Of a stretch of DNA of 64,000 bases, positions 1 to 64,000 are shown in pieces (position 1 is the stretch's first letter; every line of letters begins with the position of its first letter). Source of the DNA: Sphingomonas montanisoli (lineage in GTDB: Bacteria > Pseudomonadota > Alphaproteobacteria > Sphingomonadales > Sphingomonadaceae); assembly GCF_008274695.1 (NCBI RefSeq), contig NZ_VTOU01000002.1, positions 62,001 through 126,000 of the forward strand, written 5' to 3'. The translations under genes were made by a program, and so were the position numbers. The notes beneath the pieces were generated by a model, which saw nothing but the letters and a program-made list of their open reading frames with translations, ran no database searches and had not been told where the DNA came from.

Positions 1-150
1 ATTGCCGTCGCCAGTGCCGAGGCGGGGCATGTGATTCTGGATGGACCGCCGGGCCTTGCCGCCACGCTCAGCCCGGAGGCTGCGGTGCGGCTGGGGGAAA
101 GTCTGATTGCAGCCGCTGCGGAGGCGAAGCGCCAGGCGATTGCCGATTAA
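1..150 (+). CDS. C-terminal fragment of an unidentified protein
   Basis: Frame 1 is open from the window edge to a TAA at 148-150 and encodes the last 49 residues of a protein, ending in an Ala/Glu-rich helix (AAAAEAKRQAIAD). The start lies outside the window and the fragment carries no motif I recognise. Its codon use is typical of the surrounding high-GC genes. Its stop overlaps the 3' end of the convergent gene on the minus strand by 4 bases. Confidence 0.6.
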   Translation: MAVASAEAGHVILDGPPGLAATLSPEAAVRLGESLIAAAAEAKRQAIAD

Positions 151-416
151 TCGATATCGAGCGCCGAGATCACAAGGCGCGGATCTTCGGCCGGATCTTT
201 CAGAAAACCGTTGTCGTACAGAGCCTGCGCTGCCGCGCGCACCCGCCCGCGTTGGGTCTCGAGTGCGGCGATGCGGTTTTCACCGACATGGCCCTCGGTC
301 AGCTTGATGAGCGCGCTGGTATCGAGTTCCACCGCAAACGGCAGCCCGTCGACCGATCCGCGGAAGATGGGTCGTATCGAATCGCCTTCCAGGGCACCCA
401 GGCTGACGCGTGTCAT
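147..416 (-). CDS. DUF1488-like small conserved protein
   Basis: This 89-residue protein has the general look of the DUF1488 family: a short beta-rich N-terminal half (IRPIFRGSVDGLPFAVELDTSALIKL) and a helical C-terminal half. DUF1488 proteins have no established function. The match is by eye and moderate. It converges on the truncated plus-strand gene at the left edge and lies 46 bases downstream of cobQ on the same strand, so it may be the last gene of that transcript. Confidence 0.55.
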   Translation of the reverse strand: MTRVSLGALEGDSIRPIFRGSVDGLPFAVELDTSALIKLTEGHVGENRIAALETQRGRVRAAAQALYDNGFLKDPAEDPRLVISALDID

Positions 417-462
417 ATCGGCAGTGTAAGCATTTTACATTCTGGTGGCGCGCCTAATCGTC

Positions 463-1917
463 CTAATGTCGGTTAGCGAGCCCGAGTAGTGCATCGATGT
501 CGATCTGTGTTTCGAACGTGGCGGCGATCTCGTCGAGCGCGGCGTCGACGGTGGCCCGATGGTCGCGGTCGCTCCCTTCCACCCCGATGCGATCGAGCAG
601 TGCGCGCCGCAGGCCGGGGGCCGCGAGCAGGCCGTGGACGTAGCTGCCCAGGACGAGTCCCGCCGCATCCTGCGCACCTTCGGCCCGGCCGTCGCCAAGC
701 GTCGCAAACGGCCGGCGGGCATCCGGACCATCGGTCACGCCCATATGCATCTCATAGCCGTCGAACCGCGCGGACAGCGCCTCGCCCGCCACCTCGCGCA
801 GCGCCTTGACGGGCTCGAGGATGGTTTCGACGGCGAGCAGCGCGAGCCCGTCGATCGCGCTGGGTGCCCCCTCGATCCCGTGTGGGTCGGCGATTCGCGT
901 CCCCAGCATCTGATAGCCGCCGCACAGCCCCAATATTGCGCCGCCACGCCGCCGGTGCGCGAGGATGTCGATGTCCCAGCCCTGCCGGCGCAGCGCCGCC
1001 ATGTCGGCGATCGTCGCCTTGGAGCCCGGCAGGACGATCAGAGCCGCCTCCGCCGGGATCGGCTGACCGGGGGGCACCATCACCAGCTCGACCCCCGGCT
1101 CCTGCCGCAACGGATCGAGATCGTCGAAATTGGCGATGCGCGGCAGGATCGGACAGGCGATCAGCTTGCGGCCGCCCCCGCCCAGATGTCGTCGCTCCAA
1201 GATCACCGCATCTTCGCTTGGAAGGCGCGCGGCGGCGGGCAACCAGTGGACGAGGCCATAGCCGCGCCACCCAGTCCGCGCCTCGATCGCGGCATAGCCG
1301 TCGGCGAAGAGGGCGGGGTCGCCGCGAAACTTGTTGACGATGAAACCGCGGATCATCGCCGCATCGTCGGCATCGATCACCGCCTGGGTGCCGACGATCG
1401 AGGCGATCACCCCGCCACGATCGATGTCGCCCACCAATATGACCGGCACATCCGCAGCGCGCGCAAATCCCATATTGGCGATGTCGCCCGCGCGCAGGTT
1501 GATCTCGGCGGGCGAGCCTGCGCCTTCGACGATGACGATGTCGGATTGCGCCTTCAGTCGCTCGAAGCTCGCCAGCACCTCGCCCAGTAGCGGGCGACGG
1601 GCTTCGCGGAAATTGGCGGCGCCCAGCGTGCCGCGCACCTGCCCGTGTACGATCAGTTGCGATGTGCGGTCGGCTTGCGGTTTGAGCAGCACCGGATTCA
1701 TGTCGCTGTGGAGCGGCGTGCGCGCGGCCACCGCCTGCAGCGCCTGCGCACGGCCGATCTCGCCCCCGTCGATCGTGACGGCGGCGTTGTTCGACATATT
1801 CTGTGGCTTGAACGGCCGGACCCGCAGGCCGCGGTTCGCGAGCGCACGACAGATGCCGGCTACCAGCACCGATTTTCCGACGTCGGAACCGGTGCCCTGA
1901 AGCATCAGCGCGGGCAT
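463..1917 (-). CDS. cobQ: Cobyric acid synthase (adenosylcobyrate a,c-diamide amidotransferase)
   Basis: A 484-residue glutamine amidotransferase of the CobQ/CbiP family, which amidates corrin ring side chains at positions b, d, e and g during cobalamin synthesis in the cytosol. The N-terminal ATP-binding domain of dethiobiotin-synthetase type starts with GTGSDVGKS (residues 8-16) followed by KPQNMSNNA. The C-terminal class I glutaminase domain has its nucleophile in LGLCGGYQ (Cys332) and a His in YVHGL (His428). Length fits the family. No other corrin biosynthesis gene adjoins it here, but cobalamin-controlled genes lie at 50-54 kb. Confidence 0.95.
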
Positions 1918-1967
1918 TTTAGATCAGGCCGCCCACGTGATCGGGACGGCAGACCGGCAGGACTGGA

Positions 1968-2093
1968 TCAGCCCTGGCGCGCCTTGAAGCGGCGGTTGGT
2001 CTTGTTGATCACATAGGTGCGGCCACGACGACGGATCACGCGATTGTCGCGATGACGGTCCTTAAGGGACTTGAGCGAGTTGCGGATCTTCAT
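1968..2093 (-). CDS. rpmJ: Ribosomal protein bL36, zinc-free type
   Basis: A 41-residue basic protein beginning [18 protein letters not shown] and ending RRFKARQG. It is too short for most ORF lists but matches the alphaproteobacterial bL36 pattern. The four zinc ligands of the classic form are absent, so this is the C-minus type that works without zinc. It is a component of the large ribosomal subunit. It sits alone, divergent from the lipoprotein gene at 2284. Confidence 0.95.
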
Positions 2094-2283
2094 GGCGTGA
2101 CGTGCCTGTCTTTTCTGTGATGCAGTGAAAAACGAGGCGCTCCCCTATGCGGGGGCCGGAATAGAGTCAAGCGCGTTGGGGCGGGTTTGGGCGCATCCGT
2201 TCATTGACGATGCAGCCGGAACAGAGCAGCCAGACCGTTGTTGATGCGTTTCGATCGTCTGCGTTTTGCCGAAAGGTTGCCCT

Positions 2284-2880
2284 ATGCGCGCTGTCCGTTC
2301 CACCCTGATCGCCATTGGCGGCGCCCTCATATTGGCCGGATGCGCCGCACAGACGCCACAGACGCGCGTCACCCGCTTCCACCTCAATCAGCCGATCGCG
2401 CCAGGCGAAGTCGTGGTTGAGCCTCGCGATCCCACCCTCGCCAAGGATTTGGAGTTCCAGTCCTATGCGACGATCGTGCAGGGCGAACTGACGCGCCTCG
2501 GTTTCGGTGCGGCGCGCGATCTCACCAAGTCCGAACTGGTCGCCGTCACCGATGTGCGCCGTTACTCGCAACCCGTCGGCCAGGCGCGCTCGCCGCTGTC
2601 GATCGGGCTGGGCGGCGGCAGCTTCGGCGGCAATGTCGGCGTGGGCGGCGGGGTCAGCTTCCCGGTCGGCAAGCCGCGCCAGAATTATGAGGACATCACC
2701 GAACTCTCCGTGCAGCTCAAGCGCCGTTCCGAAGGGACGGTGATCTGGGAAGGCCGCGCGCAGACCGGCGCACGCTCCGGCACCGCCGCTGCCGGGCCCG
2801 AAGCCCAGGTCCGTACCCTCGTCGCCGCGTTGTTCCGGGACTTCCCCGGTCGGTCGGGCGAGACTATCACGGTGAAATGA
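2284..2880 (+). CDS. DUF4136 family lipoprotein
   Basis: A 198-residue predicted lipoprotein. The signal peptide MRAVRSTLIAIGGALILAGC ends in the lipobox LAGC, so it should be processed by signal peptidase II. The rest resembles the DUF4136 domain, including a Gly-rich segment (GLGGGSFGGNVGVGGGV) in the middle. I start it at the ATG at 2284 because an AAGG-type ribosome site lies just upstream and the signal peptide begins there; an in-frame TTG at 2266 is less likely. Its stop overlaps the next start (ATGA), so it is translationally coupled to the carboxypeptidase. Confidence 0.8.
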   Translation: MRAVRSTLIAIGGALILAGCAAQTPQTRVTRFHLNQPIAPGEVVVEPRDPTLAKDLEFQSYATIVQGELTRLGFGAARDLTKSELVAVTDVRRYSQPVGQARSPLSIGLGGGSFGGNVGVGGGVSFPVGKPRQNYEDITELSVQLKRRSEGTVIWEGRAQTGARSGTAAAGPEAQVRTLVAALFRDFPGRSGETITVK

Positions 2881-4004
2881 CAGCCCATATTTCGGCCGAC
2901 TTCGACAGCGGCAACATCGTCGTCCTACGCCAGGACGGCGCCAGCTTCGATCTGGAGATCGCCAAGGATCACCAGTCCGATTTCTACCAATGGTTCCATT
3001 TTCGCCTGACCGGCGCGAAGGATGAGGCCGTGACGCTGCGCATCACCAATGCGGGTGGGTCGGCCTATGTCGGCGGGTGGGAGAATTATGCCGCCGCCGT
3101 CTCGTCCGATCGGCAGGCGTGGCATCGCGTGCCGACATCTTACGCGAACGGCACGCTCACGCTCGCCTTCACGCCCTCCGCCGATTCGGTGTGGATCGCC
3201 TATTTCGCACCTTATTCGATGGAGCGGCACCACGACCTGATCGCGCGGATCGCTGGCCAGCCCGGCGTCACCCACGAACGGCTCGGCGGCACGCTCGACG
3301 GACAGGATATCGATCTGCTGACCATCGGCGACGGGCCGAAGCAGGTGTGGCTCTACGCCCGCCAGCATCCCGGCGAATCGATGGCCGAATGGTGGATGGA
3401 AGGCGCGCTGGAAAAGCTCGTCGATGCGCATGATCCGGTGGCGCGGTCGCTGCGGAAGCGGGCAACCTTCCACATCGTCCCCAACATGAATCCGGATGGG
3501 TCGCGCCGCGGCCATCTGCGCACCAATGCGGCCGGGGTGAACCTCAACCGCGAATGGAATGCGCCGAGCCTGGAAAAGAGCCCCGAGGTCTTCCACGTCC
3601 TCAGGCGCATGGACCAAACCGGCATCGATTTCGCGATGGACGTCCATGGCGACGAGACCATTCCCTATGTCTTCATCGCCGGTTTCGAAGGCATCCCGAA
3701 CTGGACCGACGCGCAGGGCAAGGCATTCCACCTGTTCCGCGACACGCTCGCCCGCCGCACCCCCGATTTTCAGACCAGGCACGGCTATCATGTCGCGGCA
3801 CCTGGCAAGGCGAACCTGTCGATGTCGACCAACCAGCTCGCCAACCGCTTCGGCTGCGTCGCGGCGACCCTGGAAATGCCGTTCAAGGACAATGAAGACT
3901 TGCCCGATGCCGATTTCGGCTGGTCCGATCAGCGATCCAAACGGCTTGGCGCCGAGTGCCTCGGCGCGCTCCACGAAATTCTCAACGCGCTTCCGGCACG
4001 CTGA
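2877..4004 (+). CDS. M14-family zinc carboxypeptidase (cytosolic carboxypeptidase type)
   Basis: A 375-residue protein of the M14 metallocarboxypeptidase type resembling bacterial relatives of cytosolic carboxypeptidases. An N-terminal beta-sandwich domain (about 1-125) precedes the catalytic domain. Zinc ligands are visible as HPGE (about 162-165), followed by NMNPDGSRRGHLRTNAAGVNLNR and then DVHGDE, which supplies the third ligand. A late Glu in TLEMPFKDNE is the candidate catalytic base. No signal peptide is visible, so it is probably cytosolic. It overlaps the lipoprotein gene by 4 bases. Its substrate is unknown. Confidence 0.85.
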   Translation: MTAHISADFDSGNIVVLRQDGASFDLEIAKDHQSDFYQWFHFRLTGAKDEAVTLRITNAGGSAYVGGWENYAAAVSSDRQAWHRVPTSYANGTLTLAFTPSADSVWIAYFAPYSMERHHDLIARIAGQPGVTHERLGGTLDGQDIDLLTIGDGPKQVWLYARQHPGESMAEWWMEGALEKLVDAHDPVARSLRKRATFHIVPNMNPDGSRRGHLRTNAAGVNLNREWNAPSLEKSPEVFHVLRRMDQTGIDFAMDVHGDETIPYVFIAGFEGIPNWTDAQGKAFHLFRDTLARRTPDFQTRHGYHVAAPGKANLSMSTNQLANRFGCVAATLEMPFKDNEDLPDADFGWSDQRSKRLGAECLGALHEILNALPAR

Positions 4005-4081
4005 GAAACTTTGCCGTTGAGCGGTCCCGGGCGACGCCCTAGACCCGCCGACTTCACAGAATCAAAGCGGGGAACCGAATC

Positions 4082-4345
4082 ATGGCCGATGCGGACAGCG
4101 TCGAGGACAAGGGCAGCATCGCGGCGCAGGAGCTCCGCCTTTTCATCGAGCGCGTCGAGCGGCTCGAGGAAGAGAAGAAGGGTATCGCCGACGATATCAA
4201 GGACGTGATGTCGGAGATGAAGGGCCGCGGTTACGATACCAAGATCGTCCGCAAGCTCATCTCGATCCGCAAGAAGAAGAAGGGTGAGCATGAGGAAGAG
4301 GAAATGGTCCTCGAAACCTATATGGCTGCGCTTGGAATGATCTGA
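4082..4345 (+). CDS. gapR: GapR-like nucleoid-associated protein (DUF2312)
   Basis: An 87-residue, highly charged helical protein of the DUF2312/UPF0335 family, whose Caulobacter member GapR binds overtwisted AT-rich DNA ahead of replication and transcription and is essential there. The family pattern is clear: [21 protein letters not shown], then the basic stretch [17 protein letters not shown], then a short C-terminal helix ending AALGMI. It starts at an ATG 77 bases after the carboxypeptidase gene. A strong hairpin follows its stop. Confidence 0.9.
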
Positions 4346-4351
4346 TGCCGC

Positions 4352-4378
4352 GCCCCCTCTCCGACGAAGAGAGGGGGC
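4352..4378 (+). terminator. Terminator-like hairpin after gapR
   Basis: A perfect 10-bp stem (GCCCCCTCTC at 4352-4361 pairing with GAGAGGGGGC at 4369-4378) encloses a 7-base loop, starting 6 bases after the gapR stop. No run of T follows, so termination may be inefficient or Rho-dependent. Confidence 0.55.
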
Positions 4379-4381
4379 CAA

Positions 4382-4458
4382 CGGACCCGGCAGGGTCCGC
4401 AAGCGCGAATGCGCGCCCGAGCTTATGCGAGGAAAGCCAGGGAGCGCGAATGCGCTCC
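4382..4458. repeat. Cluster of short palindromes between gapR and panB
   Basis: Two further self-complementary units follow the gapR hairpin: CGGACCC (4382-4388) with GGGTCCG (4393-4399), and GAGCGC with GCGCTC around GAAT (4443-4458). They resemble dispersed intergenic palindromes rather than coding sequence. They lie in the leader of panB. Confidence 0.4.
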
Positions 4459-4484
4459 GCCCGGCGCTTGAGGGCCCAACGAAG

Positions 4485-5357
4485 ATGTCCACGTTCCAGA
4501 TAGACACCGCCACGAGCCGCGCGACGCCGACCCCGCAGCCTATGCGACGGCTGACCGTGCCTGCGATCCGCGAGGCCAAGGGCAAGACGCCGATCGTGAT
4601 GCTCACCGCCTATACGGTGCGCATGGCGCAGATCCTCGATCCGCATTGCGATATCCTGCTGGTCGGCGACAGTCTGGGCCAGGTGATCTACGGCCTGCCG
4701 TCGACGGTGCCGGTCAGCCTCGACATGATGTGCGCGCATGGCGCCGCGGTCGTGCGCGGCAGCTATCACAGCCTCGTCGTCGTCGACATGCCGTTTGGCT
4801 CCTATGAGGAAAGCCCCGAGCAGGCGTTTCGTTCGGCCGCGCGCATCTTGAAGGAAACCGGCTGTGCGGCGGTGAAGCTCGAAGGCGGGCAGGCGATCGC
4901 GCCGACCATCCGTTTCCTGAGCGAGCGTGGTATCCCGGTGATGGGCCATGTCGGCCTCACCCCGCAGGCGGTCAACGCGCTCGGCGGCTATGGCGCGCGG
5001 GGGCGCAGCCAGGCCGAACAGGCCAAGCTGCTCGACGATGCGAAGGCTGTTTCGGACGCGGGCGCATTCTCGGTCGTCGTCGAAGGCGTGATCGAGCCGA
5101 TCGCGATCGAGATGACGCGCACGATCGAGATTCCTACGATCGGCATTGGTGCGTCGGCGCAGTGCGATGGCCAGGTGCTGGTGATCGACGACATGCTCGG
5201 CATGTTCGAACGTGTTCCGCGCTTCGTGAAGAAGTTCGCCGCGCTCAGCGACGATATCGACGCGGCGGTGAAAACCTATGCGGACGATGTCCGGTCCAGG
5301 GCGTTTCCGACCCCGGATCAGACCTATCATCCCAAGAAGGCCGCCCCTTCCGCTTGA
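4485..5357 (+). CDS. panB: 3-methyl-2-oxobutanoate hydroxymethyltransferase
   Basis: A 290-residue ketopantoate hydroxymethyltransferase, which adds a hydroxymethyl group from methylene-tetrahydrofolate to 2-oxoisovalerate as the first committed step of pantothenate and CoA synthesis. Family landmarks are [43 protein letters not shown] and [16 protein letters not shown] with the metal and substrate residues. The upstream in-frame ATG at 4425 lies in palindromic DNA, so I start at MSTFQIDT (4485). No strong ribosome site is visible. panC is not adjacent. Confidence 0.95.
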
Positions 5358-5404
5358 GCCTTCCGCCCGCTAAGAGGGCGGACCTTTGTTTCCGGAGGAT
5401 CTGA

Positions 5405-6100
5405 TTGGCCGTCTCGCCCAACAATGATGAAGCCTTTCTGCGTGAGGTGGATGAGGAGCTTCGTCGTGACGAACTCCTGTCGCTCTGGAAACGCTATGGC
5501 CGCATCGCGCTGATCGTCGTCGGCGTCGCGCTTGTCCTGTTCGCGGGCTTTCTGTTCTGGCAGCACCAGCAGCAGAAGGGCCGTGAGGTCGAGGGCGAGC
5601 AGATGAGCGCCGCGATCGCCGATCTGCAGGCGCAGCGTAACGATCCCGCGAGCGTGAAGCTCAAGGAACTCGTCGCCAGCGGTAACCCGGCTTACGCCAC
5701 GGTTGCGCGCTTCGATCTCGCCACGCTCGCCGCGCAGAAGAACGATCTCAAGGGCGCGTCGAAGATCTATGGCGAGATTGTCGCGGATACCAAGGCGCCG
5801 CAGCCCTATCGCGATCTCGCGCTGCTGCGGCAGACCTCGCTCGATTTCGACACGCTGCCGCCCGCGACCGTGGTCGAACGGCTCAAGCCGCTCGCCGTCG
5901 AAGGCAATGCCTGGTTCGGCTCGGCAGGCGAGATGACCGCGATGGCCTATCTCGCGATGAACAAGCGTACCGATGCCGGTCGCCTGTTCGCGGCGATCGC
6001 CACGGACGCCAAACAGCCAGAAACGCTGCGCGCCCGCGCCTCGCGCCTCGCAAATTCGCTGGGCGTCGATACGACCACGTCCGCACAGACCGCTGAATAA
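5405..6100 (+). CDS. YfgM/AncA-like inner-membrane TPR protein
   Basis: A 231-residue protein with a short charged N-terminus, a single membrane anchor (IALIVVGVALVLFAGFLFW, about 35-53) and a periplasmic helical region of TPR_21 type. In enterobacteria YfgM sits next to bamB and helps periplasmic chaperoning around SecYEG. Here too bamB follows directly, which supports the call. The start is a TTG at 5405, chosen because GGAGG lies 7 bases before it and no ATG fits. It is followed after 19 bases by bamB. Confidence 0.85.
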   Translation: MAVSPNNDEAFLREVDEELRRDELLSLWKRYGRIALIVVGVALVLFAGFLFWQHQQQKGREVEGEQMSAAIADLQAQRNDPASVKLKELVASGNPAYATVARFDLATLAAQKNDLKGASKIYGEIVADTKAPQPYRDLALLRQTSLDFDTLPPATVVERLKPLAVEGNAWFGSAGEMTAMAYLAMNKRTDAGRLFAAIATDAKQPETLRARASRLANSLGVDTTTSAQTAE

Positions 6101-6119
6101 GATGCCAAGGATGCCCGTG

Positions 6120-7451
6120 ATGCGTAGGATTCTCCCCCTCGTCTGTGCGCTGATGATCGTGCCTGCCTTGTCCGGCTGCGGCATCTTCAAGGGCGGCGAC
6201 GGCAAGAAGTCACGGACTCCGGTCATGGGGCAGCGGATCGCCATCCTGACCGCCGAAAGCGGTGCCGAGACCGATCCCGCGCTCGCCGAAGTGCCGGTCG
6301 TGGTCCCGCCCGAAGCGCCGAATGATGCCTGGGCGCAGCCCGGCGGCAACGGTGCGCATTCGATGGGCAACCCGGCGCTTGGCCAGTCGCTCTCGGTCGC
6401 CTGGACCAGGAAGATCGCGGGCTCGTCGAAGAAGGCGCGGCTCGGCGCAGCGCCGGTCATCGCCGGCGGGCGCGTCTATGTGCTGGATATCGATGCGGTC
6501 GTTCATGCGCTCGACCTCAAGACCGGCGGCGAGATCTGGCGCCAGGCGCTGCCCGACAAGGACGGCAACAAGGCGGCGCTGTTCGGCGGCGGCGTCAGCT
6601 TCGACGGTGGCAAGGTCTATGCGACCAACGGCGTCGGCGATGTTGGCGCGTTCGACGCGACGACGGGTACCCTGCTGTGGTCGAAGCGCCCGGGCGGCCC
6701 GCTGCGCGGTGCGCCGTCGATCGCGTTTGATACCGTCTATGTGATGAGCCAGGACAATCAGCTGTTCGCGCTCAAGGCCGCCGATGGCGCGACCATGTGG
6801 ACCGCGAGCGGCAGTCTGGAAAATTCGGCCGTGTTCGGCGTCGCGGCGCCCGCGATCGCGCAGGGCACCGTGGTCGCCGGCTTCTCGTCGGGTGAGCTTT
6901 CGGCCTTCCGTTACGAAAATGGCCGCGCCGTGTGGCAGGACGCGCTGTCGCGCACCAGCATCACCACGTCGGTCGCCAGCCTCGTCGATATCGATGCGGC
7001 GCCGGTGGTCGATCAGGGGCACGTCTATGCGATCGGTCAGGGCGGCCGCATGGTCTCGATGGATCTCAACACCGGCCAGCGGCTTTGGGAACTCAACGTC
7101 GCGGGGATCGAAACCCCATGGATCGCGGGCGAATGGCTGTTCGTGCTGACCGACGATGCGAAGATCGTCTGCATCGCGCGCAACAGCGGCAAGGTCCGCT
7201 GGCTGACCCAGCTTCCGCGCTGGAAGAAGGAAAAGAAGCGTCGCGGCGCGATCAACTGGTCGGGCCCCACTCTTGCCGGCGGCCGCCTGCTCGTCACCAA
7301 CACGCGCGGCGAGATGCTGACTTTGTCGGTCGACGAAGGTCGCGTCGTTTCGACGACGAAGACCGGCGGCACCGCTTATTTTGCGCCGGTCGTGGCGGAA
7401 GGCACCGCCGTCCTTCTGCTCGATGACGGCAAGCTGATCGCCTATCGCTAG
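6120..7451 (+). CDS. bamB: Outer-membrane assembly lipoprotein BamB
   Basis: A 443-residue lipoprotein: signal peptide MRRILPLVCALMIVPALSGC with lipobox LSGC, then PQQ-type beta-propeller repeats (for example GAPSIAFDTVYVMSQDNQ and VDIDAAPVVDQGHVY). BamB is an outer-membrane lipoprotein of the BAM complex that feeds beta-barrel proteins to BamA. In-frame ATGs also occur at 6102 and 6111; 6120 is preferred because AAGG lies 9-10 bases upstream and it gives the best signal peptide. Order YfgM-like, bamB, der is the conserved genome arrangement. Confidence 0.92.
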   Translation: MRRILPLVCALMIVPALSGCGIFKGGDGKKSRTPVMGQRIAILTAESGAETDPALAEVPVVVPPEAPNDAWAQPGGNGAHSMGNPALGQSLSVAWTRKIAGSSKKARLGAAPVIAGGRVYVLDIDAVVHALDLKTGGEIWRQALPDKDGNKAALFGGGVSFDGGKVYATNGVGDVGAFDATTGTLLWSKRPGGPLRGAPSIAFDTVYVMSQDNQLFALKAADGATMWTASGSLENSAVFGVAAPAIAQGTVVAGFSSGELSAFRYENGRAVWQDALSRTSITTSVASLVDIDAAPVVDQGHVYAIGQGGRMVSMDLNTGQRLWELNVAGIETPWIAGEWLFVLTDDAKIVCIARNSGKVRWLTQLPRWKKEKKRRGAINWSGPTLAGGRLLVTNTRGEMLTLSVDEGRVVSTTKTGGTAYFAPVVAEGTAVLLLDDGKLIAYR

Positions 7452-7456
7452 GCACC

Positions 7457-7490
7457 ATCCGTCATCCCGGCGCTCGCTGGGGTGACGGAT
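7457..7490 (+). terminator. Long hairpin between bamB and der
   Basis: ATCCGTCATCCC (7457-7468) pairs over 12 bp, with one G-U pair, with GGGGTGACGGAT (7479-7490), leaving a 10-base loop. It starts 6 bases past the bamB stop. No T tract follows, so it may be a dispersed palindrome acting as a transcript end or processing signal. Confidence 0.5.
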
Positions 7491-7516
7491 CGACGTTTCC
7501 CCTATAAGGGGCTGCG

Positions 7517-8893
7517 ATGTCCAATCTTCCCGTCGTAGCGATCGTCGGCCGGCCTAACGTCGGCAAGTCGACTCTGTTCAACCGCCTTGTCGGCAAGAAG
7601 CTGGCGTTGGTCGACGACCGGCCCGGCGTTACGCGTGACAGGCGCGAGGGCGATGCGTCGCTGATCGGCCTCGAATTCCGCATCATCGACACCGCCGGTT
7701 TCGAGACCGACGACGCCGAAACCCTGCCTGGCCGGATGCGCGCGCAGACCCAGGCCGCCGTGCGCGAGTCCGACGTCGCCCTTTTCATGGTCGATGCGCG
7801 CGCGGGCGTTACCCCGCTCGACGAGCAGGTCGCCAATTGGTTGCGCGGCGAGGATACGCCGATCATCCTCGTCGCCAACAAGGCCGAGGGCAAGGCAACC
7901 GAAAGCTCCGTGATGGAAGCCTATTCGCTCGGCCTCGGTGACCCCATTCCCCTCAGCGCCGAACATGGCGAAGGTCTGGTCGACCTGTTCGAAGCCCTTC
8001 GCCCGCATATCGAGCGGGAAGAAGACGAATATGGCGTCGAGGAGAGCGACGAGGATGACGAGGAGGCCACCGGCCCGCTCAAGCTCGCGATCGTCGGCCG
8101 TCCGAATGCCGGCAAATCGACCCTGATCAACAAGATTCTGGGCGAACAGCGGCTGATCACCGGCCCCGAAGCCGGCATCACGCGCGATTCGATCGCGGTC
8201 GACTGGATCTGGAACGCGCCCGATGGCGTCGCTTATCCGATCCGCCTGATCGACACGGCGGGCATGCGCAAGCGTGCCAAGGTGCAGGACAAGCTGGAGA
8301 AGCTGTCGGTCGCCGATGGCCTGCGCGCGGTCGACTTTGCCGAGGTCGTCGTACTGCTGCTCGATGCGACGCTGGGGCTCGAGGCGCAGGATCTCCGCAT
8401 CGCCGACAAAGTGCTGCAGGAAGGCCGCGCGCTGATCATAGCGCTCAACAAATGGGACGTCGCGGGCGATCCGCCCAAGCTGTTCCAGGGCGTCCGCAAC
8501 GCGCTCGACGAGGGGCTGGCGCAGGTGAAGGGGCTGCCGCTCCTCACCGTATCCGCCGAAACCGGGCGGGGCGTCGATCAGTTGCTGATCGCCGCGCACG
8601 AAACCCGGACGGCCTGGTCCAAGCGGGTATCGACAGGGCAGCTCAACCGCTGGTTCGAAAAAGCGATCGAAGCCAACCCGCCCCCTGCGCCGGGCGGCCG
8701 GCGGATCAAGCTGCGCTATCTGACGCAGGCACGCACCCGCCCGCCCAGCTTCGTGCTGTTCGGCACCCGCGTCGATCAGCTGCCCGAAAGCTATCGCCGC
8801 TATCTGGTCAACGGCATCCGTCGCGATCTCGGCTTCGGCGCGGTCCCCGTGCGGCTGACGGTGCGCGCGCCGAAGAACCCGTTCGACAATTGA
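7517..8893 (+). CDS. der: Ribosome-assembly GTPase Der (EngA)
   Basis: A 458-residue protein with the two tandem GTPase domains that define Der. The first has GRPNVGKSTLFN near residue 12 and DTAG; the second has GRPNAGKSTLIN near 195, DTAGMRK and NKWD. A C-terminal KH-like domain follows (about 360-458). An acidic linker (EESDEDDEEA) separates the G domains. It acts in 50S ribosomal subunit maturation and is essential in most bacteria. Its stop overlaps the TTG start of the next gene. Confidence 0.97.
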   Translation: MSNLPVVAIVGRPNVGKSTLFNRLVGKKLALVDDRPGVTRDRREGDASLIGLEFRIIDTAGFETDDAETLPGRMRAQTQAAVRESDVALFMVDARAGVTPLDEQVANWLRGEDTPIILVANKAEGKATESSVMEAYSLGLGDPIPLSAEHGEGLVDLFEALRPHIEREEDEYGVEESDEDDEEATGPLKLAIVGRPNAGKSTLINKILGEQRLITGPEAGITRDSIAVDWIWNAPDGVAYPIRLIDTAGMRKRAKVQDKLEKLSVADGLRAVDFAEVVVLLLDATLGLEAQDLRIADKVLQEGRALIIALNKWDVAGDPPKLFQGVRNALDEGLAQVKGLPLLTVSAETGRGVDQLLIAAHETRTAWSKRVSTGQLNRWFEKAIEANPPPAPGGRRIKLRYLTQARTRPPSFVLFGTRVDQLPESYRRYLVNGIRRDLGFGAVPVRLTVRAPKNPFDN

Positions 8894-9105
8894 TCCGCAT
8901 CGACGCGCGCGGGCTGAAATGCCCCTGGCCGGTGATCCGGCTGGCGCGTGCGGTGCGCGAAGGCGCGGACGAGGTGCTGATCCTCGCCGACGATCCGATC
9001 GCCCCGGCGGAGATCGCTGCGCTTGCGGCTGCCAATGGCTGGGCTGTCGAACATGCGGACGACGCGCATCGGATCACGGTAAACGGGCATCAATCACAGC
9101 CGTAA
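8890..9105 (+). CDS. TusA-family sulfur carrier protein
   Basis: A 71-residue protein starting at a TTG that overlaps the der stop (TTGA). It begins LIRIDARGLKCPWPVIRLARAV, in which CPWPV is the family's CPxP motif with the sulfur-carrying Cys. TusA-like proteins relay persulfide sulfur for tRNA thiolation, cofactor synthesis or redox control. Length and fold pattern fit. Without tusBCDE or another partner nearby the exact role cannot be fixed. The overlap implies translational coupling to der. Confidence 0.85.
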   Translation: MIRIDARGLKCPWPVIRLARAVREGADEVLILADDPIAPAEIAALAAANGWAVEHADDAHRITVNGHQSQP

Positions 9106-9154
9106 ACCGCTTCTTTACGGCGTTGGCCTAAAGCTCGGGTCTTGGAGAAGACCT

Positions 9155-9592
9155 ATGCTGCAACCTAAGGATGATGTCGTGAACTGGGCGGCCTTTGCCC
9201 AGACCCGCGCGATAATCGGCGCCGATTTCGGCCGGCTGCTAACCTACTATCGTGAGGATGCCGCCAAAAGCATCGTCGCGGTCGAGCAGGCGTTCATCGC
9301 GCGCGACGCCGTCGCGATGGTGCGTCCGGCACACACGCTGAAGGGTGATTCGCTGCAATTCGGCGCCGAGGCGATCGGCAAGCTGTCCGAGAAGATTGAA
9401 CATGCCGCGCGTCAGTGCGTCGAGGATCGCTCGGCCCCTGACGATCTGGGTGCCGATGTTCCGCGCCTGCGCCCGTTGCTGATCGAAACGCTGCGCCTGT
9501 TCGAGCGGGAGGTCGCCAGTGACGCGGCCCGCCTGGCACGCCGCCCGGGGGCCCCGGCCGCTGCGCGCGGCTTCGGCCGCAAGGGCGCGTAA
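9155..9592 (+). CDS. Hpt-domain phosphotransfer protein
   Basis: A 145-residue protein with a histidine phosphotransfer domain: AHTLKGDSLQFGAEAIGKLSEKIEHAAR (about 49-76), with the phospho-accepting His in HTLKGDS. It lacks a kinase core and receiver, so it should act as a relay in a multistep phosphorelay. The C-terminal 30 residues are Arg/Ala-rich and probably disordered. No sensor kinase or response regulator is next to it, so the partner is unknown. Confidence 0.85.
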   Translation: MLQPKDDVVNWAAFAQTRAIIGADFGRLLTYYREDAAKSIVAVEQAFIARDAVAMVRPAHTLKGDSLQFGAEAIGKLSEKIEHAARQCVEDRSAPDDLGADVPRLRPLLIETLRLFEREVASDAARLARRPGAPAAARGFGRKGA

Positions 9593-9600
9593 GCCCAACC

Positions 9601-9685
9601 CTCGTCATTGCAAGTGTAGCGAAGCAATCCATTCCGCAGTTCGGAGTGGATTGCTTCGTCGCCTTCGGCTCCTCGCAATGACGAG
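9601..9685. repeat. Dispersed palindromic element, copy 1
   Basis: Outer arms CTCGTCATTGC (9601-9611) and GCAATGACGAG (9675-9685) and inner arms GAAGCAATCCA (9621-9631) and TGGATTGCTTC (9647-9657) form a large stem. The same CTCGTCATTGC and GCAATCCA pieces recur at 12155-12259. It lies between two convergent genes (Hpt protein and bfr), where it may end both transcripts. This type of element is common in sphingomonad intergenic DNA. Confidence 0.8.
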
Positions 9686-9697
9686 GAGCCGTGAGCC

Positions 9698-10192
9698 TCA
9701 GTGGCTCGCTTCCTGCTGGTCGGCCGGAAGCGACTGGAGCTGGATATAGTTCTGGATGCCCATACGCTCGATCATGTCGAGCTGCTTCTCCAGCATGTCG
9801 ACATGTTCTTCTTCCGAATCGAGGATCGACTGGAGAAGATCGCGCGAGATGTAGTCGCGGACCTGCTCACAATAGGCGATGCCGTCGCGCAGCTGCGGGA
9901 TCGCGTCATTTTCCAGCGCGAGATCGGCCTTGATCAATTCTTCGACCGATTCGCCGATGCGCAGGCGGCCCAGCATCTGGAAATTGGGAAGCCCGTCGAG
10001 GAAGAAAATGCGCTCCGCGATGCGGTCGGCATGCTTCATCTCATCGATAGATTCGCCATATTCGAACTTGGCGAGACGGTTGACGCCCCAGTGATCGAGC
10101 ATGCGATAATGCAGGAAATACTGGTTGATCGCGGTCAGCTCGTTCTTGAGCGTCTCGTTCAAGATGTCGACGACCTTGGGGTCACCCTTCAT
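9698..10192 (-). CDS. bfr: Bacterioferritin
   Basis: A 164-residue haem-containing ferritin that stores iron in a 24-subunit shell. Ferroxidase ligands are visible in [12 protein letters not shown] (Glu18), [11 protein letters not shown] (Glu51, His54), and [13 protein letters not shown] near residues 127-133; Met52 of EMKH is the haem ligand. Length is typical. bfd, which releases the stored iron, lies 149 bases upstream on the same strand, and both have a Fur-like sequence in front (see the site entries). Confidence 0.95.
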
Positions 10193-10331
10193 TACTGCCT
10201 CCGATGCAAAGATGCGCGCCTATTAAGCCAGCATCACCGCAAAGAAAAGCACCAGCTGATAAAAAGTTCAGCTAAGTAATTGTTTTGTATTGCTTTGATT
10301 GAGAGGCGTTCGCAGTTTGAAAGCGATACTG

Positions 10332-10344
10332 CAAATGACAATCA
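10332..10344. promoter_or_regulatory. Possible Fur-like site upstream of bfr
   Basis: GCAAATGACAATC agrees at 10 of 13 positions with the classical Fur half-palindrome GATAATGATAATC. It lies 140 bases upstream of bfr and overlaps the bfd stop. A related sequence lies in front of bfd. This is a weak call by eye. Confidence 0.3.
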
Positions 10345-10512
10345 GGCGACCGTCGCTTCATCCTCGATGATTTCGCGGGCAAAGGGGAGGCATTGGCCAC
10401 AGCGCGGGCGCCGCCCAAGCGTTTCATAAGCGGAGCGGGGGCATGTAGCCCCTTTTCGCACGGCGTCGCGCACTTCGGTTTCGCGAATCGCGTTGCAGAT
10501 GCAAACGACCAT
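10342..10512 (-). CDS. bfd: Bacterioferritin-associated ferredoxin
   Basis: A 56-residue [2Fe-2S] protein with the Bfd cysteine pattern: CIC at residues 4-6 and CGQC in RRPRCGQCLPFA. Bfd passes electrons to bacterioferritin to reduce and mobilise stored iron. I start at MVVCICN (10512); a longer reading frame upstream gives no family match. It is in tandem with bfr, consistent with joint iron control. Confidence 0.9.
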   Translation of the reverse strand: MVVCICNAIRETEVRDAVRKGATCPRSAYETLGRRPRCGQCLPFAREIIEDEATVA

Positions 10513-10551
10513 CCAGTCCACTCCTCTTATGATTCGAAGATATGCGCTACT

Positions 10552-10564
10552 GCGACTGACTATC
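10552..10564. promoter_or_regulatory. Possible Fur-like site upstream of bfd
   Basis: GCGACTGACTATC lies 40 bases before the bfd start. It shares the TGACNATC core with the site in front of bfr and matches 8 of 13 positions of the Fur half-palindrome. Weak on its own, more credible as one of a pair. Confidence 0.25.
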
Positions 10565-10630
10565 AATACCGAATCTGCAATTTTTCATGCGGCTTGTCGC
10601 AAATAATTGCCGCGCCTATCGCCCAAAGGA

Positions 10631-11395
10631 ATGATTCCCACCCGCACAGACCGTATCGCCCGCGCCTTCGGGGCCGCCCAAGGCTATGACTCCGCTGCTT
10701 CCGTGCAGCGCGTCGTCGCCAGTGAGCTGGCCCAGCGAATCACCTCGCGTGCCTTGTCGGCCGCGCCGAAGGTGCTCGAAATCGGGTGCGGCACCGGCTT
10801 CCTCACCGGCGCGCTGGCGCCTCGGCTGCCCGATGCGGACTGGACGGTCAGCGATCTGGCGCCGGAGATGATCGATCGCGCCCGCGATCGGCTTGGGTTG
10901 GTGGCCGACTATCGCGTGATCGACGGCGCCGATCCTGCGGTCGGGCTGGACGGGGATGCGCGTTTCGACCTGATCTGCTCCAGCCTTGCATTCCAATGGT
11001 TCGGCGACCTGCGCGACGCGATCGCGCGCAACGTCGCTCTGTTGCGCCCCGGCGGCCTGCTCGCCTTCGCGACGATGGCGGCAGGCAGCTTTGACGAGTG
11101 GCGCGCCGCCGTCGGCGGGGATACGGGCGTGCCGCATTATCCGGATGCAGCTGCCATTCGCGATATGGCGCCAGCTGGCACCATGATCGAGGTCGAAACC
11201 GGGGCGTGGCAATGGTGCCCCGGCAGCGGGCGCGCCTTTCTCGCCAGCCTGAAGGCGATCGGCGCCGGCGTGGCGGCGGACGGCTATCGCCCGCTCTCCC
11301 CCGGAGCGCTGCGCGCGGCGCTCGATCGTTTCGATGCCGCTGGCGCGACGGTCAGTTATCATATCACCTTCGCCTTCGTGCGTGCCGGGGAGTGA
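10631..11395 (+). CDS. BioC-like SAM-dependent methyltransferase
   Basis: A 254-residue class I methyltransferase. It opens with RIARAFGAAQGYDSAASVQRVVASEL, the N-terminal signature of BioC (malonyl-ACP O-methyltransferase, first step of pimeloyl synthesis for biotin). The SAM-binding LEIGCGTGFLTGAL and the later DLICSSLAFQWFGDL fit the same family. No other biotin gene is adjacent, so another malonyl or tetrapyrrole-type substrate is possible. AAAGGA abuts the ATG at 10631, which is unusually close; a TTG at 10607 is an alternative start. Confidence 0.75.
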   Translation: MIPTRTDRIARAFGAAQGYDSAASVQRVVASELAQRITSRALSAAPKVLEIGCGTGFLTGALAPRLPDADWTVSDLAPEMIDRARDRLGLVADYRVIDGADPAVGLDGDARFDLICSSLAFQWFGDLRDAIARNVALLRPGGLLAFATMAAGSFDEWRAAVGGDTGVPHYPDAAAIRDMAPAGTMIEVETGAWQWCPGSGRAFLASLKAIGAGVAADGYRPLSPGALRAALDRFDAAGATVSYHITFAFVRAGE

Positions 11396-11399
11396 GTCG

Positions 11400-12146
11400 T
11401 TGAAAGTCCTGCTGACGATCCTGCTGGCGCTGCTGGGCGCACCCCTTATGGCCAAGCCGCCGTTGATCTTCGCGGCGGCAAGCCTGCAGGAATCGATGAA
11501 CGCCGCGGCCGATGCCTGGGCGGCCAGGGGGCATGAACGCCCTGTCATCTCCTTCGCCGGCTCTTCCACCCTCGCGCGACAGATTGCGGCTGGCGCTCCC
11601 GCCGATGTCTTTGTGTCGGCGGATGAGGAGTGGATGGACGATGTCGCGAAGAAGGGGCTGATCCGACCTGGCACGCGCAACAGCTTCCTCACCAATCGGC
11701 TCGTCCTGATCGCCCCGGCGGATTCGACACAGCGGCTCCGCATCGCCCGCAATTTCCCGCTGCTGCGCGCGCTCGGCGACGGCAAGCTCGCGATGGCGGA
11801 TACCGAGGCGGTGCCGGCGGGCAAATATGGCAAGGCGGCGTTGACGGCGCTGGGCGTCTGGTCCGGGATCGCGCCGCATGTCGCGCGCGCCGACAATGTG
11901 CGTGCCGCGCTGTTGCTCGTCGATCGCGGTGCCGCGCTGCTCGGGATCGTCTATGCGACCGACGCCAGGGCCGCGCCCGGTGTGCGGGTGGTGGGCGTAT
12001 TCCCGGCCCACAGCCACCCCCCGATCACCTATCCGATCGCGCTCGTCGCCGCTTCGCAGAATCGCGAAGCCGAGGGCTTTCGCCGTTTCCTGCTCTCGTC
12101 CGCCGGCCGGGCAATCTTCACCCGCTACGGCTTCGGGACGCGCTGA
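11400..12146 (+). CDS. modA: Molybdate ABC transporter substrate-binding protein
   Basis: A 248-residue periplasmic binding protein. A signal peptide (KVLLTILLALLGAPLMAK) is followed by LIFAAASLQESMNAAADAWAARG and SFAGSSTLARQIAAGAPADVFVSADEEWMD, the ModA oxyanion-binding pattern. It supplies molybdate (or tungstate) to a ModBC permease, which is not in the window. The start is a TTG at 11400, 8 bases after GGGGAG and just past the preceding stop, so the two genes form a unit. The pairing with a methyltransferase is not obviously functional. Confidence 0.88.
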   Translation: MKVLLTILLALLGAPLMAKPPLIFAAASLQESMNAAADAWAARGHERPVISFAGSSTLARQIAAGAPADVFVSADEEWMDDVAKKGLIRPGTRNSFLTNRLVLIAPADSTQRLRIARNFPLLRALGDGKLAMADTEAVPAGKYGKAALTALGVWSGIAPHVARADNVRAALLLVDRGAALLGIVYATDARAAPGVRVVGVFPAHSHPPITYPIALVAASQNREAEGFRRFLLSSAGRAIFTRYGFGTR

Positions 12147-12154
12147 ACCCATCA

Positions 12155-12259
12155 CTCGTCATTGCGAGAAGCCGAAGGCGATGAAGCAATCCAGGCCCGC
12201 ACAAGAGAGGTTCGCGACCTAACGCGAATGCGGGCCTGGATTGCCTCGCTTCGCAAAAG
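12155..12259. repeat. Dispersed palindromic element, copy 2
   Basis: It opens with CTCGTCATTGCGAG (12155-12168), as in the copy at 9601, and contains a perfect 15-bp inverted repeat, GCAATCCAGGCCCGC (12186-12200) with GCGGGCCTGGATTGC (12230-12244). It again sits between convergent genes (modA and the exported protein), so it may act as a two-way transcript end. Confidence 0.8.
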
Positions 12260-12269
12260 GGGGGGCGGA

Positions 12270-12746
12270 TTAGGAAGCCGGCGCGATCAGCAATGTAAGG
12301 TCCGGGCTCGCGCCGCCCGACAGCGCGATCGTGTAGGGGCCTGGTTCGAGGTCGAACTGGACGATCTTGGCGATGCCCGTACAGGCGGCGCCATGCCCAT
12401 GTTCGACCGAAGCCAGCGTCCCGCCGGCGTGGAGGACGTCGATCCACACCCGCCCGCTCGACGCGATCTGGTAGCGGCCCTTTTCCATCACCTGCACGGT
12501 CAGGATCGCGCCGAGGCCATCCTTCTGCGGCTTCACCGCATATTTGAGCTTCGCCTGCGACACGAGCACCAGCTTCGCCGCCTGTCCGACCGCGATCAGC
12601 TTGCCGTCGGACACGACCGGCTTGGGCCACGTCGCGAGCGGCCCGGGAAAAGCCGGCGTCGTCACCCGGCAATCGGGAGTCGCGGCCGTTTGCGCGAATG
12701 CCGGCGTCGCCAGCAGCAGCGCGATCGCGCTTATCATGACCTTCAT
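12270..12746 (-). CDS. Exported protein of unknown function
   Basis: A 158-residue protein with a signal peptide (MKVMISAIALLLATPAFAQ, cleavage after AFA-Q). The mature part is beta-rich and contains HGHGAACTG (near 115-125), with a His pair and a Cys that could bind metal. Similar short exported proteins occur in sphingomonads without a proven role. It is 10 bases downstream of ppc on the same strand and may be co-transcribed. Confidence 0.7.
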   Translation of the reverse strand: MKVMISAIALLLATPAFAQTAATPDCRVTTPAFPGPLATWPKPVVSDGKLIAVGQAAKLVLVSQAKLKYAVKPQKDGLGAILTVQVMEKGRYQIASSGRVWIDVLHAGGTLASVEHGHGAACTGIAKIVQFDLEPGPYTIALSGGASPDLTLLIAPAS

Positions 12747-12756
12747 CCGTCCCTCC

Positions 12757-15438
<2,682 letters not shown>

Positions 15439-15617
15439 GGGATCGATGCTGCGCCGCGGGACAGGCAGCGTCAACCGTTCGTCGCAAAGCGCGGCTCAGG
15501 CGGCCGAATCGCTTCCGGTGAAAGGCGAAATTAACCATAATCGGCGATGGGAACGGCGTCCGGGGGGACGCTGCGTCGCGGCGGCGCCAGGCGTCCGCCA
15601 CATCGGGGGTTTGCGTG

Positions 15618-15809
15618 ATGTATCCTGCGTTCGTGTTGATCTACGGTTTTGTCGCGATGTTCGTGCTGACGAGCATGCAGCGCAATCGGCGCGAGCAGCG
15701 CGCGCATGCTCCCGCGCTTGTCTTTGCCGGTCGCGGCCTGATGGCGGCCTCGGCGACGGGCGCGGCGCTGCTGATCGGCGGCGCGGCCTGGGCGAACTTC
15801 CAGCTTTAA
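15618..15809 (+). CDS. Small two-helix membrane protein
   Basis: A 63-residue hydrophobic protein with two predicted membrane helices (FVLIYGFVAMFVLTS and GLMAASATGAALLIGGAAW) separated by a basic loop (QRNRREQRAH). No known family. The ATG at 15618 is used; an overlapping GTG at 15615 is also possible. Base composition matches its neighbours. It lies between ppc and a tRNA gene. Confidence 0.5.
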   Translation: MYPAFVLIYGFVAMFVLTSMQRNRREQRAHAPALVFAGRGLMAASATGAALLIGGAAWANFQL

Positions 15810-15861
15810 ACTGGCTTGTCCGGCAGGGGCACTTTCCGCTATCGGGGCGGTTCCGGAGCGG

Positions 15862-15935
15862 GCGGGCGTAGCATAGTGGTAATGCTCTAGCCTTCCAAGC
15901 TAGCTAGGAGGGTTCGATTCCCTTCGCCCGCTCCA
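15862..15935 (+). tRNA. tRNA-Gly (anticodon TCC)
   Basis: A 74-nt cloverleaf: acceptor GCGGGCG (15862-15868) pairs with CGCCCGC before the encoded T-CCA end; anticodon stem CTAGC/GCTAG encloses the loop CTTCCAA, giving anticodon TCC; the T arm contains GGTTCGATTCC. The 3' CCA is encoded. Confidence 0.96.
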
Positions 15936-16079
15936 TCGACAATCGCTTCCAAAAAGCGGTGCAATCGTTCCGGTTGCGATTCTAAAGCATTGTAAAATAG
16001 TCGAATCGCCAATTGCCGTTCAGGCAACCTTCATGTCATTCGTTCGTTTGTTGCATTATAAAGACGAGCGGAGAGGCTC

Positions 16080-16265
16080 ATGGCTACGCATCCCCATCAC
16101 GACGTTCAGCGTCGTGGACCGAACATCTATCTTGCCCCGCGCGCGCCGGTCCGACCTGCGGTCCAGCCCGATGTGCGACCGTCGCGGATCCAGCGCATGA
16201 CGTTTATCTTTGGTGCCAGCACGATGCTGTGGCTCGGCATCGCGGCGCTGTTCGTCGCGCTCTAG
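16080..16265 (+). CDS. Small C-terminally anchored membrane protein
   Basis: A 61-residue protein: a basic, Pro-rich N-terminal 40 residues, then one membrane helix (FIFGASTMLWLGIAALFVAL) ending at the C-terminus. A ribosome site (GGAG) lies 7 bases before the ATG. No family recognised. Codon use is like its neighbours, so it is probably real. Confidence 0.55.
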   Translation: MATHPHHDVQRRGPNIYLAPRAPVRPAVQPDVRPSRIQRMTFIFGASTMLWLGIAALFVAL

Positions 16266-16268
16266 GCG

Positions 16269-16940
16269 TTAGAAATCGGGCTTTTCATAATGCTCGGGGG
16301 GCGACACCAACTCCATCCGATCTGCCAGAATGGTGCGTAGCGAGCGGCGCGACTTCATCCCTGAATACCATTGGCGGGTTTCATCATGCCCGCGCCAGTC
16401 GATACCCCCCAGATAATCGGCAACCGACAGATGCGCCGCGCACGCCAGGTCGGCCAGGCTGAGCAACGGTCCGGCGATCCAGCGGCGGCTGGCCACCAGA
16501 TAGTCAATATAGTCGAGATGGTCGTTCGCGGCCTTCATCGCGTTGCGCAGCACGCCGGCGTCGGGCGACAGGCGGTGGACGATCCGCTTGATCGCGCGCT
16601 CGTGCAGCAGCGGGCCAACGACGTCACCGTGAAACTTCTCGTCGAAATAGGCGACCAGCCGGCGCACCTCTGCGCGTGCGGCGACATTGCCGGGGATCAT
16701 CGGCGCGCGTTCGACCGTCTCTTCCAGATATTCACCGATCGCCTTCGAATCGATCAAGGTGAGGCCCAGCGTCGCGTCGGCCAGCACCGGCGTCTGACCG
16801 CTCGGGTTCATGTCCAGGAACTCGTCGCGCCGCTCCCACGGGGATTCGCGCACCACCGCATAAGCGATGCTCTTCTCCTCCAACTGGAGCCGGACCTTGC
16901 GCGAATAGGGGCAGAGGGGAAACTGATACAGCTGGAACAT
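16269..16940 (-). CDS. Glutathione S-transferase family protein
   Basis: A 223-residue protein with a thioredoxin-like N-terminal domain (MFQLYQFPLCPYSRKVRLQLEEK, with a CPYS active-site-like motif at 10-13 and the NPSGQTPVL cis-Pro turn) and a helical C-terminal domain (WIAGPLLSLADLACAAHLS). It probably conjugates or reduces with glutathione in the cytosol; substrate unknown. The start at 16940 omits nine upstream residues that do not fit the fold. Confidence 0.85.
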   Translation of the reverse strand: MFQLYQFPLCPYSRKVRLQLEEKSIAYAVVRESPWERRDEFLDMNPSGQTPVLADATLGLTLIDSKAIGEYLEETVERAPMIPGNVAARAEVRRLVAYFDEKFHGDVVGPLLHERAIKRIVHRLSPDAGVLRNAMKAANDHLDYIDYLVASRRWIAGPLLSLADLACAAHLSVADYLGGIDWRGHDETRQWYSGMKSRRSLRTILADRMELVSPPEHYEKPDF

Positions 16941-17019
16941 CGCGCCCCAGCCTATCGACCGGGACACGCGCTGTCAGTAGGCTCGACGCAACGACCCACA
17001 GTTTTGTTGCTGCGGGGTG

Positions 17020-17043
17020 ACGGGCGGGGTGTGGCCCGCCCGT
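17020..17043 (-). terminator. Hairpin just after gltB
   Basis: ACGGGCGGG (17020-17028) pairs perfectly with CCCGCCCGT (17035-17043) around a 6-base loop, beginning 6 bases past the gltB stop. The minus strand shows no clear T run after it, so it is a terminator-like stem rather than a full intrinsic terminator. Confidence 0.5.
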
Positions 17044-17048
17044 TCATA

Positions 17049-20000
17049 TCACTCCGCCGCAACCACCTCGGCGTCCGTGTCGGACAGCGGGTGTTCCAGC
17101 CGGCTGATCATCTCCTTGGGGCAGACCTGCCAGATCTTGCCACGCCAGCGATCCCAGTCGTCGAGCACCGAATGCGCCCACTTGCTGTCGGTCATCACCG
17201 CATGTTCGGCGATCAGCGCCTTGGCGCGCTGTTCCCAATAATGCGATGCGAAGCGCTGCCAGATGATGTTTTCGGGGTTGGCGTGCGTCGGGAAGCTGGC
17301 GTCTTCGTCGAGGACGAACGCCATGCCGCCGGTCATGCCCGCGCCGAAATTCTCGCCGACCTTGCCCAGGATGACTGCCGTGCCCCCGGTCATATATTCG
17401 CAGCCATTCGCGCCGCAGCCCTCGACCACCACGGTCGCGCCTGAGTTGCGCACCGCGAAGCGCTCGCCCGCCTGGCCCGCCGCGAACAGCTTGCCGCTGG
17501 TCGCGCCGTACAGGACGGTGTTGCCGATGATCGTGTTGTTCTTGGTCTCGAGCGGGCTCGACACCATCGGGCGCACGGTGATGATCGCGCCCGACAGCCC
17601 CTTGCCGACATAGTCGTTGGCGTCGCCGAACACTTCGAGGGTCATGCCCTTCACGCCGAACGCGCCGAGCGACTGGCCCGCGGAACCGCGCAGGCGGATG
17701 TGGACATGGCCGTCGGCCAGCGTCGACATGCCGAAGCGCTGCGTGATCTCGGCGGAGAAGCGCGTGCCGACCGCGCGGTGCGTGTTGCGCACCGTATAGG
17801 TCAGCTGCATCTTCTCGCGCCGGTCGAACACGGCGCGCGCATCGTCGATCATCTGCGCGTCGAGGCTGTCGGGGACTTCGTTGCGGAAGCCCTCGATGTT
17901 GAAGCGACGCTTCGATTCGGGCGCGTCGACCTTGGCCAGGATCGGGTTGAGATCGAGATCGTCGAGATGCTCGGCACCGCGGCTCACCTGACGCAGCAAT
18001 TCGGTGCGACCGATCACCTCGTCCAGGCTGCGCACGCCCAGCTTGGCCAGGATCTCGCGCACTTCCTCGGCGATGAAGGTCATCAGGTTGATGACCTTTT
18101 CGGGCGTGCCGACGAACTTCTGCCGCAGCTTGTCATCCTGCGTGCAAACGCCGACCGGGCAGGTGTTCGAATGGCACTGGCGCACCATGATGCAGCCCAT
18201 CGCCACCAGCGAAAGCGTGCCGATGCCGAACTCCTCTGCGCCCAGGATCGCGGCGATCACGATGTCGCGCCCGGTCTTGAGCCCGCCGTCGGTGCGCAGC
18301 TTCACCCGGTGGCGAAGCCCGTTGAGCGTCAGCACCTGGTTGGTCTCGGTCAGCCCCATTTCCCACGGGGTGCCGGCATATTTGATCGACGTCTGGGGCG
18401 ATGCGCCGGTGCCGCCGACATGGCCGGACACCAGGATCACGTCGGCATGCGCCTTGGCGACGCCCGCCGCGACCGTGCCGATGCCCGCCGAGCTGACGAG
18501 CTTGACGCAGACCCGCGCGCGCGGATTGATCTGCTTCAGATCGTAGATCAGCTGCGCCAGATCCTCGATCGAGTAGATGTCGTGGTGTGGCGGAGGTGAG
18601 ATCAGCATCACGCCTGGCGTCGAATGGCGCAGCTTGGCGATCATCTCGGTCACCTTGAAGCCGGGCAGCTGCCCGCCTTCGCCCGGCTTGGCGCCCTGCG
18701 CGACCTTGATCTCCAGTTCCTCGGCAGCGCCCAGATATTCGGCGGTCACGCCGAAGCGGCCCGACGCGATCTGCTTGATGACCGAGTTGGCGTTGTCGCC
18801 ATTGTCGTAGGGCGTGTAGCGCGACTTGTCCTCGCCGCCCTCGCCCGACACCGCCTTGGCGCCGATCCGGTTCATCGCGATGGCCAGCGTCTCGTGCGCC
18901 TCTGGGCTGAGCGCGCCCAGCGACATGCCCGGCGTCACGAAGCGCTTGCGGATTTCGGTGATCGCCTCGACCGAGTCGATCGGGATCCCCTCGCGCGCCC
19001 AGTTGAACTCGAGCAGATCGCGCAGATAGACCGGCGGCAGATCGCGCACGCCGCGCGAAAACTGCAGATAGGTCGAATAGCTGTCGGTCGAGCAGGACGA
19101 CTGCAGCAGATGCATCAGCTGCGCCGAATAGGCATGCGCCTCGCCGCCGTTGCGCTGGCGGTAGAAGCCGCCGACCGGCAGGTTGACGACGACGTCGTCA
19201 TGCGCCGCCTCGTGCCGCAGCATCGCCGAGAGCTGGAGCGAGTTGTAGCCTTCGCCCGAAATCTTGGCAGGCATGCCGGGGAACAGATCGTTCACCAGCG
19301 CACGGCTGAGGCCGACCGCTTCGAAATTGTAACCGCCGCGATAGCTGGAGATCACCGCGATCCCCATCTTCGACATGATCTTGAGCAGGCCATCGTCGAT
19401 CGCCTTGCGATGGCGCTTGAGCGCGTCGGCGATGCTGATGTCGCCGAACAGGCCGCGCGCATGGCGATCCGCGATCGCCGCTTCGCTCAGATAGGCGTTC
19501 ACCGTCGTCGCGCCGACGCCGATCAGCACCGCATAATAATGCGTGTCGAGACATTCGGCCGATCGCACGTTGACCGACGCATAAGAGCGCAGCCCCTTGC
19601 GGACGAGGTGGGTGTGTACGGCGGCTGCCGCCAGCACCATCGCGATGGCGACCCGGTTCGGACCGACATGCTCGTCGGTCAGGAAGATTTCGGTCTTGCC
19701 CTCGCGCACCGCGATCTCGGCCTCGGTGCGCACGCGGGCGATCGCGTTGCGCAGGCCGTCCGGCCCGCCGTCGGCGTCATAGGTGCAGTCGATCTCGGCC
19801 GCCTGCGCGCCGAAATGGTTCTTCAGCGTGTGCCAGTCGCGGCAGTGGAGCACCGGGCTTTCCAGCACCAGCACGTCGGTCTGCGCCGCTTCGCTGTCGA
19901 GGATGTTGGCGAGGTTGCCGAACCGCGTCTTGAGCGACATCACGCGCGTTTCGCGTAAGGAGTCGATCGGCGGGTTGGTCACCTGGCTGAAATTCTGGCG

Positions 20001-21590
20001 GAAGAAATGGCTGACGAGGCGCGGCTTGTCGCTGATGACGGCCAGCGGCGCGTCGTCGCCCATCGATCCGATCGCTTCCTTCGCGTCTTCGACCTGCGGG
20101 GACAGGATCAGTTCCATGTCCTCCATCGTCTGGCCGGCGGAGACCTGACGACGCAGCAGTTCGGCACGCTCCCAGCGCGGGATCATGTCCTCATCGGGTG
20201 CCGGCAGGTCGGCGAGGGTGCGGAAATCCTTCACCCATTCGCCATAGGGCGCCTCGCCCGCAATCTGCGCCTTGATCTCGGCGTCGGTGTAGAGCTTGCC
20301 CTCTTCCAGATCGATCGCGATCATCTGGCCGGGGCCCATACGGCCCTTCGACACGATCGTCGTCTCGGGGACGACGACCATGCCGGTCTCCGAACCCACG
20401 ATCAGCAGATTGTCGGCGGTGCGCGTGGTGCGCAGCGGGCGCAGCGCGTTGCGGTCGACGCCCGCCACGACCCAGCGGCCGTCGGTCATCGCCAGCGCGG
20501 CGGGGCCGTCCCACGGCTCCATCACCGATCCGAAATAGCTGTACATGTCCATGACGGGCTGGGGCAGGTCGGTGCTGCCCTGCCACGCTTCGGGGACGAG
20601 CATCAGCTTGGCGGTCGGCGCGTCGCGCCCCGAACGGCAGATCGCCTCGAACACCGCGTCGAGCGCTGCGGTATCGGAAGCGCCGGCGGGGATCAGCGGC
20701 TTGATCTCTTCGGAATGCTCGCCGAACGCCAGCGAGGCCATCTTGATCTCGTGGCTCTTCATCCAGTTCTTGTTGCCGCGGATCGTGTTGATCTCGCCAT
20801 TGTGCGCCAAGGTCCGGAACGGCTGCGCCAGCCACCATTGCGGGAAGGTGTTGGTCGAATAACGCTGGTGGAAGATCGCGACGCGGCTGACGAAGCGCTG
20901 GTCCTTCAGGTCGGGATAGAAGACCGACAGCTCTTCGGCCAGGAACAGGCCCTTGTAGATGATCGAACGCGCGCTGAGCGAGCAGATGTAGAAGCCCTGG
21001 ATCTGGGCCTCGATCACCTTGCGCTCGATACGGCGGCGGATCAGGTACAGGTTCTTTTCGAATTCGGCTTCGGACATTTCGTCGGGCATCGGCCCGGCGA
21101 TCATGATCTGCTCGATTTCGGGGCGCGTGCTCTGCGCCTTCTCGCCGATCACGGAGACGTCGACGGGCACCTGGCGCCAGCCATAGATGGTGTAGCCGAA
21201 ATCGATGATCTCGCTCTCGACGATCGTGCGGCACGTCTCCTGCGCACCCAGATCGGTGCGCGGCAGGAAGATCATGCCGACGGCCAGGCGGTTCGGGCGC
21301 GGCTTGTGCCCGGCATATTCGATCGCGTCGTCGAAGAAGCGGACGGGCAGGTCGACATGAATGCCTGCACCATCGCCGGTCTTGCCGTCTGCGTCGACAG
21401 CGCCGCGATGCCACACCGCCTTCAGCGCATCGATCGCCGCCGCCACCACGCGGCGCGACGGCTTGCCGTCAGTCGCCGCGACCAGGCCAACGCCGCAGGC
21501 GTCGCCCTCGAACTCGGGACGATACATGCCTTCGCGGGCGAGCCGCTCATGCTCGGGGGTGATGTAGGTCTGCTGTTCGGTCTCGGTCAT
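17049..21590 (-). CDS. gltB: Glutamate synthase (NADPH) large subunit
   Basis: A 1513-residue enzyme of normal length. The N-terminal Ntn glutaminase starts after a propeptide at CGVGLVAA (Cys near residue 32). The central and FMN domains follow, with the 3Fe-4S cluster cysteines in CIMVRQCHSNTCPVGVC (about 1127-1143) and the C-terminal beta-helix (GANGCEYMTGGTAVILG). It uses glutamine and 2-oxoglutarate to make two glutamates, with electrons from GltD. It is the last gene of the gltD-DUF2059-gltB unit, 10 bases after the middle gene. Confidence 0.97.
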   Translation of the reverse strand: MTETEQQTYITPEHERLAREGMYRPEFEGDACGVGLVAATDGKPSRRVVAAAIDALKAVWHRGAVDADGKTGDGAGIHVDLPVRFFDDAIEYAGHKPRPNRLAVGMIFLPRTDLGAQETCRTIVESEIIDFGYTIYGWRQVPVDVSVIGEKAQSTRPEIEQIMIAGPMPDEMSEAEFEKNLYLIRRRIERKVIEAQIQGFYICSLSARSIIYKGLFLAEELSVFYPDLKDQRFVSRVAIFHQRYSTNTFPQWWLAQPFRTLAHNGEINTIRGNKNWMKSHEIKMASLAFGEHSEEIKPLIPAGASDTAALDAVFEAICRSGRDAPTAKLMLVPEAWQGSTDLPQPVMDMYSYFGSVMEPWDGPAALAMTDGRWVVAGVDRNALRPLRTTRTADNLLIVGSETGMVVVPETTIVSKGRMGPGQMIAIDLEEGKLYTDAEIKAQIAGEAPYGEWVKDFRTLADLPAPDEDMIPRWERAELLRRQVSAGQTMEDMELILSPQVEDAKEAIGSMGDDAPLAVISDKPRLVSHFFRQNFSQVTNPPIDSLRETRVMSLKTRFGNLANILDSEAAQTDVLVLESPVLHCRDWHTLKNHFGAQAAEIDCTYDADGGPDGLRNAIARVRTEAEIAVREGKTEIFLTDEHVGPNRVAIAMVLAAAAVHTHLVRKGLRSYASVNVRSAECLDTHYYAVLIGVGATTVNAYLSEAAIADRHARGLFGDISIADALKRHRKAIDDGLLKIMSKMGIAVISSYRGGYNFEAVGLSRALVNDLFPGMPAKISGEGYNSLQLSAMLRHEAAHDDVVVNLPVGGFYRQRNGGEAHAYSAQLMHLLQSSCSTDSYSTYLQFSRGVRDLPPVYLRDLLEFNWAREGIPIDSVEAITEIRKRFVTPGMSLGALSPEAHETLAIAMNRIGAKAVSGEGGEDKSRYTPYDNGDNANSVIKQIASGRFGVTAEYLGAAEELEIKVAQGAKPGEGGQLPGFKVTEMIAKLRHSTPGVMLISPPPHHDIYSIEDLAQLIYDLKQINPRARVCVKLVSSAGIGTVAAGVAKAHADVILVSGHVGGTGASPQTSIKYAGTPWEMGLTETNQVLTLNGLRHRVKLRTDGGLKTGRDIVIAAILGAEEFGIGTLSLVAMGCIMVRQCHSNTCPVGVCTQDDKLRQKFVGTPEKVINLMTFIAEEVREILAKLGVRSLDEVIGRTELLRQVSRGAEHLDDLDLNPILAKVDAPESKRRFNIEGFRNEVPDSLDAQMIDDARAVFDRREKMQLTYTVRNTHRAVGTRFSAEITQRFGMSTLADGHVHIRLRGSAGQSLGAFGVKGMTLEVFGDANDYVGKGLSGAIITVRPMVSSPLETKNNTIIGNTVLYGATSGKLFAAGQAGERFAVRNSGATVVVEGCGANGCEYMTGGTAVILGKVGENFGAGMTGGMAFVLDEDASFPTHANPENIIWQRFASHYWEQRAKALIAEHAVMTDSKWAHSVLDDWDRWRGKIWQVCPKEMISRLEHPLSDTDAEVVAAE

Positions 21591-21600
21591 CTGCGGACCC

Positions 21601-22179
21601 TCACTTCTTGGTCTTGTCGAGCCCGGCGATCTCCGCCTGGAACTCTTTCATCAGGTCGGGCATGCGCCCCATGCTCGCCGTCATGGTCGCGCGTTGCGCT
21701 TCCAGCACGGCGGGATCGGCCATGATCTGCGGCATCTTCGCCATGAACGCACGGCCTGTCGGCGTCGCGTAGAAGGCGTTCACCTCGTTCAGCTGCGCGA
21801 CCGTGAACTGGCGTGCATAAGCGATCGCCATCGCGTCGAACATCTGGGGCATGCTGGTGCGCACGCTGCCCATCGCTTCGTCGATCACGCGGTTCATGAA
21901 ACGATCGACGATCGGCTGAACGCGCGGATCCTCGCTGACCATCTGGGCCAGACGGCTGTCCTTGGTCATCGATTCGCGCATGTTGGCGATCATGGGCGTG
22001 ATCGTCGATGTCATCATCGCGTCGCGCTGGGCAGGGGGCATGATCTGGTCGATCAACGCCCGCGACGCCGCGAGCCGCGCAGGATCAACCGGCGCAACAG
22101 CAGCGGCAGCGGCCGGTGCCTGTGCTGCCACGGGCGCCGCCAGCAGCATGCCCGCCGCCATGACGATCGTGCGGATCAT
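21601..22179 (-). CDS. Exported DUF2059-like protein inside the glt operon
   Basis: A 192-residue protein with a signal peptide (MIRTIVMAAGMLLAAPVAAQ) and a helical body typical of DUF2059: ALIDQIMPPAQRDAMM, then FTVAQLNEVNAFYATPTGRAFMAKMPQIM. The family has no defined biochemical role. Its ATG overlaps the gltD stop (ATGA) and its stop lies 10 bases before gltB, so it is co-transcribed with both subunits of a cytosolic enzyme even though it should be periplasmic. Confidence 0.85.
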   Translation of the reverse strand: MIRTIVMAAGMLLAAPVAAQAPAAAAAVAPVDPARLAASRALIDQIMPPAQRDAMMTSTITPMIANMRESMTKDSRLAQMVSEDPRVQPIVDRFMNRVIDEAMGSVRTSMPQMFDAMAIAYARQFTVAQLNEVNAFYATPTGRAFMAKMPQIMADPAVLEAQRATMTASMGRMPDLMKEFQAEIAGLDKTKK

Positions 22180-23627
22180 GCCGCAACCTTCTCGGCGTTC
22201 GCTGCCTTGGCCTTCGCCCTGAGGAAGGCGTGCATGCGGTCCGCCACGTCTCGGCCGTCGCGGATCGCCCACACGACCAGCGAGGCACCGCGCACGATGT
22301 CGCCGGCGGCGAACACGCCCTCGACGCTGGTCTGCATCGTCTTGTGGTCGACGCGCAGCGTGCCCCAGCGGGTAACCGACAGATCGGGCGCGCCGAACAT
22401 GTGCGGCAGTTCCTCGGGGTCGAAGCCCAGCGCCTTGATCACCAGATCGGCGTCGAGGCGGAATTCGCTGCCCGGATCGGGTTCCGGCGCGCGGCGGCCG
22501 CTCGCGTCGGGCGCGCCGAGGCGCATCTTGATCGCGCGCACGCCGCTGACCGCATCGGTCCCGTCAAACGCCTCGGGGGCGGAGAGCCAGACGAACTCGA
22601 CGCCCTCTTCCTCGGCATTCTTGGTCTCGCGCTGCGAACCCGGCATATTGGCCTTGTCGCGACGGTAAAGGCACTTCACCGACGTCGCGCCCTGGCGGAT
22701 CGCGGTGCGGACGCAGTCCATCGCGGTGTCGCCGCCGCCGATCACGACGACATTCTTGCCTTCGGCGTTAAGCGCGCCATCGTCATAAGCCGGTACGGCG
22801 TCGCCGAAGCCCTTGCGGTTCGACGCGATCAGATAGTCGAGCGCATCGACCACGCCCGGCGCGCCGACGCCCGGCGCCTTGATCGCGCGCGGCTTATAGA
22901 CGCCGGTGGCGATCAGCAGCGCATCGTGGCGACCGCGCAGTTCCTCGAGTGTGGCATCACGGCCGACCTCGAAGCTCTGGTGAAAGACGATCCCCGCATC
23001 GATGAGGCGCTGGACGCGGCGCATCACCACGTCCTTCTCCAGCTTGAAGCCCGGAATGCCGTAGGTCAGCAGGCCGCCCGCGCGATCGTGCCGGTCATAG
23101 ACGTGCACGTCATAGCCGCGCGCACGCATGAGCTCGGCCGTCGTCAGCCCCGCGGGCCCCGCGCCGATCACGCCGACCGACTGGCCCCTGGCGGGGCCGA
23201 CGCGCACTGGCTCGACCCAGCCCTGCTCCCAGGCGGTGTCGGTGATGTACTTTTCGACCGACCCGATCGTCACCGCGCCGTGGCCGGAAAACTCGATCAC
23301 GCAATTGCCTTCGCACAGCCGGTCCTGCGGGCAGATGCGGCCGCAGATCTCGGGCATGGTCGACGTCGCGTTCGACAGTTCATAGGCTTCGCGCAGCCGT
23401 CCCTCGGTCGTCAGGCGCAGCCAGTCGGGAATATGGTTGTGCAGCGGGCAGTGGGTCGAACAATAAGGCACGCCGCACTGCGAACAGCGCGAAGCCTGCT
23501 CGCCCGCTGAGCTGTCGTCGTAACGCGCGCTGATTTCGGCGAAGTCGCCGGTCCGATCGGATGCGTCGCGTTTGGCTGGATAATCCTGCCCCCGCACGAC
23601 GAACTTCAACATCGGTTCATTGGCCAT
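22176..23627 (-). CDS. gltD: Glutamate synthase small subunit
   Basis: A 483-residue NADPH:flavin oxidoreductase subunit. N-terminal 4Fe-4S ligands lie in CSQCGVPYCSTHC and CGRICPQDRLCEGNC; the FAD site is GVIGAGPAGLTTAEL and the NADPH site VVIGGGDTAMDCV. It supplies electrons to GltB. It is the first gene of the three-gene unit. A separate copy of gltB next to it confirms the assignment over other GltD-like proteins. Confidence 0.96.
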   Translation of the reverse strand: MANEPMLKFVVRGQDYPAKRDASDRTGDFAEISARYDDSSAGEQASRCSQCGVPYCSTHCPLHNHIPDWLRLTTEGRLREAYELSNATSTMPEICGRICPQDRLCEGNCVIEFSGHGAVTIGSVEKYITDTAWEQGWVEPVRVGPARGQSVGVIGAGPAGLTTAELMRARGYDVHVYDRHDRAGGLLTYGIPGFKLEKDVVMRRVQRLIDAGIVFHQSFEVGRDATLEELRGRHDALLIATGVYKPRAIKAPGVGAPGVVDALDYLIASNRKGFGDAVPAYDDGALNAEGKNVVVIGGGDTAMDCVRTAIRQGATSVKCLYRRDKANMPGSQRETKNAEEEGVEFVWLSAPEAFDGTDAVSGVRAIKMRLGAPDASGRRAPEPDPGSEFRLDADLVIKALGFDPEELPHMFGAPDLSVTRWGTLRVDHKTMQTSVEGVFAAGDIVRGASLVVWAIRDGRDVADRMHAFLRAKAKAANAEKVAA

Positions 23628-23787
23628 GACGCTGCTCCCTCATGGCGCGCCCATTCTCATAGGAATCGGGCGAAGTCACGCGCAATCCGCGCAATGAGTA
23701 AGCTTTGCTGACCTATTATCTGGGGAGAACTGCCCAGTTGTGAATCATTCGCGACAAGGCGTTGGGATAATGCGTCCGTTTCGGCCC

Positions 23788-24582
23788 TTACCGGCTGACA
23801 AGCCAGACCAGCGCCAGCGCGCCCACGACGATACGATACCAGGCGAACGGCGCAAAGCCGCGCTTCGTGACGACGCCCAGGAACCAGCGTATCACAACGA
23901 TCGCGACGACGAAGCTGATGACGAAGCCCAGCGCAATGTCGGTGATCTGATCCCCGCCCAGCTGATGCCGCGCCTTCCACAGCGCCAGCGTGGTCGCGCC
24001 CAGCATCGTCGGGATCGCCAGGAAGAAGCTGTATTCGGCCGCCGTCTTGCGCTCGACGCCCAGCAGAAGCGCGCCCATGATCGTCGCGCCCGATCGGCTG
24101 ACGCCCGGGATCATCGATATGCACTGGACGAAGCCGATGCCCAAAGCGGTGCGCCAGCCCATCGCCTCGACGCTCTCGGTCGTGATGCGCTTCGCCATCC
24201 GCTCGATCACCAGCATCGCGATACCGCCCACCAGCAGCGCGACCGCGACCACGATCGGCTGGTTGAGCAGCGCCTTGATCGCCGAATAGGCGACCGCCCC
24301 GATCACCGCCGACGGCAGGAAGCCGAGCAGCACGTTACGGGTGAAATGGATCGCTTCGGGATCGCGCCGCCCCAGCCCCGCCAGCACCGACGCGAAGCGC
24401 GCGCGATAGACGACGAGCACCGACAGGATCGCGCCCAGCTGGATCACGATGTCGAACGTCTCGCTGCCTTCGGGCACCTTCACCAGCTCGCCGGCCAGGA
24501 TCAGGTGGCCGGTGGACGAGACGGGGATGAACTCGGTCAGTCCCTCGACGATGCCGAGGAACAGGATGACGAGGAAGGGCAT
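23788..24582 (-). CDS. uppP: Undecaprenyl-diphosphatase
   Basis: A 264-residue integral membrane enzyme of the UppP/BacA family, which recycles undecaprenyl diphosphate for peptidoglycan and other envelope polymers. Both active-site motifs are present: GLTEFIPVSSTGHLIL (about 12-27) and PGVSRSGATIMGA (about 165-177). About eight membrane segments are visible. The start is MPFLVILFLGIVEG at 24582; a longer upstream frame overlaps the next gene. Only 5 bases separate it from the NDUFA9-like gene. Confidence 0.95.
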   Translation of the reverse strand: MPFLVILFLGIVEGLTEFIPVSSTGHLILAGELVKVPEGSETFDIVIQLGAILSVLVVYRARFASVLAGLGRRDPEAIHFTRNVLLGFLPSAVIGAVAYSAIKALLNQPIVVAVALLVGGIAMLVIERMAKRITTESVEAMGWRTALGIGFVQCISMIPGVSRSGATIMGALLLGVERKTAAEYSFFLAIPTMLGATTLALWKARHQLGGDQITDIALGFVISFVVAIVVIRWFLGVVTKRGFAPFAWYRIVVGALALVWLVSR

Positions 24583-24587
24583 GGGGC

Positions 24588-25523
24588 CTACGCCGCCGGC
24601 TTGGCGCGCGCCGGGGCGAAGCGGCCCCGCGGCTTGAACTGGACGAGCCAGGCCGGCGCCACCGCGTCCATCGGCGTCGGCTTGATCCCGAACGCGGCGA
24701 AACCGTCGCCGGTCGCGACATTGTCGTTCTGCAGCATCAGCCACTGGTCGCGCGTGATCGGCACGCCGGGCAGGAAGCTGGCGATGCTCGCGATAGCGCC
24801 GCCGATCGCGTCGGGCACCGGTACGAAGGTCGGCTCACGCCCGGTCTCGCGCGCGATGAAGTCCTGCAGGCCCTGCATCGTGATCTGCTCGGGCCCGCCC
24901 AGCTCGAAGGCCTGGCTGGCGTAGCGCGCGGGATCGAGCGCCGCGGCTGCGATCGCGCGGGCGACGTCGGCCACCCATGCCGGCTGGAACTTCACGTCGC
25001 CGCGCAGCACCGGCACGAACGGCATCGCCTGCATGGCGGCGAAGCGGTTCACGAAATCGTCCTCCTGCCCGAACAGGATCGATGGGCGGATGATCGTGGC
25101 GGCGGGGAAGGCGGCCTTTACAGCTGCCTCGCCTTCACCCTTGGTGCGGCCATAGGCCGAAGCGGCCTCGGGATCGGCGCCGATCGCCGAGACATGAACC
25201 AGCGCGGTCGCACCCGTATCGGCCGCCGCCTGCGCGATATTCGCCGCGCCCTGGACGTGGATGCGCTTGAAGTCGCCGGAAAGGATGCCGACCAGGTTCA
25301 CCACCGAATCGCTGCCCGCCACTGCGCGGGCGACGTTATCTGCCTTGGTGATGTCGGCCGCGACGAACTGGGTCTGGCCCAAGCCGCCCAACGGCTTGAT
25401 CGCCAGCGCTTTGCGCGGATCCCGTTCCACGACGCGCACCCGCGCGCCTGCCTTCAACAGCTCCTGTGCCACATAGCGGCCCAGAAAACCGCCTCCGCCG
25501 AACAGCGTGACCAACCGGCTCAT
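24588..25523 (-). CDS. NDUFA9-like NAD(P)-binding protein
   Basis: A 311-residue atypical short-chain dehydrogenase-like protein: LVTLFGGGGFLGRYVAQELL carries the nucleotide-binding glycines (residues 4-15), followed by VHVSAIGADPEAASAYGRTKGEGE and TIIRPSILFGQEDDFVNR. It resembles the mitochondrial complex I accessory subunit NDUFA9 and its alphaproteobacterial relatives, which bind NAD(P)H and may stabilise complex I or serve in quinone metabolism. The MSRL start (25523) is preferred; MRFAT (25538) is possible. It heads a two-gene unit with uppP. Confidence 0.85.
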   Translation of the reverse strand: MSRLVTLFGGGGFLGRYVAQELLKAGARVRVVERDPRKALAIKPLGGLGQTQFVAADITKADNVARAVAGSDSVVNLVGILSGDFKRIHVQGAANIAQAAADTGATALVHVSAIGADPEAASAYGRTKGEGEAAVKAAFPAATIIRPSILFGQEDDFVNRFAAMQAMPFVPVLRGDVKFQPAWVADVARAIAAAALDPARYASQAFELGGPEQITMQGLQDFIARETGREPTFVPVPDAIGGAIASIASFLPGVPITRDQWLMLQNDNVATGDGFAAFGIKPTPMDAVAPAWLVQFKPRGRFAPARAKPAA

Positions 25524-25625
25524 TGTCGCAAACCTCATGGATATTGTCGCCGCACGCATTGCCCGCGACGGAAGCTGTTGACAAGGCGCAACCGCCGCCA
25601 CTATCAGCCGCGCTCCGCTCCGGAT

Positions 25626-25712
<87 letters not shown>

Positions 25713-25825
25713 TCGGCACATTCGCCGACATCCGCTGACGATTGAAAAATTCCCGACAATAAAGGATAGATCGCGGCGCGGTGTCCGCGATTGTGTGCTG
25801 TCATTCGTCGCCAGTCGCGACGCGG

Positions 25826-25898
25826 TGGGGGCCTTTTTGGGGGCATGTCGCGAAAAGGCCCCCAACTTCAGGCGACTAATCGCGAAAAAGGCCCCCAA
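25826..25898. repeat. Repeats in front of the integrase stump (possible arm sites)
   Basis: TCGCGAAAAGGCCCCCAA at 25848-25865 recurs with one extra A at 25880-25898, and an inverted copy of its core, TGGGGGCCTTTTT, is at 25826-25838. Such short repeats just before an integrase start can be integrase or excisionase binding sites. That function is inferred. Confidence 0.5.
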
Positions 25899-25976
25899 AT
25901 GGCGCTTAAGGACACCCTGATCAATGCCGCCAAGCCTTTGGAAAAGGATTGGAAATTGCTCGACGAGAAGGGCCTC
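25899..25976 (+). pseudogene. Remnant of P4-type tyrosine integrase (N-terminus only)
   Basis: The 26 codons from the ATG at 25899 read MALKDTLINAAKPLEKDWKL followed by LDEKGL. This is the characteristic opening of the DUF4102 arm-binding domain of P4-family integrases (usually about 400 residues). After GL the frame turns into unrelated sequence (RRRFSGVCVCRP) and stops at 26042. The catalytic domain is absent from the window, so this is a truncated relic. Confidence 0.65.
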
Positions 25977-26402
25977 AGAAGAAGATTTAGTGGTGTCTGT
26001 GTGTGCCGGCCGATGTCCCCTGGTTGTTACGCAACACGATGATAGCCTCCAGCGCGAGCAAGACCAGGAGCGCGGCCGAGAATGTTAGAAGCACGGCACG
26101 GGCGCTCGGAAAAGCCTCGCGGGCAGCCGCAACGACGTTCGCTTTCTCGGGATAGGCCGTGACAGAATAGCGGCTTCACCGATGGACCCAATTGCCGTCG
26201 GAGGCGGCATTTGGCGCGCGCGTTGTCAGTTCCAGGTCGCCATAGCCGGCCGCACCGCGGTGATCGCACGGATTTTCGCCGCCACCATTGGCGTGAAGCC
26301 ATAATGGTAGCGCCGCCGGCGCTCTGCCGGGTGGGGGTAGATCGTGTCGACGACACTGACACCGCAGTGATACGTCGTCGCCCACAGGCCTTTAGTGCTT
26401 GC

Positions 26403-26722
26403 TCAGTGCGCGCCACCGTCTTTGATCCTGGTAATCTCCTCGAACGCTGTCAGGACGATGCTGTCGAGTTCGCCAATCACATCTGTGAGCCGCGCGCGAT
26501 CGTCGGTTAAGCCAGTGCCGGTATTCTCGCTCGCCGCGCCCGGCGCCGTCTTCGCGATCCGATCCAGGAAGCAATTGTGCTGCACGTCCAGCAGTCGATT
26601 GGCCTAAGTCCAAATTCGGTCGAGCAAAAACGTGAGCGGGTCGTCGACCGCGCCGGCGCCCTGTGCTCCTCGATCAGAACTTGCTCGCGCGAGATGGCAT
26701 AGTCCTGTTCGCGTTCGCGCAT
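26403..26722 (-). pseudogene. Broken gene of unknown family (frameshift plus stop)
   Basis: A frame from 26722 reads MREREQDYAISREQVLIEEH. After a shift of frame near 26660 the protein can be continued as AVDDPLTFLLDRIWT, a TAG stop at 26604-26606, then ANRLLDVQHNCFLDRIAKTA and on to GELDSIVLTAFEEITRIKDGGAH with a stop at 26403. The joined sequence looks like one helical protein of about 105 residues disrupted twice. I do not recognise the family; it belongs to the decayed element beside tRNA-Leu. Confidence 0.45.
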
Positions 26723-27030
26723 TTGCCGCCGCTGGGCGCGCTCATCGCCCCCCGTCGATTGCCGTGGAAGCGCACATGCTGAAGCGCGCACTCAATCCGG
26801 GCCAGTCTGAACAGCTTGCCGAGATGGCGATATGGGTTCGACGCTCGTCAGGCGAGGGGGCCAGGTATCCGGTTCCACCACGAGCCGCCCAACGTCGCGC
26901 CGGGCGATCATTGCTCATGCCAAGGATCTGCACATGTCGCGATATTGATAGGCGGGCGGCTTCACTTGGCGATGGGCTAGGCCATGACCGCGATGGATTA
27001 GCGCAACGTCCCTAGACAGCCCAATTTTAA

Positions 27031-27050
27031 ATGTTATATCTATAGGACAA
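27031..27050. promoter_or_regulatory. Island operator 1 (upstream of the lyase operon)
   Basis: A 20-base imperfect palindrome, ATGTTATATCTATAGGACAA, ends 15 bases before the lyase start. It fits the island consensus TTGNTATATANNTATAACAA, found in front of the other units up to 48.1 kb. Proposed binding site of the GntR-family regulator encoded at 30500-31279. Confidence 0.55.
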
Positions 27051-27065
27051 ATGTAGGTATTTGGC

Positions 27066-28016
27066 ATGTTTGAAATTGATATTTTGGTAAGCGAAGTTGG
27101 TCCGCGTGATGGGCTGCAGAGCGTGGACTCGATCATGCCGCTGGCTGCCAAAAAAGCCTGGATTGATGCTGAGGCGCGTGCCGGTGTGCGCGAGATCGAG
27201 GTGGGGAGCTTTGTACCCGCAAAGCTTCTGCCTCAGCTCGCCGATACCGCGGAGCTTGTCGCGCATGCAAAAACCATCCCTGGCCTCACGGTGGCAGTGC
27301 TCGTGCCCAATGCGCGTGGCGCCGAGGCAGCGATCGCGGCCGGTGCGGACAAGTTGACCTTGCCCTTATCGGTCTCGGAAACCCACAGTCTCGCCAATCT
27401 GCGTCGCACGCATGATCAGGTGCTGAACGAGGCGCACGTGATCGCCGATATGATCAAGGCGCTTCCCCCAGGGCAGCGGCCGCATTTCGAGGGCAGTCTT
27501 TCGACCGTCTTCGGCTGCACGCTCGAAGGAGCGATCCCCGATGCGCAGATCGCCCGGCTCGCTGAAGGGCTGATGGCCGCCGGCTGTGACGAGGTCGGCC
27601 TGTCGGATACGACCGGCTATGCCAACCCGGCTGCGGTCCGCCACCTGATCAAGCTGGTGCGCGGGGTCGTGGGTGAGAAGGCGCTCACCGGCATCCATCT
27701 GCACAACACCCGGGGTCTTGGGCTCGCCAACGTGCTGGCCGCGCTCGAAGGCGGGCTGACCACGCTCGATTCCTCGCTGGGCGGGATCGGCGGATGTCCC
27801 TTCGCGCCGGGCGCCAGCGGCAATATCGTGACCGAGGATCTGGTGTTCATGCTCGAGGCGATGGGCCTGCGCACCGGCATCGATATCGACGCATTGCTCG
27901 CAGTGCGGTCAATCGTCGAAAAAGCGCTGCCAGGCGAGCAGCTCTACGGCTTTCTTCCCGATGCGGGTGTTCCGCTCGGTTTCACGCAGGCAGCACCCAC
28001 CAAGGAAGTGGCATGA
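27066..28016 (+). CDS. HMG-CoA-lyase-family enzyme (acyl-CoA lyase)
   Basis: A 316-residue DRE-TIM metallolyase. Motifs: VSEVGPRDGLQ (9-18, catalytic Arg/Asp), the metal-binding HLHNT (211-215), and the HMG-CoA lyase signature GGCPFAPGASGN (242-253) with the loop Cys244. The family cleaves 3-hydroxy-3-methylglutaryl-CoA or related 3-hydroxyacyl-CoAs such as citramalyl- or malyl-type CoA thioesters. It heads a four-gene operon with ATGA overlaps, preceded by operator 1. With the CoA-transferase and LeuCD pair of the same regulon, a (citra)malyl-CoA-type cleavage is my preferred role; leucine catabolism is less likely since no isovaleryl genes are near. Confidence 0.88.
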   Translation: MFEIDILVSEVGPRDGLQSVDSIMPLAAKKAWIDAEARAGVREIEVGSFVPAKLLPQLADTAELVAHAKTIPGLTVAVLVPNARGAEAAIAAGADKLTLPLSVSETHSLANLRRTHDQVLNEAHVIADMIKALPPGQRPHFEGSLSTVFGCTLEGAIPDAQIARLAEGLMAAGCDEVGLSDTTGYANPAAVRHLIKLVRGVVGEKALTGIHLHNTRGLGLANVLAALEGGLTTLDSSLGGIGGCPFAPGASGNIVTEDLVFMLEAMGLRTGIDIDALLAVRSIVEKALPGEQLYGFLPDAGVPLGFTQAAPTKEVA

Positions 28017-28696
28017 CGATCATCGGCACGAAGATGGTATCGGACGGCAAGACGGCCAGGCAGCTGTTCGAGGAGTTGATGGCCAATCCGGGCCGCAACA
28101 AGTTCGGCTTCGGGTCGAAGCTCGCGATCGTCAATGTCGACTTCCAGAACGCTTATACGCGCGTCGACGAGTTCAAGACCGCTTACGAGACCGATCCGCG
28201 GCAGATCGAATATACCAACACCATCTCCGCGCTTGCCCGCGCGAAGGGGATGCCGGTGATCTGGACCCACGTCGGTTATATGGACAATGCCGCCGATGCG
28301 GGCGTGTGGGGCACGCGCACCGACACGCCGGATTCGCTCCAGAACATCAAGATCCCCAGCCGCCGGCACGAGTTCGACGATCGCTGCGAGATCGATCGCG
28401 CGGTCGATGCGATCTACGCCAAGCGTATGCCGTCGGCCTTCTTCGAAACCCCGCTCGCCTCCTATCTGGTCTGGCACAAGGTCGACACCGTTGTGGTGAC
28501 GGGCGGATCGACATCGGGTTGCGTGCGCGCGACGGCGGTCGACGCGCTCAGCCATGGCTATCGCACGATCGTTCCGATCGAGACCTGCGCCGACAAGCAT
28601 GAGAGCTACCATTACGCCAACCTCACCGACCTCCAGATCAAGTATGCTGATGTCGAGCCTGTGCAGGTGGTGATCGACTGGCTGGAGGCACGCTGA
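28013..28696 (+). CDS. Isochorismatase-fold amidohydrolase (N-carbamoylsarcosine/maleamate amidase type)
   Basis: A 227-residue cysteine hydrolase with the complete Asp-Lys-Cys triad: D43 in NVDFQNAY, K137 in AKRMPSAFFETPL, and C170 in GGSTSGCVRATAVDA, the last being the pattern of N-carbamoylsarcosine amidases. The family also includes maleamate amidase and ureidoacrylate hydrolase, all cleaving C-N bonds of small amides. Its ATG overlaps the lyase stop (ATGA), and it is followed directly by two PuuE-type hydrolases, so it probably hydrolyses the half-amide they release. Confidence 0.88.
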   Translation: MTIIGTKMVSDGKTARQLFEELMANPGRNKFGFGSKLAIVNVDFQNAYTRVDEFKTAYETDPRQIEYTNTISALARAKGMPVIWTHVGYMDNAADAGVWGTRTDTPDSLQNIKIPSRRHEFDDRCEIDRAVDAIYAKRMPSAFFETPLASYLVWHKVDTVVVTGGSTSGCVRATAVDALSHGYRTIVPIETCADKHESYHYANLTDLQIKYADVEPVQVVIDWLEAR

Positions 28697-29592
28697 TGCA
28701 GGAGGGCGCAGCCGATCCGGGGCTCTATCCGTTCCGTCCTTACCGCAACCGGCCGAAGATCGAATGGCCGAACGGCAAGACGGTTGCGGTGTGGGTGTCG
28801 CCGAACCTCGAATTCTACGAACTCGATCCGCCTGCCAATCCGCATCGCAAGAGTTGGACGAAGCCACACCCCGACGTCGTCGGTTACGGCCACCGCGACT
28901 ATGCCAATCGCGCGGGCCACTGGCGAATGGCCGACGCGATGACCAAATATGGCTTCCCCGGCTCGGTCAGCCTGTCGGTCGCCCTGTGCAACCACATCCC
29001 CGAAGTGGTCGAGGACGCCAATGCCCGTGGCTGGGAGTTCTTCAGTCATGGCATCTACAACACCCGCTACAGCTACGGCATGGACGAGGCGCAGGAACGC
29101 GCGATCATCGAGGATTCGATCAGGACGGTCCGCGACGCCACGGGCCAGACGATCAAGGGCTGGCTCGCGCCCGCGTTGACGCACACGCCACGCACGCTCG
29201 ATCTGCTGGCCGAATATGGTTTCGACTATACCTGCGATCTCTATCATGATGATCAGCCGGGTGACGTGAACGTCGCGAGCGGTCGGCTGATCTCGATGCC
29301 CTACAGCCTTGAGGTCAACGACCATTACGGCTTCTTCGTCTATAACATGTCGCCGCGCGAATATGCCGATACCCTGATCCGCCAATATGAGCGGCTGGCG
29401 GCAGAGGGATCTGCGTCGGGCACGGTGATGTGCATCCCGCTCCACTCCTATCTGATCGGTCAGCCGCACCGGATCGGGCCATTTGAGGAAGTTCTGCGTC
29501 ATATCGCCGCCGACGGCCGCGCATGGATCACGCGGTCGGGCGACATCGCCGATCATTATATGCGCAGCTTCGTCAAGGAGGTGGCGGCATGA
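28696..29592 (+). CDS. NodB-domain hydrolase, PuuE/cyclic-imidase type (paralog 1)
   Basis: A 298-residue protein with a polysaccharide-deacetylase (NodB) fold but an altered active site: EFYE replaces the usual TFDD and SHGIYNTRYSYG replaces HSxxH. This is the pattern of PuuE allantoinases and cyclic imide hydrolases, which open amide rings, rather than of sugar deacetylases. No signal peptide is present, so it is cytosolic, again unlike a wall deacetylase. Its start shares one base with the amidase stop. Likely substrate: a cyclic imide; exact compound unknown. Confidence 0.75.
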   Translation: MQEGAADPGLYPFRPYRNRPKIEWPNGKTVAVWVSPNLEFYELDPPANPHRKSWTKPHPDVVGYGHRDYANRAGHWRMADAMTKYGFPGSVSLSVALCNHIPEVVEDANARGWEFFSHGIYNTRYSYGMDEAQERAIIEDSIRTVRDATGQTIKGWLAPALTHTPRTLDLLAEYGFDYTCDLYHDDQPGDVNVASGRLISMPYSLEVNDHYGFFVYNMSPREYADTLIRQYERLAAEGSASGTVMCIPLHSYLIGQPHRIGPFEEVLRHIAADGRAWITRSGDIADHYMRSFVKEVAA

Positions 29593-30503
29593 GCCTCGAC
29601 CCTGCCTATCTCCAATATGCCCGCCGCCGCTACGGAATGGATCACGATCTCTATCCGTGGTCGAACCTGTTCGAACGGGCAGCGCCCGATCTGTGCGGGC
29701 GCCGCGTCGGGGTGGTCATCGTTGTCAACGTGGAATGGTTTCCGATCACGCCAGCGGACAAGCCGTTTCGCGCCCCGGGTCATATGCAGACGACCTATCC
29801 TGACTATCGGCACTATACGTCGCGCGAATATGGCACGCGCGTCGGTCTCTATCGTTTTCTCGATGCCTTTGCCGCCCGCGGAATTAGGGCGAGTTTCGCG
29901 GTCAATGCCGCCATTGCCGAACGCTATCCCGCGCTTGTCGCCGATATCGTCGCTGGCGGTCATGAGGTCGTCGCCCATTCGACTGACATGAACGGCACGA
30001 TCGCGACCGGGGTGCCCGAGGATGAGGAGCGCGCGTTGATCGCCGCCTCGCTCGATACGCTGGAGAAGATCGTCGGCAAACGCCCGCGCGGCTGGATGTC
30101 CATCGCGCGGTCGCAGAGCTGGAACACGCCACGGCTGCTCGCCGAGGCGGGACTGGGCTATATGTGCGACTGGGTGAACGACGATCTGCCGGTGCGCTTT
30201 GCCACCGCGGCGGGCTCGATCGTCAACGTGCCCGTCAACCACGAGCTGTCCGATCGCCAGATCATCACCGTGCAGCAGCAGTCGGCCGACAGTTACGTCC
30301 AGCAGATGCAGGATGCGACCATGGTGTTCGAGCGCGAGGCGGCGCGCTTCGGCGCGCGGATGCTGGCCCTAAACGTGACCCCTTACATCATGGGACTGCC
30401 CTATCGGATCGCCGCGTTCGAACGGCTGCTCGATTGGCTGGTGGCACGCGACGAAGTCGGCTTCCTCACCACTGGCGAGGTTGCAGATGCGACCAGCGAC
30501 TAG
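29589..30503 (+). CDS. NodB-domain hydrolase, PuuE/cyclic-imidase type (paralog 2)
   Basis: A 304-residue relative of the preceding protein, diverged in sequence. The core reads VVIVVNVEWFPI, ASFAVNAAIAERYPALVADIVAGGHEVVAHSTDMNG and GWMSIARSQSWNTPRLLAEAG. VEWF and AHSTDMNG stand where canonical deacetylases have metal-binding Asp and His residues, so hydrolysis of a ring amide is likelier than deacetylation. It starts at MSLDPAYLQYA (29589), overlapping the previous stop by 4 bases. Two adjacent paralogs may form a hetero-oligomer or act on two imides. The gene ends against the convergent regulator gene. Confidence 0.72.
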   Translation: MSLDPAYLQYARRRYGMDHDLYPWSNLFERAAPDLCGRRVGVVIVVNVEWFPITPADKPFRAPGHMQTTYPDYRHYTSREYGTRVGLYRFLDAFAARGIRASFAVNAAIAERYPALVADIVAGGHEVVAHSTDMNGTIATGVPEDEERALIAASLDTLEKIVGKRPRGWMSIARSQSWNTPRLLAEAGLGYMCDWVNDDLPVRFATAAGSIVNVPVNHELSDRQIITVQQQSADSYVQQMQDATMVFEREAARFGARMLALNVTPYIMGLPYRIAAFERLLDWLVARDEVGFLTTGEVADATSD

Positions 30504-31279
30504 ACACTCACTTCGGGTTCCAGCGTGCTGGTTTGCAGGTCAACGCTGACTTGGTAGCGGTCGGCGCGATAGAAGGCGCGTGTCAAAAGCAGTGGCGCAC
30601 CGTCCTCGTCGTGATAGGCGCGCGTAATCTTGAGCAACGGCATCATAGGCTCGATTTTGAGCGACGCCGCCATCGCCGGGTCGGCCGACACCGCAGCAAT
30701 CGTCTGCTTGGCCTTGTCGATGCGGCGCCCCGTTTGCTGGATCAAGGTCAGCAGCGGCGAATCTTTGAGGTTCCGTTCCGTCACGATGTCCTCGAACTCT
30801 TCGAGAAGATGCGCGATCGTGCAGCCGAGAGGCTCCCGATCGAGCCAGCGCAAACGGGTGGCCCGCACCAAAGGGGTTCCGACCGCCACACCCATCAGCG
30901 ACACGATCGGATCAATCGCTCGCTCCTTGCGTATGTCGATGACGGTCACCTTGGTGTTGCGTCCGAACATCACCAGAGAGTCGACCGCCTTGGCGATATT
31001 CGCCTCGATCGGCCGGACAGGCAGGTTATAAATGACCTGCGTGCCGACCCGGCGTTTGCGTGCGACGAAATTCTGTCCTGCCAATTCGTCAAGCGCACGG
31101 CGCGCCGTGATACGCGAAACACCGAAATTGTTCGACAGCTCCTGTTCGGTGGGAACCAGCGTTCCAAATGCCCGCGCACCGGATACGATTTCGTCGCGCA
31201 ACTGCATGTAAATCTGATGGTAAAGCGGGACAGCCGTATTGCGGTCGATGCTGAAAGCTTCTTGGCCGCCATCGAACAT
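30500..31279 (-). CDS. GntR-family regulator, HutC subfamily
   Basis: A 259-residue transcription factor. The N-terminal winged helix reads VPLYHQIYMQLRDEI, LVPTEQELSNNFGVSRITARRALDEL and GTQV; the C-terminal half is a UTRA ligand-binding domain ending LLLTRAFYRADRYQVSVDL. Start 31279 is chosen because GGGGAG lies 7 bases before that ATG; ATGs at 31300-31342 have no such site. It is divergent from the MFS gene, with a shared operator between them, and its stop overlaps the imidase operon end. It is the natural candidate for control of the whole island, probably as a repressor relieved by a pathway intermediate. Confidence 0.88.
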   Translation of the reverse strand: MFDGGQEAFSIDRNTAVPLYHQIYMQLRDEIVSGARAFGTLVPTEQELSNNFGVSRITARRALDELAGQNFVARKRRVGTQVIYNLPVRPIEANIAKAVDSLVMFGRNTKVTVIDIRKERAIDPIVSLMGVAVGTPLVRATRLRWLDREPLGCTIAHLLEEFEDIVTERNLKDSPLLTLIQQTGRRIDKAKQTIAAVSADPAMAASLKIEPMMPLLKITRAYHDEDGAPLLLTRAFYRADRYQVSVDLQTSTLEPEVSV

Positions 31280-31395
31280 ATCTGCTCCCCTGTCTCTCAT
31301 CATTGTCGGCTGGCGCAAAAGCCTGCTTACCGCCGCATACATAGGCGACTCCGCGTGCGCTGTGAAGTTGCACGATCCGCGATCCGTGCCGTCAA

Positions 31396-31415
31396 AAGAT
31401 ATATAGTTATAACAA
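31396..31415. promoter_or_regulatory. Island operator 2 (between regulator and MFS genes)
   Basis: AAGATATATAGTTATAACAA contains the palindrome GTTATAAC (31406-31413) and a perfect right half-site TATAACAA. It lies in the 201-base divergent region, 66 bases before the MFS start and 117 bases before the regulator start, so it could serve both. Confidence 0.55.
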
Positions 31416-31480
31416 TTATCTTGTGCCGATCGAGAGCGCAGGTGATAGTCGCTCAATCTTTTTTCTGCGGGGGCAAATAA

Positions 31481-32797
31481 ATGGCGGCAACGCACGGCGA
31501 AACCCAAACAACCCACGGTACGGACCTGATCGGCTGGACGCCGATGCAGTTCCTCGTCGTTGCGTTATGCACGCTGATCAATGCGCTGGACGGCATGGAT
31601 GTGCTGATCATGTCGTTCGTCGCGCCGACGATGTCGACGGACTGGAATCTGGACACCGGAACGCTTGGCATCATCTTTTCGGTCGGCCTGGCCGGCATGA
31701 TGGCGGGGTGCGTGCTGATCGCACCGTTGGCGGATAGTTTTGGACGGCGACCCGTCATTCTCGCCGCACTCACCATGCTCACTTTAGGCACTTTGGGGAC
31801 GGGTCTTGTCGGATCATTAGGTGCCTTTATCGCCTTCCGCACTATGACCGGGATCGGCATAGGAACACTGCTAGCCAGCATCGCCGCGCTCGTCAGCGAA
31901 TATGCTCCGGCCGGCAAGCGCAGTCTCGCGATCGGCGCGTTCCAGGCCGGCTATCCTCTGGGAGCGGTCTTTACGGGCCTGTTTGCCATCTGGGCAATTC
32001 CGGCCTTCGGTTGGCAAACCACCCTGCTTTTTGCCGGCTTGGCGAGCGCGTTGGTATTGCCTGTGGCATTCATCTGGCTGCCGGAATCGATCAACTATCT
32101 CGAAAATCGCCAGCCGCCAAACGCGCTGAATCGCATCAACGCCTTGCGGATGCGCCTTTCGCTGCCGCCTCGCTCCGAATTGCCTGCGCAAAGGGAGCGC
32201 GGAAGTCTGCCGAAGATCGGTAACCTGTTCGCGGGCGGTTTATGGCGATCGACCCTGCTGCTGTGGGTTTCGTCTTTCGCGTCTTTCGCGGTGCTCTACT
32301 TCGTGACGAGCTGGATCCCAAAGCTGTCGATCGAAGCGGGGTTGGATGCCAACAAGGCGCTGTGGGCCGGATCCATCTTCAACCTCGGTGGGTTGGTGGG
32401 CGCATCGAGCATCGGATGGCTCGCCACGCGATTCGATATCGGAAAGCTGATCCGCATCTACATGATGGTCGGTGGCGCACTGCTCGTCCTGTTCGCTGCA
32501 CCAATGCCTTTGCCAGCCGTGCTCCTGATCGCCGCGCTCCTGGGGCTCACGGTGCAGGGTGGCTTTAGCGGATATTATTCGCTCGCCGCGCAGATGTATC
32601 CACCGTCGGTACGCAGTTCGGGCATCGGCTGGGCGATCGGTATCGGTCGTGGTGGCTCGGTGATCGGCCCACTTGCGGGCGGTTTCCTGCTCGCCACCGA
32701 TGTGCCGCTATGGGCAGTATTCCTCTGCTTCGCTGCGCCGCTCGTGTTCGCGGGGGTGCTCGCATCGCTGGTGCGCCATCGCGGAGATCTCACCTGA
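31481..32797 (+). CDS. MFS transporter of the aromatic-acid/dicarboxylate (AAHS) type
   Basis: A 438-residue carrier with twelve predicted membrane helices. Helix 1 contains LDGMDVLIMSFVAPTM, the AAHS-family Asp pair, and the 2-3 loop has DSFGRRPVI. AAHS carriers import small carboxylates, often aromatic, with protons. It is divergent from the GntR regulator with an operator in between, so it is probably induced with the pathway and imports the substrate or a breakdown acid. The substrate is not predictable from sequence. Confidence 0.85.
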   Translation: MAATHGETQTTHGTDLIGWTPMQFLVVALCTLINALDGMDVLIMSFVAPTMSTDWNLDTGTLGIIFSVGLAGMMAGCVLIAPLADSFGRRPVILAALTMLTLGTLGTGLVGSLGAFIAFRTMTGIGIGTLLASIAALVSEYAPAGKRSLAIGAFQAGYPLGAVFTGLFAIWAIPAFGWQTTLLFAGLASALVLPVAFIWLPESINYLENRQPPNALNRINALRMRLSLPPRSELPAQRERGSLPKIGNLFAGGLWRSTLLLWVSSFASFAVLYFVTSWIPKLSIEAGLDANKALWAGSIFNLGGLVGASSIGWLATRFDIGKLIRIYMMVGGALLVLFAAPMPLPAVLLIAALLGLTVQGGFSGYYSLAAQMYPPSVRSSGIGWAIGIGRGGSVIGPLAGGFLLATDVPLWAVFLCFAAPLVFAGVLASLVRHRGDLT

Positions 32798-32808
32798 ACG
32801 AGGGTGTT

Positions 32809-32828
32809 AAGTCATATTTGTATAACAA
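32809..32828. promoter_or_regulatory. Island operator 3a (upstream of TonB receptor)
   Basis: AAGTCATATTTGTATAACAA has the intact right half-site TATAACAA (32821-32828). It lies just after the MFS gene and 30 bases upstream of a better copy, in the leader of the TonB receptor gene. Confidence 0.4.
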
Positions 32829-32857
32829 TTGACTTGCGCCCCGGCGCGACTCGTGTT

Positions 32858-32877
32858 TTGATATGATCATATAACAA
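32858..32877. promoter_or_regulatory. Island operator 3b (upstream of TonB receptor)
   Basis: TTGATATGATCATATAACAA matches the island consensus closely, with both TTG/CAA ends and the TATAACAA half-site. It is about 100 bases before the receptor start, near the expected promoter. Confidence 0.55.
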
Positions 32878-32978
32878 ATAGGCGTTCGACACGGGCTGAA
32901 GTCCGGCGAGGCCGACGCGAAAATCGCGGACGCAGGCTGGACATCCAGGGAGTTTCGTCAGTTCGAAGGGGGAGTACA

Positions 32979-35405
32979 ATGAAGCAGAGTTTTTGGCGGG
33001 TATCGTCGGCCGCGTTGGCTATCGCGATTGGCTCGTTTCAGGCCGGGGCGGCTTTTGCGCAGAATGCCGCCTCAAGTGTCGACACCGGATCGCAAACCGC
33101 GGCTGATGCCGCGGACTCGATGGAAATCACAGTCACTGCGCGTCGGCGCGATGAAAGCCTTCTTGAGATCCCTGTCGCGATCTCGGCCTTGAGCGACAAG
33201 TCGCTCGAGTCGCGCGGCATCAAGGATATTCAGGCGATCTCGCAGTTCACGCCGGGCTTCCAATATGTGAACGAAAATCTCGGCCGTAACGACCGTGGTT
33301 TCACTACGCTCACGTTCCGCGGCATGGAGGCCGGCACGTTTCTGGTGACGCGCCAGCCGGCGCAGGCCTTCCTCGACGGCATTCCGATTGTTGGCGGCAA
33401 CATTCCGGGCCTGGACGACGTGCAGCGTGTCGAGGTCATCAAGGGACCTCAGAGCGCGTATTTCGGCCGCTCGACTTTTTCTGGCGCGATCAATTTCATC
33501 TCGAAGGATCCCGGTTTCGAATGGTCGGGCCGCGCAAAGGCTGATGTCGGCCGGTTCGGTACCGCTGATACCAACATCATGGTCGAAGGTCCGCTGGTCG
33601 GCGACAAGCTCGCCTTCCGCTTGAGCGGGCGGTATTACACCACTGACGGCCAGTATGTGAACGCTGCGGATTCGAGCGAGCGCCTGGGCGCGCGTTCGAC
33701 TAAGTCGGTCGCCGGCACGCTGTTGTTCCAGCCCAACGATGCTTTCCACGCCAAGGCCTTCCTTGGTGTCTGGAAGGACCGTGACGGCCCCTCCGCAGAC
33801 GCGCTGACCGGTGAGGCGCAGCGCAACTGTCGGACGACGGGTGCGACGGTCAACACCTATATCTGCGGCAAGATTCCTTCGATCCCAGCCTCGGCGATCG
33901 GCAAGGTTACGACGATTACGCCGCGCTTCCGAAGCCTGATCCTCAACAACGACGCTAACCTCGCCTCGGTTGTCGATCAGAACTTCCTGCAGGGTGCGGG
34001 GCTGGAGCGTCACGCGATCCAGAGCACGTTGGCGCTCGGCTACGAGTTCGATAGCGGCATCTCGATCGACGCGAATGGCGGTTACAATTACAACGCGTTC
34101 GAGATCGTACCCGGTAACGCGGTGACCAATACCACGCGCCGGCCCAATCCCAACTTCGGACGCCTTCCCGGTGCGCCGCAGTTCCAGGAAGATCTGCAGA
34201 ATCGCGTCGACCAGGAGAATTTCGGTTATGGCGGCGAACTGCGTGTAAGCTCGCCGGCGAAGCAGAGCTTCCGCTGGATGGTTGGCGCCAGTTCCTTCTT
34301 CCAGCAGGCGCAGGGGCGTTCGTTTGGTGAAGGCACGACCGCCAGCGGCTTCAACGACGGTGCGCTGGTCACCGATCGCGACGTCCTCACGACAGGCGTA
34401 TTCACGGCGCTTGCTTATGATTTCATCGAAAGCCTGACGCTGAACGTCGAGGCGCGATATCAGTGGGATAACGTCAACTCGCAGGTCATCAAGCCGACGG
34501 TGGGCCCGGTTTACAAGAAGACGTTCAAGAGCTTCCAGCCGCGCGTTATCCTGCAGTACAAGGCCAGCGATCAGATCAATCTGTATGCCAGTGCGGCGCA
34601 AGCCTACCGGCCCGGCGACTTCAACGCCAACCTCGGCCTCTTCACCGCCGCCGAGCGCGCAGAGATCGAACTCGAAACGGGTGCAAGCTCGATCGTGCTC
34701 GATCAGGAAAAGCTGTGGATGTACGAAGGCGGCATCAAGGGCCGTTTCTTCGGCGGCATTCTCACCGGAACGCTCGCGGGTTACTATGGTGATTGGAGCA
34801 ACATCCACGTCTTCACCAACCTGACGATCTCGCGCACCGCTGCGAACCCGCTGGGGCGTGGCGTCGATATCGCCACAGCCAGCGGCGATGCCAAGCTTTA
34901 CGGCATGGAACTCGAAGGCTCGCTCAAGATTTCGGACTCGCTGACCACGGACTTCGGCTTCGGCTACACCCGTGTGAAGCTGGAAAGTGCCTATCTCTGC
35001 TCGGTCTGTCAGCCGCTGATCGGCACGCGTACTGTGACGGGCAATCAGAAGGCGCGTGTCCCGAAATATACGGGCAACTTCGGGGTCACCTATTCGCGAC
35101 CGATCAACGACATCTTCACGGTCGTGGCGCATGGCGACTTCACCTATCGCGGAACGAGCTTCGCCGAGGATGCCAATCTGGCGCGAACCGGGGCGGTGAA
35201 GCGCGTGAACGCAACGCTGGGGCTGCAGCGCGAAGAATATAGCTTCACTCTCTACGCCACGAATATCTTCAACAACAAGGCGATCAATTCGGCGTCGTCG
35301 GGAACCAACAACCTCGATCTGGGGCCGACGGGGCAGGGCCGTGCGCTCTCCTTCGCGCTGCCTGAGAAGCCAACCTACGGCGTTCGCGTCGCCTACAAGT
35401 TCTGA
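32979..35405 (+). CDS. TonB-dependent outer-membrane receptor
   Basis: An 808-residue receptor. A signal peptide (ending GAAFAQ) is followed by a TonB-box-like MEITVTARRRDESLLEIPVAI, a plug domain (DVQRVEVIKGPQSAYFGRSTFSGAINFISK) and a 22-strand barrel ending in the aromatic ...YGVRVAYKF. This sphingomonad type imports varied organic compounds, not only iron chelates. GGGGGAG sits before the ATG. It lies downstream of two operators and 86 bases before the propeller-cytochrome gene, so it probably imports the island's primary substrate. Confidence 0.92.
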   Translation: MKQSFWRVSSAALAIAIGSFQAGAAFAQNAASSVDTGSQTAADAADSMEITVTARRRDESLLEIPVAISALSDKSLESRGIKDIQAISQFTPGFQYVNENLGRNDRGFTTLTFRGMEAGTFLVTRQPAQAFLDGIPIVGGNIPGLDDVQRVEVIKGPQSAYFGRSTFSGAINFISKDPGFEWSGRAKADVGRFGTADTNIMVEGPLVGDKLAFRLSGRYYTTDGQYVNAADSSERLGARSTKSVAGTLLFQPNDAFHAKAFLGVWKDRDGPSADALTGEAQRNCRTTGATVNTYICGKIPSIPASAIGKVTTITPRFRSLILNNDANLASVVDQNFLQGAGLERHAIQSTLALGYEFDSGISIDANGGYNYNAFEIVPGNAVTNTTRRPNPNFGRLPGAPQFQEDLQNRVDQENFGYGGELRVSSPAKQSFRWMVGASSFFQQAQGRSFGEGTTASGFNDGALVTDRDVLTTGVFTALAYDFIESLTLNVEARYQWDNVNSQVIKPTVGPVYKKTFKSFQPRVILQYKASDQINLYASAAQAYRPGDFNANLGLFTAAERAEIELETGASSIVLDQEKLWMYEGGIKGRFFGGILTGTLAGYYGDWSNIHVFTNLTISRTAANPLGRGVDIATASGDAKLYGMELEGSLKISDSLTTDFGFGYTRVKLESAYLCSVCQPLIGTRTVTGNQKARVPKYTGNFGVTYSRPINDIFTVVAHGDFTYRGTSFAEDANLARTGAVKRVNATLGLQREEYSFTLYATNIFNNKAINSASSGTNNLDLGPTGQGRALSFALPEKPTYGVRVAYKF

Positions 35406-35438
35406 TGGGAGCATCGCTCCTGACCAGGAAAATGCACA

Positions 35439-35465
35439 CGCTCCGCCGGTTCACCCGGCGGAGCG
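35439..35465 (+). terminator. Hairpin between receptor and propeller-cytochrome gene
   Basis: CGCTCCGCCGG (35439-35449) pairs perfectly with CCGGCGGAGCG (35455-35465) around a 5-base loop. No T run follows, so it may tune the relative expression of the receptor and downstream genes by attenuation or mRNA protection rather than end the transcript. Confidence 0.45.
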
Positions 35466-35491
35466 ACACGCTTAATCCAGCGAGGTCTGAG

Positions 35492-37387
35492 ATGACGAGT
35501 AGAATGGGTTTCCGACGTGGGATCGCCATGGTGTCGGCGGCATTCGGCTTGGGCGCGGTCGGCGCACACGCCGCGCAATTGCCCGGCATGGGCGAAATGA
35601 CGGGCTCGGTGAAGGCGGCAAAGGCGTTTAAGTCGGCCAAGGTCTATGCGTTCAACAAAGACCGTCAGATCAAATATATGGTCTTCACCGAAAATGGCGC
35701 TTTCCGGGCGACCAATATGTATCCGGGCACCTATACGGTGACGATCGACAAGCCCGGCCTGAAGGCCGCACCCGCGACGATCACGATCGAGCCGGGCAAG
35801 ACAGCGACGCTCAACATCGCAGCGAAGACAGCGCCTGTCGCACCAACCTATATCGGCGGTCAGGTTTATCCGGACACGGAGATCCAGCCCTACAACAAGA
35901 TCTATCCGGCGGGTGCCGGTCGCGACATCATCGAACGGACCTGCCAGGGCTGCCACACGGTTCAGCTCTTTCCTTACAATGTGAAGCGCACCTATCCGAC
36001 GGGACGCAATCTGAAGGACAAGGCCGCATGGGCGATTACGGTCGATCGCATGCACAAGGGACCGGCCTTTGGTGAGCGTGGCGTCGGCTATTGGGATGCC
36101 AAGCTGCTGAAGCCGGGCGAGCGAGAAGTCCTGATCGATTATCTCGCCAAGAATTTCGGGGCTGATTCCAAGCCGCGCGTCGTGCAGCAGGAACTGCCCG
36201 ATCCGCCGCTTGACGAGAAGATGCTCGGCAAGGCCCAGTATATTACCTACTTCTTCCCGAACGTAGCCGGGAAGCCCGACCGCTTCACCCAGCAGATCGA
36301 TTTCTGCAAAGGCGAAGTTTACATCGCAGACCGCGGCCTGCCAGGCCTGGTGAAGCTCGATCCGACAACCGGCAAGCATGTCGACATCGTCGGACATGGC
36401 GGTGGCCACGGCATCACGACCGACGAAAATTGCGGAATCTGGTATACGGGTGAAACCATCCGTCACTACGATCCCAGCACCGACAAGCACGATTCCTACG
36501 TGATCGAGAAGGGCGCCGGTCTCGGGTCGATCACCACCATGTTCAACACCAAGGGCGATCTGTGGATGGCCATGCTCGGTGCTGGCAAGATCGCAAAGTG
36601 GGAACGAACCACCGACACGGTCAAATATTGGGATTTGCCCCAGCCCGGTCTGACCTATGGCAAGTCGCGACCTTATGGTCTCGTCCTCGACCAGAAGGAA
36701 CGTGTCTGGTTCGGCGAGTATCACAAGAGCAGCATCGGCATGTTCGATCCCGCGACCGAAACCTACAAAAGCTTCCGTCTGACGCCGCTTGCGCCGACAA
36801 ACATCCGTCGCCTCGGCGTGGATTCGAAGGGCCACGTCTGGGCTTCGACCTGGGGGCGTCCCAATCTGGTGAAGGGCGGCTCGATGTTTGAGCTCGACCC
36901 GGAAAGCGGGAAGGTGACCGAATATCCCATCGGTATTCCCTACACCAACCCCTACGATACCAAGCCCGACGAACAGGACAATGTCTGGGCTTCGACGGAC
37001 AATTACCTGATCCGGATCGACGCCAAGACTCGCAAGATGACCCGTTATCCCGCGCCCAGCCGCACCGATATTCCGATGATGACGATCGGCAGGAATGGCG
37101 GCGTGTGGTTCACGGATCGTGGCGCTGGCCAGTCTGGCGCCTATGGCGGCACTGCATCGGTCCTCTATCCGGATAAGGATGCGATCACCGAGTTCGCCGC
37201 CTATTTCGGCCCGAACAATACGGCGAACCACCTGTCCAAATATCAGGGACCGCCGCCGCCGAAGGCGGAAGGGGTGATCAAGGAATCGCCCAACGGCGCC
37301 CAGAACTCGGCCACGCCGGGCAATGCTACCGCGCCTAAGATTCTGGGTCCGGTGAAGCCGGACTCGGCCTTGGGTCACCTCGAATAA
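35492..37387 (+). CDS. Secreted fusion: regulatory-like beta-sandwich, cytochrome c, Vgb-type propeller
   Basis: A 631-residue exported protein. Order: signal peptide (to about residue 28, ...GAHAAQ), a carboxypeptidase-regulatory-like beta-sandwich (about 35-112), a c-type cytochrome domain with haem motif CQGCH (151-155), and a seven-bladed Vgb/streptogramin-lyase-like propeller (about 220-590) with repeats such as GHGGGHGITTDENCGIWYTGE and YGLVLDQKERVWFGEYHKSSIG. Covalent haem implies periplasmic redox work. Start 35492 follows GAGG; the upstream ATG at 35405 lacks a signal sequence. It precedes a cytochrome c and two membrane proteins, suggesting an electron route. Enzyme activity is unknown. 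Confidence 0.8.
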   Translation: MTSRMGFRRGIAMVSAAFGLGAVGAHAAQLPGMGEMTGSVKAAKAFKSAKVYAFNKDRQIKYMVFTENGAFRATNMYPGTYTVTIDKPGLKAAPATITIEPGKTATLNIAAKTAPVAPTYIGGQVYPDTEIQPYNKIYPAGAGRDIIERTCQGCHTVQLFPYNVKRTYPTGRNLKDKAAWAITVDRMHKGPAFGERGVGYWDAKLLKPGEREVLIDYLAKNFGADSKPRVVQQELPDPPLDEKMLGKAQYITYFFPNVAGKPDRFTQQIDFCKGEVYIADRGLPGLVKLDPTTGKHVDIVGHGGGHGITTDENCGIWYTGETIRHYDPSTDKHDSYVIEKGAGLGSITTMFNTKGDLWMAMLGAGKIAKWERTTDTVKYWDLPQPGLTYGKSRPYGLVLDQKERVWFGEYHKSSIGMFDPATETYKSFRLTPLAPTNIRRLGVDSKGHVWASTWGRPNLVKGGSMFELDPESGKVTEYPIGIPYTNPYDTKPDEQDNVWASTDNYLIRIDAKTRKMTRYPAPSRTDIPMMTIGRNGGVWFTDRGAGQSGAYGGTASVLYPDKDAITEFAAYFGPNNTANHLSKYQGPPPPKAEGVIKESPNGAQNSATPGNATAPKILGPVKPDSALGHLE

Positions 37388-37395
37388 CAATTGAG

Positions 37396-37431
37396 CGGAG
37401 GCCGGTAATTCCGGCCTCCGTGCCCATTTTT
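37396..37431 (+). terminator. Intrinsic terminator after propeller-cytochrome gene
   Basis: CGGAGGCCGG (37396-37405) pairs perfectly with CCGGCCTCCG (37411-37420) around TAATT, followed by GCCCATTTTT. Stem plus T run is a good intrinsic terminator. It may be partial, since the cytochrome gene follows within 30 bases. Confidence 0.7.
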
Positions 37432-37458
37432 CGCCAAGTTACAGTGTCAGGAATGCGT

Positions 37459-37899
37459 ATGTCCCGCTTCACCCAACCCGCCATCGTCCTCCTGATTGCC
37501 GGATGTGCTTTGGTTGGCACCGCGAGTTTCGGCACCCCAGCGATCGAGCAGGGGCCGGCGGCATCTTCTATCGATCCGCAGATGATCGAGGCGGGGCGCA
37601 AGAGCTTCGAAACCAACTGCGGCGAATGCCACACCATCGTGAAGGACGGCCGGCCATCCATGGGCCCCAATCTGTGGGGTCTGATGGGCAAGAAGCTTGG
37701 ATCCAATAGCAGCGAGTTCACCTATTCGGACGCCCTGTTCAATTCCACGCTGACCTGGACGCCGGAGAATCTTGATAAGTGGATCAAGAGCCCGCCGGAA
37801 TTCGTGCCCGACAATGCAATGCCCTATATCGGCATGGAAGACGCCGCCGAGCGAAAGGCGATCGTCGCCTATATCGGCAAAGCTTCGGCGCAGGAGTGA
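37459..37899 (+). CDS. Class I cytochrome c
   Basis: A 146-residue exported cytochrome. After the signal segment (FTQPAIVLLIAGCALVGTASFG) the mature domain has CGECH as haem-binding motif (near residue 54) and a distal Met candidate in DNAMPYIGM. The fold resembles short mitochondrial-type cytochromes c (GPNLWGLMGKKLGS). Start 37459 gives proper spacing to CAGGA; ATG 37453 touches it. It is the obvious electron partner for the propeller-cytochrome upstream and the membrane proteins downstream. Confidence 0.88.
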   Translation: MSRFTQPAIVLLIAGCALVGTASFGTPAIEQGPAASSIDPQMIEAGRKSFETNCGECHTIVKDGRPSMGPNLWGLMGKKLGSNSSEFTYSDALFNSTLTWTPENLDKWIKSPPEFVPDNAMPYIGMEDAAERKAIVAYIGKASAQE

Positions 37900-37930
37900 T
37901 GGGCGAAGCTGCATAGCGAAGGGGGGCACG

Positions 37931-38392
37931 ATGTTCTGGGTCAGTTTGCTGATCGTTCATGGATTGCTGGCGGTCGCGTTGATGGGGGCGGTCACCCATC
38001 AGGCGGTTGCGGTATTCCGGTCGCGCGGCGGCAAAGCCGGCTTCGTCGAAAGTTATGCCACCGTTCGCGACAAAATGTTCACCAACGCAATCATCTGGCT
38101 CTACCTGGCTACGTTCGTGGTGGGCAGCTGGATCTACACGCATTATCGCTACACCGTCCGCACCATCCTCGAGGATCTGGGCCAGGAAAGCACCGTCGGC
38201 ATCTTCGAGTATAAGGAGCACATCCTCGCGGTCGGGCTCGCGCTGCTGCCGGTCTATTGGCTGCTGTGGCACCGCATTCCGACCGCCGAGGCGAAGGGCG
38301 CGCGCAAGGGCGTGACCGTCTTCATCGCCATAGCCGTCTGGGTCGGCTTTCTCGGCGGGCACATCGTCAACAATGTGCGGGGGCTTATGTAA
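37931..38392 (+). CDS. Four-helix membrane protein with conserved-looking His residues
   Basis: A 153-residue integral membrane protein with four predicted helices. His10, His23, His97 and His144 fall inside or at the edge of helices, an arrangement that could ligate haem b and pass electrons to or from quinone. No named family recognised. It sits between the cytochrome c gene and a second small membrane protein whose start overlaps its stop by one base. A role as membrane anchor of the periplasmic redox module is an inference. Confidence 0.65.
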   Translation: MFWVSLLIVHGLLAVALMGAVTHQAVAVFRSRGGKAGFVESYATVRDKMFTNAIIWLYLATFVVGSWIYTHYRYTVRTILEDLGQESTVGIFEYKEHILAVGLALLPVYWLLWHRIPTAEAKGARKGVTVFIAIAVWVGFLGGHIVNNVRGLM

Positions 38393-38742
38393 TGGATGAT
38401 GCAGGTATCCGGCCCGGTTTTGCCGCCCGCACCTTTCCCGCCTTCTCGATCTTCGCGTCGATCGGCTATTTCCTGTTCATGGGCTTCGGCCTGTCGCCCT
38501 TCGTCTACTATCCCGAAACCGGCGATTTCACCTGGGCGGCGCAGCCCGATCTAGGCCCGCCGATGTTTTGGTATGGCTGGATGGTTTATGCGGCGATCGT
38601 CGGCTTGGCCGGCGGGCTGCTAACCTATCTTCTGCCGATACGCTGGTCGCTCGCACTGGTTCGCGGTCTCGGCTGGCTGCTGTGGGCGGTGCCGACGCTC
38701 ATAATGCTGATCATTCTCTTTCTCCTGCGGCACTATTTCTGA
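38392..38742 (+). CDS. Three-helix membrane protein
   Basis: A 116-residue membrane protein with helices near FAARTFPAFSIFASIGYFLF, WMVYAAIVGLAGGLLTYLLP and LLWAVPTLIMLIILFLLRHYF. Its ATG overlaps the preceding TAA by one base, so both are translated together, probably as subunits of one membrane complex. No family recognised. Confidence 0.62.
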   Translation: MDDAGIRPGFAARTFPAFSIFASIGYFLFMGFGLSPFVYYPETGDFTWAAQPDLGPPMFWYGWMVYAAIVGLAGGLLTYLLPIRWSLALVRGLGWLLWAVPTLIMLIILFLLRHYF

Positions 38743-38787
38743 TAAAAGCCTTACTATTATGACGTTTCGCGTTGGTTGGAGGTTGCC

Positions 38788-39186
38788 ATGTCGCTGAACC
38801 AGTTCTCGCGGGTTGTGATGGCCATAGCATTGGCCGCCACGGCCTCGGGCGCCGCGTCGGCCAACGGATATCTGTTCTTCCACGAGCATCAGCATGATTC
38901 GGATACCGGCACCGTGTATCTTGGTTCGGTGACGGACACGGCCGGAAAGCCGTTGCCCGGCGCGCAGGTCTCGCTCGACGTGATGTCGTTCAACCAGAGC
39001 CTGAGCTTCGATACCGATGCGCGCGGCCGCTACCGCTCGAATGGCTTGTCGAACAACATCGATCCGAAACAGGTGAAGGTTAGCGTGATCAAGCCCGGCT
39101 ATAAGCTGATCAAATCGGTGAACATGAGCCGCGCGCGCAAACCGGGCCAGCCGGTCGAGATCAACTTCATCCTCGCGAAGGGCTGA
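38788..39186 (+). CDS. Exported carboxypeptidase-regulatory-like domain protein
   Basis: A 132-residue periplasmic protein: signal peptide (VVMAIALAATASGAASA) then a single transthyretin-like beta-sandwich (VTDTAGKPLPGAQVSLDVMSFNQSLSFDTDARGRYRS...). The same kind of domain opens the propeller-cytochrome fusion at 35492, so the two may interact or bind the same ligand. An N-terminal HEHQHD (about residues 35-40) could bind metal. Start 38788 follows TTGGAGG. Confidence 0.72.
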   Translation: MSLNQFSRVVMAIALAATASGAASANGYLFFHEHQHDSDTGTVYLGSVTDTAGKPLPGAQVSLDVMSFNQSLSFDTDARGRYRSNGLSNNIDPKQVKVSVIKPGYKLIKSVNMSRARKPGQPVEINFILAKG

Positions 39187-39977
39187 TCCTCTACAGGTTC
39201 CTCGCCGCCGCCTTGTTGCTGGCATTGCCTGGCGCGGGCCAGGCAAGACGGGTCGCGGACATAAAGACGCGCGGCATTCTGACCTGCGGTCTTGCCCCCG
39301 ATATGCCCGGCTTCTCGCTCGTCATTGGGCCGGCATCCGCGACCGGGCTGGACGCGGACCTCTGCCGCGCCGTCGCTCGCGCACTGCTTGGTGACGCCGC
39401 CCATGCCCGCTTCGTCCCGATCGCCACGATCGACCAGTTCCGCTCGGATCATACGATCGATCTCGTCTTTCACGGTCTTACCGCCAAACCGGCGCGCGAA
39501 GAGGCTTGGGGTGTCCGATTTGCTCCGGTCAGCTTTCAGGATGGCCAGGCGATCGCGCTGCATGGCGACGATCCCGCCCGCACAGCCGATGATCTTGATG
39601 GTGCGATGGTTTGCGTCGAGCGCGATAGTATTTTTGCGGGCCAGCTGCGACGCGCTCGCCCAAATATCCGCCAACTGCCGCAGGCGAACGCGACAGCGGC
39701 CCGGATGGCCTTTCAGGCAGGACGTTGCAGGGGATGGAGTTGGGATGTGAGCGGCCTGTTTTCCGCGCTCTCGCATGACAAAGCCAAGCGCTACCGTATC
39801 CTGCCCGATCGTTTCAGCATCGAACCGCTAGCGCCGATCATCCGGGCGGGTGACGCCGATCTGCTCAAGGTTGCCCGCCGCGCGATCCCTGCGGCGTTGA
39901 AGGACGGCACGCTCTACCGCCGTCATTTTGTTGAGGATGCCAACGTGACGCTGGAGCGCCGGCCTCAGCGCTTCTGA
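39183..39977 (+). CDS. Orphan family-3 solute-binding protein (AapJ-like)
   Basis: A 264-residue exported binding protein of the amino-acid ABC type (KTRGILTCGLAPDMPGF, GLDADLCRAVARALLGD, LDGAMVCVERDS). No permease or ATPase gene adjoins it, so it may act as an accessory to the redox module, as binding-protein relatives do for some quinoprotein dehydrogenases. Its start is unclear: a proper signal peptide (ILYRFLAAALLLALPGAGQA) needs the CTG at 39183, which overlaps the previous stop (CTGA); the first conventional start is TTG at 39213, which truncates the signal. Confidence 0.7.
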   Translation: MILYRFLAAALLLALPGAGQARRVADIKTRGILTCGLAPDMPGFSLVIGPASATGLDADLCRAVARALLGDAAHARFVPIATIDQFRSDHTIDLVFHGLTAKPAREEAWGVRFAPVSFQDGQAIALHGDDPARTADDLDGAMVCVERDSIFAGQLRRARPNIRQLPQANATAARMAFQAGRCRGWSWDVSGLFSALSHDKAKRYRILPDRFSIEPLAPIIRAGDADLLKVARRAIPAALKDGTLYRRHFVEDANVTLERRPQRF

Positions 39978-40420
39978 TAGACATTGTGGCAGGCGACGCA
40001 GCTACCGTCGACCGCCATCGCCTTACTCATCAATTGGCGCAGGTCGCCCTTGTCCGCGAGCTGGGCCAGGTCGTCGCTGGCCTGGACAAGCGCCGCCGCC
40101 TTAGCAGCGAAATCGTCGGGCGATTCCCATATGCCGGGCAGGGCGGCGCTATCCGCAACCTTGTCGCTGCCGCTGCCTGCCGGAAACCAGCCCGGCAGCG
40201 CCTTCGAGAGTTCTTGGATAGCCTTCGCATAGTCCAGAACGGCCGCGCGATCGGGCTTCCCGCTCATGATCTGCTGCCCCAGCCCCTGCATCGCGGCGTT
40301 GAACTCCGCCATGTGCGTGCGGCGCTCGATCACGGCGTCGTTGAGGTCGGTGGCGGATGTCGCCTGCGACTGCGCCCCGCCGAGGATCGCGAGGGAGAGA
40401 ATTATGCCTTTGATCCGCAT
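39965..40420 (-). CDS. Cytochrome c' / class II cytochrome c
   Basis: A 151-residue exported protein with a signal peptide (GIILSLAILGGAQSQA) and a helical body ending in the haem motif CVACH eight residues from the C-terminus, the layout of class II cytochromes (c' or c556). It converges on the binding-protein gene, overlapping its end by 13 bases. An island operator lies 26 bases before its start, so it belongs to the regulon although transcribed the other way from the redox module. Confidence 0.85.
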   Translation of the reverse strand: MRIKGIILSLAILGGAQSQATSATDLNDAVIERRTHMAEFNAAMQGLGQQIMSGKPDRAAVLDYAKAIQELSKALPGWFPAGSGSDKVADSAALPGIWESPDDFAAKAAALVQASDDLAQLADKGDLRQLMSKAMAVDGSCVACHNVYQKR

Positions 40421-40445
40421 GAAGGCCTCACTCGATGCTGGTGAA

Positions 40446-40465
40446 TTGACTTATATATCGGTCAA
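40446..40465. promoter_or_regulatory. Island operator 4 (upstream of cytochrome c')
   Basis: TTGACTTATATATCGGTCAA is a 20-base palindrome with TTG/CAA ends and the TATATA centre, but a changed half-site (GTCAA instead of AACAA). It lies in the gap between the dioxygenase and the cytochrome c' gene. Confidence 0.4.
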
Positions 40466-40486
40466 ATGCGAGGCTTGGAGAAGGCA

Positions 40487-41158
40487 TTACCCATCGGCCC
40501 ATAGCCGCACCAGATTGTGATAGTGGCCCGTGAGCGCGAGCACGGCTTCATCGCTTGCGGCTTCGGCCGTCAACTGCTGCACGGTGCGATCGAGGTCGAA
40601 CAGCATCTGCCGCTGGTGATTGTCGCGCACGATGCTCTGGATCCAGAAGAAAGCGGCGACTCGCTCCCCCTGCGTCACCGGACTGACCCGATGGATGGCC
40701 GTGGCGGGATAAAGGAGCATGTCGCCGGCCGCCAGCTTGACGCGGTGCGTGATCGATCCCTCGCCGATCGTAAGTTCGCCCCCGTCATAATCCTCGGGCG
40801 CGTTGAGAAACAGCGTAGCCGACAGATCGGTGCGGATGCGCTGCCCCCCGGCGTGGCGCAGTGCCCCGTCGATATGATCGCCATAGGTCTCGCCGGGGCC
40901 GTAGCGGTTGAACAGCGGCGGCACGATCCGCGCCGGCAGTGCCCCCGACATGAACAGCGGATTCATTTCGAGCGCGCGGGTGACGATCGCGCCCGCCCGC
41001 GCGGCGCCGGCCGATCCTTCGGCAAGCTGGCGATTGTTCTTCACCTGGGCCGAAAGATGGCCTGCAGTCTGCCGGCCATCGATCCAATCGCCTTCGACAA
41101 GGATCGCGTGCAGTTCGGCCAGATCGTCCTCCCTCAGAACTGCATTGATGTGGAGCAT
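40487..41158 (-). CDS. PiuC/PKHD-type Fe(II), 2-oxoglutarate dioxygenase
   Basis: A 223-residue enzyme of the PKHD hydroxylase family. Iron ligands are in GDHIDGA (HxD) and AIHRVSPV (distal His), and RVAAFFWIQS carries the 2-oxoglutarate-binding Arg. PiuC homologs sit next to catecholate-type siderophore receptors and are usually iron-repressed; their substrate is unknown. Here too the receptor gene lies directly upstream on the same strand (30 bases). Whether this pair answers to iron or to the island regulator is open, but an island operator precedes the receptor. Confidence 0.9.
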   Translation of the reverse strand: MLHINAVLREDDLAELHAILVEGDWIDGRQTAGHLSAQVKNNRQLAEGSAGAARAGAIVTRALEMNPLFMSGALPARIVPPLFNRYGPGETYGDHIDGALRHAGGQRIRTDLSATLFLNAPEDYDGGELTIGEGSITHRVKLAAGDMLLYPATAIHRVSPVTQGERVAAFFWIQSIVRDNHQRQMLFDLDRTVQQLTAEAASDEAVLALTGHYHNLVRLWADG

Positions 41159-41188
41159 GACGGTCTGGCCTCTGCGATAGGGGTCCGA

Positions 41189-43351
41189 TCAGCCTTTCCA
41201 GCTGAGCGTAAGGAGCGCGCTGCGCCCCGCGCCTGGGACGACGTGGAAGGGATGAAGTTGGTCATAGTATAGCTTGTCGGTGAGATTATAGACATTCACC
41301 TGCACGCTGAGCTGTTCGGTAACGTTGTACCGCGCCCGCGCCTCGAACACCGTGTATCCCGGTGCGCTCAGCAGCGAGGCATTGGTGTTCTGCCCCAGCC
41401 TGCTCGACTGATAGATCACGCCGCCTCCGATCGCGAAACGGGGCACCAGCACGTAATCGGTCTGAAGGCCTGCGCTATGCTTGGGCGCAATCGCCAATTG
41501 CTTGCCGATACGAGGCGATCCGCCGGCGGTTGGATTGTCCGAACGGGTGGTTTCGGTATCAAGATAGGTATAGCTCGCACGTACCGTCCAGCGTTCGGTT
41601 ATCGCGCCCACGGCCTCCATTTCGAAGCCGCGCACGCGCTGGCGTCCACCATTGGCATTGACGCTGGGGTTTGCGGGATCCGGCACGCGCACATTGGACT
41701 TCACCACGTCGAACACCGACGCCGTGGCCAGCAGGCGATCGTCCAGCATCCCCCATTTGGTGCCCAGTTCGAAAATGCGGCCCTTTTCCGGATCCGCATT
41801 GATATTCGCCTGCCCCACCGAACGGCCGGCAGAGATCAGGGATTCTATTCCCTCGGCCGATGGATTGAAGCTGTTGGCGTAGCTTAGATAGATGCTGCTC
41901 GACTTGCCAGGCTTGTAGATGAGCGAGCCGCGCAGGCTCGCTTTCTTGTCGACGCGGTTGATGTCGGTCGTGGCGACGGTGGCGCCGGCGGCATTGAACC
42001 CGGCGCTGCGATAGTCGGCGTCGAAACGATCCCACCGGACGCCGAGGACCGCCATCCAGTGCTCGCCCGCCTCGATCGTGTCGAACGCATAGACGCCGAT
42101 CGTGTCGGCACGTGTGCGTGCGCGCAGCCGCACATATTGGCGCGCCTGCGCGAAAGCCTGCTTGGGCGGATTGGCGAGATTGGTGGTGATCACACCTTCG
42201 TGGAAGATGTAGGTCGGGCGCGGCATTTCTCGACCCAGCTCCACGCCCGCGACGATCGTGTGTCGGAAGCCGGCAGCACCCAGTTTCAACGTGACGTCGG
42301 TCTGGTTCTGCACGAAGCGGTCGGTGCTGTAGCCCGAAAATTCGTTACGGGTGAGCGTGATGTTGGTGAGCGGCGTGGTCACGGGCGTGCCGGCGGGAAT
42401 CACGGCTTCGGACGTGCGAAACGATCGCTTGGCCCAGCTTGCGCGAAACTGATTGCGCAGGCGGATCGTGTCCGACACGTCATGCTCGATCCGGGCGGTG
42501 ATGACGTCGACGTTGGTGTCGAGATAGTCGCTGTCGAAACCATAATAATTGTCACGCTTTACCGCCGCAGGGCGCCCGTTGAACCACGGGATGCCGTAAT
42601 CGGGTCGGTTGTCTTCCTCTTGATGAAGCCAGGACAAATAGGCGCGGGTGGGCGTGCCCAGACCTAGCGCGATCGATGGAGCGATGCCCCAGCGCTTCTG
42701 CAGCGCGCCATCGCGGTCTGCGACTTCGGAACGATGCGTCATCGCATTGACCCGAACGGCGATCGTCTCACCTATCGCGCGGTCGATATCGGCGGTGACG
42801 CGGCGCGTATCGTCCGTACCCAGCGCGACATCCAACGTGGTCACAGGATCAAGCGTCGCGGTCTTGCTGATTTGATGGATCACGCCGCCGGTCGATCCAC
42901 GGCCGAACAGCGTCGATCCGGGGCCCTTCAGAACCTCCAGGCTGGCGCTATTGAACGGATCGCGGAAATAATAGCCGTAATCCCGCATTCCATCCAGGAA
43001 GGTGTCGTTGCGCGTCGTGAAGCCGCGCAGGACCAGATTGTTGCCCTGCCAGCTTGTCTCGCCCGCGCCCAGGCTGATTCCCGGCACGATCCGCAAGGCA
43101 TCGGACAGATTGTTGACACCGCGCCGTTCGAGTTCGTCCTCGCCGATGCGAGAGATGGCCTGGGGCGTGTCGATGATGTTGGTCGTGACTTTCGACAAAC
43201 CGATCGTCTGATCGATGACGTTGCCGACAACAATGATGTCGGAACTCGCGCCTTCAGCCGAAGCAGCCGATGCAAGCATAAGCCCGAGTGAGCAGGCAAG
43301 CCCCTTCGATGCCGGTCGCGACATCGCGGCCAGAGTCGTTTTGCAGATCAT
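41189..43351 (-). CDS. TonB-dependent siderophore-type receptor
   Basis: A 720-residue receptor of the Fiu/PiuA group: signal peptide (ASAASAE), TonB box (SSDIIVVGN), plug with LRGFTTRNDTFLDGMRDYGYYFRDPFN and VLKGPGSTLFGRGSTGGVI, and a barrel ending LLTLSWKG. The plug sequence matches receptors for catecholate chelates. It is upstream of the PiuC-type dioxygenase. A strong 20-bp island operator is 20 bases before its start, so its ligand may be a compound of the pathway rather than a siderophore. Confidence 0.9.
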   Translation of the reverse strand: MICKTTLAAMSRPASKGLACSLGLMLASAASAEGASSDIIVVGNVIDQTIGLSKVTTNIIDTPQAISRIGEDELERRGVNNLSDALRIVPGISLGAGETSWQGNNLVLRGFTTRNDTFLDGMRDYGYYFRDPFNSASLEVLKGPGSTLFGRGSTGGVIHQISKTATLDPVTTLDVALGTDDTRRVTADIDRAIGETIAVRVNAMTHRSEVADRDGALQKRWGIAPSIALGLGTPTRAYLSWLHQEEDNRPDYGIPWFNGRPAAVKRDNYYGFDSDYLDTNVDVITARIEHDVSDTIRLRNQFRASWAKRSFRTSEAVIPAGTPVTTPLTNITLTRNEFSGYSTDRFVQNQTDVTLKLGAAGFRHTIVAGVELGREMPRPTYIFHEGVITTNLANPPKQAFAQARQYVRLRARTRADTIGVYAFDTIEAGEHWMAVLGVRWDRFDADYRSAGFNAAGATVATTDINRVDKKASLRGSLIYKPGKSSSIYLSYANSFNPSAEGIESLISAGRSVGQANINADPEKGRIFELGTKWGMLDDRLLATASVFDVVKSNVRVPDPANPSVNANGGRQRVRGFEMEAVGAITERWTVRASYTYLDTETTRSDNPTAGGSPRIGKQLAIAPKHSAGLQTDYVLVPRFAIGGGVIYQSSRLGQNTNASLLSAPGYTVFEARARYNVTEQLSVQVNVYNLTDKLYYDQLHPFHVVPGAGRSALLTLSWKG

Positions 43352-43371
43352 TGCGACCCCCGATTTTCAAT

Positions 43372-43391
43372 TTGTTATATACTGGTAACAA
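43372..43391. promoter_or_regulatory. Island operator 5 (upstream of siderophore-type receptor)
   Basis: TTGTTATATACTGGTAACAA, flanked by a further T and A so that TTTGTTA and TAACAAA form the arms. This is among the most symmetric of the seven sites. It lies 21 bases before the receptor start. Confidence 0.6.
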
Positions 43392-43439
43392 ATATATCGC
43401 GAGTCATTCGCAATACAAGCGGAAATCGGCTGAATTCCG

Positions 43440-44831
43440 TCAGGCGGCGATTGCGGCAGCTGCACGACCAGCGATTTTACCCAGCGTCGTGGCGGCGAGC
43501 AGTCCGTTGCCCGCCAGATAGCCATCGGCGCCCGGGCCCGAGATGCCGCGCGCTGCGCCGCCGCCTGCGAACAGATTGGGGAATGTGCCTCCGTTCGCCT
43601 TTACGACATATGCTTCGTCATCGACGATCAACCCGCCCTGGGTATGGAAGAGTGCGCCCGTAACCTTGGCCGCCCGATAGGGCGCGGCCAGCGGCGTCTT
43701 GCCCGTGAAATCGCGCCCGAATTGATCGCTGACGGTGCCGTCCACCATCTGCTCCACCCCGGCCAGCGTCGCTGCAAGCGAGCCCAAGGGCAGGCCGGTT
43801 CGGGCGGCAAGGTCCTCGACTGAGGCTGCCTCGATCACGGCGCCGGCGCGCAACGCATCATGATAATCGTCAAATGCCATCATCAATTGATGACGCTTCT
43901 CGTCGAAGATCGAAAAGGCGATGTGGCCGGGCTGCGCATTCACCTTGGCAGCCTGTTCCGAATAGCCCGCAGCCTCGTTCGAAAAGCGCTCGCCGAGGCT
44001 GTTGACCTGAAAGCCGCCCTCCATGATCAGCGGCCACAGGATAGGGACACCATGCCCCACCGCCAGCCCGGCATGGCCCTGATAGGCGGAAACGTCGGCT
44101 ATGGCCGCGCCGATCTGCTCGCCCCACAGCAGAGCATCGCCCTTGTTGCCCGGATGGCCGTGGAAGGTCGCATCGGCCATTTCCGGGATCAGTCGGCTGA
44201 CGAGGTCGGCATTGCCGCCAAAACCCGAACAGGCGAGGATCAGCGCACCGCAGCCGATATCGTAGCGCTCGCCGTCCGGCCGGACGACGTGGATGCCGAC
44301 GACGCGATCCTCGTGCATGTGCAGCGCTTCGCAGGTTGCGTTGGACAATATGGTAACGCCGGCTCGCTCGGATGCGTTTTCCAGCGCCGCCATCAGTTCG
44401 CCGCCGGCGCGATTTGGGGTGCCGTACATCCGCTTGGCGCTGTGGCCGGGATATAGCCAGCCGTCGGCCAGGCTCAACGGTACGCCGTGAATGTCACGCA
44501 ACCAGGCGATCGTCTCGGCCGATTCCTGCGCCAGCAGGCGCGCAAAGGCCGGGTCGGTGCGTCCCTTCGTCTTGGCCATGATGTCGGTGACGAAGCGCTC
44601 GGGTGAATCATCGATCCCGGCGACTTCCTGCTCCGGCGTGCCCGCGGCGGGGATCAGCCCGGTCGACATCGCGGTCGACCCAAGCGGGGTCGCGTCGCGT
44701 TCGATCACCAGTACATCCGCCCCGCCGTCGCTCGCGGCCAGGGCCGCGCTCAACCCGGTGCCGCCACCGCCCACGATGACCACGGGGAAGGACATTTCGA
44801 ACGAGACGGGGTCGCGCTTGATCTGCGGCAT
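43440..44831 (-). CDS. FAD-dependent oxidoreductase, fumarate reductase/ketosteroid dehydrogenase type
   Basis: A 463-residue flavoprotein. FAD binding: PVVIVGGGGTGLSAALAASDGGADVLVIER (N-terminus), and the C-terminal FPNLFAGGGAARGISGPGADGYLAGNG. The family removes or adds hydrogens across a C-C bond next to a carbonyl (fumarate, urocanate, 3-ketosteroids). In this operon it could desaturate a succinate- or succinimide-like compound to the maleate level. Start 44831 follows GAGGA; a TTG at 44873 would overlap leuD. It is last in the CoA-transferase/LeuC/LeuD operon. No signal peptide, so cytosolic. Confidence 0.82.
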   Translation of the reverse strand: MPQIKRDPVSFEMSFPVVIVGGGGTGLSAALAASDGGADVLVIERDATPLGSTAMSTGLIPAAGTPEQEVAGIDDSPERFVTDIMAKTKGRTDPAFARLLAQESAETIAWLRDIHGVPLSLADGWLYPGHSAKRMYGTPNRAGGELMAALENASERAGVTILSNATCEALHMHEDRVVGIHVVRPDGERYDIGCGALILACSGFGGNADLVSRLIPEMADATFHGHPGNKGDALLWGEQIGAAIADVSAYQGHAGLAVGHGVPILWPLIMEGGFQVNSLGERFSNEAAGYSEQAAKVNAQPGHIAFSIFDEKRHQLMMAFDDYHDALRAGAVIEAASVEDLAARTGLPLGSLAATLAGVEQMVDGTVSDQFGRDFTGKTPLAAPYRAAKVTGALFHTQGGLIVDDEAYVVKANGGTFPNLFAGGGAARGISGPGADGYLAGNGLLAATTLGKIAGRAAAAIAA

Positions 44832-44857
44832 GGAAGGTCGAATCCTCGCGGCGTTGG

Positions 44858-45463
44858 TTAAAGATAGGCCCAAGGTCGCGCCTGCCTGTCACGGTCGTGA
44901 TAGGCGGCGATCTCGGCCTTGCGGATCAGGGTAAGGTCAATCGCGTCAAGCCCGCCGAGCAGCATGGTCTTGCCTTCGTCCTCGATCGTAAACGACCAGT
45001 TCCGACCCGATGGGGCGGTCACGGTCTGGTTCGGCAGGTCGACGGTCAGCATGCCGGGCGTCGCCTCCAGATCGGCAGCGATTTCCGTGGCATCGGCTTC
45101 GACCGGCACGATCCCGTTGCGCACGCAATTGCCCCGGAAGATCGGGTTGAACGAGGGCGCGATCACCACGCGGAAGCCATATTCGGCCAGCGCCCACGCC
45201 GCATGTTCGCGGCTTGATCCACAGCCGAAATTCTCCCCCGACAGCAGGATCGCTGCGTCGGCGAAATCGGGCCGGTTCAGGATGAAGTCGGGATTTGGAG
45301 CGCGCGATCCGATTGCGTTGTACCGCCAGCCGGCGAACAGGCCCGCCGCCAGCCCGGTCTTGCCCACCGACGTCATCTCCCGCGACGGAATAATCGCGTC
45401 GGTATCGATATTATTGCGTAGCAACGGCGCGGCGACCGCGCTGAGCCGATCGAATGGGGTCAT
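44858..45463 (-). CDS. LeuD-like small subunit of an aconitase-family hydro-lyase
   Basis: A 201-residue small-subunit protein with the swivelling domain: NNIDTDAIIP and SGENFGCGSSREHAAWAL, the 3-isopropylmalate dehydratase pattern. It overlaps the LeuC-like gene by 4 bases. The pair lacks other leucine genes (leuA, leuB) around it and is embedded between a CoA-transferase and a flavoprotein, so it is more likely a catabolic hydratase such as a maleate, citraconate or dimethylmaleate hydratase, which share this fold. Confidence 0.88.
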   Translation of the reverse strand: MTPFDRLSAVAAPLLRNNIDTDAIIPSREMTSVGKTGLAAGLFAGWRYNAIGSRAPNPDFILNRPDFADAAILLSGENFGCGSSREHAAWALAEYGFRVVIAPSFNPIFRGNCVRNGIVPVEADATEIAADLEATPGMLTVDLPNQTVTAPSGRNWSFTIEDEGKTMLLGGLDAIDLTLIRKAEIAAYHDRDRQARPWAYL

Positions 45464-46875
45464 GGCAGCGGATCCAGCATGCGGGGATCGGCGATGCGCC
45501 CCGCGATAGCGGATGCAGCAACGGTCTCAGGGGAGGCGAGGTGAGTGCGTGTGCCCGGCCCCTGCCGGCTCTCGAAATTCCGGTTGGTCGAACTGATCAC
45601 GCGTTCCTGCGCGCCGAAGCTTTCGCCGCCTGCGAAGAAGCACATCGAACAGCCGGCTTCGCGCCATTCGAAACCCGCCGAGCGAAACACCACGTCGATC
45701 CCCTCGGCCTCTGCAGCGGCCTTCACCTGAGACGATCCCGGCACGCAAATCGCCTTGACCCCAGCGGCGACCTTCCGGCCGCGCAGTATATCGGCGGCGC
45801 GGCGCAGATCGGACAGGCGGCTGTTGGTGCACGATCCGATGAAAGCCGCGTCGATCGCGAGCCCTTGGACCATGGCTCCGGCCTCCAGCCCCATATAATC
45901 GAGTGCGCGCGCATGTGCCTCGGGCGCGTCGACTGCAGAAAGTTCACCCGCGCGCGGCACGGTCCGGTCGAGCGGCACCGCCTGTTGCGGGCTGGTGCCC
46001 CAACTGACCATCGGCGCGACATCGGCGGCGTCGACCTGCAGTTCGACATCGAACGTCGCATCCGGATCGCTTGTCATCGTCCGCCAGCTTGCAACCGCCG
46101 CATCCCATGCATCGCCTGCGGGCGCATAAGTCCGCCCCTTCAGATAGTCGAAGGTCTTGTCGTCGGCGGCGATGAAGGCGGAAAAGGCCGAGAATTCGGT
46201 CGCCATGTTGCACAGGGTAAGCCGCGCCTCGATGTCGAGCATCTCGACTGCTTCGCCCGCATATTCGACGACATGGCCCTTGGCCCCGGCCGAGCCAAAG
46301 CGCGCCAGCATGTGCAGCGCCAGATCCTTGGCGGTGATGCCGGTCCCAAGCGTTCCGGACACGGTGACGCGCATCGTCTTGGGCTTGCGGACGCGCAATG
46401 TGGTGGTCGCCAGCGCATGTTCGGCTTCCGTCGATCCGATCCCCCAGGCCAACGCACCCAGAGCCCCCTGGCTGCACGTGTGGCTGTCGGGGCAGACAAG
46501 CGTCAGGCCGGGCAGGACGATTCCCATTTCGGGCGAGATGACATGCACGATTCCTTGGCGCGGATCGCCCAGGTCGAACAACGAGATACCGGCGGCGAGC
46601 GCGGCCTCTCGGGTCGCGGTGATGAACTGGGTGCCGGTCGGCATCGTCGTGCGATCGGTGCGGCCGGGGAAGGTATCGACCACATGATCCATCGTAGCGA
46701 AGACCTGCGCGGGCATTGCGACGTCGCGGCCCTTTTCATGCAGGCCGTTGAGCGCGACCCCGCCGGTCCGTTCGTGCAGCAGGACACGGTCGATCGCGAT
46801 CAACCCGGTCCCTTCGTCGAGATCGGTGATCAGGTGCGCCTGCCATATCTTTTCGAATGCGGTCTGGCCGGTCAT
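45460..46875 (-). CDS. LeuC-like large subunit of an aconitase-family hydro-lyase
   Basis: A 471-residue protein with aconitase-type 4Fe-4S ligands: the GSCTNSR motif (near 347) and GCSMCF (near 408-413), plus VCPDSHTCSQGALGALAWGIGSTE. Together with the small subunit it should add water to, or remove it from, an unsaturated dicarboxylate. Annotation pipelines would call it 3-isopropylmalate dehydratase, but context argues for a citraconate/maleate-type hydratase. It overlaps the CoA-transferase gene by 4 bases, so the four genes form one transcript. Confidence 0.88.
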   Translation of the reverse strand: MTGQTAFEKIWQAHLITDLDEGTGLIAIDRVLLHERTGGVALNGLHEKGRDVAMPAQVFATMDHVVDTFPGRTDRTTMPTGTQFITATREAALAAGISLFDLGDPRQGIVHVISPEMGIVLPGLTLVCPDSHTCSQGALGALAWGIGSTEAEHALATTTLRVRKPKTMRVTVSGTLGTGITAKDLALHMLARFGSAGAKGHVVEYAGEAVEMLDIEARLTLCNMATEFSAFSAFIAADDKTFDYLKGRTYAPAGDAWDAAVASWRTMTSDPDATFDVELQVDAADVAPMVSWGTSPQQAVPLDRTVPRAGELSAVDAPEAHARALDYMGLEAGAMVQGLAIDAAFIGSCTNSRLSDLRRAADILRGRKVAAGVKAICVPGSSQVKAAAEAEGIDVVFRSAGFEWREAGCSMCFFAGGESFGAQERVISSTNRNFESRQGPGTRTHLASPETVAASAIAGRIADPRMLDPLP

Positions 46876-48053
46876 CCGATGCGCGCGCTCGCCATCAGCC
46901 CGGCAGTTTCGTCCTCGTCGAAGCCGAGTTCGCGCAGCACGTCGCCCGTGTCGCGGCCAGGCGTCGGCAGATCGTGACGCAACCCGCCGCGCTGGTCGTT
47001 GAACGCGATCGGCAGCGCCGGCAGCTTGGCCGTCGATCCGTCGGCCATGGTGAGTGCCACCAGCCCGCCTTCATTAAGGTGCGGATCGTCGAACAACTCG
47101 TCCGGACGCACGATCGGCGCGAAGGGCAGGCCGGTTGCTTCCAGTTTCGCGACGATATCCTCGCGCGCCATGGCCGCGAACAGGCTGCGGATGCGCGGCA
47201 AGATCTGGTCGCGCGCCAGTACGCGCTGGTTGTTCAGGCGATAGTCTTCGTTGGCGCTGAAATCGCCCAGGTCGAAGGCCTCGCAGAAGGTCCGCCACTG
47301 TCCGTCGCTGACGACGCCGACAAACAATTGTTCGTCCTCGTGCTGCGTTTCGAACACGTCGTAGATCGCCCAGGCGGAGATGCGGACCGGCATTGGCTGC
47401 GCTGCATGGCCCGTCACTGCCTTCTGCGCCATATGCTGCCCGACCAGGAAGGCGGTCGTTTCGAACAGCGAGCATTTAACTTCGCAGCCCGTGCCCGTGC
47501 GGTGGCGCTGTTCGAGCGCGGAGAGGATGCCGATCACGCCGAACATGCCGCCGGTAATGTCGATCACCGACGATCCTGCGCGCAGGGGGCGGCCAGGCGG
47601 GCCTGTCATGTAGGCAAGACCGCCCATCATCTGCGTCACCTCGTCCAGCGCGGTGCGCTGTTCATAGGGGCCGGGCAGAAAACCCTTTGCCGAACAGTAG
47701 ATGAGGCCGGGATTGGCTTGCGCCAGTTCGTCATATCCCAGGCCCAGCCGGGCGAGCGTGCCGGGACGGAAATTTTCGATCAGAATATCGGCCCCCTGCG
47801 CGAGCCGCTTTGCCGCCTCCAGACCGGTAGGGCTTTTGAGATCGAGGCAGATGCTGCGCTTGTTGCGGTTGAACATGGGAAAATAGCCCGCGCCCGATCC
47901 CAGCAATTCGCGGGTATGATCGCCGCCGATCGGTTCGACCTTGATCACGTCCGCTCCGAGATCTGCCAGGATCACGCCCGCCGAAGGGCCCATCACCATG
48001 TGCGTAAACTCAACGACCTTAATGCCAGCCAGCGGCTGTGCGGCTTCCGTCAT
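46872..48053 (-). CDS. CaiB/BaiF-family (class III) CoA-transferase
   Basis: A 393-residue enzyme that moves CoA from a donor such as succinyl-CoA to a carboxylate. Family patterns: LAGIKVVEFTHMVMGPSAG at the N-terminus, ADVIKVEPIGGDHTR, NRNKRSICLDLKS, and the region LDEVTQMMGGLAYMTG with the catalytic Asp candidate. The start MTEAAQPLAG (48053) follows GGAAAG; the upstream extension is promoter sequence. First gene of the operon, 31 bases after an island operator. It probably activates the hydroxy-dicarboxylate made by the LeuCD pair. Confidence 0.9.
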   Translation of the reverse strand: MTEAAQPLAGIKVVEFTHMVMGPSAGVILADLGADVIKVEPIGGDHTRELLGSGAGYFPMFNRNKRSICLDLKSPTGLEAAKRLAQGADILIENFRPGTLARLGLGYDELAQANPGLIYCSAKGFLPGPYEQRTALDEVTQMMGGLAYMTGPPGRPLRAGSSVIDITGGMFGVIGILSALEQRHRTGTGCEVKCSLFETTAFLVGQHMAQKAVTGHAAQPMPVRISAWAIYDVFETQHEDEQLFVGVVSDGQWRTFCEAFDLGDFSANEDYRLNNQRVLARDQILPRIRSLFAAMAREDIVAKLEATGLPFAPIVRPDELFDDPHLNEGGLVALTMADGSTAKLPALPIAFNDQRGGLRHDLPTPGRDTGDVLRELGFDEDETAGLMASARIG

Positions 48054-48084
48054 TTTTTCTTTCCGATTCAATCCGTCCGTCGAT

Positions 48085-48104
48085 TTGATATATATATATA
48101 ACAA
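48085..48104. promoter_or_regulatory. Island operator 6 (upstream of CoA-transferase operon)
   Basis: TTGATATATATATATAACAA fits the island consensus at both ends and the centre. It overlaps a very AT-rich promoter region 31 bases before the CoA-transferase start. Confidence 0.55.
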
Positions 48105-48590
48105 AACCCACAAGACCCCCGCTTGGCTGACGTCATAAGAAATATGAACAAGCACGAGGCGCGCTGCTGGCGATGCGGGGAACGCCCAGGCGGCTCGAAA
48201 TTCCTATGTCTATCAGTTGCCGCGGGCAGAATTGCGTCCGGATGCCGCCTATTATTGGGAGGTCCGATCTCGGAAGGCTTGATGGAGTGCAACACTACCT
48301 TCGAAGAAAAGGCGCGCTCAATCGGCCACAAATGGTGTCCGATCCGTCATCACGCCCGCGATCTTTCACGCGGTACCACGATAGATGACAATTATCGGAC
48401 GGCCCATGCGCGGATCTACATGCGCGATCTCTATCTCTACGCCTCAGCCATCTGGACTAGGCCGAGCCTCTGACTGCGACCTTTCCCTATCCCGAAAGTC
48501 GTCACTCGCTCGTATGCACAGGATTGGGAATCCATCGAATGCCCGCCATCGGTAGTTGTGTCGAAGGCATCGGACTTTTGCGCGTGACGC
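48105..48590. other. Intergenic region at the right edge of the island
   Basis: About 490 bases. A plus-strand frame from a TTG at 48123 to 48473 could encode 116 residues (it includes CWRCGERPGGSKFLC and a Tyr/Arg-rich end) but has no ribosome site and no family I recognise; it may be a relic. I see no repeat of the tRNA-Leu 3' end that would mark an island boundary. Confidence 0.35.
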
Positions 48591-50057
48591 CTATCGTCTC
48601 CTCAGGTGGCGCCAGCCCACGACGAGGCCGCTGATCGATATGAACAGTCCGGCTCCCGACAGCAGCCACATTAGCGCGTCGCGTAACGGGCGCAGGATCA
48701 GGAGCCACGGCAGGTCGAAGCTGTGAAGTGCGCTGAACAGCCAGCGGTAGCTGCGCGATCCCGATCCCGATCGGTTGAGTAGTTCGCCGGTTGCCGGATC
48801 GATGTGGAGCCAGCTTTGGGCCGGATCGTCGAAGGTGAAGCGCCAGACCGGCAGCGGGCGTTCGTCGCTGCGCGGATCGCCGGTGCTGAACCAGTAGAGG
48901 TCGTAGCGGTCGAGCCGTTCGAACCCGGTCAGTCGCGCGCCCGGCAGCGCCGATGCCGCGAGCCTCTGAATATCCGCGCGGGCGGGCTTGAAGGCGCGCG
49001 CGGTTGCGCCGTCGAGCAGATGCTTGTGCACTGGCCCGCCATGCGTGGTCATCACCGGCCGGCCACCGAGCCAGGTGAAGCGTACCTCATGGGCGCCGGC
49101 CGCAGTGCGGGCGAGCGTCGTCAGGTCGGTGCGGGCAAATTCGGGCTTCTTGCTCGCGTAGCGATCGGCGATCGCCTTGCCGCCCTCGTCGCGCAGGCCG
49201 CCCCACGGGCTCATCGAAATCCAGCCGCTGAACACCCAGGTGACGAGGAAGAGGCCACCGACAAGGCCGATGATGTGGTGCCACTTCATCCAGCCGACAT
49301 AGGGGCTGACCGATCCGGACCTGTAGCGCCGGGCAATCCGCACGCGCAGGATGCCGATCCAGATGCCGGCGATGGCGCCCAACATGCCGATGCCCGATGT
49401 CCACAGCACCGTCTGCCGCCACGGCTCCTGATAGACGCGGAGCGCCTCGAAATAGATCCAGTGCGGCACAGCGCCCAGCCAGTTCCAGAAGCGTTCGTGC
49501 GCGGTCGTGTTCTGCACGATCTCCCCGGTTTTGCGGGAAACGTAGATGTCGGTACCCACATCGTCGGCCATGCGGATGCGCCAGAAGGGAGCGATCCGCG
49601 CATAAGCGCGGGTGACGACCCACTGATCGTGATCGACCGGGACGATCGACTTTGCGGGCGCGTGGACGAAGGCGCTGGCGATCGCCTGCGCCCGCGTGGC
49701 ATCGACGCCGGTGATCTCGCGCCCCGTCGTGGCGGAAACGGCGCGGCGGCCATCTTCCAGGACGAAGCGATAGACGGGTTCGCCGCCCGTCATCTCCAGC
49801 CGCATTTCGGAAGGAAAGTCCTTCGGCCGGATCGATGCAAGTGCGTCGGCGGGGCTGGTGCGGACCTTTGCCCATTTGATCGGCGGAAGCCCCGCAACCC
49901 GCTCCGGCCCACGGAAGGACGGGAAGGGGACGTACATCATCACCACGCCCGACACGAACCAGATCGCGAAGAGGATGCACAGGGCGATGCCGGTCCAGCG
50001 GTGGCTCAGATAGAGCCACCGCCTTCCGGTGCGCAGCGCGCTTCTAGAAAGCGACAT
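48591..50057 (-). CDS. PepSY-domain inner-membrane protein (PiuB-like)
   Basis: A 488-residue protein of the PepSY-associated TM family: an N-terminal helix (LYLSHRWTGIALCILFAIWFVSG), PepSY-like periplasmic parts, two central helices (WTSGIGMLGAIAGIWIGIL and HHIIGLVGGLFLVTWVFSGW) and a C-terminal helix. Members accompany TonB receptors and are thought to help metal-complex reduction or uptake. Its start overlaps the upstream receptor gene by 14 bases, so it is in the B12-riboswitch transcript. A cobalamin- or cobalt-related role is inferred from that. Confidence 0.85.
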   Translation of the reverse strand: MSLSRSALRTGRRWLYLSHRWTGIALCILFAIWFVSGVVMMYVPFPSFRGPERVAGLPPIKWAKVRTSPADALASIRPKDFPSEMRLEMTGGEPVYRFVLEDGRRAVSATTGREITGVDATRAQAIASAFVHAPAKSIVPVDHDQWVVTRAYARIAPFWRIRMADDVGTDIYVSRKTGEIVQNTTAHERFWNWLGAVPHWIYFEALRVYQEPWRQTVLWTSGIGMLGAIAGIWIGILRVRIARRYRSGSVSPYVGWMKWHHIIGLVGGLFLVTWVFSGWISMSPWGGLRDEGGKAIADRYASKKPEFARTDLTTLARTAAGAHEVRFTWLGGRPVMTTHGGPVHKHLLDGATARAFKPARADIQRLAASALPGARLTGFERLDRYDLYWFSTGDPRSDERPLPVWRFTFDDPAQSWLHIDPATGELLNRSGSGSRSYRWLFSALHSFDLPWLLILRPLRDALMWLLSGAGLFISISGLVVGWRHLRRR

Positions 50058-52191
50058 TGATCGACGCCTCTACCGCGCGCGGATCGCCCAGCACCCACTG
50101 CGACGCGCCATAGGTCGCGCGGACATAGGTTTCGTCGAAGATGTTGCGGACGCGCAGGCCGGCGCTCGCCTTTTCGGTGAACTGCCAGCGCACGCCGAAA
50201 TCGGTGAGCGTGTAGGACGGGATGACCAGCGTGTTGGCTGCATCCTGGAACCGTTTGCCGACATAGGAGAAGCCGCCGTCGGCGACCCAGCCATCTGCGA
50301 ACTCCCAACTCAGGAAAGCATTGGCGGTCTTCGCCGCAATGTTGCTCGGGCGGTTGCCCGCGCGCTGGAAGCGGACGCCGCCGACCGATTCCGAGAAATC
50401 GTCGTAGCGTGCCTTGAGCACCGATCCGTTGAGCGTGATGCCGATGCGATCGACCGGCTTCAGGAACAGCGACGCTTCCAGCCCCTTCGACGATTGCTGG
50501 CCCACCTGAACCTGGATCGTCGGGATCAGCGGGTCGGACGTCAGCAGCCGCCGTTTGACGATGTCATAGGCGGCGAAGGTCCATTCGCCGCGCCCGCCCC
50601 AGAAGACGTGCTTGACGCCGGCTTCCCACTGGCGACCCGTCGACAGATCGAACGCGCTCTGGGCGAGGCTGGTCGAAACGAGCGCGCCGACCGGATCGGC
50701 GGCCGTCGCATATTGCGCGTAGATCGAGAGGGTGGGGATCGGATTATAGACCCCGCCCAGCCGCCAGGTGACGGCGTCGGGCGTCGCGGTGAAGTTGTTC
50801 GCGGCGTTCACATAGTCGTTCTTGCGGATGCGCGGGCGATCGTAACGCAGCCCGCCGACGAACGAGACCTGATCGCTCAGCACCAGCCGATCCTCGGCGA
50901 AGACCGAATATTGGTGGATCGTGTTCTTGTAGCGCGGCTTGGTCGCCGCAGCACCGGTCTGATCGATGAACAGGCCGGTGTCGGTGGCGAACAGATCGAC
51001 CAGCCGGGTCGCGTTATTCCCCGAATTGCTGATGTTCTTATAGGTGATCCGGTTCACGTCGAAGCCCACGACCATGTGGTTTTCCAGGCCCAGGATCGTG
51101 CCGCTGACATTGGCGGTGGTGCGGTTCCCGGTCTGCCGCTGGACATGGTAGAGTTCGAGGAAGCTCGACTGGCGGATCTTGGCCGGCGCGGTCGCGGTGG
51201 CGGCGACGTAGGTCTCGTTCTCGCTATTGTGCCAATATTTGTTGGCCCACAGATGGTAGAAGGTGCTGCGGATGCTGAAGCTGTCCGACGGCGACCATTC
51301 GATCTTCCCCTGGCTCCAATTGTCGCGGAAGCGCAGGCGGGCGTCGGTGACGTTGTAATTGTTCTTGCGCAGCGACTTGTCGAGCTTGCCGCCGACCAGC
51401 GGCACGCCGAACCAGGTGCGCGGCAATTGCCGGCTGAAATCGTGCGAGAGCGTGATGCTCAGATCCTCGGCAGGCTTGAGCTTGATCGCGCCCGACAGCG
51501 ATGTCGCGCTGGAATTGCCGCGCTTCATCCAGCCGTCGGATTCGCGATAGGCGCCGTCGATACGGAAGCCGATCATGTCGTTGATCGGCCCGCCTGCGCC
51601 GGCGGCGATATTGTAGCTTTCGAACGATCCGACGATCGCGCGGCCGCTGGCCTCCAGCGTGTCGCCCGGCTGCTTGCGCACGACGTTCACCGCGCCGCCG
51701 ATGGCGCCTTCGCCATAGAGGACGGAGGCGGGACCGCGCAGGATCTCGACCCGCTCGGCCATCCACGGATCGGCGGGGAAGGTGAGCGTGTTGTTGTACA
51801 TGCGCATGCCGTCATAGAGCTGCATCACCGAATTCTGGCCGACGAAGCCGCGCGCGGCGAGCGAGAAGCCGAACACGCCCGATGCGTTGACGATGCCGGT
51901 CGCGCGCGCGGCGGCATCCTGGATCGTCAGGTCGCCGCGCAGGCGGATCGCATCGCCATCGAGCGTCTCGACGCTGGCGGGCGTCTGCAGCGCGGTGATG
52001 CCGAGACGGCTGGCACCCTCGGTCTTCTGGTTGAGCCGCAGCGAATCCACCGCGGTCACGATGATCGTGCTGCTATCCTCGGCTTCGGTGGCTGCCGCAT
52101 CTTCGGCATGCGCGGGCGATGCGAAGGCGGTGAGCGCGGTGGCAGTGAACAACAGTGCGCGGATGTGCGCGGGCTTGGTGGAATAGGTCAT
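50044..52191 (-). CDS. TonB-dependent receptor under B12 riboswitch (BtuB-like role)
   Basis: A 715-residue receptor: signal peptide (ALTAFASPAHAE), TonB-box-like SSTIIVTAVD, plug (AERVEILRGPASVLYGEGAIGGAVNVVRK) and a barrel ending AVEASINVAF. The sequence resembles siderophore-type receptors more than enteric BtuB, but a complete cobalamin riboswitch in its leader shows that its transcript responds to B12, so a corrinoid or cobalt chelate is the likely ligand. Start MTYSTKPAHIR (52191); upstream codons belong to the riboswitch. Confidence 0.9.
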   Translation of the reverse strand: MTYSTKPAHIRALLFTATALTAFASPAHAEDAAATEAEDSSTIIVTAVDSLRLNQKTEGASRLGITALQTPASVETLDGDAIRLRGDLTIQDAAARATGIVNASGVFGFSLAARGFVGQNSVMQLYDGMRMYNNTLTFPADPWMAERVEILRGPASVLYGEGAIGGAVNVVRKQPGDTLEASGRAIVGSFESYNIAAGAGGPINDMIGFRIDGAYRESDGWMKRGNSSATSLSGAIKLKPAEDLSITLSHDFSRQLPRTWFGVPLVGGKLDKSLRKNNYNVTDARLRFRDNWSQGKIEWSPSDSFSIRSTFYHLWANKYWHNSENETYVAATATAPAKIRQSSFLELYHVQRQTGNRTTANVSGTILGLENHMVVGFDVNRITYKNISNSGNNATRLVDLFATDTGLFIDQTGAAATKPRYKNTIHQYSVFAEDRLVLSDQVSFVGGLRYDRPRIRKNDYVNAANNFTATPDAVTWRLGGVYNPIPTLSIYAQYATAADPVGALVSTSLAQSAFDLSTGRQWEAGVKHVFWGGRGEWTFAAYDIVKRRLLTSDPLIPTIQVQVGQQSSKGLEASLFLKPVDRIGITLNGSVLKARYDDFSESVGGVRFQRAGNRPSNIAAKTANAFLSWEFADGWVADGGFSYVGKRFQDAANTLVIPSYTLTDFGVRWQFTEKASAGLRVRNIFDETYVRATYGASQWVLGDPRAVEASINVAF

Positions 52192-52380
52192 CAATTCGGT
52201 CCCCGGCGTCAAAGCGACAAGGCGGGGGTCTGGCCGTTCGCGAACGGTCGGCAACGCGCGGCGGGCGGACGCCAAAGGCGACCGACGCACGTCTCCGATA
52301 CGGCCCCCGCCGCTCGTTCGTCGCTCAGACGGAAGAACCGTGCCGCAGCCATCCCCTGGGCCAAGGCAAGAGCGACCAGA

Positions 52381-52583
52381 CGCCGGCAGGTCTCCTGGCT
52401 CGCGGGTCGTCGCTCGATGCACGGCCTTCCCAGACCTGGCGGTCCAGTGGCTGGCGGATGGAAGGCCCGTCCGCGCATGTGCATCGCGCTCACCGCTTAC
52501 AGTTGCAGGGACAGCCTCGGATTCAGGCGACATCAGCCGCCTTCACCGCGTTCCCATTTTAATCCCCTCTCGGGGAACCGGCG
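52381..52583 (-). promoter_or_regulatory. Cobalamin riboswitch for the TonB receptor
   Basis: Read on the minus strand: P1 arm CGCCGG (52583-52578) closes with CCGGCG (52386-52381); the core includes GCTGTCCCTGCAACTGTAAG and CCACTGG, and near the 3' end the B12 box GCCAGGAGACCTGCC (inside 52399-52382). Length about 200 nt and motif order are those of the class I B12 riboswitch. It lies 190 bases before the receptor start and should switch the receptor-PepSY transcript off when adenosylcobalamin is plentiful. Confidence 0.95.
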
Positions 52584-52681
52584 CGATCAATGCTCTCGGG
52601 ATTGAATGTTCGCCCCCTCGAACGAGGCGGCTGATAAGCAGAAAGATACCGCTTCGCAAGTGCAACAAATAGACGCTCTCA

Positions 52682-53239
52682 TTAGAGCGGACGGATCGCC
52701 TGTAATCGCCACAGCCGATTGTAGTACAGATCGATCCGCGTCAGCGGTGCGCAATCGATACGCAATGCGGCTTCGGCGGATAGGCCGATCGCGGCGGCTA
52801 TTGCCGCGCGCATGACCATCGGATGGCTGATCGCGAGTGTCGCTTCGGTTCCGGCGCCGACGTTGTCCAGCCACGGCGTCATGCGCGCGACGAGATCACC
52901 GAATCGCTCGCCCCCCGGCGCGGCGCGGGTCGGATCCGCGATCCATGCGGTCAGCCCGTCCGGATCGCTTGCGTGGATCGCTGCGAAGCTGCGCCCGCTC
53001 CAGTCGCCATGATCGATGTCGCGCAGCGCCGCATCTTCGGCACCGGACAGGCCGGCCATCTCCATCGTCTGACGCGCCGCGCGGGCAGGGCTGCACAGGA
53101 TCACGCCAGCGTTGGGAAGGTCGAGAGCCGCGACCTTGCGCTCGCCGCCCTCATCCACCGACTCGTCGGGCGCTGGAAAGCCGCCTTCGCGCATCGATCG
53201 TGTGGCGGCGTGGCACAATAATGTCAGTCGCACGTCCAC
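52682..53239 (-). CDS. CobC-like histidine phosphatase-fold protein
   Basis: A 185-residue protein of the phosphoglycerate-mutase superfamily, placed between two cobalamin-controlled transcripts. Alpha-ribazole phosphatases (CobC) remove a phosphate in nucleotide-loop assembly of B12. The catalytic N-terminal motif reads LTLLCHAATRS, so the usual Arg before His is Cys (CHA, not RHG); the second His lies in AISHPMVMRAAIAAAIG. Activity is therefore uncertain. Start GTG 53239 follows GAAAGG. It is divergent from cbtB. Confidence 0.75.
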   Translation of the reverse strand: MDVRLTLLCHAATRSMREGGFPAPDESVDEGGERKVAALDLPNAGVILCSPARAARQTMEMAGLSGAEDAALRDIDHGDWSGRSFAAIHASDPDGLTAWIADPTRAAPGGERFGDLVARMTPWLDNVGAGTEATLAISHPMVMRAAIAAAIGLSAEAALRIDCAPLTRIDLYYNRLWRLQAIRPL

Positions 53240-53290
53240 TTGGCCTTTCAGGATCGTTGACGTTTCGCCCCGTTCCGGCCAAATCGTGCG

Positions 53291-53390
53291 GACAGGTTCG
53301 AAGAAGAAGAAGCCGGTGCAAATCCGGCGCGGTCGCGCCACTGTTATCGCCAGCCTTCGCAAGCTGTCGAGAGCCAGACCTTCGAGAACC
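53291..53390 (+). promoter_or_regulatory. Cobalamin riboswitch for cbtBA
   Basis: The plus strand carries AAGCCGGTGCAAATCCGGCG, then CGGTCGCGCCACTGT, the B12-riboswitch core, and GAGAGCCAGACC as a B12-box variant (53371-53380). Flanking GGTTCGAAG and CTTCGAGAACC can close the element. It is shorter than the minus-strand copy. A hairpin CGGGA/TCCCG follows immediately before the GAAGGAG ribosome site of cbtB, a plausible translation switch. Confidence 0.88.
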
Positions 53391-53430
53391 ATCTTGTTCG
53401 CGGGACGCGCAATCCCGAAGGAGACTGACG

Positions 53431-53658
53431 ATGGCCGCTGCTGCTGTGTTCGCCGATGACGCTTTCATTCCGCTGTCGGACAGCGGCGCGATCCCGCTGC
53501 GCGATATCGTGCCCTGGGCGATCTTCGGCCTGCTCCTTGCGATGATCGCGCTCTATTTCGTCAGCACCGAACAGGGCGCCTATGCCTTCTTCGACGGCAT
53601 GTACGTGCACGAATTTGTCCACGACGGGCGTCACCTTCTCGGCTTCCCCTGCCACTAA
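53431..53658 (+). CDS. cbtB: CbtB, cobalt transporter small subunit
   Basis: A 75-residue protein with one membrane helix (IVPWAIFGLLLAMIALYFVS) and a His-rich C-terminus (YVHEFVHDGRHLLGFPCH), the hallmark of CbtB. CbtB and CbtA form a B12-regulated cobalt importer in bacteria. The ribosome site GAAGGAG lies 8 bases before the ATG, right after the riboswitch platform. cbtA follows after 13 bases. Confidence 0.93.
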   Translation: MAAAAVFADDAFIPLSDSGAIPLRDIVPWAIFGLLLAMIALYFVSTEQGAYAFFDGMYVHEFVHDGRHLLGFPCH

Positions 53659-53671
53659 GGCAGGCTATCCG

Positions 53672-54424
53672 ATGACTCGGGATCTTCTGATCCGCGGCAT
53701 GATCGCGGGGATCGTCGCTGCGTTCATCGTGACGATGTTCGCGCGGCTGGTCGCAGAACCGCAGGTCGATCTGGCGATCGCGTTCGAAGCCTCGCGCGAT
53801 CAGGCCGCACACCGCCATGCGGGCCACGCGATGGCGATGCCCGCCGCGCCCGAACCCGAACTGGTAAGCCGCGATACCCAGAAGGGCGTCGGCCTGCTGA
53901 CCGCGACGGCGCTCTATGGCGCAGCGGTGGGCGGCATCTTCTCGCTCGTCTTCGCGGTGATCTATGGTCGCGTCGGCACGCTCGGGCCGCGATCCTTGTC
54001 GTTGCTGATGGCGATCGGCGCGTTCATCGCGATCGCGCTGGTGCCGGCGATCAAATATCCCGCAACGCCGCCGGCCGTCGGGCAGCATGAGACGGTGGTG
54101 TTCCGCACGCTCACCTATTTCGCGATGATCGCGCTTTCGGTCGTCGCGATGGTGCTCGCGATCAAGGTCGGCCGCGCCTTTGCGAACAAGGCGGGCCCCT
54201 TCAACGCGATGCTGATCGCCGCCGGCGCTTATGTCGCGATCGTCATCGCGGTGCAGTTCGCTTTGCCGGCGATCAACGAAGTGCCCGCCGACTTCCCCGC
54301 CGTGGTCCTCTGGCGCTTCCGCATCGCCTCGCTCGGCGTCCAGGCGATTCTGTGGGTGGTGATCGGGATCGGCTTCGGCGCGACGGCCGATCGCGTGCTG
54401 CGCAAGCGATTGAGCAGCCGCTAG
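53672..54424 (+). CDS. cbtA: CbtA, cobalt transporter subunit
   Basis: A 250-residue membrane protein with five to six helices; the first periplasmic loop carries a metal-binding stretch AAHRHAGHAMAM (about 47-58). Size and order after cbtB match the CbtAB cobalt uptake system. It is controlled by the same B12 riboswitch, linking cobalt import to cellular cobalamin status. Confidence 0.92.
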   Translation: MTRDLLIRGMIAGIVAAFIVTMFARLVAEPQVDLAIAFEASRDQAAHRHAGHAMAMPAAPEPELVSRDTQKGVGLLTATALYGAAVGGIFSLVFAVIYGRVGTLGPRSLSLLMAIGAFIAIALVPAIKYPATPPAVGQHETVVFRTLTYFAMIALSVVAMVLAIKVGRAFANKAGPFNAMLIAAGAYVAIVIAVQFALPAINEVPADFPAVVLWRFRIASLGVQAILWVVIGIGFGATADRVLRKRLSSR

Positions 54425-54739
54425 AGGAAGCAAAGCGCCCCAATTTCGGCCATTTACCGAGCTAGTGACACACTCTGAAAGCGGCCGCTTTCAAGTTGTG
54501 CCTCTGGCGCTCACATAAAATTCCATTTGTTCTGCCGACGGCCAATCACGGCCGTGGAGAAGGGTCATAGCTTCTATCTCGAGGAAATGCTCGCTGAGGG
54601 TGATCCGGTGAGGCTTGCCGAACTGGAGGCGCTGCGCGACGCGAGGGATTGAGCGGTTTGGGAAATCCCCCGCACCAACCATCCCTTCGAAACCGAACCA
54701 GGTTCGGGAACGCGATCCTCGCTCGGACGTATCAGCGTC
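54425..54739. other. Intergenic region with a possible gene fragment
   Basis: 315 bases between cbtA and the AsmA gene. From a GTG at 54554 to a TGA at 54652 the plus strand reads VEKGHSFYLEEMLAEGDPVR and then LAELEALRDARD, which looks like the tail of a real protein, but the upstream codons do not extend it convincingly. It is probably a relic. Otherwise I see only an AT-rich stretch near 54510-54540. Confidence 0.35.
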
Positions 54740-56605
54740 GTGCCCGAAACGATCCCACCCGCCCTCTCCCCGCGTCGACGCATCCGGATCGTGATCGCCA
54801 GTCTGGCGGCGGCGGTCGCGGTGTTGCTGATCGCGCTCGCTGCTTTTCCCTGGGGCCTGCTGCGCGGGCCCGCGGAGCGCGCTTTGTCGCGCCATTACGG
54901 ACAGCCAGCGCGGATCGCGGTGCTCGATCGGGTGGACCGATTCGGCTTTCATCCGATCGTCGAGGCGCGTGGCGTGCGACTGCCGCAGGCGCGCTGGGCG
55001 GGGGCGGGCGAGCTCGCGCGGATCGATCGGGTCCGGGCGCGCTTTTCGGTGTGGGCAATGCTGACCGGACGCTTCGAGCCGGTCGATGCGACGATCGAGG
55101 GTGGCCGCATCGGCTTTGCCCGCGCGGCGGACGGGCGAGTCAACTGGCGTGATGGGCCGAAGCCGGCCTCGTCCGACCGGCGCGGAGAGCGGCCCATGCT
55201 GGAGCAGATCCGTCTCAACGATGTCCGCATCACATATAAAGATGCCAAGCGCGATCGCGACTTCGATGTCGTCCTGAACGCCGGTTCGGCGGGGTTGCGT
55301 CTGTCGGGCACCGGCCATGTGAAACGCAACCCCGTCACCCTGACCGCGACGGGCGCGCCGATCGTTGCCGGTCGGCCATGGCCCTTCCGCGCCGCGATCG
55401 ACGGACCTGCGGTCGCAATAAGCTTCGTCGGCCGGATGGATGGCCCGCTCGACATCAACCACCTGACCGCGAAGGCGACGGCGCGGGCCGACGATCTGGC
55501 GCTGGTCGACGCGATCATCGAGGCGGGGCTGATGGGCACGCAGCCCGTGCGCCTGTCCGCGCAGGTGCGGCGCGACCGGCCCGACTGGCGGATCAGCGGG
55601 CTGAGTGGCACGATCGGTCGATCCGACGTCGCGGGTGATGCGACGATCGTGAAGCGCGACGGGCGCACGCGGATCGACGGGCGGATCACGTCGCGGCGCT
55701 TCGCGTTCGACGACATCGCGTCGGACGCGGGGCTGGCCAAGGCGGCGGCGAAGCGGGCGCGCTTCGGGTTGCGGCTGATCCCCGACACCGCGATCGACCT
55801 GGACAATGTGCGGCGCACCGACGGGCGGCTGTCCGTGAAGGTCGATCGGCTGATGTGGCCGGGGCCGTCGCCGATCCGCAGCCTGGATGCCGTGATCATG
55901 GTCGATCGCAGCCGGCTGGAGATCGCGCCGCTGCGCATGGGGCTGACCCACGGGACGATGGCCGGGCGCATCACGGTCGACCAGCGGGGCGGGCGACCGC
56001 CGGAGCTGAAGGTGGTGCTCGACATCGATCGCGCGAGCTTCGCGGACTTCCTGCCCGGCACGATCGACGGACCGTTGACCGGCCGCGCGCGCGTGACCGG
56101 ACGGGGGCTGACGGTGCGCGAGGCGATCGGGCGCGGCGATGGCGCCGTGGCACTGGTGGTGCGCGAAGGGACGATCGGGGCACGGACGGCGTCGCTGCTG
56201 GGGCAGGATGTCGGGCGCGGGCTGACGACGGACAAGGACAAGCAGACCGGCCTGCGCTGCATGGTCGCGCGGCTCGACATCCGTGGCGGGACGGCGCGGG
56301 CGAATCCGGTCCTGATCGACAGCCACCGCGCGCTGACCCGCGCGAGGGGGACCATCGACCTGAAGACCGAACGCCTGGCCTTCGCGGTCAACGGCGCGCC
56401 CAAGGGCGACAGCCTGTTGCGGCTGCAGGGGACGATCGGCGCGCGGGGGACGATCAAGCGACCGGCGATCGAGCTGCCCGAAAAGGCGAAGTCGGTCGGC
56501 GGGATCCTGGCCATGATCGGTGACGCGATCGCCGACAAGCAGGAGCCAGCGGCCACCGATGCCGATTGCGCCGGGGCCGCGAATCGGGCGCTGGGCGTCC
56601 ACTAG
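54740..56605 (+). CDS. AsmA-family envelope protein
   Basis: A 621-residue protein with one N-terminal membrane helix (IVIASLAAAVAVLLIALAAFPWGLL) and a long periplasmic part with AsmA features (VDATIEGGRIGFARAADGRVNWRDG near the N-terminus, DLKTERLAFAVNGAPKG near the C-terminus). AsmA-like proteins bridge the periplasm and are implicated in lipid transport to the outer membrane. The start is a GTG at 54740 without a clear ribosome site. GC is very high, producing a 703-residue antisense frame that is only a shadow. Confidence 0.85.
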   Translation: MPETIPPALSPRRRIRIVIASLAAAVAVLLIALAAFPWGLLRGPAERALSRHYGQPARIAVLDRVDRFGFHPIVEARGVRLPQARWAGAGELARIDRVRARFSVWAMLTGRFEPVDATIEGGRIGFARAADGRVNWRDGPKPASSDRRGERPMLEQIRLNDVRITYKDAKRDRDFDVVLNAGSAGLRLSGTGHVKRNPVTLTATGAPIVAGRPWPFRAAIDGPAVAISFVGRMDGPLDINHLTAKATARADDLALVDAIIEAGLMGTQPVRLSAQVRRDRPDWRISGLSGTIGRSDVAGDATIVKRDGRTRIDGRITSRRFAFDDIASDAGLAKAAAKRARFGLRLIPDTAIDLDNVRRTDGRLSVKVDRLMWPGPSPIRSLDAVIMVDRSRLEIAPLRMGLTHGTMAGRITVDQRGGRPPELKVVLDIDRASFADFLPGTIDGPLTGRARVTGRGLTVREAIGRGDGAVALVVREGTIGARTASLLGQDVGRGLTTDKDKQTGLRCMVARLDIRGGTARANPVLIDSHRALTRARGTIDLKTERLAFAVNGAPKGDSLLRLQGTIGARGTIKRPAIELPEKAKSVGGILAMIGDAIADKQEPAATDADCAGAANRALGVH

Positions 56606-56710
56606 ATCACTTTGGCGCTCGTTTCGTCGTTGGCCGCGGGCGATTCGTCCGAATCACTGAACCCCTTTCATCGATGCCGCGGTTGACTGTGCATGAGGTA
56701 CGATCAGCTT

Positions 56711-57751
56711 ATGCTCCGCCCCGGCCTGACCGCGATTGCCGCTGTCCTGGCCCTGTCTTCCACCGCCGCGCTCGCCCAGAGCGCCGACGCGCCGATGGTC
56801 GCGCCGCCGCCCGTGGCAGCGCCTGCCCCTGCGCCGACGCCGACCGTTTCGGCCGCGCCGGCGACCAGCCCCGCCCCGGCCGGTGGCGTCGTGACCGCGC
56901 CGATCATCGGCACGGCCAGCGCGTCGACGGCTACCCCCGCACCGGCGGTGACCCCGCCGGCCGCCCAGCCGGCGCCGGCTCCTGCAGTCACGAGCAGCGT
57001 GGCTGACGAGCCGGCCCCGGCCCAGGCGCGCCGCACAGTGACGCAGCGGACCGAGACGCGCACCGCCGCGCCGGTCGCGGCCGCCCCGGTCCAGGCCGCC
57101 CCCGTGACGCCGGCTGCCACGCCGACGCCCGAGGTTTCGCCCGCCCCGGTCGCGCCGGCCCCGATCGCCCGCGCGACCCCGGCACCCGCGCCGGCCCCGA
57201 CCCAGACGACCACGGTCGACATGGATGAGGCACTGCCGATCGCAGGGGGCGCGGCACTTGCGCTGATCCTGTTCGGCGGTGGCGCCTATGCCTTCAGCCG
57301 TCGCCGTCGCGACGACGAGGAGGTCGTCTATGCGGACACGACGATGGTCGCCCCTGCGCCCGCCGCCACCGCGACCCCGGCCTTCGCCGCGCCGCTGATG
57401 ATGGGCGACACGCAGTCGGGCGCCCGTGCCGTCGCCACCGCGCCGACCGGTGCGACGACGACGCTGCCGAGTGGCTTCGACATCTCGCGCTTCGGCCGCC
57501 ACACGCAGGCCGCATATCGCGGGCCGACGCCGGAGAATCCGTCGCTTTCGCTGCGCAAGCGGCTCAAGGTCGCCAGCTTCTATGACGGCCGCGAGCGGAT
57601 GGCCCGCGAGGGCAAGCCGGTCGAGACGTTCGCACCGTCGGCGCCGATCCCGGCCGCAGCCGCCGAACGCCGCCCGGCCACGACGGATCACATCACAGTC
57701 CGATCGCCCAGCCGCCCGCGCACCGGATTCCGCCCGGTGTATCAGGGCTGA
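56711..57751 (+). CDS. Pro/Ala-rich membrane-anchored protein of unknown function
   Basis: A 346-residue protein: signal peptide (LRPGLTAIAAVLALSSTAALAQ), about 150 residues of Ala/Pro/Thr/Val-rich, probably extended sequence, then EALPIAGGAALALILFGGGAYAFSRRRRDDEE, a membrane helix preceded by LPIAG and followed by four Arg, then a cytoplasmic tail of about 130 residues. The LPxxG-helix-Arg order recalls sortase anchors but the long tail argues against sorting. No family recognised. ATG 56693 is an alternative start. Confidence 0.65.
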   Translation: MLRPGLTAIAAVLALSSTAALAQSADAPMVAPPPVAAPAPAPTPTVSAAPATSPAPAGGVVTAPIIGTASASTATPAPAVTPPAAQPAPAPAVTSSVADEPAPAQARRTVTQRTETRTAAPVAAAPVQAAPVTPAATPTPEVSPAPVAPAPIARATPAPAPAPTQTTTVDMDEALPIAGGAALALILFGGGAYAFSRRRRDDEEVVYADTTMVAPAPAATATPAFAAPLMMGDTQSGARAVATAPTGATTTLPSGFDISRFGRHTQAAYRGPTPENPSLSLRKRLKVASFYDGRERMAREGKPVETFAPSAPIPAAAAERRPATTDHITVRSPSRPRTGFRPVYQG

Positions 57752-57894
57752 TTTGGCAGGCCTAAACCCTTAACCGCCTGACCCGAGAGGGTCGTACCGG
57801 CGCCGTCGTCTCCCCACCGGAGGCGGCGGCGTTCGGCTGTCTGGAAGTTGTCAAAGTTGTCACTACGTCCGCGCCGGAATCGCTTCCGCGGCGA

Positions 57895-58800
57895 TCAGGG
57901 CGAGTCCCCGCCGAGCAGGCGGACGCGCGGACGCGAAGATGCGGGCGTATAGCATTCGGACGGGACGGGCGGCGGCGGCGCCCACGGTTCGTAAAGCGGC
58001 TGCGAAGCCGGTTCGGCGTCGTCGCGATGCTCGTCGGGGCTGACATCGTCTTCATCCCACAATTCGGCGTCGGCTTTCGCCCGGGCGGCCTGAAGTTCGG
58101 CGAATGCGCGCTGGCTCTCCGCAAAGGAGCTATTGCTTGCCTCCGCATCCCGCCGCCATTGCTCGGCGATCTGCGCCTGGACCTCCTCCTCGGTGGGGAA
58201 GCTGGGTTCGATGCCGTTTAGGGGCGTAAGATCCTCCGGGCTTTCGCCATCGGCCATCGCATAGGCCGCCTCCATCGCGCGATCGGTGGCGATGTTGAGC
58301 ATGACCGCGGCGGCATCGGGCGGGCGCTGCGCCGTCAATTTGTCGATGAATCGGCCGTATCGGGTGGGATCGCGATAGCGCAGGATGAACTGGGCCAGGC
58401 GCTCGTCATAATGGATCCGCTCGCCCACCTGTTCGCCCTTGTAGAAGATCGGGCGGGAAACGCCCTTGATCGCGCGGCTGAACACTGCATCGGACAGGCG
58501 GCGCACCGCATAATCGAGTGCGGCCTCCCACGCCTGGCGAAAGCTGACCGCGTCGATCCGGCGGCGCAGTGCGTAAGCGGCGGTGGCGGATATGCCGACC
58601 CGCTGACACGCCTCCTCCACGCAGCCGCATTCGGCCAGCGCCTCGATAAAACCCTGTTGCCGTTCGGGCGTGAAGCCGTCGCTGCGCGCGCGCAGCGCGA
58701 CAGGGGTGAAGGATCGGAATCCCGGCCGCGTCGCCTTCGCAGCGGCGGGGGGATGCTTGTGCGCCTTGGCCCGGCGCGGGGGGTTGCGTCGCTTCTTCAT
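57895..58800 (-). CDS. Helix-turn-helix protein of unknown function
   Basis: A 301-residue protein. A basic N-terminal tail (KKRRNPPRRAKAHKH) is followed by an HTH-like segment (QQGFIEALAECGCVEEACQRVGISATAAYALRRR, about 49-82) resembling those of small terminase subunits and Sigma-like DNA-binding modules. A helical middle and an acidic, Pro-rich C-terminus complete it. DNA binding is likely; phage origin is possible but no other phage gene is near. GC resembles the neighbours. Confidence 0.65.
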   Translation of the reverse strand: MKKRRNPPRRAKAHKHPPAAAKATRPGFRSFTPVALRARSDGFTPERQQGFIEALAECGCVEEACQRVGISATAAYALRRRIDAVSFRQAWEAALDYAVRRLSDAVFSRAIKGVSRPIFYKGEQVGERIHYDERLAQFILRYRDPTRYGRFIDKLTAQRPPDAAAVMLNIATDRAMEAAYAMADGESPEDLTPLNGIEPSFPTEEEVQAQIAEQWRRDAEASNSSFAESQRAFAELQAARAKADAELWDEDDVSPDEHRDDAEPASQPLYEPWAPPPPVPSECYTPASSRPRVRLLGGDSP

Positions 58801-58997
58801 GGATCAGGATGGATCAGAAAAGCGCCGTGTAGGACAGCGATTTCGGACGGCGGCGGCTGTGGCAGGTGGCGGGCAGGGATAGGCCCATTTTGGAGCCACT
58901 TCGGATTGTTTGCGGGCCCGCTTTGCCCGACCGTGCGCACCAACAGACGGGGGCGTCATGGGTTCGGACAGGCAGGGCAGGAACAGGGCGGGGGCGC

Positions 58998-59231
58998 ATG
59001 GCTGAACCGCCCTTCACCGCCGAACAGGAGGCGCGCATCCGCGCGATCATCGAAGAGGCGCGGCGCGACGAATGGGCCGACGCCTATGTCGTGCCCGACG
59101 ATCTGGCCGCGATCCGCGATCTGCCGGCTTATCCGCCGGAGACGGGCTGGGCCGGGGTTATGCGGCTGGTCGTCGCGGTGATCGCGATTGGCGGGGTGGC
59201 GATCGTGGGAGCGCGGGCGATGGGGTTTTAG
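58998..59231 (+). CDS. Small C-terminally anchored membrane protein
   Basis: A 77-residue protein with a charged helical N-terminal half (FTAEQEARIRAIIEEARRDEWADAYV) and one C-terminal membrane helix (GVMRLVVAVIAIGGVAIVGAR). A GGGGG ribosome site precedes its ATG. No family recognised; it may be coupled to the next small gene, 18 bases on. Confidence 0.55.
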   Translation: MAEPPFTAEQEARIRAIIEEARRDEWADAYVVPDDLAAIRDLPAYPPETGWAGVMRLVVAVIAIGGVAIVGARAMGF

Positions 59232-59249
59232 GCAGAGGCAGCGTTCACG

Positions 59250-59486
59250 ATGAGCCGCAGTCGCAAGACATCACCTTATGTTGGCCACACGACGGCGGCG
59301 ACCGATAAGCCGTTCAAGGCGCAGTCGTCCCGGCGCGAGCGACGGCTGGTGGCCGCGCGACTGGGTTCGACGCTCGATGGCGATGCGTTGCCGGTGAAGC
59401 GCTGGGCGCTGACCGATCCGAGCGAGTCGATGAAGGACGGCAAGCAGCGGATCGACGATCCGGATTCGCGGTGGCTGCGGAAATAA
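59250..59486 (+). CDS. Small basic conserved protein
   Basis: A 78-residue basic protein opening MSRSRKTSPYVGHTTAATDK and containing RRERRLVAARL and MKDGKQRIDDPDSRWLRK. Short proteins with this MSRSRKxxP start and an MKDGK-type end are widespread in bacteria and unassigned. No membrane segment or signal. Cytosolic, perhaps nucleic-acid binding from its charge. Confidence 0.6.
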   Translation: MSRSRKTSPYVGHTTAATDKPFKAQSSRRERRLVAARLGSTLDGDALPVKRWALTDPSESMKDGKQRIDDPDSRWLRK

Positions 59487-59615
59487 GGATGGCGCGGATC
59501 AAGGTGGTGATGTCCGCAAAGTTGGATCACCCCTTGGTCCCCTCCCTGCAGGCAGGGAGGGAGGGGAGGTATTTTCTGAATGTCGATCCCGCTTGGGGAA
59601 GGGCTTGAATCGGCC

Positions 59616-60014
59616 TCAGCGGGCGAACTCGATCAGATCCCACAGATTGCCGTAGAGATCTTCGAACACCGCGACCGTGCCGTAGTCGTGCGTGGCGGGT
59701 TCGCGGACGAAGCGGACACCTTTGGCGGTGAAGGCGGCATGATCGCGGGCGAAATCGTCGGTCGCGAGAAACAGAAAGACGCGCCCGCCCGCCTGATCGC
59801 CGACGGAAGCCGCCTGTTCGGGCGTGGCGGCGCGGGCGAGGAGAATATTGGTAGCGTTCTCGGGCGCGCCCGGCGGGCGGATCGTGACCCACCTCTTGTC
59901 CTGCTCGGGCTGATAGGTGTCCTCGACCAGCGTGAAACCGAGAGTGCCGACATAGAAAGCGAGCGCCTCGTCATAGTCGCGGACGATCAGGGCGATGTGG
60001 GCGAGATGGGGCAT
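59616..60014 (-). CDS. VOC-family (glyoxalase/bleomycin-resistance fold) protein
   Basis: A 132-residue protein with two beta-alpha-beta-beta-beta modules. Candidate metal ligands are His in LAHIALIVRDYDEALAFY (about 5) and Glu in YGNLWDLIEF near the C-terminus. Family members include glyoxalase I, dioxygenases and resistance proteins; the sequence alone does not say which. It is separate from its neighbours. Confidence 0.85.
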   Translation of the reverse strand: MPHLAHIALIVRDYDEALAFYVGTLGFTLVEDTYQPEQDKRWVTIRPPGAPENATNILLARAATPEQAASVGDQAGGRVFLFLATDDFARDHAAFTAKGVRFVREPATHDYGTVAVFEDLYGNLWDLIEFAR

Positions 60015-60141
60015 TGAACACGTATAAATGGTGAGTCAGGATAAAACGAGGCGAGCCAGTGTTCGCCAAGTGTACCATGATATAGAAGGTTGTTTAGCTG
60101 AGTTGTTCATCGTACGTTCTCTTTAAAGGAGGCGATTCGCG

Positions 60142-61371
60142 ATGGAAGAGGTTTCTACGATCGAGCAGGCTGTAGATCAGGTTTCCGATAAGCTGGAAGC
60201 CCCCATTACCGGTTCATCAGAGGCCAGTACTAAGGCGAAGAACGCTGCGAGACCTAGCTCCAAGAGCGGAACAAATAAGGCTGGAAGTGCATCTAAGGCT
60301 GGTGCAGCCAAGGCAATTCCTGCGAGCAAGAAGGATATCGCCTCGAAGCCTAGTAAACCTGCGGCAGCACCTTGGACGTTCCCGAAAACCACTCTCGAAG
60401 AGGCGATAAAGATCGCACGGGCGATTGAGGAGCAAAATGCGGGTAACCCAATGAAGCCCGATATGCTCGCTAAGGCTGTTGGATATAACTCGGTAGCCGA
60501 TTGGCGATTTCTGGACCTTTTACGAGCGGCAAATCAGTACGGCTTAGTCACCGGGAGTGGAAAAATATCGCCGGTTGGGCTGACTCAAATCGGTCAAGAC
60601 GTTGTTGCTCCGAGTGCGCCAACTGCGCGGCCGAAGGCCCTCATGGCTGCGTTTCGCTCGGTCGAAGATTTTCAGAAAGTAGAAGATTTCTATAATGGTA
60701 AGAAGCTACCAGAAGATGAGTTCTTCGAAAACAATCTATACCGAGAATTCGGCATCCCTCGTGAACGAGTTAAATCGTTCATCGAGACATTTACTAGTAA
60801 CTTAAATTACTTACATGCTTTCCGCCCCGATCGCTCGGGAACCGGACCGGTAGTGACGACGGAATTCCGTCAGAGAGAACCCGACGTGTCCGGGATAGAT
60901 GATGGAGGAACAGGTCGTCAATTTTTAGACACTTGCTTTGTAATGATGCCATTTGGACAATGGATGGATGCTTATTACCGAGAAATTTTTGTTCCAGCTA
61001 TTCGTGAAGCTGGTTTAGAGCCAATCAGAGCTGATGAGTTATTCTCCACAGGATCCGTTATCGAGCAAATCTGGGAGCAAATATCGCGAGCCAAAGTGCT
61101 CTTGGCGGATTTAACCGGGAAGAATGCAAACGTATTTTACGAGCTGGGTTTAGCTCACGCTGCCAATAAACCAGTAGTTTTCACCACAGGAGATTTGGAA
61201 GATGTTCCTTTCGATCTTCGTCATCTCCGCGTTGCTGTTTATGATATCCGTGATCCAGCATGGGGTGAGAAACTACGAAATACGCTGTCTGTTTATCTAA
61301 AGGCAGCCAAAGCGGATCCCGGAAAATCGGTACCCCAGCCATTTAGGAAGCAAATGGCCGTAGCTGAATAG
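60142..61371 (+). CDS. TIR/nucleoside-deoxyribosyltransferase-like protein, candidate defence effector
   Basis: A 409-residue cytosolic protein. Residues 1-75 are Lys/Ala/Ser-rich and disordered, about 76-200 look like a winged-helix module (KPDMLAKAVGYNSVADWRFLDLLRAANQYGLV), and about 262-390 carry the TIR-like/NDT-like fold: CFVMMPFGQWMDAYY, ISRAKVLLADLTGKNANVFY and then ELGLAHAANKPVVF, with the Glu of FYELG at the catalytic place. Such domains cleave or bind nucleotides and NAD in signalling and phage defence. Codons are clearly more AT-rich than the neighbours, so the gene is probably acquired. A strong AAAGGAGG precedes the ATG. Defence is a hypothesis. Confidence 0.7.
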   Translation: MEEVSTIEQAVDQVSDKLEAPITGSSEASTKAKNAARPSSKSGTNKAGSASKAGAAKAIPASKKDIASKPSKPAAAPWTFPKTTLEEAIKIARAIEEQNAGNPMKPDMLAKAVGYNSVADWRFLDLLRAANQYGLVTGSGKISPVGLTQIGQDVVAPSAPTARPKALMAAFRSVEDFQKVEDFYNGKKLPEDEFFENNLYREFGIPRERVKSFIETFTSNLNYLHAFRPDRSGTGPVVTTEFRQREPDVSGIDDGGTGRQFLDTCFVMMPFGQWMDAYYREIFVPAIREAGLEPIRADELFSTGSVIEQIWEQISRAKVLLADLTGKNANVFYELGLAHAANKPVVFTTGDLEDVPFDLRHLRVAVYDIRDPAWGEKLRNTLSVYLKAAKADPGKSVPQPFRKQMAVAE

Positions 61372-61374
61372 GCG

Positions 61375-61662
61375 TCATTCCTCCCGCAGCGCTATTCCTA
61401 GAGCCGAAATTTCAGCGGAGAGATTGGACACCTCACCTTCCAAACCCTCTCCATTTATCATGCTATAGGTGCCGGCTTGGACCGCTGCAGCAGCTTGGAT
61501 AAACGATCCGACGAGAGCCGGATTGGATGCGGAAAAGCCTGGGCCAAATTCGTGGTCAATTTTGTTAATCGCGCTGTTTAGAAATTGACCTACGATATAG
61601 GAGCTGTCGCTTGCGAGTTGCTCCCATGTAGCAGAGATTTCATATCTACTTGCCCTAGCCAT
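61375..61662 (-). CDS. Small helical protein convergent to the TIR-like gene
   Basis: A 95-residue protein with no signal or membrane helix (YEISATWEQLASDSSYIVGQ, then AEISALGIALREE at the C-terminus). Composition is AT-richer than the core genes, like the TIR-like gene, whose stop lies 3 bases from its own. The two may have arrived together; it could be an accessory or antidote, but nothing in the sequence proves that. No family recognised. Confidence 0.55.
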   Translation of the reverse strand: MARASRYEISATWEQLASDSSYIVGQFLNSAINKIDHEFGPGFSASNPALVGSFIQAAAAVQAGTYSMINGEGLEGEVSNLSAEISALGIALREE

Positions 61663-61688
61663 CTTGGTTCTCCCGTAATATTTTTACC

Positions 61689-63755
<2,067 letters not shown>

Positions 63756-63885
63756 CGAGCTTATGGGATGCGGGGCGGCGTGTCCACCGGCGCGGAATTG
63801 TAAAATCTTGTAACGCCTGCGTAACCTTTGTCGCAGGCGGCCGTGCGGGGTGGTGCATTGCAGCGAGGCGGTTATAGTCGGCCGC

Positions 63886-64000
63886 ATGGCGACTGCCCCG
63901 ACCTATGACCTGATCATCATCGGGGGCGGGCTATCCGGTGGATTGCTCGCGCTCGCATGCCAGCGCGCGCACCCCGAACGGCGCATCCTGATGATCGAGG
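63886..64000 (+). CDS. crtY: Lycopene beta-cyclase, N-terminal fragment
   Basis: 38 codons up to the window edge: MATAPTYDLIIIGGGLSGGL, then LALACQRAHPERRILMIE. The GGGLSGGLLALACQ dinucleotide-binding loop followed by RILMIE is the start of CrtY-type lycopene cyclases, which form beta-carotene rings; sphingomonads use this for yellow nostoxanthin-type pigments. Other flavoproteins could begin similarly, so the call is moderate. Divergent from thiC. Confidence 0.7.
   Translation, partial: MATAPTYDLIIIGGGLSGGLLALACQRAHPERRILMIE

Follow-up and report, generated by a model that had tools for sequence, protein, structure and literature searches.

A transthyretin-like, haem c and Vgb-like propeller protein of Sphingomonas montanisoli and its neighbours, a putative periplasmic electron-transfer module

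Vgb is a single-domain propeller enzyme without haem, and the structure of its H270A mutant carries the title 'catalytically inactive'. Copper propeller enzymes (thiocyanate dehydrogenase, TcDH, and N2O reductase) carry clustered His ligands in their propellers, TcDH being a multi-His copper propeller, and PQQ quinohaemoprotein alcohol dehydrogenases go with cytochrome c-550 and MxaJ/XoxJ/PedG-like binding proteins. Cytochrome c552, a single-haem cytochrome c, is given as the putative electron acceptor of thiocyanate dehydrogenase (PMC9456337), and in coupling a periplasmic enzyme to a cytochrome c with one haem this system resembles the locus described here. The window (the whole stretch of DNA that was analysed, 64,000 nucleotides) encodes a protein named VgbCyt, which is surrounded by the genes listed in Table 1. 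This gene set is similar to that of the PQQ quinohaemoprotein alcohol dehydrogenases in its periplasmic propeller with haem c, its class-I cytochrome as acceptor and its adjoining orphan SBP_bac_3 protein, and differs from it in the lack of a PQQ domain, the additional transthyretin (TTR)-like domain and the presence of MemA/MemB. With regard to function, no paper on such a cytochrome-propeller fusion was found among the open-access papers searched, judging by title and start of abstract and, for PMC8916777, by passages of the text.

Table 1. Features of the VgbCyt locus (positions in the window).
Feature	Position	Strand	Description
TonB-dependent receptor (808 aa)	32979..35405	+	directly 5' of VgbCyt; PF00593 123.7 bits, PF07715 49.9 bits
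VgbCyt (631 aa, secreted)	35492..37387	+	TTR-like domain, haem-c segment, Vgb-like propeller, conserved C-terminal tail
Class-I cytochrome c (146 aa, CGECH)	37459..37899	+	PF00034 37.6 bits (cut-off 21.3)
MemA (153 aa, 4-TM)	37931..38392	+	predicted from hydropathy and charge; 7-sequence alignment
MemB (116 aa, 3-TM)	38392..38742	+	one base in common with the MemA stop
Small secreted TTR-like (CarboxypepD_reg) protein (132 aa)	38788..39186	+	PF13620 39.2 bits
Orphan SBP_bac_3 periplasmic binding protein (uncertain start codon)	39213..39977	+	PF00497 36.3 bits
FAD_binding_2 dehydrogenase (TcuA/flavocytochrome-like)	43440..44873	-	same island as VgbCyt; weak link to the module

VgbCyt, the cytochrome c and MemA/MemB are considered here, with about even confidence, as an electron-transfer module of the periplasm that would serve one step in the use of a TonB-imported compound. 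Since related gene sets are found in other bacteria, this is probably an electron-transfer system so far unstudied. The compound would enter through the adjacent TonB-dependent receptor, the probable route of the ligand across the outer membrane, and would be bound by the VgbCyt propeller, possibly with the help of the small TTR-like and solute-binding proteins. The step would be an oxidation rather than a reduction, in which the single haem c of VgbCyt would hand electrons on to the class-I cytochrome c encoded beside it, and this in turn to the oxidase. MemA and MemB would form a small membrane complex anchoring the soluble proteins or exchanging electrons with them, with a b-haem probably ligated close to the periplasmic side by His10 together with His144 and/or His97. 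If this reading is right, a family of redox enzymes of the periplasm goes unrecognised under labels such as 'Vgb family' and 'carboxypeptidase-like regulatory domain protein', no Pfam family having been found for its membrane partner, and the gene set of the module is small enough for expression and testing.

The VgbCyt frame extends from an ATG at 35492 to a stop at 37387 and contains CQGCH once; an earlier note, made from the sequence, had described a secreted 631-residue protein joining a TTR-like domain, a CQGCH cytochrome and a Vgb-type propeller, and was correct in coordinates, length and motif. The CarboxypepD_reg match scored 39.4 bits in Pfam (cut-off 32.3). In a fold modelled from 3 sequences (mean pLDDT 59.5), a beta-sandwich was predicted at 34-110 and a propeller spanning roughly residues 250-584; confidence was low for the haem segment (pLDDT <50 over 115-210). 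Judging from the sequence, the haem c residues would be C151, C154 and H155, with Met187 as the probable distal ligand. The haem motif was invariant in 10/10 aligned members and Met187 was kept in 9/10, its position being occupied by Gln in the homologue from locus L041. Outside this motif, His325 was the sole invariant His among 7 aligned sequences (His306 was present in 6/7). No PQQ, flavin or copper-site signature was seen in VgbCyt using Pfam and the alignment; the single haem c is its only visible redox cofactor. The same note had placed a cytochrome c and then two overlapping membrane proteins after VgbCyt, as well as a receptor beside this redox-type module, and the PF00034 match, the one-base overlap of MemA and MemB and the PF00593 match of the adjacent TonB gene are in agreement with it. 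The top PDB matches of the cytochrome c are cytochrome c entries, e.g. 1crc/1hrc (4.6e-22), which we take to be horse cytochrome c.

MemA was predicted from hydropathy and charge to have both termini outside, with His10, His97 and His144 on the periplasmic side and His23 on the cytoplasmic side. Its six His are at 10, 23, 71, 97, 114 and 144. In the alignment of seven sequences, that of the window included, His10, His23 and His144 were invariant (7/7), His97 was found in 6/7 (Gln in the other), and His71 and His114 varied; the four that had been named as placed like haem ligands are the conserved ones. The claim of two haem-b-like membrane proteins is retained for MemA and dropped for MemB, in which GP and YGW are conserved: only MemA is haem-like, because none of the His of MemB is kept throughout its 5 sequences. 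MemA/MemB may perhaps be the b-haem-bearing membrane partner of the module. Five MemA members were scanned and gave no significant match in Pfam, and no PDB match was obtained at E <= 10. MemA was not assigned to a known family, Pfam matches being weak only (Coa3_cc, E 0.05; DUF420, E 7.1), and HemJ, CopD and DUF2269, which were also considered, were absent from the Pfam scans. Comparison of a single-sequence model of MemA (pLDDT 70, pTM 0.46) retrieved unspecific bundles of helices (best Z 9.7 with rmsd 8.5), which were set aside.

The order of the genes is considered as more than chance because the same pairings recur in other genomes. MemB followed MemA in 6/6 other loci (5 genomes), a small TTR-like gene came after the pair in four of the six, and all five genomes carry TTR-cytochrome-propeller proteins. 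At L050 and L052, MemA-MemB-TTR stands alone among housekeeping-type genes, and at L059 the gene directly upstream encodes a full-length relative, TTRcyt713. In the class draw, strong MemA matches were obtained in 3/384 other genomes, all 3 within the 9/384 that have TTRcyt713 (P = 9e-6, or 4e-4 with each genus counted once), a test that is not fully independent because the TTRcyt713 query was selected for lying next to MemA in G839, which is related to G477; MemA is missing from 6 of these 9 genomes. Weak MemA matches (three genomes of the class draw at E 0.004-0.008, and one at 0.007) were left out of the counts. In the phylum draw, with up to 12 candidates scored per genome, MemA at E <= 1e-8 was found only in the genome of the window, of 299. 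For VgbCyt and TTRcyt713, 2-3 candidates per genome were scored in the large draws and the counts are lower bounds. Viral contigs gave no VgbCyt and no MemA, and plasmids gave two weak VgbCyt matches and no MemA.

Compared by profile, the VgbCyt and TTRcyt713 families align from one end to the other (hhalign 98.6% over 465 columns). TTRcyt713 (Microvirga ossetica WP_099514940.1, annotated as 'carboxypeptidase-like regulatory domain-containing protein', with relatives in L059 and in MAG G840) has the TTR, haem c and propeller order of VgbCyt, and differs from it by further invariant His (268, 352, 418, 419, 619) and Cys (377, 414, 572, 586) in 6/6 sequences, which are not invariant in VgbCyt. 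It is absent from the genome of the window, and no recorded function was found for it. That a cytochrome-coupled propeller would be new, as had been suggested, does not hold for the architecture: open frames combining a Vgb-like propeller with CxxCH were found in at least 8 other loci, plus nine in MAG G840. This MAG, one of the five genomes with the MemA-MemB pair, has nine close VgbCyt paralogues (E <= 2e-135), TTRcyt713 at four places and one MemA, as if several substrate-specific proteins shared one membrane partner. Genes for TTR-like, cytochrome c, binding or TonB proteins adjoin some of its VgbCyt loci, the small TTR-like gene in 5/9 and the cytochrome c in only 2/9. Locus L094 has VgbCyt-cytochrome c-SBP plus TTR, as in the window, and L092 has the order TTR-VgbCyt-cytochrome c, with cytochrome c homologues (36-37%) in both. 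SBP_bac_3 homologues (32-34%) lie near VgbCyt in L094 and near MemA in L050 and L052, and at L095 a TonB receptor (26% over 839 columns) is directly upstream of a VgbCyt paralogue. MemA was beside VgbCyt at none of the other VgbCyt loci retrieved. The recurring soluble partner being a class-I cytochrome c (window, L092 and L094), a cytochrome c pool fits better than the quinone pool to which the earlier note had directed the electrons. It is possible, though we hold it only tentatively, that TTR-haem c-propeller proteins (VgbCyt and TTRcyt713) make up a so far undescribed superfamily of respiratory oxidoreductases in the periplasm, with MemA/MemB, of a new family, as the dedicated b-haem membrane complex common to them; this would imply a diversification like that of the PQQ dehydrogenases, with at least 13 copies in one MAG.

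The propeller could alternatively be a Vgb-type lyase that opens a substrate ring, with the haem acting separately, a reading that we judge very improbable. In its favour, Vgb is the nearest fold, the modelled VgbCyt propeller coming closest to four Vgb entries (Z 31.4-32.3, 283-285 residues) ahead of other propellers at 28.8, and there is a Vgb_lyase (PF24684) match of 47.7 bits. VgbCyt has the propeller fold in common with Vgb (PDB 2qc5, 2z2n, 2z2o, 2z2p) at 15-19% identity, but its PF24684 score is just below the family cut-off of 50 (the L041 homologue scores 70.5 bits), and the catalytic His is missing. This residue, His270 in S. aureus numbering, was taken for the His in PHGITFG of 2qc5 (the offset being inferred), opposite which VgbCyt has Pro528 if one counts back from a Trp common to both, or no residue if the HMMER alignment is followed, which has a gap there; the His in RPHAITAG of 2qc5 aligns with Tyr488, invariant in 10/10 members. 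The lyase function was rejected on this basis, and both the 'lyase' label and the earlier analogy with Vgb are unsupported because the His whose loss inactivates Vgb is absent. A PQQ enzyme was rejected as a Pfam scan at E <= 1 gave no PQQ family, and a copper propeller enzyme because the His-ligand cluster is absent, VgbCyt having one invariant propeller His (325) against the multi-His copper propeller of TcDH. If the preferred reading is right, the propeller would be a place where substrate is bound and linked to a cytochrome, although no PQQ, flavin or known type of copper site is present, and the question arises of what performs the chemistry.

Several of the above findings speak against the preferred reading: the solitary MemA-MemB-TTR sets of L050 and L052, the other retrieved VgbCyt loci without MemA, the cytochrome c neighbour in only two of the nine MAG loci, the absence of TTRcyt713 from the genome of the window and the class genomes that have TTRcyt713 but not MemA. 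The lack of a second redox cofactor in VgbCyt, and a MemA sequence unlike known haem proteins, also count against it and, together with the Gln replacing Met187 in L041, are what would be expected if VgbCyt merely bound a ligand, its haem being structural or sensory and MemA/MemB a haem-free anchor or assembly factor. We consider this unlikely, given the haem motif invariant throughout the VgbCyt alignment, the cytochrome c co-encoded in three loci, and the invariance of His10, His23 and His144 of MemA while its other His vary. Also rather improbable is a reductive role, in which MemA/MemB and the cytochromes would relay electrons of the quinol pool outwards to the propeller ligand, e.g. a TonB-imported ferric chelate or metal complex, from which the metal would be released. 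The three conserved MemA His predicted on the periplasmic side are consistent with it, as are a PKHD hydroxylase and a second receptor-like frame (41189-43351) nearby and the best NCBIfam match of the receptor, a siderophore-receptor family (150 bits, below the cut-off of 223.5). However, several neighbours of relatives, scanned as a chosen subset, are catabolic (amidohydrolases, alpha/beta hydrolases, aldehyde dehydrogenase, and an MFS resembling the aromatic-acid-type MFS of the window), others being uninformative (M24 peptidase, sodium symporter, DUF1552), and the island of the window carries CoA-transferase, LeuCD-like, HMG-CoA-lyase-like and isochorismatase-like genes.

The module genes appear to sit on acquired, island-like DNA; no flanking direct repeat of the tRNA-Leu end longer than 12 bases was found within the window. 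As a guess, the CoA-transferase, LeuCD-like, HMG-CoA-lyase-like and isochorismatase-like genes and a PuuE-like gene could form a pathway from a cyclic imide to a substituted maleate, for which the literature search gave no help. The FAD dehydrogenase is common to the window and L094 (57% identical) and was rejected as strong synteny: it counts little because equally similar genes (57% and 51%) are present in 2/19 other genomes of the class. By eye, the second receptor-like frame is of the TonB type.

The module formed by VgbCyt (a secreted fusion of a transthyretin-like (TTR-like) domain, a haem-c segment and a Vgb-like propeller), a class-I cytochrome c and the membrane protein set MemA/MemB (four and three transmembrane segments) is real and recurrent, and its role is very probably periplasmic electron transfer. 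The window comes from a single contig, in a genome of 4.1 Mb; on re-reading of the predicted proteins, the coordinates and motifs that the earlier note had assigned to the module proved correct. A cytochrome c' gene (39965-40420, minus strand; PF01322, 85.8 bits) is convergent with the module, and its GC3 is high like that of the flanks.

Genes of the module and its immediate neighbours (window coordinates)
Feature	Position	Length (aa)	Remark
TonB receptor	32979-35405		adjoins VgbCyt directly upstream
VgbCyt	35492-37387	631	
Class-I cytochrome c	start ATG 37459	146	
MemA	37931-38392	153	
MemB	38392-38742	116	ATG overlaps MemA stop by one base
Small secreted TTR-like protein	38788-39186	132	
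Orphan SBP_bac_3 protein	39213-39977		start uncertain

VgbCyt matched the Pfam family CarboxypepD_reg (39.4 bits) and scored 47.7 bits against Vgb_lyase, below the cut-off of 50. Its structure was modelled from three sequences with a mean pLDDT of 59.5; the beta-sandwich and the propeller came out with fair confidence, the haem segment with low confidence. When the propeller was compared with solved structures, Vgb lyases came out on top (Z 31.4-32.3, against 28.8 for other propellers). C151, C154, H155 and His325 were invariant among 10 aligned members of the closer subfamily, and Met187 was present in 9 of them. The PHGITFG histidine of 2qc5, the S. cohnii lyase, which we equate with S. aureus Vgb His270 (with an inferred numbering offset), aligns to Pro528 of VgbCyt or to a gap, and the RPHAITAG histidine to Tyr488; the structure of the S. 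aureus H270A mutant is titled catalytically inactive. CylK is described as another Vgb-like propeller whose chemistry differs (PMC8916777, eLife). It is about an even bet that VgbCyt oxidises a substrate.

VgbCyt homologues were collected from 98 genomes (including the window's own) and two plasmids. A CxxCH motif and a Vgb-like propeller were found on one open frame in L010, L014, L016, L024, L025, L030, L032 and L039; L033 also has the motif but its match is short, so the fusion loci were counted as at least eight. The fusion is therefore not unique, contrary to the earlier note's proposal that a cytochrome-coupled Vgb-type propeller would be new. The motif is absent in some homologues (e.g. 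L011-L013, L040). No publication on the TTR-cytochrome-propeller fusion was found in the open-access literature searched, which does not imply absence elsewhere. In a class draw of 385 genomes and a phylum draw of 398, with up to three candidates scored per genome, VgbCyt was found at E <= 1e-20 in the window's genome alone; it was found in 0 of 13 sampled same-genus genomes, G001 giving a weak partial match.

The closest relative found, L041 (39% identity over the best segment), belongs to the MAG G840, which holds nine VgbCyt paralogues (E <= 2e-135). Counting all nine copies, a TTR-like gene adjoins VgbCyt in five (L041, L091, second copy of L092, L093, L094), a homologue of the window cytochrome c in two (second copy of L092, L094), an SBP homologue in one (L094) and a TonB receptor, directly upstream, in one (L095), while L089, L090 and the first copy of L092 have none of these four adjoining; parts of the window's gene set therefore recur in a second genome. 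Near VgbCyt genes of this MAG lie genes for a cytochrome P460-family protein (L041:7720-8223, minus strand) and for a cytochrome c that carries CxxCH twice (L041:9377-10024, plus strand), hinting at further redox partners.

In the class draw (385 genomes), three genomes besides the window's, G341 (two copies), G421 and G477, matched MemA strongly, with 44-50% identity across the aligned length; three more genomes with matches at E 0.004-0.008 were left out of the count. One MemA was added by G839, in a search of 11 genomes of the order of G477, and one by G840. MemB follows MemA in all six other loci (L050, L051, L052, L053, L059, L064), a TTR-like gene comes next in four (L050, L052, L053, L059; looked for and not found in L051 and L064), and an SBP homologue is near in two (L050, L052).

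In L059, a 713-aa TTR-haem c-propeller protein (TTRcyt713) is encoded directly upstream of MemA-MemB-TTR; profile comparison joined it to VgbCyt over 465 columns (98.6%). G840 holds TTRcyt713 relatives at four places (C7, C2, C64, C12). TTRcyt713 is present in 5/5 non-window MemA genomes and was looked for and not found in the window's own genome. In the class draw, with two candidates scored per genome, it occurred at E <= 1e-40 in at least 9 of 384 other genomes, six of which have no MemA. All three MemA genomes fell within this set (P = 9e-6; 4e-4 with genera counted once), on a small sample, assuming that both counts come from one draw (equal size, displayed handles agree), and with a query chosen because it adjoins MemA in G839, which is related to G477. 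Outside the haem motif, His 268, 352, 418, 419 and 619 and Cys 377, 414, 572 and 586 are invariant in 6/6 TTRcyt713 relatives (L059:9298-11436 and L090:1720-3900, both minus strand, L097, L098, L099 and L109), and could form a metal site in this haem-c propeller protein.

His10, His23, His97 and His144 of MemA had been noted as placed like haem b ligands. His10, His23 and His144 are constant in 7/7 sequences and His97 is replaced by Gln in one, while His71 and His114 vary. Hydropathy and charge place both termini outside, with His10, His97 and His144 predicted as periplasmic and His23 as cytoplasmic. This pattern would fit haem ligands on the periplasmic side, and a metal or quinone site would fit as well. 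Pfam and PDB searches with MemA gave no significant match, and its single-sequence model was too weak for structure comparison. MemB conserves GP and YGW residues and has no invariant His among five sequences. The chances that MemA carries a b-haem are about even. Delivery of electrons to the quinone pool, as suggested in the earlier note, is unsupported; since the recurrent soluble partner is a class-I cytochrome c, the cytochrome c pool is favoured as acceptor.

GC3 is lower in the block 27066-48155 (mean 0.756, 20 genes) than in genes of the flanks out to 58 kb (mean 0.812, or 0.834 when weighted by length, 29 genes; U-test P = 2e-5, genes chosen mechanically by the analyst). This low GC3, a start 1.35 kb past a tRNA-Leu (25626-25712) and the absence from sampled relatives suggest an acquired island. 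Its genes include HMG-CoA-lyase-like, isochorismatase-like, two PuuE-like (deacetylase), aromatic-acid-type MFS, LeuC/LeuD-like, class-III CoA-transferase and FAD dehydrogenase genes, which makes a carbon or nitrogen source the probable substrate; the stretch 25626-48155 resembles an acquired catabolic island, whose compound may be a cyclic imide or a substituted maleate. Several neighbours of the relatives are catabolic too (selected genes scanned, not a count). Within the island, a PKHD-type 2OG-Fe(II) hydroxylase and a frame reading like a second TonB receptor (40487-43351, minus strand) resemble an iron-uptake pair. At 60001-62000, GC drops to 0.51, against about 0.65 over most of the window, and predicted genes are few.
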